Shown piece by piece: positions 1-10,637 of a stretch of DNA of 10,637 nucleotides. The stretch comes from Nitrospirota bacterium. Its GTDB lineage: Bacteria > Nitrospirota > Nitrospiria > Nitrospirales > Nitrospiraceae. The position numbers and the translations under genes were made by a program. Where the stretch lies: the NCBI GenBank assembly GCA_005877535.1, contig VBOM01000219.1, forward strand, positions 1 to 10,637. The letters run 5' to 3'. The notes beneath the pieces were generated by a model. It saw nothing but the letters and a program-made list of their open reading frames with translations, was not told the origin of the DNA and did not search any database. The first letter of the stretch is position 1. Each line of letters opens with the position of its first letter.

Positions 1-146
1 TGAAAGTCTCGGGGTTAGCCGTGCTGATCGGTGTGATCGAATCGATGTTTGCGAAGCTGCGTTTATTCAGAGTGACGGACTTGCTGGGGGTCGCCTTTAT
101 CCTGGCGCTGCTTGGGTTGGTCTTCTTCTACGTCTTGCGAGGATAA
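1..146 (+). CDS. hyfC: HyfC/HycD-like (NuoH-type) membrane subunit, C-terminal end only
   Basis: This is the last 47 codons of a gene that begins before the window; the reading frame runs from base 3 to the TAA at 144-146. The translation ends with an 'AKLRLFRVTDLLG' segment followed by a hydrophobic helix and the tail 'FFYVLRG'. An 'E..(M/V)AK.RLFRVP..LG' pattern followed by a last transmembrane helix is typical of the C-terminus of HyfC/HycD, the NuoH-like subunit of group 4 hydrogenases that anchors the soluble arm in the membrane. The next gene starts one base after the stop and is HyfE-like, as expected for a hyf-type operon, although E. coli hyf has hyfD between hyfC and hyfE. Only the tail is visible, so the assignment rests on this motif and on gene order. 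Confidence 0.8.
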   Translation, partial: KVSGLAVLIGVIESMFAKLRLFRVTDLLGVAFILALLGLVFFYVLRG

Positions 147-147
147 C

Positions 148-816
148 GTGTCGCTATTGACTCAGCACCTCGGATCTCAGTTAGTAGATTTGGGCTCGGC
201 GCTGTTGCTGCTGACATGCTTTGCGATTGTGGCGCAGCGGCGGCTCTCTGCCTGTGTCGATTTGTTCGCCCTCCAGTCGGTCTTCCTGGCCCTGACAGCA
301 GCCCTTGTCGCGTTTCTCACGGGTATTCATCACATTTACATCGCCGCCGCTCTCACCATCGTCATCAAGGTCGTGGTCATCCCGCGGATTCTGAAGCGAG
401 TGATCGAGCGGTTGAATGTAACACGTGAACTCCAAATGAACGTGAACGTGCCGACTGGGTTGTTGGTCTGTGGCGGGCTCGTGATCCTGGCGTTCTTCAT
501 CACCCAGCCCATCATCCCCCTGGGGTTTCTGCTGACGCGCGATTCGCTGGCGATTGCACTGGCGATCATCTTAATCGGGTTTTTTACGATGATCGCGCGC
601 AAGAAGGCGGTGACGCAGGTGATCGGATTTCTGGTCATGGAAAACGGCCTGTTTCTGGGGGCAGCAGCGGCCGCGTATGGGATGCCATTGATCGTGGAGT
701 TAGGCGTCTTCTTCGATGTCTTAGTGGGTGCGCTGATCATCGGCATCTATAGCCACAGGCTGCAGGACACCTTCGATAGCGTGGATACGAGCAAGCTCAC
801 GACCCTGAAGGAATAG
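148..816 (+). CDS. hyfE: Hydrogenase-4 component E-like membrane subunit (HyfE, NuoK-containing)
   Basis: A 222-residue integral membrane protein, close to the length of E. coli HyfE (about 216). I choose GTG at 148 because GAGG at 139-142 precedes it by 5 bases and it starts one base after the hyfC stop. The TTG at 112 lies inside hyfC. About six or seven hydrophobic helices are visible. The C-terminal half is the NuoK-like part, with acidic residues buried in helices: Glu165 in 'FLVMENGLFL', and Glu184 and Asp190 in 'PLIVELGVFFDVLVGALI'. In complex I, equivalent membrane glutamates belong to the proton path. HyfE-type subunits sit in the membrane arm next to the antiporter-like subunits. 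The neighbours (hyfC end upstream, hyfF 6 bases downstream) support the call. Confidence 0.88.
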   Translation: MSLLTQHLGSQLVDLGSALLLLTCFAIVAQRRLSACVDLFALQSVFLALTAALVAFLTGIHHIYIAAALTIVIKVVVIPRILKRVIERLNVTRELQMNVNVPTGLLVCGGLVILAFFITQPIIPLGFLLTRDSLAIALAIILIGFFTMIARKKAVTQVIGFLVMENGLFLGAAAAAYGMPLIVELGVFFDVLVGALIIGIYSHRLQDTFDSVDTSKLTTLKE

Positions 817-822
817 CATCAG

Positions 823-2307
823 ATGTCCTGGCCCCTGGTCCTTTTAGTCACAGCTCCGGTGATAGCGGGACTCGGAAGCCTGCTCGTGCGACAGCGGCGC
901 GTCATCGAAGTCCTTCAGTGTGCAAAGGTTGGGGCTATGCTGGCAGCTGCCGCGCTGGTTGCGGGACAAGTTATCGCTGCCGGCGAAGTATCTGTGGAAG
1001 GCTTTTTACGGACGGATGCGCTGAGCGCATGGCTTGATTTGATCATTGGCTTTGTGGGGTCTACCGGGACCCTGTATGCCGTTGGGTACATGGGCGAAGA
1101 AATGGATCGCACGCATCTGTCATCGAGACGCTACAGTCAGTTTTTTTGCCTGTTCGACCTATACCTCGCCGCGATGCTCTTGGCAGTCAATTTAGAAAAC
1201 ATCGCCATCATGTGGATCGCGATCGAAGGCTCCACCCTTTCGGCGGCGCTGTTGATCGGATTTGACCGGAGCAAGGCGGCGCTGGAGGCCGGCTGGAAAT
1301 ATATAATCCTGAGCTCGGTCGGCATTTCGCTCGCGTTGTTCGGCACCATCCTCGTGTATTACTCTTCGGAGCATGTCTTGGGCGTGTCGAATGAGGCACT
1401 GCGTTGGTCTCAACTCTATCGGGTAGCCGAGGGATTGGATCCCGGTGCGATCAAAGTGGCCTTCATTTTTTCGTTGATCGGCTACGGAACGAAAGCGGGG
1501 ATCGCGCCGATGCACACCTGGCTGCCCGATGCACATGCCGAAGCCCCCACACCGGTCAGTGCGATGTTGTCGGCGAATATGCTCACGCTCGCCGTCTACG
1601 CGATCTTGAGATTCAAGGCCGTGACGGATAGAACCGTTGGACCAGAATTTTCCGGCAAGCTGATCATTGGATTGGCGCTGCTGTCGCTCGCTGTCTCGGC
1701 GACCTTCATTCTGGTCCAGCGGGACTATAAACGGCTGTTCGCCTACTCTAGCATCGAACACATCGGGATCGCGTTGTTGGGGTTCGGCATCGGCGGCCTC
1801 GGAGTTTTTGCGGGCGCGTGGCATTTGATGAACCATGCCCTCGCCAAGTCCACGGCTTTCTACGGCGCCGGTCTCGTGTTTCTCCGGTACAATCACAAAT
1901 CGCTCGATCGCGTGACGGGCCTGCTGAGCCAGATGCCGATCGCAGGGACCGCTATCCTCGTAGCCGGCGTCGCTCTGGCGGGGATGCCGCCCTTCGGACT
2001 CTTTACCAGCGAAGTGTTGATCGCCATCGGAGCCTACCGCGCCAAGCCGGAAGTGACCTACGTGTTTCTATCTCTGCTTACACTCGCCTTTGTGACCTTG
2101 CTCTATCAGGTGTTACGAATGACGTTTGGAGCACCGGGGGAGGCAGGTACGGCCTTAGGCAGACAGTGCCGCATCTTTACGAGCGCCGCTGTCGGAATCA
2201 ACATCCTCTTGCTGGGAACCATCGGCCTCCACGTTCCACCTGGTCTGGAGGCGTTGCTGGCATCCATCATGAAGATCTTCGGCGGCGGGATGGAGGCGCC
2301 TCGATGA
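823..2307 (+). CDS. hyfF: Antiporter-like proton-translocating subunit, first HyfF-like copy
   Basis: 494 residues, strongly hydrophobic, with about 14 predicted membrane helices; belongs to the NuoL/M/N-Mrp antiporter family (Proton_antipo_M). The ATG at 823 is preceded by AAGGA at 808-812. The family's charged membrane residues are present: Glu135 in 'WIAIEGSTL', Lys159 in 'GWKY', Lys224 and His231 in 'GTKAGIAPMHTWLPDAH', and Lys342 in 'NHALAKS'. Together these form the usual Glu/Lys/Lys/Lys chain for ion translocation. The closest type is HyfF/HycC-like; E. coli HyfF is slightly longer (about 526). No long amphipathic lateral helix as in NuoL is evident at the C-terminus. The stop overlaps the start of the next gene (ATGA), which suggests translational coupling to the second, paralogous copy. 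Role in the complex: pumping H+ or Na+ across the inner membrane. Confidence 0.9.
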   Translation: MSWPLVLLVTAPVIAGLGSLLVRQRRVIEVLQCAKVGAMLAAAALVAGQVIAAGEVSVEGFLRTDALSAWLDLIIGFVGSTGTLYAVGYMGEEMDRTHLSSRRYSQFFCLFDLYLAAMLLAVNLENIAIMWIAIEGSTLSAALLIGFDRSKAALEAGWKYIILSSVGISLALFGTILVYYSSEHVLGVSNEALRWSQLYRVAEGLDPGAIKVAFIFSLIGYGTKAGIAPMHTWLPDAHAEAPTPVSAMLSANMLTLAVYAILRFKAVTDRTVGPEFSGKLIIGLALLSLAVSATFILVQRDYKRLFAYSSIEHIGIALLGFGIGGLGVFAGAWHLMNHALAKSTAFYGAGLVFLRYNHKSLDRVTGLLSQMPIAGTAILVAGVALAGMPPFGLFTSEVLIAIGAYRAKPEVTYVFLSLLTLAFVTLLYQVLRMTFGAPGEAGTALGRQCRIFTSAAVGINILLLGTIGLHVPPGLEALLASIMKIFGGGMEAPR

Positions 2308-3848
2308 ATTCGATCGTCGCGCCTGTGGTGGTCTTTCTCGGCGCACCGCTGCTGGCTGTCGTGCTGAGCTTGGCGACCACGCATGCCCGTCTGTTGCATG
2401 GGTTGAATCTCGCCACGATGACCGGCCTGGTCGTATCCGAGATAGCCCTCATCCAGCAGGTGCTGGCTCACGGACCCCAGACCGCGCTCTGGGGGTTGGT
2501 CTATATCGATGCGCTCTCTGCCTTCATTCTGTTCATCGTGACGTTTATCGGATTGGCCTGCTCGTTATATACGTGGACGTACCTCGATGATTACATGGCT
2601 CGGGGGATGATTACGCCAAGGCGTCTGAGCCAGTTCTTTGTTCTGTTTCACGGCTTCCTGTTGGCCATGATCGTGGCAACGATGGCGAACAGCCTTGGTG
2701 TGCTGTGGGTCGCCATTGAGGGAACGACGCTTGCCACGACGTTTCTGATTGCGTTCTTTCGAAAACGCGAAGGTTTGGAAGCGGGATGGAAATACCTGAT
2801 TCTCTGCTCGGTCGGCATTGCCTTGGCACTGTTCGGCACAGTGTTGACTTATTATTCGTCGGTCCGGGTCCTGGGAGATGAGAGCAGCGCGTTGAATGTG
2901 ACCAAACTCCTGGAAGTGGCAGGCCAATTGGATCCGCATGTGCTCAAACTTGCCTTCATCTTCCTCTTCGTCGGATACGGGACTAAGATAGGACTAGCAC
3001 CCATGCATGCCTGGGTGCCGGAGGCCTATAGCGAGGCGCCGGCCCCGGTCACGGCGATGCTGGCCGGAGTATTGGAAACCGTAGCCGTATATGCAGTGCT
3101 CCGCAGTAAGGCCATCATGGACCAGGCACTCCCGCCGGCCTTCACGGGCAATTTGCTGATGCTGTTCGGACTCATCTCGTTTGCGGTGGCTGCGCTCTTC
3201 ATCCTCATCCAGCGCGACTACAAACGGTTGTTCGCCTACTCCAGTGTGGAACACATGGGGTTTGTGATGGTGGGGTTCGGGGTAGGGGGGCCGATTGGAA
3301 CGTTCGGTGGACTGTTCCATTTGCTCAACCATGCGCTGGCGAAGGCACTGGCATTTTTCGCGGCGGGGAACGTGCATCGCCGGTATGCCACTCGTGAAAT
3401 CAGCGAGGTGCAGGGACTGGCGAACATTCAACCGATTACGGCGGTGGCGATGCTCGTCGCAGGATTGGCCTTGGTCGGGATGCCGCCGTTTTCGATGTTT
3501 GTCAGCGAGGTCATGGTCGTATCCGCGCTGGCCACTCAAAGTTTTGCCTCTGACACGTTGCATTTGGGAAGATTCCTTACGATCATCATTGCCCACGATG
3601 TGCGCAGTCTCGCGATTGTCACGCTGTTCCTCCTGTTTGCGGTGGCCCTGTTCGGGGGCTTCACCTATCGCATGGTCTCGATGGTGTGGGGCGCCGCGCC
3701 GGATGGCGTCAGACGCGGTGAGCCGTGGGATGTGGGACATGTGCCGCTGATCCTGACTGGTGCCGCATTGGTGGGGTTTGGTCTGGCGCTTCCGGAACCA
3801 GTGAAAGGGCTCATGGATCGGGCAGTCGCCATCTTAATGGTGAGGTAA
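2304..3848 (+). CDS. hyfF: Antiporter-like proton-translocating subunit, second HyfF-like copy
   Basis: 514 residues from ATG 2304, which overlaps the previous stop and has GGAGG at 2292-2296. The frame is open upstream to 1818, but that part lies inside the first hyfF copy and is not membrane-protein-like. The key residues are Glu139 in 'WVAIEGTTL', Lys163 in 'GWKY', Lys228 and His235 in 'GTKIGLAPMHAWVPEAY', and Lys347 in 'NHALAKA'. It is a clear paralogue of the preceding gene: both contain 'LALFGT' followed by 'YYSS', and 'QRDYKRLFAYSS' followed by 'EH'. An insertion around residues 395-415 (a hydrophilic stretch with 'SFASDTLHLGRF') lengthens the C-terminal half. It probably adds one more ion channel to the membrane arm. 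It could be assigned to HyfD or HyfB, but similarity to its neighbour favours a HyfF duplication. Confidence 0.9.
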   Translation: MNSIVAPVVVFLGAPLLAVVLSLATTHARLLHGLNLATMTGLVVSEIALIQQVLAHGPQTALWGLVYIDALSAFILFIVTFIGLACSLYTWTYLDDYMARGMITPRRLSQFFVLFHGFLLAMIVATMANSLGVLWVAIEGTTLATTFLIAFFRKREGLEAGWKYLILCSVGIALALFGTVLTYYSSVRVLGDESSALNVTKLLEVAGQLDPHVLKLAFIFLFVGYGTKIGLAPMHAWVPEAYSEAPAPVTAMLAGVLETVAVYAVLRSKAIMDQALPPAFTGNLLMLFGLISFAVAALFILIQRDYKRLFAYSSVEHMGFVMVGFGVGGPIGTFGGLFHLLNHALAKALAFFAAGNVHRRYATREISEVQGLANIQPITAVAMLVAGLALVGMPPFSMFVSEVMVVSALATQSFASDTLHLGRFLTIIIAHDVRSLAIVTLFLLFAVALFGGFTYRMVSMVWGAAPDGVRRGEPWDVGHVPLILTGAALVGFGLALPEPVKGLMDRAVAILMVR

Positions 3849-3852
3849 GAAT

Positions 3853-4884
3853 ATGGCTGATGCGCAAACAGCGGTGACTCGATTGAAGGAGGCCTATGGA
3901 GCATCCGTCGTGGAGATGACCTCGATCAATGGGACGCCGAGGCTGCGGGTTAAGAAAGATGAACTGCCACAAGTGGCGCATTATCTCCACACGCATCCGA
4001 ATTTGCGCGGAGCATTGTCACTCCTCTGGGCCGTGGACCATAGGCCCCGTGAATCTCGTTACGAGATCTGCTACCTCTTCACGCTGGCGGAGTGCAAGGA
4101 CTGGCTGTTGCTCTGCATGGATCTGCAGGGCGATGACCGTCTGTTCGGATCCATCACGCCTCATATCCACGCAGCGCAATGGTATGAGCGAGAGATCCGG
4201 GACATGTTCGGTCTAATCCCTGTCGGCCATCCCGACATGCACAGGCTTGTCCGCCATGAACATTGGCCCAAAGGATCCCATCCACTCAAAAAAGACTTCC
4301 AATGGGACACTGTCTTGGAGAGGACTCAAGGGCAGTACGAGTTCAGACAGATTGAAGGCGAAGGGGTCTTCGAGGTTCCCGTTGGACCGATCCACGCTGG
4401 CATCATCGAGCCGGGCCATTTCCGGTTCTCGGTCGCCGGCGAGCCCATCATGCAGCTCGAGATCCACCATTTTTGGAAGCACCGAGGCGTGGAGAAGCTC
4501 TTTGAGCGGCAGCAGCTCACGGAATCTGTGCCACTCGCCGAGCGGGTGTCCGGCGATACGACGGTTGGCCACAGTCTCGCATACTGCCAAGCGGTCGAAA
4601 TACTGATGGATGCTGAGGTGCCGCGCCGCGCCCGTTACCTTCGGAGTCTTTTTCTAGAACTGGAACGCTTACACAATCATCTGGGCGACGTCGGTGCAAT
4701 TTGCAACGACACGGCCTACGCTCTGCCCCATGCGCATTGTGGACGGATGAAAGAGCAGATCATGCAGCTTAATGACCGGCTGACGGGATCGCGGTTTCTG
4801 CGAGGGGTGAATTGCGTCGGCGGTGTCGGCATTGATCTGACCCGCGAGCAACTGACCCAGATCGTCGAAGAATTGACGCAGTGA
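3853..4884 (+). CDS. hyfG: HyfG/HycE-like large subunit, N-terminal part (NuoC domain plus first part of NuoD domain), nickel ligands missing
   Basis: 343 residues; ATG 3853 has GAGG at 3842-3845 inside the end of hyfF. Residues 1-150 are a NuoC (30-kDa) domain with the signature 'EREIRDMFGLIPVGHPD' (about 112-128). Residues from about 178 are the start of the NuoD/[NiFe]-hydrogenase large-subunit domain ('GPIHAGIIEPGHFRFSVAGE', 178-197). In catalytic group 4 hydrogenases the next motif is R-V-C-G-I-C; here residues 231-236 are R-V-S-G-D-T, so both nickel-binding cysteines are replaced (Ser233, Thr236). The flanking 'GHSLAY' and 'ERLHNHLGD' are kept. The frame stops at TGA 4882-4884, after 'LTQIVEELTQ', in the middle of the domain. 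The rest of the domain continues at 4881 in another frame. This points to an Ehr-type, non-hydrogenase large subunit that is broken or made in two pieces. Confidence 0.88.
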   Translation: MADAQTAVTRLKEAYGASVVEMTSINGTPRLRVKKDELPQVAHYLHTHPNLRGALSLLWAVDHRPRESRYEICYLFTLAECKDWLLLCMDLQGDDRLFGSITPHIHAAQWYEREIRDMFGLIPVGHPDMHRLVRHEHWPKGSHPLKKDFQWDTVLERTQGQYEFRQIEGEGVFEVPVGPIHAGIIEPGHFRFSVAGEPIMQLEIHHFWKHRGVEKLFERQQLTESVPLAERVSGDTTVGHSLAYCQAVEILMDAEVPRRARYLRSLFLELERLHNHLGDVGAICNDTAYALPHAHCGRMKEQIMQLNDRLTGSRFLRGVNCVGGVGIDLTREQLTQIVEELTQ

Positions 4885-5333
4885 TAGGGGTAGTGGGCCG
4901 TGCATCAGGCGTCGATCAAGATATTCGGCGTGACCATCCTTTCGCCGCCTATGGCGAATTGCCGCCCCAAACGGTGCTGTATCGGTACGGAGACGTCCGG
5001 GCTCGGATGCGGGTGCGTCTGGATGAGATCCATGAATCAATCCGACTCATCAGAGAAATTAAGCAGGGCATTACACAAGGGCCAGTTCTCACCCGGCCGA
5101 CTGTTGTGCCAGCTCCGGGAACCTGGGCATTCTCCGCGGTGGAGGGCTGGCGGGGCGAAATTTTTTACGTGGTAATGGCCGGCGAGCAAGGGAAGATTCA
5201 TCGGTGTAAGGTGCGCGACCCGTCGTTTGTAAACTGGCCTGCAATCCAATGGGCAGTGCTAGGGAATATCATTCCGGATTTTCCGCTGATCAACAAGAGC
5301 TTCAACCTGTCGTATGCAGGGAATGATCTCTGA
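4881..5333 (+). CDS. hyfG: HyfG/HycE-like large subunit, C-terminal part of the NuoD domain in a shifted frame, nickel ligands missing
   Basis: 150 residues. The GTG at 4881 overlaps the preceding TGA (GTGA); no good ribosome binding site is seen, so any translation would rely on coupling. It starts with 'GVVGRASGVDQDIRRDHPF', which matches the 'RASG...D.R.DHPF' block in the middle of HycE-type large subunits. It ends with 'GNIIPDFPLINKSFNLSYAGNDL' in two joined pieces of the family C-terminus. Where catalytic enzymes have D-P-C-x-x-C, residues 142-147 here are N-L-S-Y-A-G, so the second nickel-binding cysteine pair is also absent. The tail is short: HycE continues about 30 residues beyond its CxxC, including the part removed by the maturation protease, and none is present here. 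Compared with HycE, about 36-38 residues between the two halves are missing. It could be a decayed gene or a second polypeptide of a split subunit. Confidence 0.82.
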   Translation: MIGVVGRASGVDQDIRRDHPFAAYGELPPQTVLYRYGDVRARMRVRLDEIHESIRLIREIKQGITQGPVLTRPTVVPAPGTWAFSAVEGWRGEIFYVVMAGEQGKIHRCKVRDPSFVNWPAIQWAVLGNIIPDFPLINKSFNLSYAGNDL

Positions 5334-5334
5334 G

Positions 5335-5429
5335 CGTGAGGGGTGAGGCGTGAGGTCTAGGGAGCATGACAGCAAGTCGGCGCAACTTCTGCCCCAAAAC
5401 CCCTGACCTCTAACGCTTCACGCCTCACG
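5335..5429. repeat. Imperfect palindromic (REP-like) repeat between hyfG' and hyfI
   Basis: The left arm 5335-5362 (CGTGAGGGGTGAGGCGTGAG then GTCTAGGG) and the right arm 5400-5429 are imperfect reverse complements, with about 24 of 28 positions pairing, around a 37-nt spacer. The left arm is built from tandem GTGAGG units (GTGAGGG, GTGAGGC, GTGAGGT). It fills nearly all of the 108-base gap between the large-subunit stop and the hyfI ribosome binding site, in an operon whose other gaps are 6 bases or less. It may act as an mRNA hairpin that attenuates or stabilises the message, or be a dispersed REP/MITE-like element. A genome-wide count would tell. Confidence 0.75.
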
Positions 5430-5441
5430 AGAAAGGAAAAC

Positions 5442-5951
5442 ATGTTTCGCATCATTAAGAAAAGTCTGAAGACCGGGGTCGTGACTGGCAAGTATCCCCG
5501 AGCGGAAACGCCTATTGTACCGGTTGTCCAAGAGGCTAAGGACAAGACCAAGCTCTTCAAACGGTCACTGACAATTCGAGAGGTGGACACGGGCTCCTGC
5601 AATGCCTGCGAGATGGAGATGAACGCGCTCATGAATCCCGTGTACGACGCCGAGCGGTTCGGCATACACATCGCAGCTTCGCCGCGCCATGCGGACGCGT
5701 TGGTGGTCACCGGCCCAGTAACCGTGAACATGGAGCGGGCGCTGAAAGATGTTTATAAACAGACGCCTGATCCGAAAATCGTTATCGCACTCGGTGACTG
5801 TGCCATCAATTGTGGGGTGTTCAAAGGCAGCTATGCCGTGACGGGGCCGGTAGACAAACACATTCCAGTCGATGTTCGTATTCCCGGCTGTCCACCACGA
5901 CCGTCTGAGATTCTCAACGTATTTACTGAACTGCGCAAAGCTGGGGATTAG
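5442..5951 (+). CDS. hyfI: HyfI/NuoB-like iron-sulfur small subunit
   Basis: 169 residues; ATG 5442 is preceded by AAAGGA at about 5432-5437. It belongs to the NuoB (20-kDa)/hydrogenase small-subunit family, the soluble subunit that holds the [4Fe-4S] cluster nearest the active site or quinone pocket. The cluster residues are intact: Cys53 and Cys56 in 'GSCNACEMEM', Cys120 (and Cys124) in 'ALGDCAINCG', and Cys150 in 'PGCPPRP'. The CxxC spacing is that of group 4 hydrogenases rather than the CC of complex I NuoB. It is shorter than E. coli HyfI or HycG (about 250) and lacks their long C-terminal tail, so it is essentially the core domain. It is the last gene of the operon. No HyfH/NuoI-type polyferredoxin gene lies between it and the large subunit, unlike in E. 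coli. The intact cluster ligands argue that the complex still carries out electron transfer. Confidence 0.9.
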   Translation: MFRIIKKSLKTGVVTGKYPRAETPIVPVVQEAKDKTKLFKRSLTIREVDTGSCNACEMEMNALMNPVYDAERFGIHIAASPRHADALVVTGPVTVNMERALKDVYKQTPDPKIVIALGDCAINCGVFKGSYAVTGPVDKHIPVDVRIPGCPPRPSEILNVFTELRKAGD

Positions 5952-6100
5952 AACAGTGCACGATTTACTACTTATTACGTGGCTCGCTACCGGTGCTAAG
6001 ATGCCTCCCGGTTGCTCAACTTGGCCAACAGTTGCCAAAGATTTCTTCCGGTACGAGTGACGGGTAGACCAGATCTCTACTGCTAAATTCTGCAAGCACG

Positions 6101-6135
6101 AAGGGCGGGAGAAGCTCACGGCCATTCCCGCCCTT
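6101..6135. terminator. Hairpin between convergent hyfI and peroxiredoxin genes, probable bidirectional terminator
   Basis: AAGGGCGGGA (6101-6110) and TCCCGCCCTT (6126-6135) are perfect 10-bp inverted repeats around a 15-nt loop. It lies about 150 bases after the hyfI stop and 20 bases after the peroxiredoxin stop, so it could end transcription from both sides. Neither side has a clear T-tract, so the call rests on stem strength and position. Confidence 0.55.
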
Positions 6136-6155
6136 ACTACCGATCAAACCCTTCG

Positions 6156-6791
6156 CTACTTATTTGGCTGCGGGGTATAGCGCAGGTAGGGTTTCACGGT
6201 TTTGAAGCCCTTGGGGAAGAGCGTTTTTGCTTCAGCGTCGTTCACAGCCGGGGTGATGATGCAATCCTGTCCATCCTTCCAATTGGCCGGTGTCGCGACC
6301 TTGAACTTTGAGGTCAGTTGAAGGGAATCGATGACCCTCAATAATTCATCGAAATTACGACCACATGAAGCAGGATAGGTCAAGGTCAGCTTAATTTTTT
6401 TATCCGGTCCGATGATGAACACTGAACGAACCGTCATGTTGTCTAAGGCGTTCGGATGGATCATATCGTACAGGGTCGCAACCTTCTTGTCAGGATCAGC
6501 GATGATTGGATAGTTCATCGTCGTCTTTTGTGTCTCATTAATATCGTTTATCCAGCCCTTGTGCGAATCCATTGGATCCACGCTGATGGCGATGACTTTC
6601 ACGCCCCGCTTCTTGAACTCCGGTGTAATCTTAGCAACCGTCCCCAACTCGGTGGTGCAGACAGGGGTATAGTCTTTCGGGTGCGAGAAGAGAATCCCCC
6701 ACCCGCTGCCCAACCACTCATGAAAGTTGATGGTCCCTTCGGTAGTCTCTGCCGTAAAATTCGGTGCCTCATCTCCTAGTCGTAGTGCCAT
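6156..6791 (-). CDS. 1-Cys peroxiredoxin (Prx6-type, AhpC/TSA family)
   Basis: 211 residues, the usual length for Prx6-type enzymes. It reduces H2O2 and organic hydroperoxides in the cytoplasm. The active site is in 'HPKDYTPVCTTELG', with peroxidatic Cys45, Thr42 and Pro38; Arg122 in 'MTVRSVF' completes the catalytic site. The C-terminal domain (about 155-205) has the Prx6 signature 'VATPANWKDGQD'. Two further cysteines are present: Cys143 in 'YPASCGRNFDE', where Thr is usual, and Cys177 in 'GQDCIITP'. Translation starts at ATG 6791, preceded on the minus strand by AAAGGAGG five bases away, a very strong site. It is transcribed towards the hyf operon and looks monocistronic. The insertion sequence upstream lies only 106 bases from the start codon. 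A role in protecting a respiratory metabolism from peroxide is inferred. Confidence 0.95.
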   Translation of the reverse strand: MALRLGDEAPNFTAETTEGTINFHEWLGSGWGILFSHPKDYTPVCTTELGTVAKITPEFKKRGVKVIAISVDPMDSHKGWINDINETQKTTMNYPIIADPDKKVATLYDMIHPNALDNMTVRSVFIIGPDKKIKLTLTYPASCGRNFDELLRVIDSLQLTSKFKVATPANWKDGQDCIITPAVNDAEAKTLFPKGFKTVKPYLRYTPQPNK

Positions 6792-6796
6792 GGTAG

Positions 6797-6824
6797 CCTC
6801 CTTTATTTATTTATTCATTCATTC
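6797..6824 (-). promoter_or_regulatory. Strong ribosome binding site and tetranucleotide repeat in the peroxiredoxin leader
   Basis: On the minus strand, AAAGGAGG (6804-6797) lies 5 bases before the ATG. Directly upstream is an uninterrupted tetranucleotide series: on the plus strand TTTA x3 (6802-6813) followed by TTCA x2 and TTC (6814-6824). The leader is thus purine/A-rich and probably unstructured, which fits high expression. The series could change length by slippage. Confidence 0.6.
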
Positions 6825-6851
6825 CAAAGTCACGACATCGCTAATCACAAT

Positions 6852-6880
6852 ACGATACTGTCCTTGCTAGCGAAGTGCAA
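6852..6880 (-). promoter_or_regulatory. Candidate sigma-70-type promoter of the peroxiredoxin gene
   Basis: Read on the minus strand: TTGCAC (6880-6875), a 17-base spacer, then TATCGT (6857-6852), followed by a leader of about 55-60 bases to the ATG. The match to consensus is partial (3/6 and 4/6), but the spacing is ideal. It lies between the gene and the insertion sequence end at 6898, so the IS would not have removed it. Confidence 0.3.
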
Positions 6881-6897
6881 GGGGGGAACCGCGGCTT

Positions 6898-6947
6898 TGT
6901 AGATAGCACATCATCTGTCCGATTTTTGTAGCACATGATCTGTCCGG
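6898..6947 (+). repeat. Left terminal inverted repeat of the IS, two modules
   Basis: It contains module 1 (6898-6921, TGTAGATAGCAC then ATCATCTGTCCG) and module 2 (6927-6947, TGTAGCACATGATCTGTCCG then G). The modules are copies of each other, with four extra bases in module 1. The same arrangement is mirrored at the right end. These are probably two transposase-binding sites. Confidence 0.8.
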
Positions 6948-6976
6948 TTTAGGGTGCGCCCTCAAGGAGGGCCACT

Positions 6977-8239
6977 ATGACACGGGCGAGGATCCTACAG
7001 GAGGTGAGACCGATGCGGTTTGAGGAGCTGTACGAGCGGCGACAACGGCGGGACGTGACGATGGCGGAGGCGGCCGAGATGCTGGGGGTGACGGAGCGCA
7101 CCTTTCGCCGCTGGAGTGGGCGCTATGACGCCGAGGGGCGGGAGGGATTGCTGGACCGGCGGATCGGTCGGGCCTCGGCCCGCGCGGTACCCGTGGATGA
7201 GGTACTGCGGATGGTGACGCTGTATGAAACCCGGTACACCGGCTGGACCGTGAAGCACTTCCACGAGTCCTGGCACGCCGAGCATGGCGGGACGCGGTCC
7301 TATAGCTGGACCAAGAAGACGTTGCAGGCTGCCGGCCAGGTGACTCGCGCGCCTCGACGTGGCGCGCATCGCAAGAAGCGGCCCCGTAAACCGTTGCCCG
7401 GCATGATGCTCCATCAAGATGGCTCCACGCATGAGTGGGTGCCCGGCTGTCAGTGGGACTTGATCGTGACGTTGGATGACGCGACCAGCGAGATCTATTC
7501 CGCCTTCTTCGTTGAGGAAGAAGGGACCCTGAGCAGCTTCCGGGGCCTGCGGGAGGTCATGGAGACGCAGGGGCTCTTCAGTTCCTTGTACACCGATCGG
7601 GGCTCCCACTACTGGCACACCGACGAGGCCGGAAGCAAAGTGGACAAGACCCGCCTGACGCAGGTGCATCGCGCCTTGCAGCAACTGGGGGTGCTACTCA
7701 TTCCCGCCTATTCGCCGGAAGCGCGGGGCCGGTCGGAGCGTACCTTCCGTACCCTGCAGGACCGGTTGCCCAAAGAGTTGGCACTGGCCGGGATCACGGA
7801 GATGGCGGCGGCGAATCGGTATCTGACGGAGCGGTTCCTCCCACAGCATAATACCCGGTTTATGGTGCGGGCGACCGAACCGGGCACCGCCTTCATCCCG
7901 TGGGTTGGCACGCACCTCGCCGAGATCCTGTGTGTGCAAGACGAGCGGGTCGTGGCCAAGGACAACACCGTCCACTATCACCGCCAGTGCCTCCAGATCC
8001 CGCAGGACCCCCACCGGTTCCATTATGTGAAGGTCACGGTGCGGGTGCACGAATATCCGGATCGGACCTTGGCCGTGTTCCATGGGCCTCGGTGTCTGGC
8101 CCGCTACCACGCGGATGGCCAGTTGATCGAGACCGGGCACGCCCAACCAGCCCGCAATGGCCCGACCCACGGATCGGACGTCCCGCCGATCGTCCATCCT
8201 AGGCCCACGGTGCGCGAAACAATTTCGGCGCGCGGCTGA
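6977..8239 (+). CDS. DDE transposase (ISNCY/IS1202-like, rve-type catalytic core)
   Basis: 420 residues; ATG 6977 has AAGGAGG at 6964-6970. The N-terminal part carries a helix-turn-helix (about 28-48, 'AAEMLGVTERTFRRWSGRY') for binding the IS ends. The integrase-type core shows Asp148 in 'LHQDGSTHEW', Asp207 in 'LYTDRGSHYW' and Glu254 in 'ARGRSERTF', spaced 59 and 47 residues, as expected for a DDE triad. The C-terminal region (about 330-420) is basic and His/Pro-rich. No stop or frameshift interrupts it, so it is likely active. It is a single-gene element with no accessory or passenger gene. An exact IS group would need comparison with ISfinder. Confidence 0.93.
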   Translation: MTRARILQEVRPMRFEELYERRQRRDVTMAEAAEMLGVTERTFRRWSGRYDAEGREGLLDRRIGRASARAVPVDEVLRMVTLYETRYTGWTVKHFHESWHAEHGGTRSYSWTKKTLQAAGQVTRAPRRGAHRKKRPRKPLPGMMLHQDGSTHEWVPGCQWDLIVTLDDATSEIYSAFFVEEEGTLSSFRGLREVMETQGLFSSLYTDRGSHYWHTDEAGSKVDKTRLTQVHRALQQLGVLLIPAYSPEARGRSERTFRTLQDRLPKELALAGITEMAAANRYLTERFLPQHNTRFMVRATEPGTAFIPWVGTHLAEILCVQDERVVAKDNTVHYHRQCLQIPQDPHRFHYVKVTVRVHEYPDRTLAVFHGPRCLARYHADGQLIETGHAQPARNGPTHGSDVPPIVHPRPTVRETISARG

Positions 8240-8257
8240 AATACTCGACAGGAAGAC

Positions 8258-8308
8258 CCGGACAGATCATGGGCTACATAAACCGGACAAGTTAACTTGC
8301 TATCTACA
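8258..8308 (-). repeat. Right terminal inverted repeat of the IS, two modules with a palindrome
   Basis: Read inward on the minus strand, module 1 is at 8308-8283 (TGTAGATAGCAAGTTAACTT then GTCCGG) and module 2 at 8278-8258 (TGTAGCCCATGATCTGTCCG then G). Module 1 contains the perfect 12-bp palindrome CAAGTTAACTTG (8288-8299), which is absent from the left end. Confidence 0.8.
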
Positions 8309-8330
8309 GGTAGGGGAACACCGCCAGGCC

Positions 8331-8543
8331 TCAGGCCGAGGGTTTCGTCGTATCGGGATTCGAGAAGTAGAAGGGGATCCTATCGCGTGGTTGCTTTTTG
8401 GCCACTTGTAGCGGATGGACTCTGGAGGTGCCCACCGGCGTCAAGCCCAATTCGCGGAGGTAGACCATCAGCGACTTCCTGGCGACGTCGCTGATCGAGA
8501 CTTCCAATGGACAAGGGGCGACAGCAATGATCACTCTCGCCAT
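8331..8543 (-). pseudogene. Possible C-terminal fragment of a P27-type phage terminase small subunit
   Basis: A 70-codon minus-strand frame (ATG 8543; open back to a TAG about 12 codons further upstream). Its middle reads 'VSISDVARKSLMVYLRELGL' followed by 'TPVGTSRVH'. This resembles the end of P27-family small terminases, where 'SIAR..L..L..FGLTP.S.SRV' is typical. The N-terminal two thirds of such a protein (about 150 residues) are not found in any frame upstream, and no large terminase or other phage gene is nearby. It begins just outside the right end of the IS. I treat it as a decayed prophage remnant. The resemblance is short and recalled from memory, so it could be chance. Confidence 0.33.
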
Positions 8544-8708
8544 CCCAAACGCACCTGCAAGTCTTGACTCCTTCCCACGAACGGCCTAGCCTTCCAGCCG
8601 TCAAGCAACATCCTTTCGCCCAAACTCCTATTCCTGAGCGGGAGCGGACTTCTACGGAAGGCCCAACACCCTTGCTTTCCATAATCGCAAGTCTAGGAAG
8701 AAGTAGAA
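8544..8708. other. Intergenic stretch without recognisable gene
   Basis: Between the putative terminase fragment and the hydrolase gene. The frames here are short and of unnatural composition (Cys/Arg/Trp-rich on the minus strand, Ser/Arg-rich on the plus strand). No hairpin or convincing promoter was found. AGGAAG at 8695-8700 serves as ribosome binding site for the next gene. Confidence 0.5.
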
Positions 8709-9803
8709 GTGACCTCTATTCTGAAAATGGAAAATCGTGGGATTTGGGTCTTGGCAATTTTATTGTTGCTGCCCGGTAGCACTTTCAACCCGATCTACTC
8801 CAGCAAGGACCTTGCGAACCTTCCTTGCGAGTCACCTTCTTCCAGGTTTTTCTACCCTGTGGAGTTCGATGCAGACGGCAACATTCTCTACGAGGATCAG
8901 CTGCATGCTGCGAAGGTTGCAGCACTAACACGGAGGGACATCATCATCTTCGTTCATGGTTGGGACAAAAGCGCGGGGAGCGTGGATGGAGACTATCAAG
9001 AGTTTCTGTGTCGTTTATACAGGCGTGGGGTGGAGGAACAGTATCTTGCCGAAGACCAGGCAATCGTCATCGGCGTGTTCTGGCCCTCTACAATCCTCCG
9101 CAATCACGAAGACTTCCCACTGATCAAACCCATCTCCTATTACATCATACGAGCACGGGCAGATACGATTGCAGTGGAAGGAATTCAAAAGCGGCTCTTA
9201 CCAGCGATCCTGGACACAGCAGAACTTGATCATGAGATGCGTCTTCACATTATCGGTCACAGTTTTGGCGCACGGAGGCTTATCAAGGCCGTTTCCGATT
9301 ATTTTCGTACGAGCATCATAGAAGACCTTCCTCACTACGTTAGCTCTGTAAACGTTGTCCTTCTCCTGCCCGCGATCGAACCAGGCATAGAGAATTCGCA
9401 GGCATCACAATTTATTTTAGAGATAAACCGGGGGTTGGGCGAGAGGCATCGAGTGAGCCGTATGAAGCCAGAATATCTGAGAATATTCAATGTCTACTCT
9501 GAACGGGATTGGGCTAACCGTTTTCTCTTCCCTATCAGTGAAGCGCTCAATTTCAAGATGCCCTACTGTTCGATTGGGGCATGCGGAGAACCTTCTGCCC
9601 CTGTGCTCACTCTTGACGAGGCCGGAACTATCAACGAGTTGACGTCCAATATTGGTAGAATCTGGAACGTCAATGCAGACTCAATCATCTCGTCCCATTC
9701 AGACATCTACAAGGGTCGAATCGCCGGGTTGATTTGGAAATTGATTACTACAAAGGAGTTAGCTCCGAGTGATCTGGCGATAACCAAGTCACTTACGCCG
9801 TAG
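8709..9803 (+). CDS. Exported or membrane-anchored alpha/beta-hydrolase of unknown substrate
   Basis: 364 residues from GTG 8709, which has AGGAAG at 8695-8700. ATG 8727 is an alternative start but lacks a ribosome binding site. An N-terminal hydrophobic segment ('GIWVLAILLLLPG', about 11-23) after Lys/Arg residues is a signal peptide or signal anchor. The alpha/beta-hydrolase fold is shown by 'IIIFVHGWD' (oxyanion-hole His83-Gly84), the nucleophile elbow 'IIGHSFGA' with Ser185, a probable acid Asp267 (or Glu265) in 'NVYSERDWAN', and His330 in 'IISSHSDIY'. The order and spacing fit a complete Ser-Asp-His triad, so an esterase, lipase or related activity is likely. The substrate cannot be told. 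The gene is visibly richer in A/T than the hyf operon and stands alone beside gene fragments, which suggests horizontal acquisition. I do not recognise a named family. Confidence 0.75.
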   Translation: MTSILKMENRGIWVLAILLLLPGSTFNPIYSSKDLANLPCESPSSRFFYPVEFDADGNILYEDQLHAAKVAALTRRDIIIFVHGWDKSAGSVDGDYQEFLCRLYRRGVEEQYLAEDQAIVIGVFWPSTILRNHEDFPLIKPISYYIIRARADTIAVEGIQKRLLPAILDTAELDHEMRLHIIGHSFGARRLIKAVSDYFRTSIIEDLPHYVSSVNVVLLLPAIEPGIENSQASQFILEINRGLGERHRVSRMKPEYLRIFNVYSERDWANRFLFPISEALNFKMPYCSIGACGEPSAPVLTLDEAGTINELTSNIGRIWNVNADSIISSHSDIYKGRIAGLIWKLITTKELAPSDLAITKSLTP

Positions 9804-9920
9804 TTATTTTGACACCGATATTCTGAAAAACTCGGCCTTCACGCACTGCCAATAAATACCATGGTGAAATAACTCCCCCGTCTTGCGGTTTGCCTGTCCC
9901 CCCTCCTACATTACGCCTCC

Positions 9921-10259
9921 CTACGGTAGTGAATAGGTCAACTCCGGCCAATGTGCACTTCCGTGTATCCGTCCCGCTTTCTGTTGCTCAATATAGATGG
10001 TGGCGACAAATGGCGTCGTCCCCGTAATACCCTTGAATCCTCCCCTTCCCCATGCCCATGTCATGTCGCCTTTGCATTCGCCTTTCGTTCCAACACATCG
10101 TATCTCTACATACGCGAGGTCCTTGTCGTCATGGGCCCTGATGATGCAGACACCCGTCTTCGGTCCCTCTTGAGTCTCACTGATATGGAGAATCGCCTGA
10201 CAATTCATTTTGCCCTTATGGATCTGCGCCGGTGCCGAGCCTTCGGGAAGATGCTTCAC
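9921..10259 (-). CDS. Small beta-rich conserved-type protein, 5' end uncertain (possible frameshift)
   Basis: 112 residues if started at GTG 10259, which has no good ribosome binding site. The C-terminal half has 'ECKGDMTWAWGRGGFKGITG' (61-80) and ends 'WPELTYSLP'. Many small exported bacterial proteins of unknown function carry a comparable '(G/C)KG...GGTGKFKGITG...' pattern with a final beta strand, so this strand is preferred to the overlapping plus-strand frame. The same frame stays open and protein-like upstream to about 10330 ('GDGDRIFRGTITGTILVKHL') but offers no start codon. A run of six C's (10315-10320) separates it from another frame with ATGs at 10404, 10398 and 10362. One extra base in the run would explain this. 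No signal peptide is visible. Function unknown. Confidence 0.5.
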   Translation of the reverse strand: MKHLPEGSAPAQIHKGKMNCQAILHISETQEGPKTGVCIIRAHDDKDLAYVEIRCVGTKGECKGDMTWAWGRGGFKGITGTTPFVATIYIEQQKAGRIHGSAHWPELTYSLP

Positions 10260-10419
10260 GAGAATGGTCCCGGTAATCGTGCCTCTAAAGATCCTGTCAC
10301 CATCACCAAGATTACCCCCCGCTAATCGCCCACGAAGGATAAGCCCGTGAAGGCGAGGACATCAAGGGTGAATTTGGCTCATAATTCAACGCACACATGA
10401 ACATTCTCTTTTATCTATC
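10260..10419. other. Probable 5' part of the minus-strand gene, frame-disrupted
   Basis: On the minus strand this holds in-frame coding-like sequence up to about 10330, then, after the C-run at 10315-10320, a second frame starting at ATG 10404 (30 codons, ending at TAA 10314-10312). The two join in frame if one base of the run is removed. The rest is short intergenic sequence before the plus-strand adhesin-like fragment. Confidence 0.35.
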
Positions 10420-10602
10420 CAGCGACAAAACGAATACGACTCTGCGGAAGAGCCCACACGTATGATTGCGTTTACGTGGTTCTCGGTCAACATGGGAAGC
10501 GGCCAGGTGGTTTATTCCGATTCAGACGAAGACAAGTGGAGACCAGTGGCACAAGAAAGTATTGGTCAAGTATTGTCGAAACATGCGTGCGGCAAGGAGT
10601 GA
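10420..10602 (+). pseudogene. 3' remnant of a surface-adhesin-E-like gene
   Basis: The frame ending at TGA 10600-10602 encodes 'NEYDSAEEPTRMIAFTWFS' and then 'NMGSGQVVYSDSDEDKWRPV' and 'SIGQVLSKHACGKE'. This matches the C-terminal half of Adhesin_E-type (PF16747-like) small exported proteins as I recall them ('..GKVVYS....WEPV.PGS.GE.L...CGK'). The frame opens after a TGA at about 10370 with no start codon before the ATG at 10462, and the expected signal peptide and N-terminal half (about 80-100 residues) are missing. A 46-residue product from ATG 10462 is possible but would lack most of the domain. It is most likely a truncated copy, and the family's usual 'DC' before this region reads 'DS' here. 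Confidence 0.6.
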
Positions 10603-10637
10603 TCGCACAGTCGCAAGCAACCTTCGATGAGACAAGG

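Follow-up and report, generated by a model that had tools for sequence, protein, structure and literature searches.

The window, by which we mean the whole stretch of DNA that was analyzed, is a complete contig of 10,637 bp (G000:C51) from a draft Nitrospiraceae MAG (2.33 Mb in 505 contigs, 79.8% complete). Its plus strand carries genes for a HyfE-like protein, two HyfF-type antiporter-like subunits, a HyfG-like large subunit in two pieces (EhrL), and a HyfI-like small subunit (EhrS), followed on the 3' side by a peroxiredoxin gene on the minus strand and then by an IS481-like transposase (Table 1). The matching gene content, together with the loss of both CxxC motifs from the large subunit, indicates that this is almost certainly an Ehr (Ech/energy-converting hydrogenase-related) complex, as the preliminary description of the locus had proposed. 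Ehr has been published in this group (PMC12342949, PMC10284858, in the sections available), being present in about half of Nitrospirales genomes according to the excerpted text of PMC12342949, and was presented there and in parts of PMC10284858 and PMC10432482 as a hydrogenase-like complex without Ni-Fe sites and of unknown function. From its sequence, Ehr descends from a group 4 [NiFe] hydrogenase of the formate hydrogenlyase type.

Table 1. Features of the 10,637-bp window
Feature	Position	Strand	Evidence and remarks
HyfE-like membrane subunit (EhrC-type)	112..816	+	NCBIfam NF008556 (hydrogenase 4 membrane subunit) E 3.3e-32, below cut-off; PF00420 weak, below cut-off; longest ORF, real start possibly further 3'
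First HyfF-type antiporter-like subunit	823..2307	+	PF00361 E 1.1e-51; top NCBIfam matches are hydrogenase 4 subunit F, below cut-off
Second HyfF-type antiporter-like subunit	2298..3848 (start approximate)	+	PF00361 E 7e-58
EhrL piece 1: NuoC-like part and first half of NuoD/HycE-like part, with RVSGDT	3853..4884 (343 aa)	+	PF00329 E 7.2e-26; PF00374 26.1 bits; 89% identity to the intact 530-aa P0001
EhrL junction, 112 nt of intact relatives missing	4875..4876	+	DNA alignment with 7 intact genes
EhrL piece 2: C terminus with NLSYAGNDL, different frame	4881..5333 (150 aa)	+	PF00346 E 7.4e-26; 81% identity to P0001 residues 379-530
EhrS: HyfH/HycF-type N-terminal anchor (residues 1-20), linker, HyfI-like domain, one [4Fe-4S] site	5442..5951	+	PF01058 E 1.1e-34; top PDB matches MbhJ and HycG
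IS481-like transposase	6977..8239		HTH and LZ_Tnp_IS481 domains; ~1 kb 3' of the Ehr operon
364-aa ORF	8709..9803		No Pfam match; HGWDKSAG and GHSFGA resemble an alpha/beta hydrolase (by eye)

Relatives share the gene order HyfB (~675 aa), HyfC (~316 aa), HyfE, one or two HyfF, EhrL (HyfG), and EhrS (HyfI). The window holds E, F, F, L, and S and to all appearances is the 3' part of such an operon, with B and C expected past the contig end; relatives covering the full stretch have both. A search for a HyfB orthologue across the assembly (79.8% complete) found none, the best match (34%) being the window's own HyfF. Two-HyfF operons were also seen in L035, L087-L091, and L033 (in the latter split by unread bases), and single-HyfF operons retain either the first or the second window-type copy (L036, L161, and L164 versus L040, L041, and L043). 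A close copy of EhrL was detected in 52 of the 98 family genomes drawn (E at most 1.1e-60; two partial). At the phylum level, a profile search of 245 genomes gave matches in 241, NuoD-type genes included, and the 40 regions retrieved comprised 36 Ehr places and four Nuo-like paralogues.

The preliminary description took the "first part" and "second part" of the large subunit as given and mentioned neither a broken gene nor the missing HyfH module (see below). In intact relatives EhrL is a single protein, 530 aa in most of the 120 listed, with identities to the window of up to 89% among the matches listed. The window gene differs from seven of seven aligned intact genes by a single 112-nt gap that shifts the frame and falls inside a helical part of the protein; the stretches of P0001 with a match in the window are residues 1-342 and 379-530, and the two pieces overlap by 4 nt (GTGA). 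Compared with L006, the dN/dS values were 0.085 (piece 1) and 0.146 (piece 2), against 0.261 and 0.088 for the control pair L006-L041, most other pairs being saturated. Hence, judging from the dN/dS of both pieces, the window EhrL either broke recently or reflects faulty assembly of a fragmented MAG. The out-of-frame gap would also fit a pseudogene in a species that is losing Ehr, and 46 of the 98 family genomes lack a close copy, a count uncorrected for genome incompleteness. We regard this as possible but lean against it, since both pieces appear to be under purifying selection by the values above, the remaining operon genes in the window are open, and a draft MAG in 505 contigs makes mis-assembly plausible. 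Another large-subunit gene serving the operon was rejected as an explanation: when the assembly (79.8% complete) was searched with intact P0001, only the two EhrL pieces and a NuoC/NuoD pair on contig C80 were recovered.

The large subunit had been described as having both nickel-binding cysteine pairs, L1 and L2, replaced, and comparison with relatives bears this out. The motifs read R231-V-S-G-D-T236 in piece 1 and N142-L-S-Y-A-G147 in piece 2, which terminates with NDL150. In a PDB search, the best solved relative of P0001 was E. coli HycE (7z0s_E, E=1.4e-76), on which RVSGDT aligns with RVCGIC and NLSYAG with DPCYSC. We then compared 92 Ehr large-subunit rows, distinct over their last 300 residues and including window piece 1, of which 88 extend to the L2 columns. 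Both L1 cysteines were absent from 92/92 rows and both L2 cysteines from 88/88, so their loss is not due to chance; since intact relatives show the same motifs, the change is a trait of the lineage and not damage. For the same reason, a CxxC hidden by a sequencing error was ruled out. At the position of HycE C241 there was Ser (89 rows) or Ala (3), and at C244 Thr (73), Ser (17), Gly (1), or Asp (1), while C531 corresponded to Ser in 88/88 and C534 to Gly in 87 and Glu in one. The proton-route residues named in the accessible part of the HycE structure paper (PMC9474812) were nearly all preserved in the 92 rows: E193 in 92, H284 in 92, R395 in 88 (Lys in 2, gap in 2), E437 in 87 (Asp in 1, gap in 4), and R478 in 87 (His in 1, Ser in 1, gap in 3). 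These alignments show the four Ni-Fe cysteines replaced by a pocket of conserved Ser, Thr/Ser, Ser, and Gly, with the proton-transfer residues around it retained. The pocket is thus conserved, not in decay. As for the maturation-protease tail, whose absence had also been pointed out, EhrL stops about where the cleaved tail of HycE starts (at what we take to be the cleavage point), and thus no such tail is expected.

EhrL as an orthologue of NuoD was considered and rejected, as the tree places Ehr with HycE/HyfG and away from NuoD (with long-branch warnings). The pocket is likewise no copy of that of complex I. In the column of the beta1-beta2 loop that contributes to the complex I quinone site, His was found in 4/4 Nuo-like rows and Ile in 91/92 Ehr rows, and in the L1 column Tyr in 4/4 and Gly in 91/92, respectively. 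The canopy residue Asp529 is Asn in 76/88 Ehr rows. Because these quinone-site positions are not conserved in Ehr, the acceptor may be something other than a quinone. AlphaFold2 models were too poor for inspection of the pocket, with mean pLDDT values of 57.6 for EhrL (P0001, 31 rows) and 44.4 for the window EhrS (5 rows).

The cysteines of the HyfI-type cluster were said to be kept, and the window EhrS indeed has all four ligands of the proximal cluster, with its CNAC motif aligned on HycG. Among 90 distinct Ehr small subunits, collected without requiring the anchor, 89 had the complete CCCC set of proximal [4Fe-4S] ligands, the exception being L111. The N terminus of EhrS is of the HyfH/HycF type. 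The PDB search with its first 51 residues alone gave no match, and the anchor was afterward compared one to one with HycF and HyfH of E. coli. Residues 1 to 20 are identical to HycF at 11/20 positions (0/100000 shuffles as good) and to HyfH at 7/20 (2/100000), versus only two identities with HycG and one with HyfI. The N terminus of HycF carries a short amphipathic helix at the membrane, a feature that every solved member of the superfamily is described as having (PMC9474812, sections available). The E. coli genes hyfH and hyfI lie next to each other and overlap by 4 nt. The anchor pattern was matched in 40 of the 43 loci L003-L045 (some genomes are represented twice, and the window is among them) but not in L012, L023, or L044, with a search pattern that itself demands the first residues of the anchor. 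These comparisons show that the window lineage has lost the electron-input domain of HyfH and keeps of it only an N-terminal anchor of the HyfH type, which is joined to HyfI. Of a HyfH/HycF subunit with two [4Fe-4S] clusters, the window has the anchor in EhrS alone, the upstream genes of the contig lying beyond view. A phmmer search (E<=1e-5) for separate counterparts of E. coli HyfH, HycF, HyfA, HycB, HyfJ, HycH, and HycI in loci L003-L045 and L058-L126, many carrying only 1.5 kb of flank, returned only three ORFs, all of them EhrS fusions.

Several loci preserve more of the domain. L112 and L113 have HyfI fused to a HyfH domain in which both cysteine motifs are complete, whereas in L092, from the same class as the window, 4/8 ferredoxin cysteines remain, and L111 has a similarly decayed ferredoxin domain and has also lost one proximal ligand. 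In the latter EhrS (L111:1918-2691) the proximal cysteine is replaced by Gln, perhaps a cluster-free form. Among the matches listed from 395 phylum genomes, 12 rows span the ferredoxin domain, in addition to the G219/L092 row; their 12 fused small subunits (L127-L138) all have two complete ferredoxin motifs, and the eight other returned loci have none. Most of the other matches listed start past the domain; those of G019, G106, and G416 start inside it, G019 and G106 reading through a stop. Fused forms of ~250 aa are common in other phyla (SAR324, Deltaproteobacteria, Spirochaetes, and Bacteroidota, among the best 120 of 7999 matches). In a tree of 37 rows, which omits the long-branched L111, the 26 domain-less rows did not form one clade (AU p 0.00068, for a group defined after an earlier quick tree) but three, and therefore three losses of the ferredoxin domain are indicated if regain is impossible or unlikely; parsimony alone permits two changes (one loss and one regain). 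The fused clade is long-branched, and the placement of L092 is weakly supported (83/54).

The nine single-contig genomes were searched for the domain elsewhere. The decayed ferredoxin domain of L092 gave no match in them, in a search run without a positive control. The NuoI family had 25 copies above the cut-off, 24 of them >100 kb from Ehr and one, in G012, at ~8 kb. This gene (L191:9689-10291), which codes for a 200-aa two-cluster protein, sits among a DabA gene and genes resembling those for Fe-S assembly. As a possible orphan NuoI, it speaks mildly against a wire-free complex in G012, where it could in principle restore the electron wire. The DabA gene (inorganic carbon transporter; L191:10951-14277) also lies within ~8 kb of Ehr in this closed genome.

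With respect to the marks of a [NiFe] group 4 hydrogenase, Ehr lacks the two Ni-Fe CxxC motifs, and 40 of the 52 Ehr-positive family genomes have no HypD, which is required for the Fe(CN)2CO group; among the single-contig Ehr-positive genomes, HypD is missing from 7/9. HypD was not found in the window assembly (79.8% complete), nor HycI in the Ehr loci retrieved. The occurrence of HypD is independent of Ehr (12/52 Ehr-positive versus 13/46 Ehr-negative genomes; Fisher p 0.64). The absence of Ni ligands, and that of HypD from most Ehr-positive genomes, supports the earlier suggestion that the complex does not handle H2.

In many loci the operon has a sigma-54 two-component system as its neighbor, made up of a histidine kinase with a PAS or HAMP domain and an NtrC-type regulator. 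Both were found <=9 kb upstream in 14 of the 27 loci having >=8 kb upstream, by raw count (Pfam was run on seven kinases and two regulators, the others being assigned by BLAST cluster). Nitrospira genomes have many sigma-54-type regulators of this kind, and formate hydrogenlyase is likewise under sigma-54 control. Nine loci (eight genomes; L152 repeats L041) have genes of the 2-oxoacid:ferredoxin oxidoreductase (OFOR) type <=2.6 kb upstream on the same strand, and L167 carries a full OFOR gamma-alpha (TIGR03710 E 5.5e-177) and beta pair plus a PF02552 protein. The alpha-like protein of L157 (Nitrospiraceae) gave no match to the thiamine-binding domain, and since this domain is lost, the OFOR-like protein in question may be no enzyme. 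In most listed loci, this thiamine-domain-less protein (L157:12986-14455, L041:1675-3150) has as its neighbor a member of PF02552 (CODH beta/ACS epsilon), and a PDB search with the PF02552 neighbor found no match. OFOR-like genes occurred in 17/98 family genomes, more often in Ehr-positive (14/52) than in Ehr-negative ones (3/46; Fisher p 0.008, kinship ignored), and lay near Ehr on the Ehr contig in eight of the 98. There was no match in the window genome, where the upstream side of the contig is missing, but its near relative L033 has the gene. We consider this neighborhood a hint toward ferredoxin metabolism, short of proof. Upstream of the hyfB-like gene, a ~310-aa protein with a carboxypeptidase-regulatory-like domain (L041:3803-4735 and 13 other loci) is often the nearest same-strand gene.

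Compared with known systems, the Ehr complexes of Nitrospirales and Geobacter (GSU0739-0745), as far as described in the accessible text, share a group-4-like large subunit without CxxC, membrane subunits of the HyfB, HyfC, HyfE, and HyfF types, and EhrS, with no difference from the window complex at the family level. E. coli formate hydrogenlyase-1/-2 (Hyc/Hyf) have the same proton-path residues and, in hyf, the same B-C-E-F-G-I gene order, and HycE is the closest solved large subunit to EhrL; in contrast, Ehr has no Ni-Fe ligands, HycB/HyfA, HycF/HyfH ferredoxin domain, or protease tail. With respiratory complex I, and with its 2M form from the same organisms, Ehr shares the superfamily architecture, the lack of Ni ligands, and, in many operons, an extra antiporter-like subunit. 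Unlike these complexes, it has the hydrogenase-type CxxC motif in the small subunit, without the tandem-cysteine N2 motif of NuoB, and neither NuoI nor an NADH module in the operon, and the His/Tyr quinone-site residues of NuoD are absent. The MBS/Mbx complexes of Pyrococcus are also group-4-derived, non-hydrogenase, and ion-translocating, which for Mbx is covered in part in PMC6349859. The large subunit of 6u8y, presumably of this complex, scored far below HycE against P0001 (E 3.3e-24 versus 1.4e-76). That Nitrospirales Ehr is devoid of Ni-Fe sites was already known; what we found here are the fusion of the HyfH anchor to HyfI, the loss of the ferredoxin domain, and the conserved Ser/Thr/Ser/Gly pocket, along with the frequent lack of HypD and the neighboring genes described above. 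The literature searched (titles and abstract starts, a scope that leaves out the founding work of Coppi and of Marreiros) showed no case of HyfH fused to HyfI or of an Ehr that has lost its wire, and there was no mention of either in the available sections of PMC6349859, PMC10284858, PMC7894505, PMC8691401, PMC10432482, and PMC9474812.

What could such a complex do? The preliminary description held that it probably couples electron transfer to ion pumping, which agrees with the retained cluster cysteines, proton path, and antiporter-like subunits and less so with the loss of the HyfH wire. Most likely, Ehr would still carry out proton-coupled redox chemistry that links a single cluster to a pocket without metal and is tied to the movement of ions. 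In our proposal, electrons would pass between the single EhrS cluster and the former Ni-Fe pocket, where an organic compound, most likely a quinone, would serve as acceptor. The cluster would now be exposed to a soluble low-potential partner, which could be ferredoxin or a directly docking oxidoreductase such as OFOR. Protonation in the pocket would drive the passage of ions through the antiporter-like subunits HyfB and HyfF or be driven by it. Two HyfF copies, present in many operons, could let more ions move for each electron, an effect that the accessible part of PMC6606698 proposes for 2M complex I. In these autotrophs Ehr would probably often run backward, spending proton-motive force to obtain low-potential electrons for CO2 fixation, the direction of electron flow being a guess. 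Quinone as acceptor and ferredoxin or OFOR as partner are our least-bad guesses, and the pocket speaks partly against a complex-I-like quinone site; the OFOR link also has against it that it is a minority feature of the family. Taken as a whole, i.e., cluster-fed proton-coupled electron transfer tied to ion transport by a formate hydrogenlyase-derived Ehr, of which the window holds a broken or mis-assembled copy, this account may well be right, and we advance it tentatively.

The soluble arm could instead be non-catalytic and Ehr a Mrp-like multi-subunit cation/proton antiporter, with the hydrogenase-like head serving as a plug or redox sensor. The loss of the Ni-Fe site together with that of the electron-input wire, the scatter of the domain-less EhrS forms over more than one clade, and the lack of an adjoining redox partner in most operons examined would all suit such a transporter. 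We nevertheless think it unlikely, given that the proximal-cluster cysteines persist in nearly every small subunit and the catalytic-type proton path in nearly all 92 large-subunit rows, and that the strongly conserved pocket residues would be unneeded in a plug. More doubtful still is Ehr as the membrane partner of a formate dehydrogenase, in which formate oxidation would feed the complex and a quinone would replace protons as acceptor. In E. coli, formate dehydrogenase reaches the small subunit through the adaptors HycB and HycF, which have no separate counterpart in the Ehr loci retrieved, and no formate dehydrogenase was among the recurrent neighbor families identified (annotated neighbors only). 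In favor of such a partnership are formate hydrogenlyase being the closest solved relative, the greater abundance of Ehr proteins in formate-grown Geobacter sulfurreducens (PMC7894505, text available), and the FDH-Ehr proposed in Riflemargulisbacteria and Saganbacteria (PMC6349859, likewise). Of similarly low probability, in our opinion, is a bolder form of the cluster-fed proposal, by which Ehr discarded its own electron wire more than once and a soluble oxidoreductase plugs onto the single EhrS cluster. The partner in autotrophic Nitrospira would be, or have been, OFOR, with proton-motive force driving the reductive carboxylations of the rTCA cycle directly and the new Ser/Thr/Ser pocket exchanging electrons with quinol.

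The series that goes from a full ferredoxin domain through a decaying one to a bare anchor suggests that the electron input can be removed from a machine of the complex I type and that the proton path and pocket stay under selection afterward. This turns what gets to the last cluster into a directly testable question. For nitrifiers using the rTCA cycle, the accessible part of PMC6606698 points to no known mechanism supplying low-potential ferredoxin other than the 2M complex I hypothesis. Ehr, carried by about half of the Nitrospirales, would be a second candidate for this supply.
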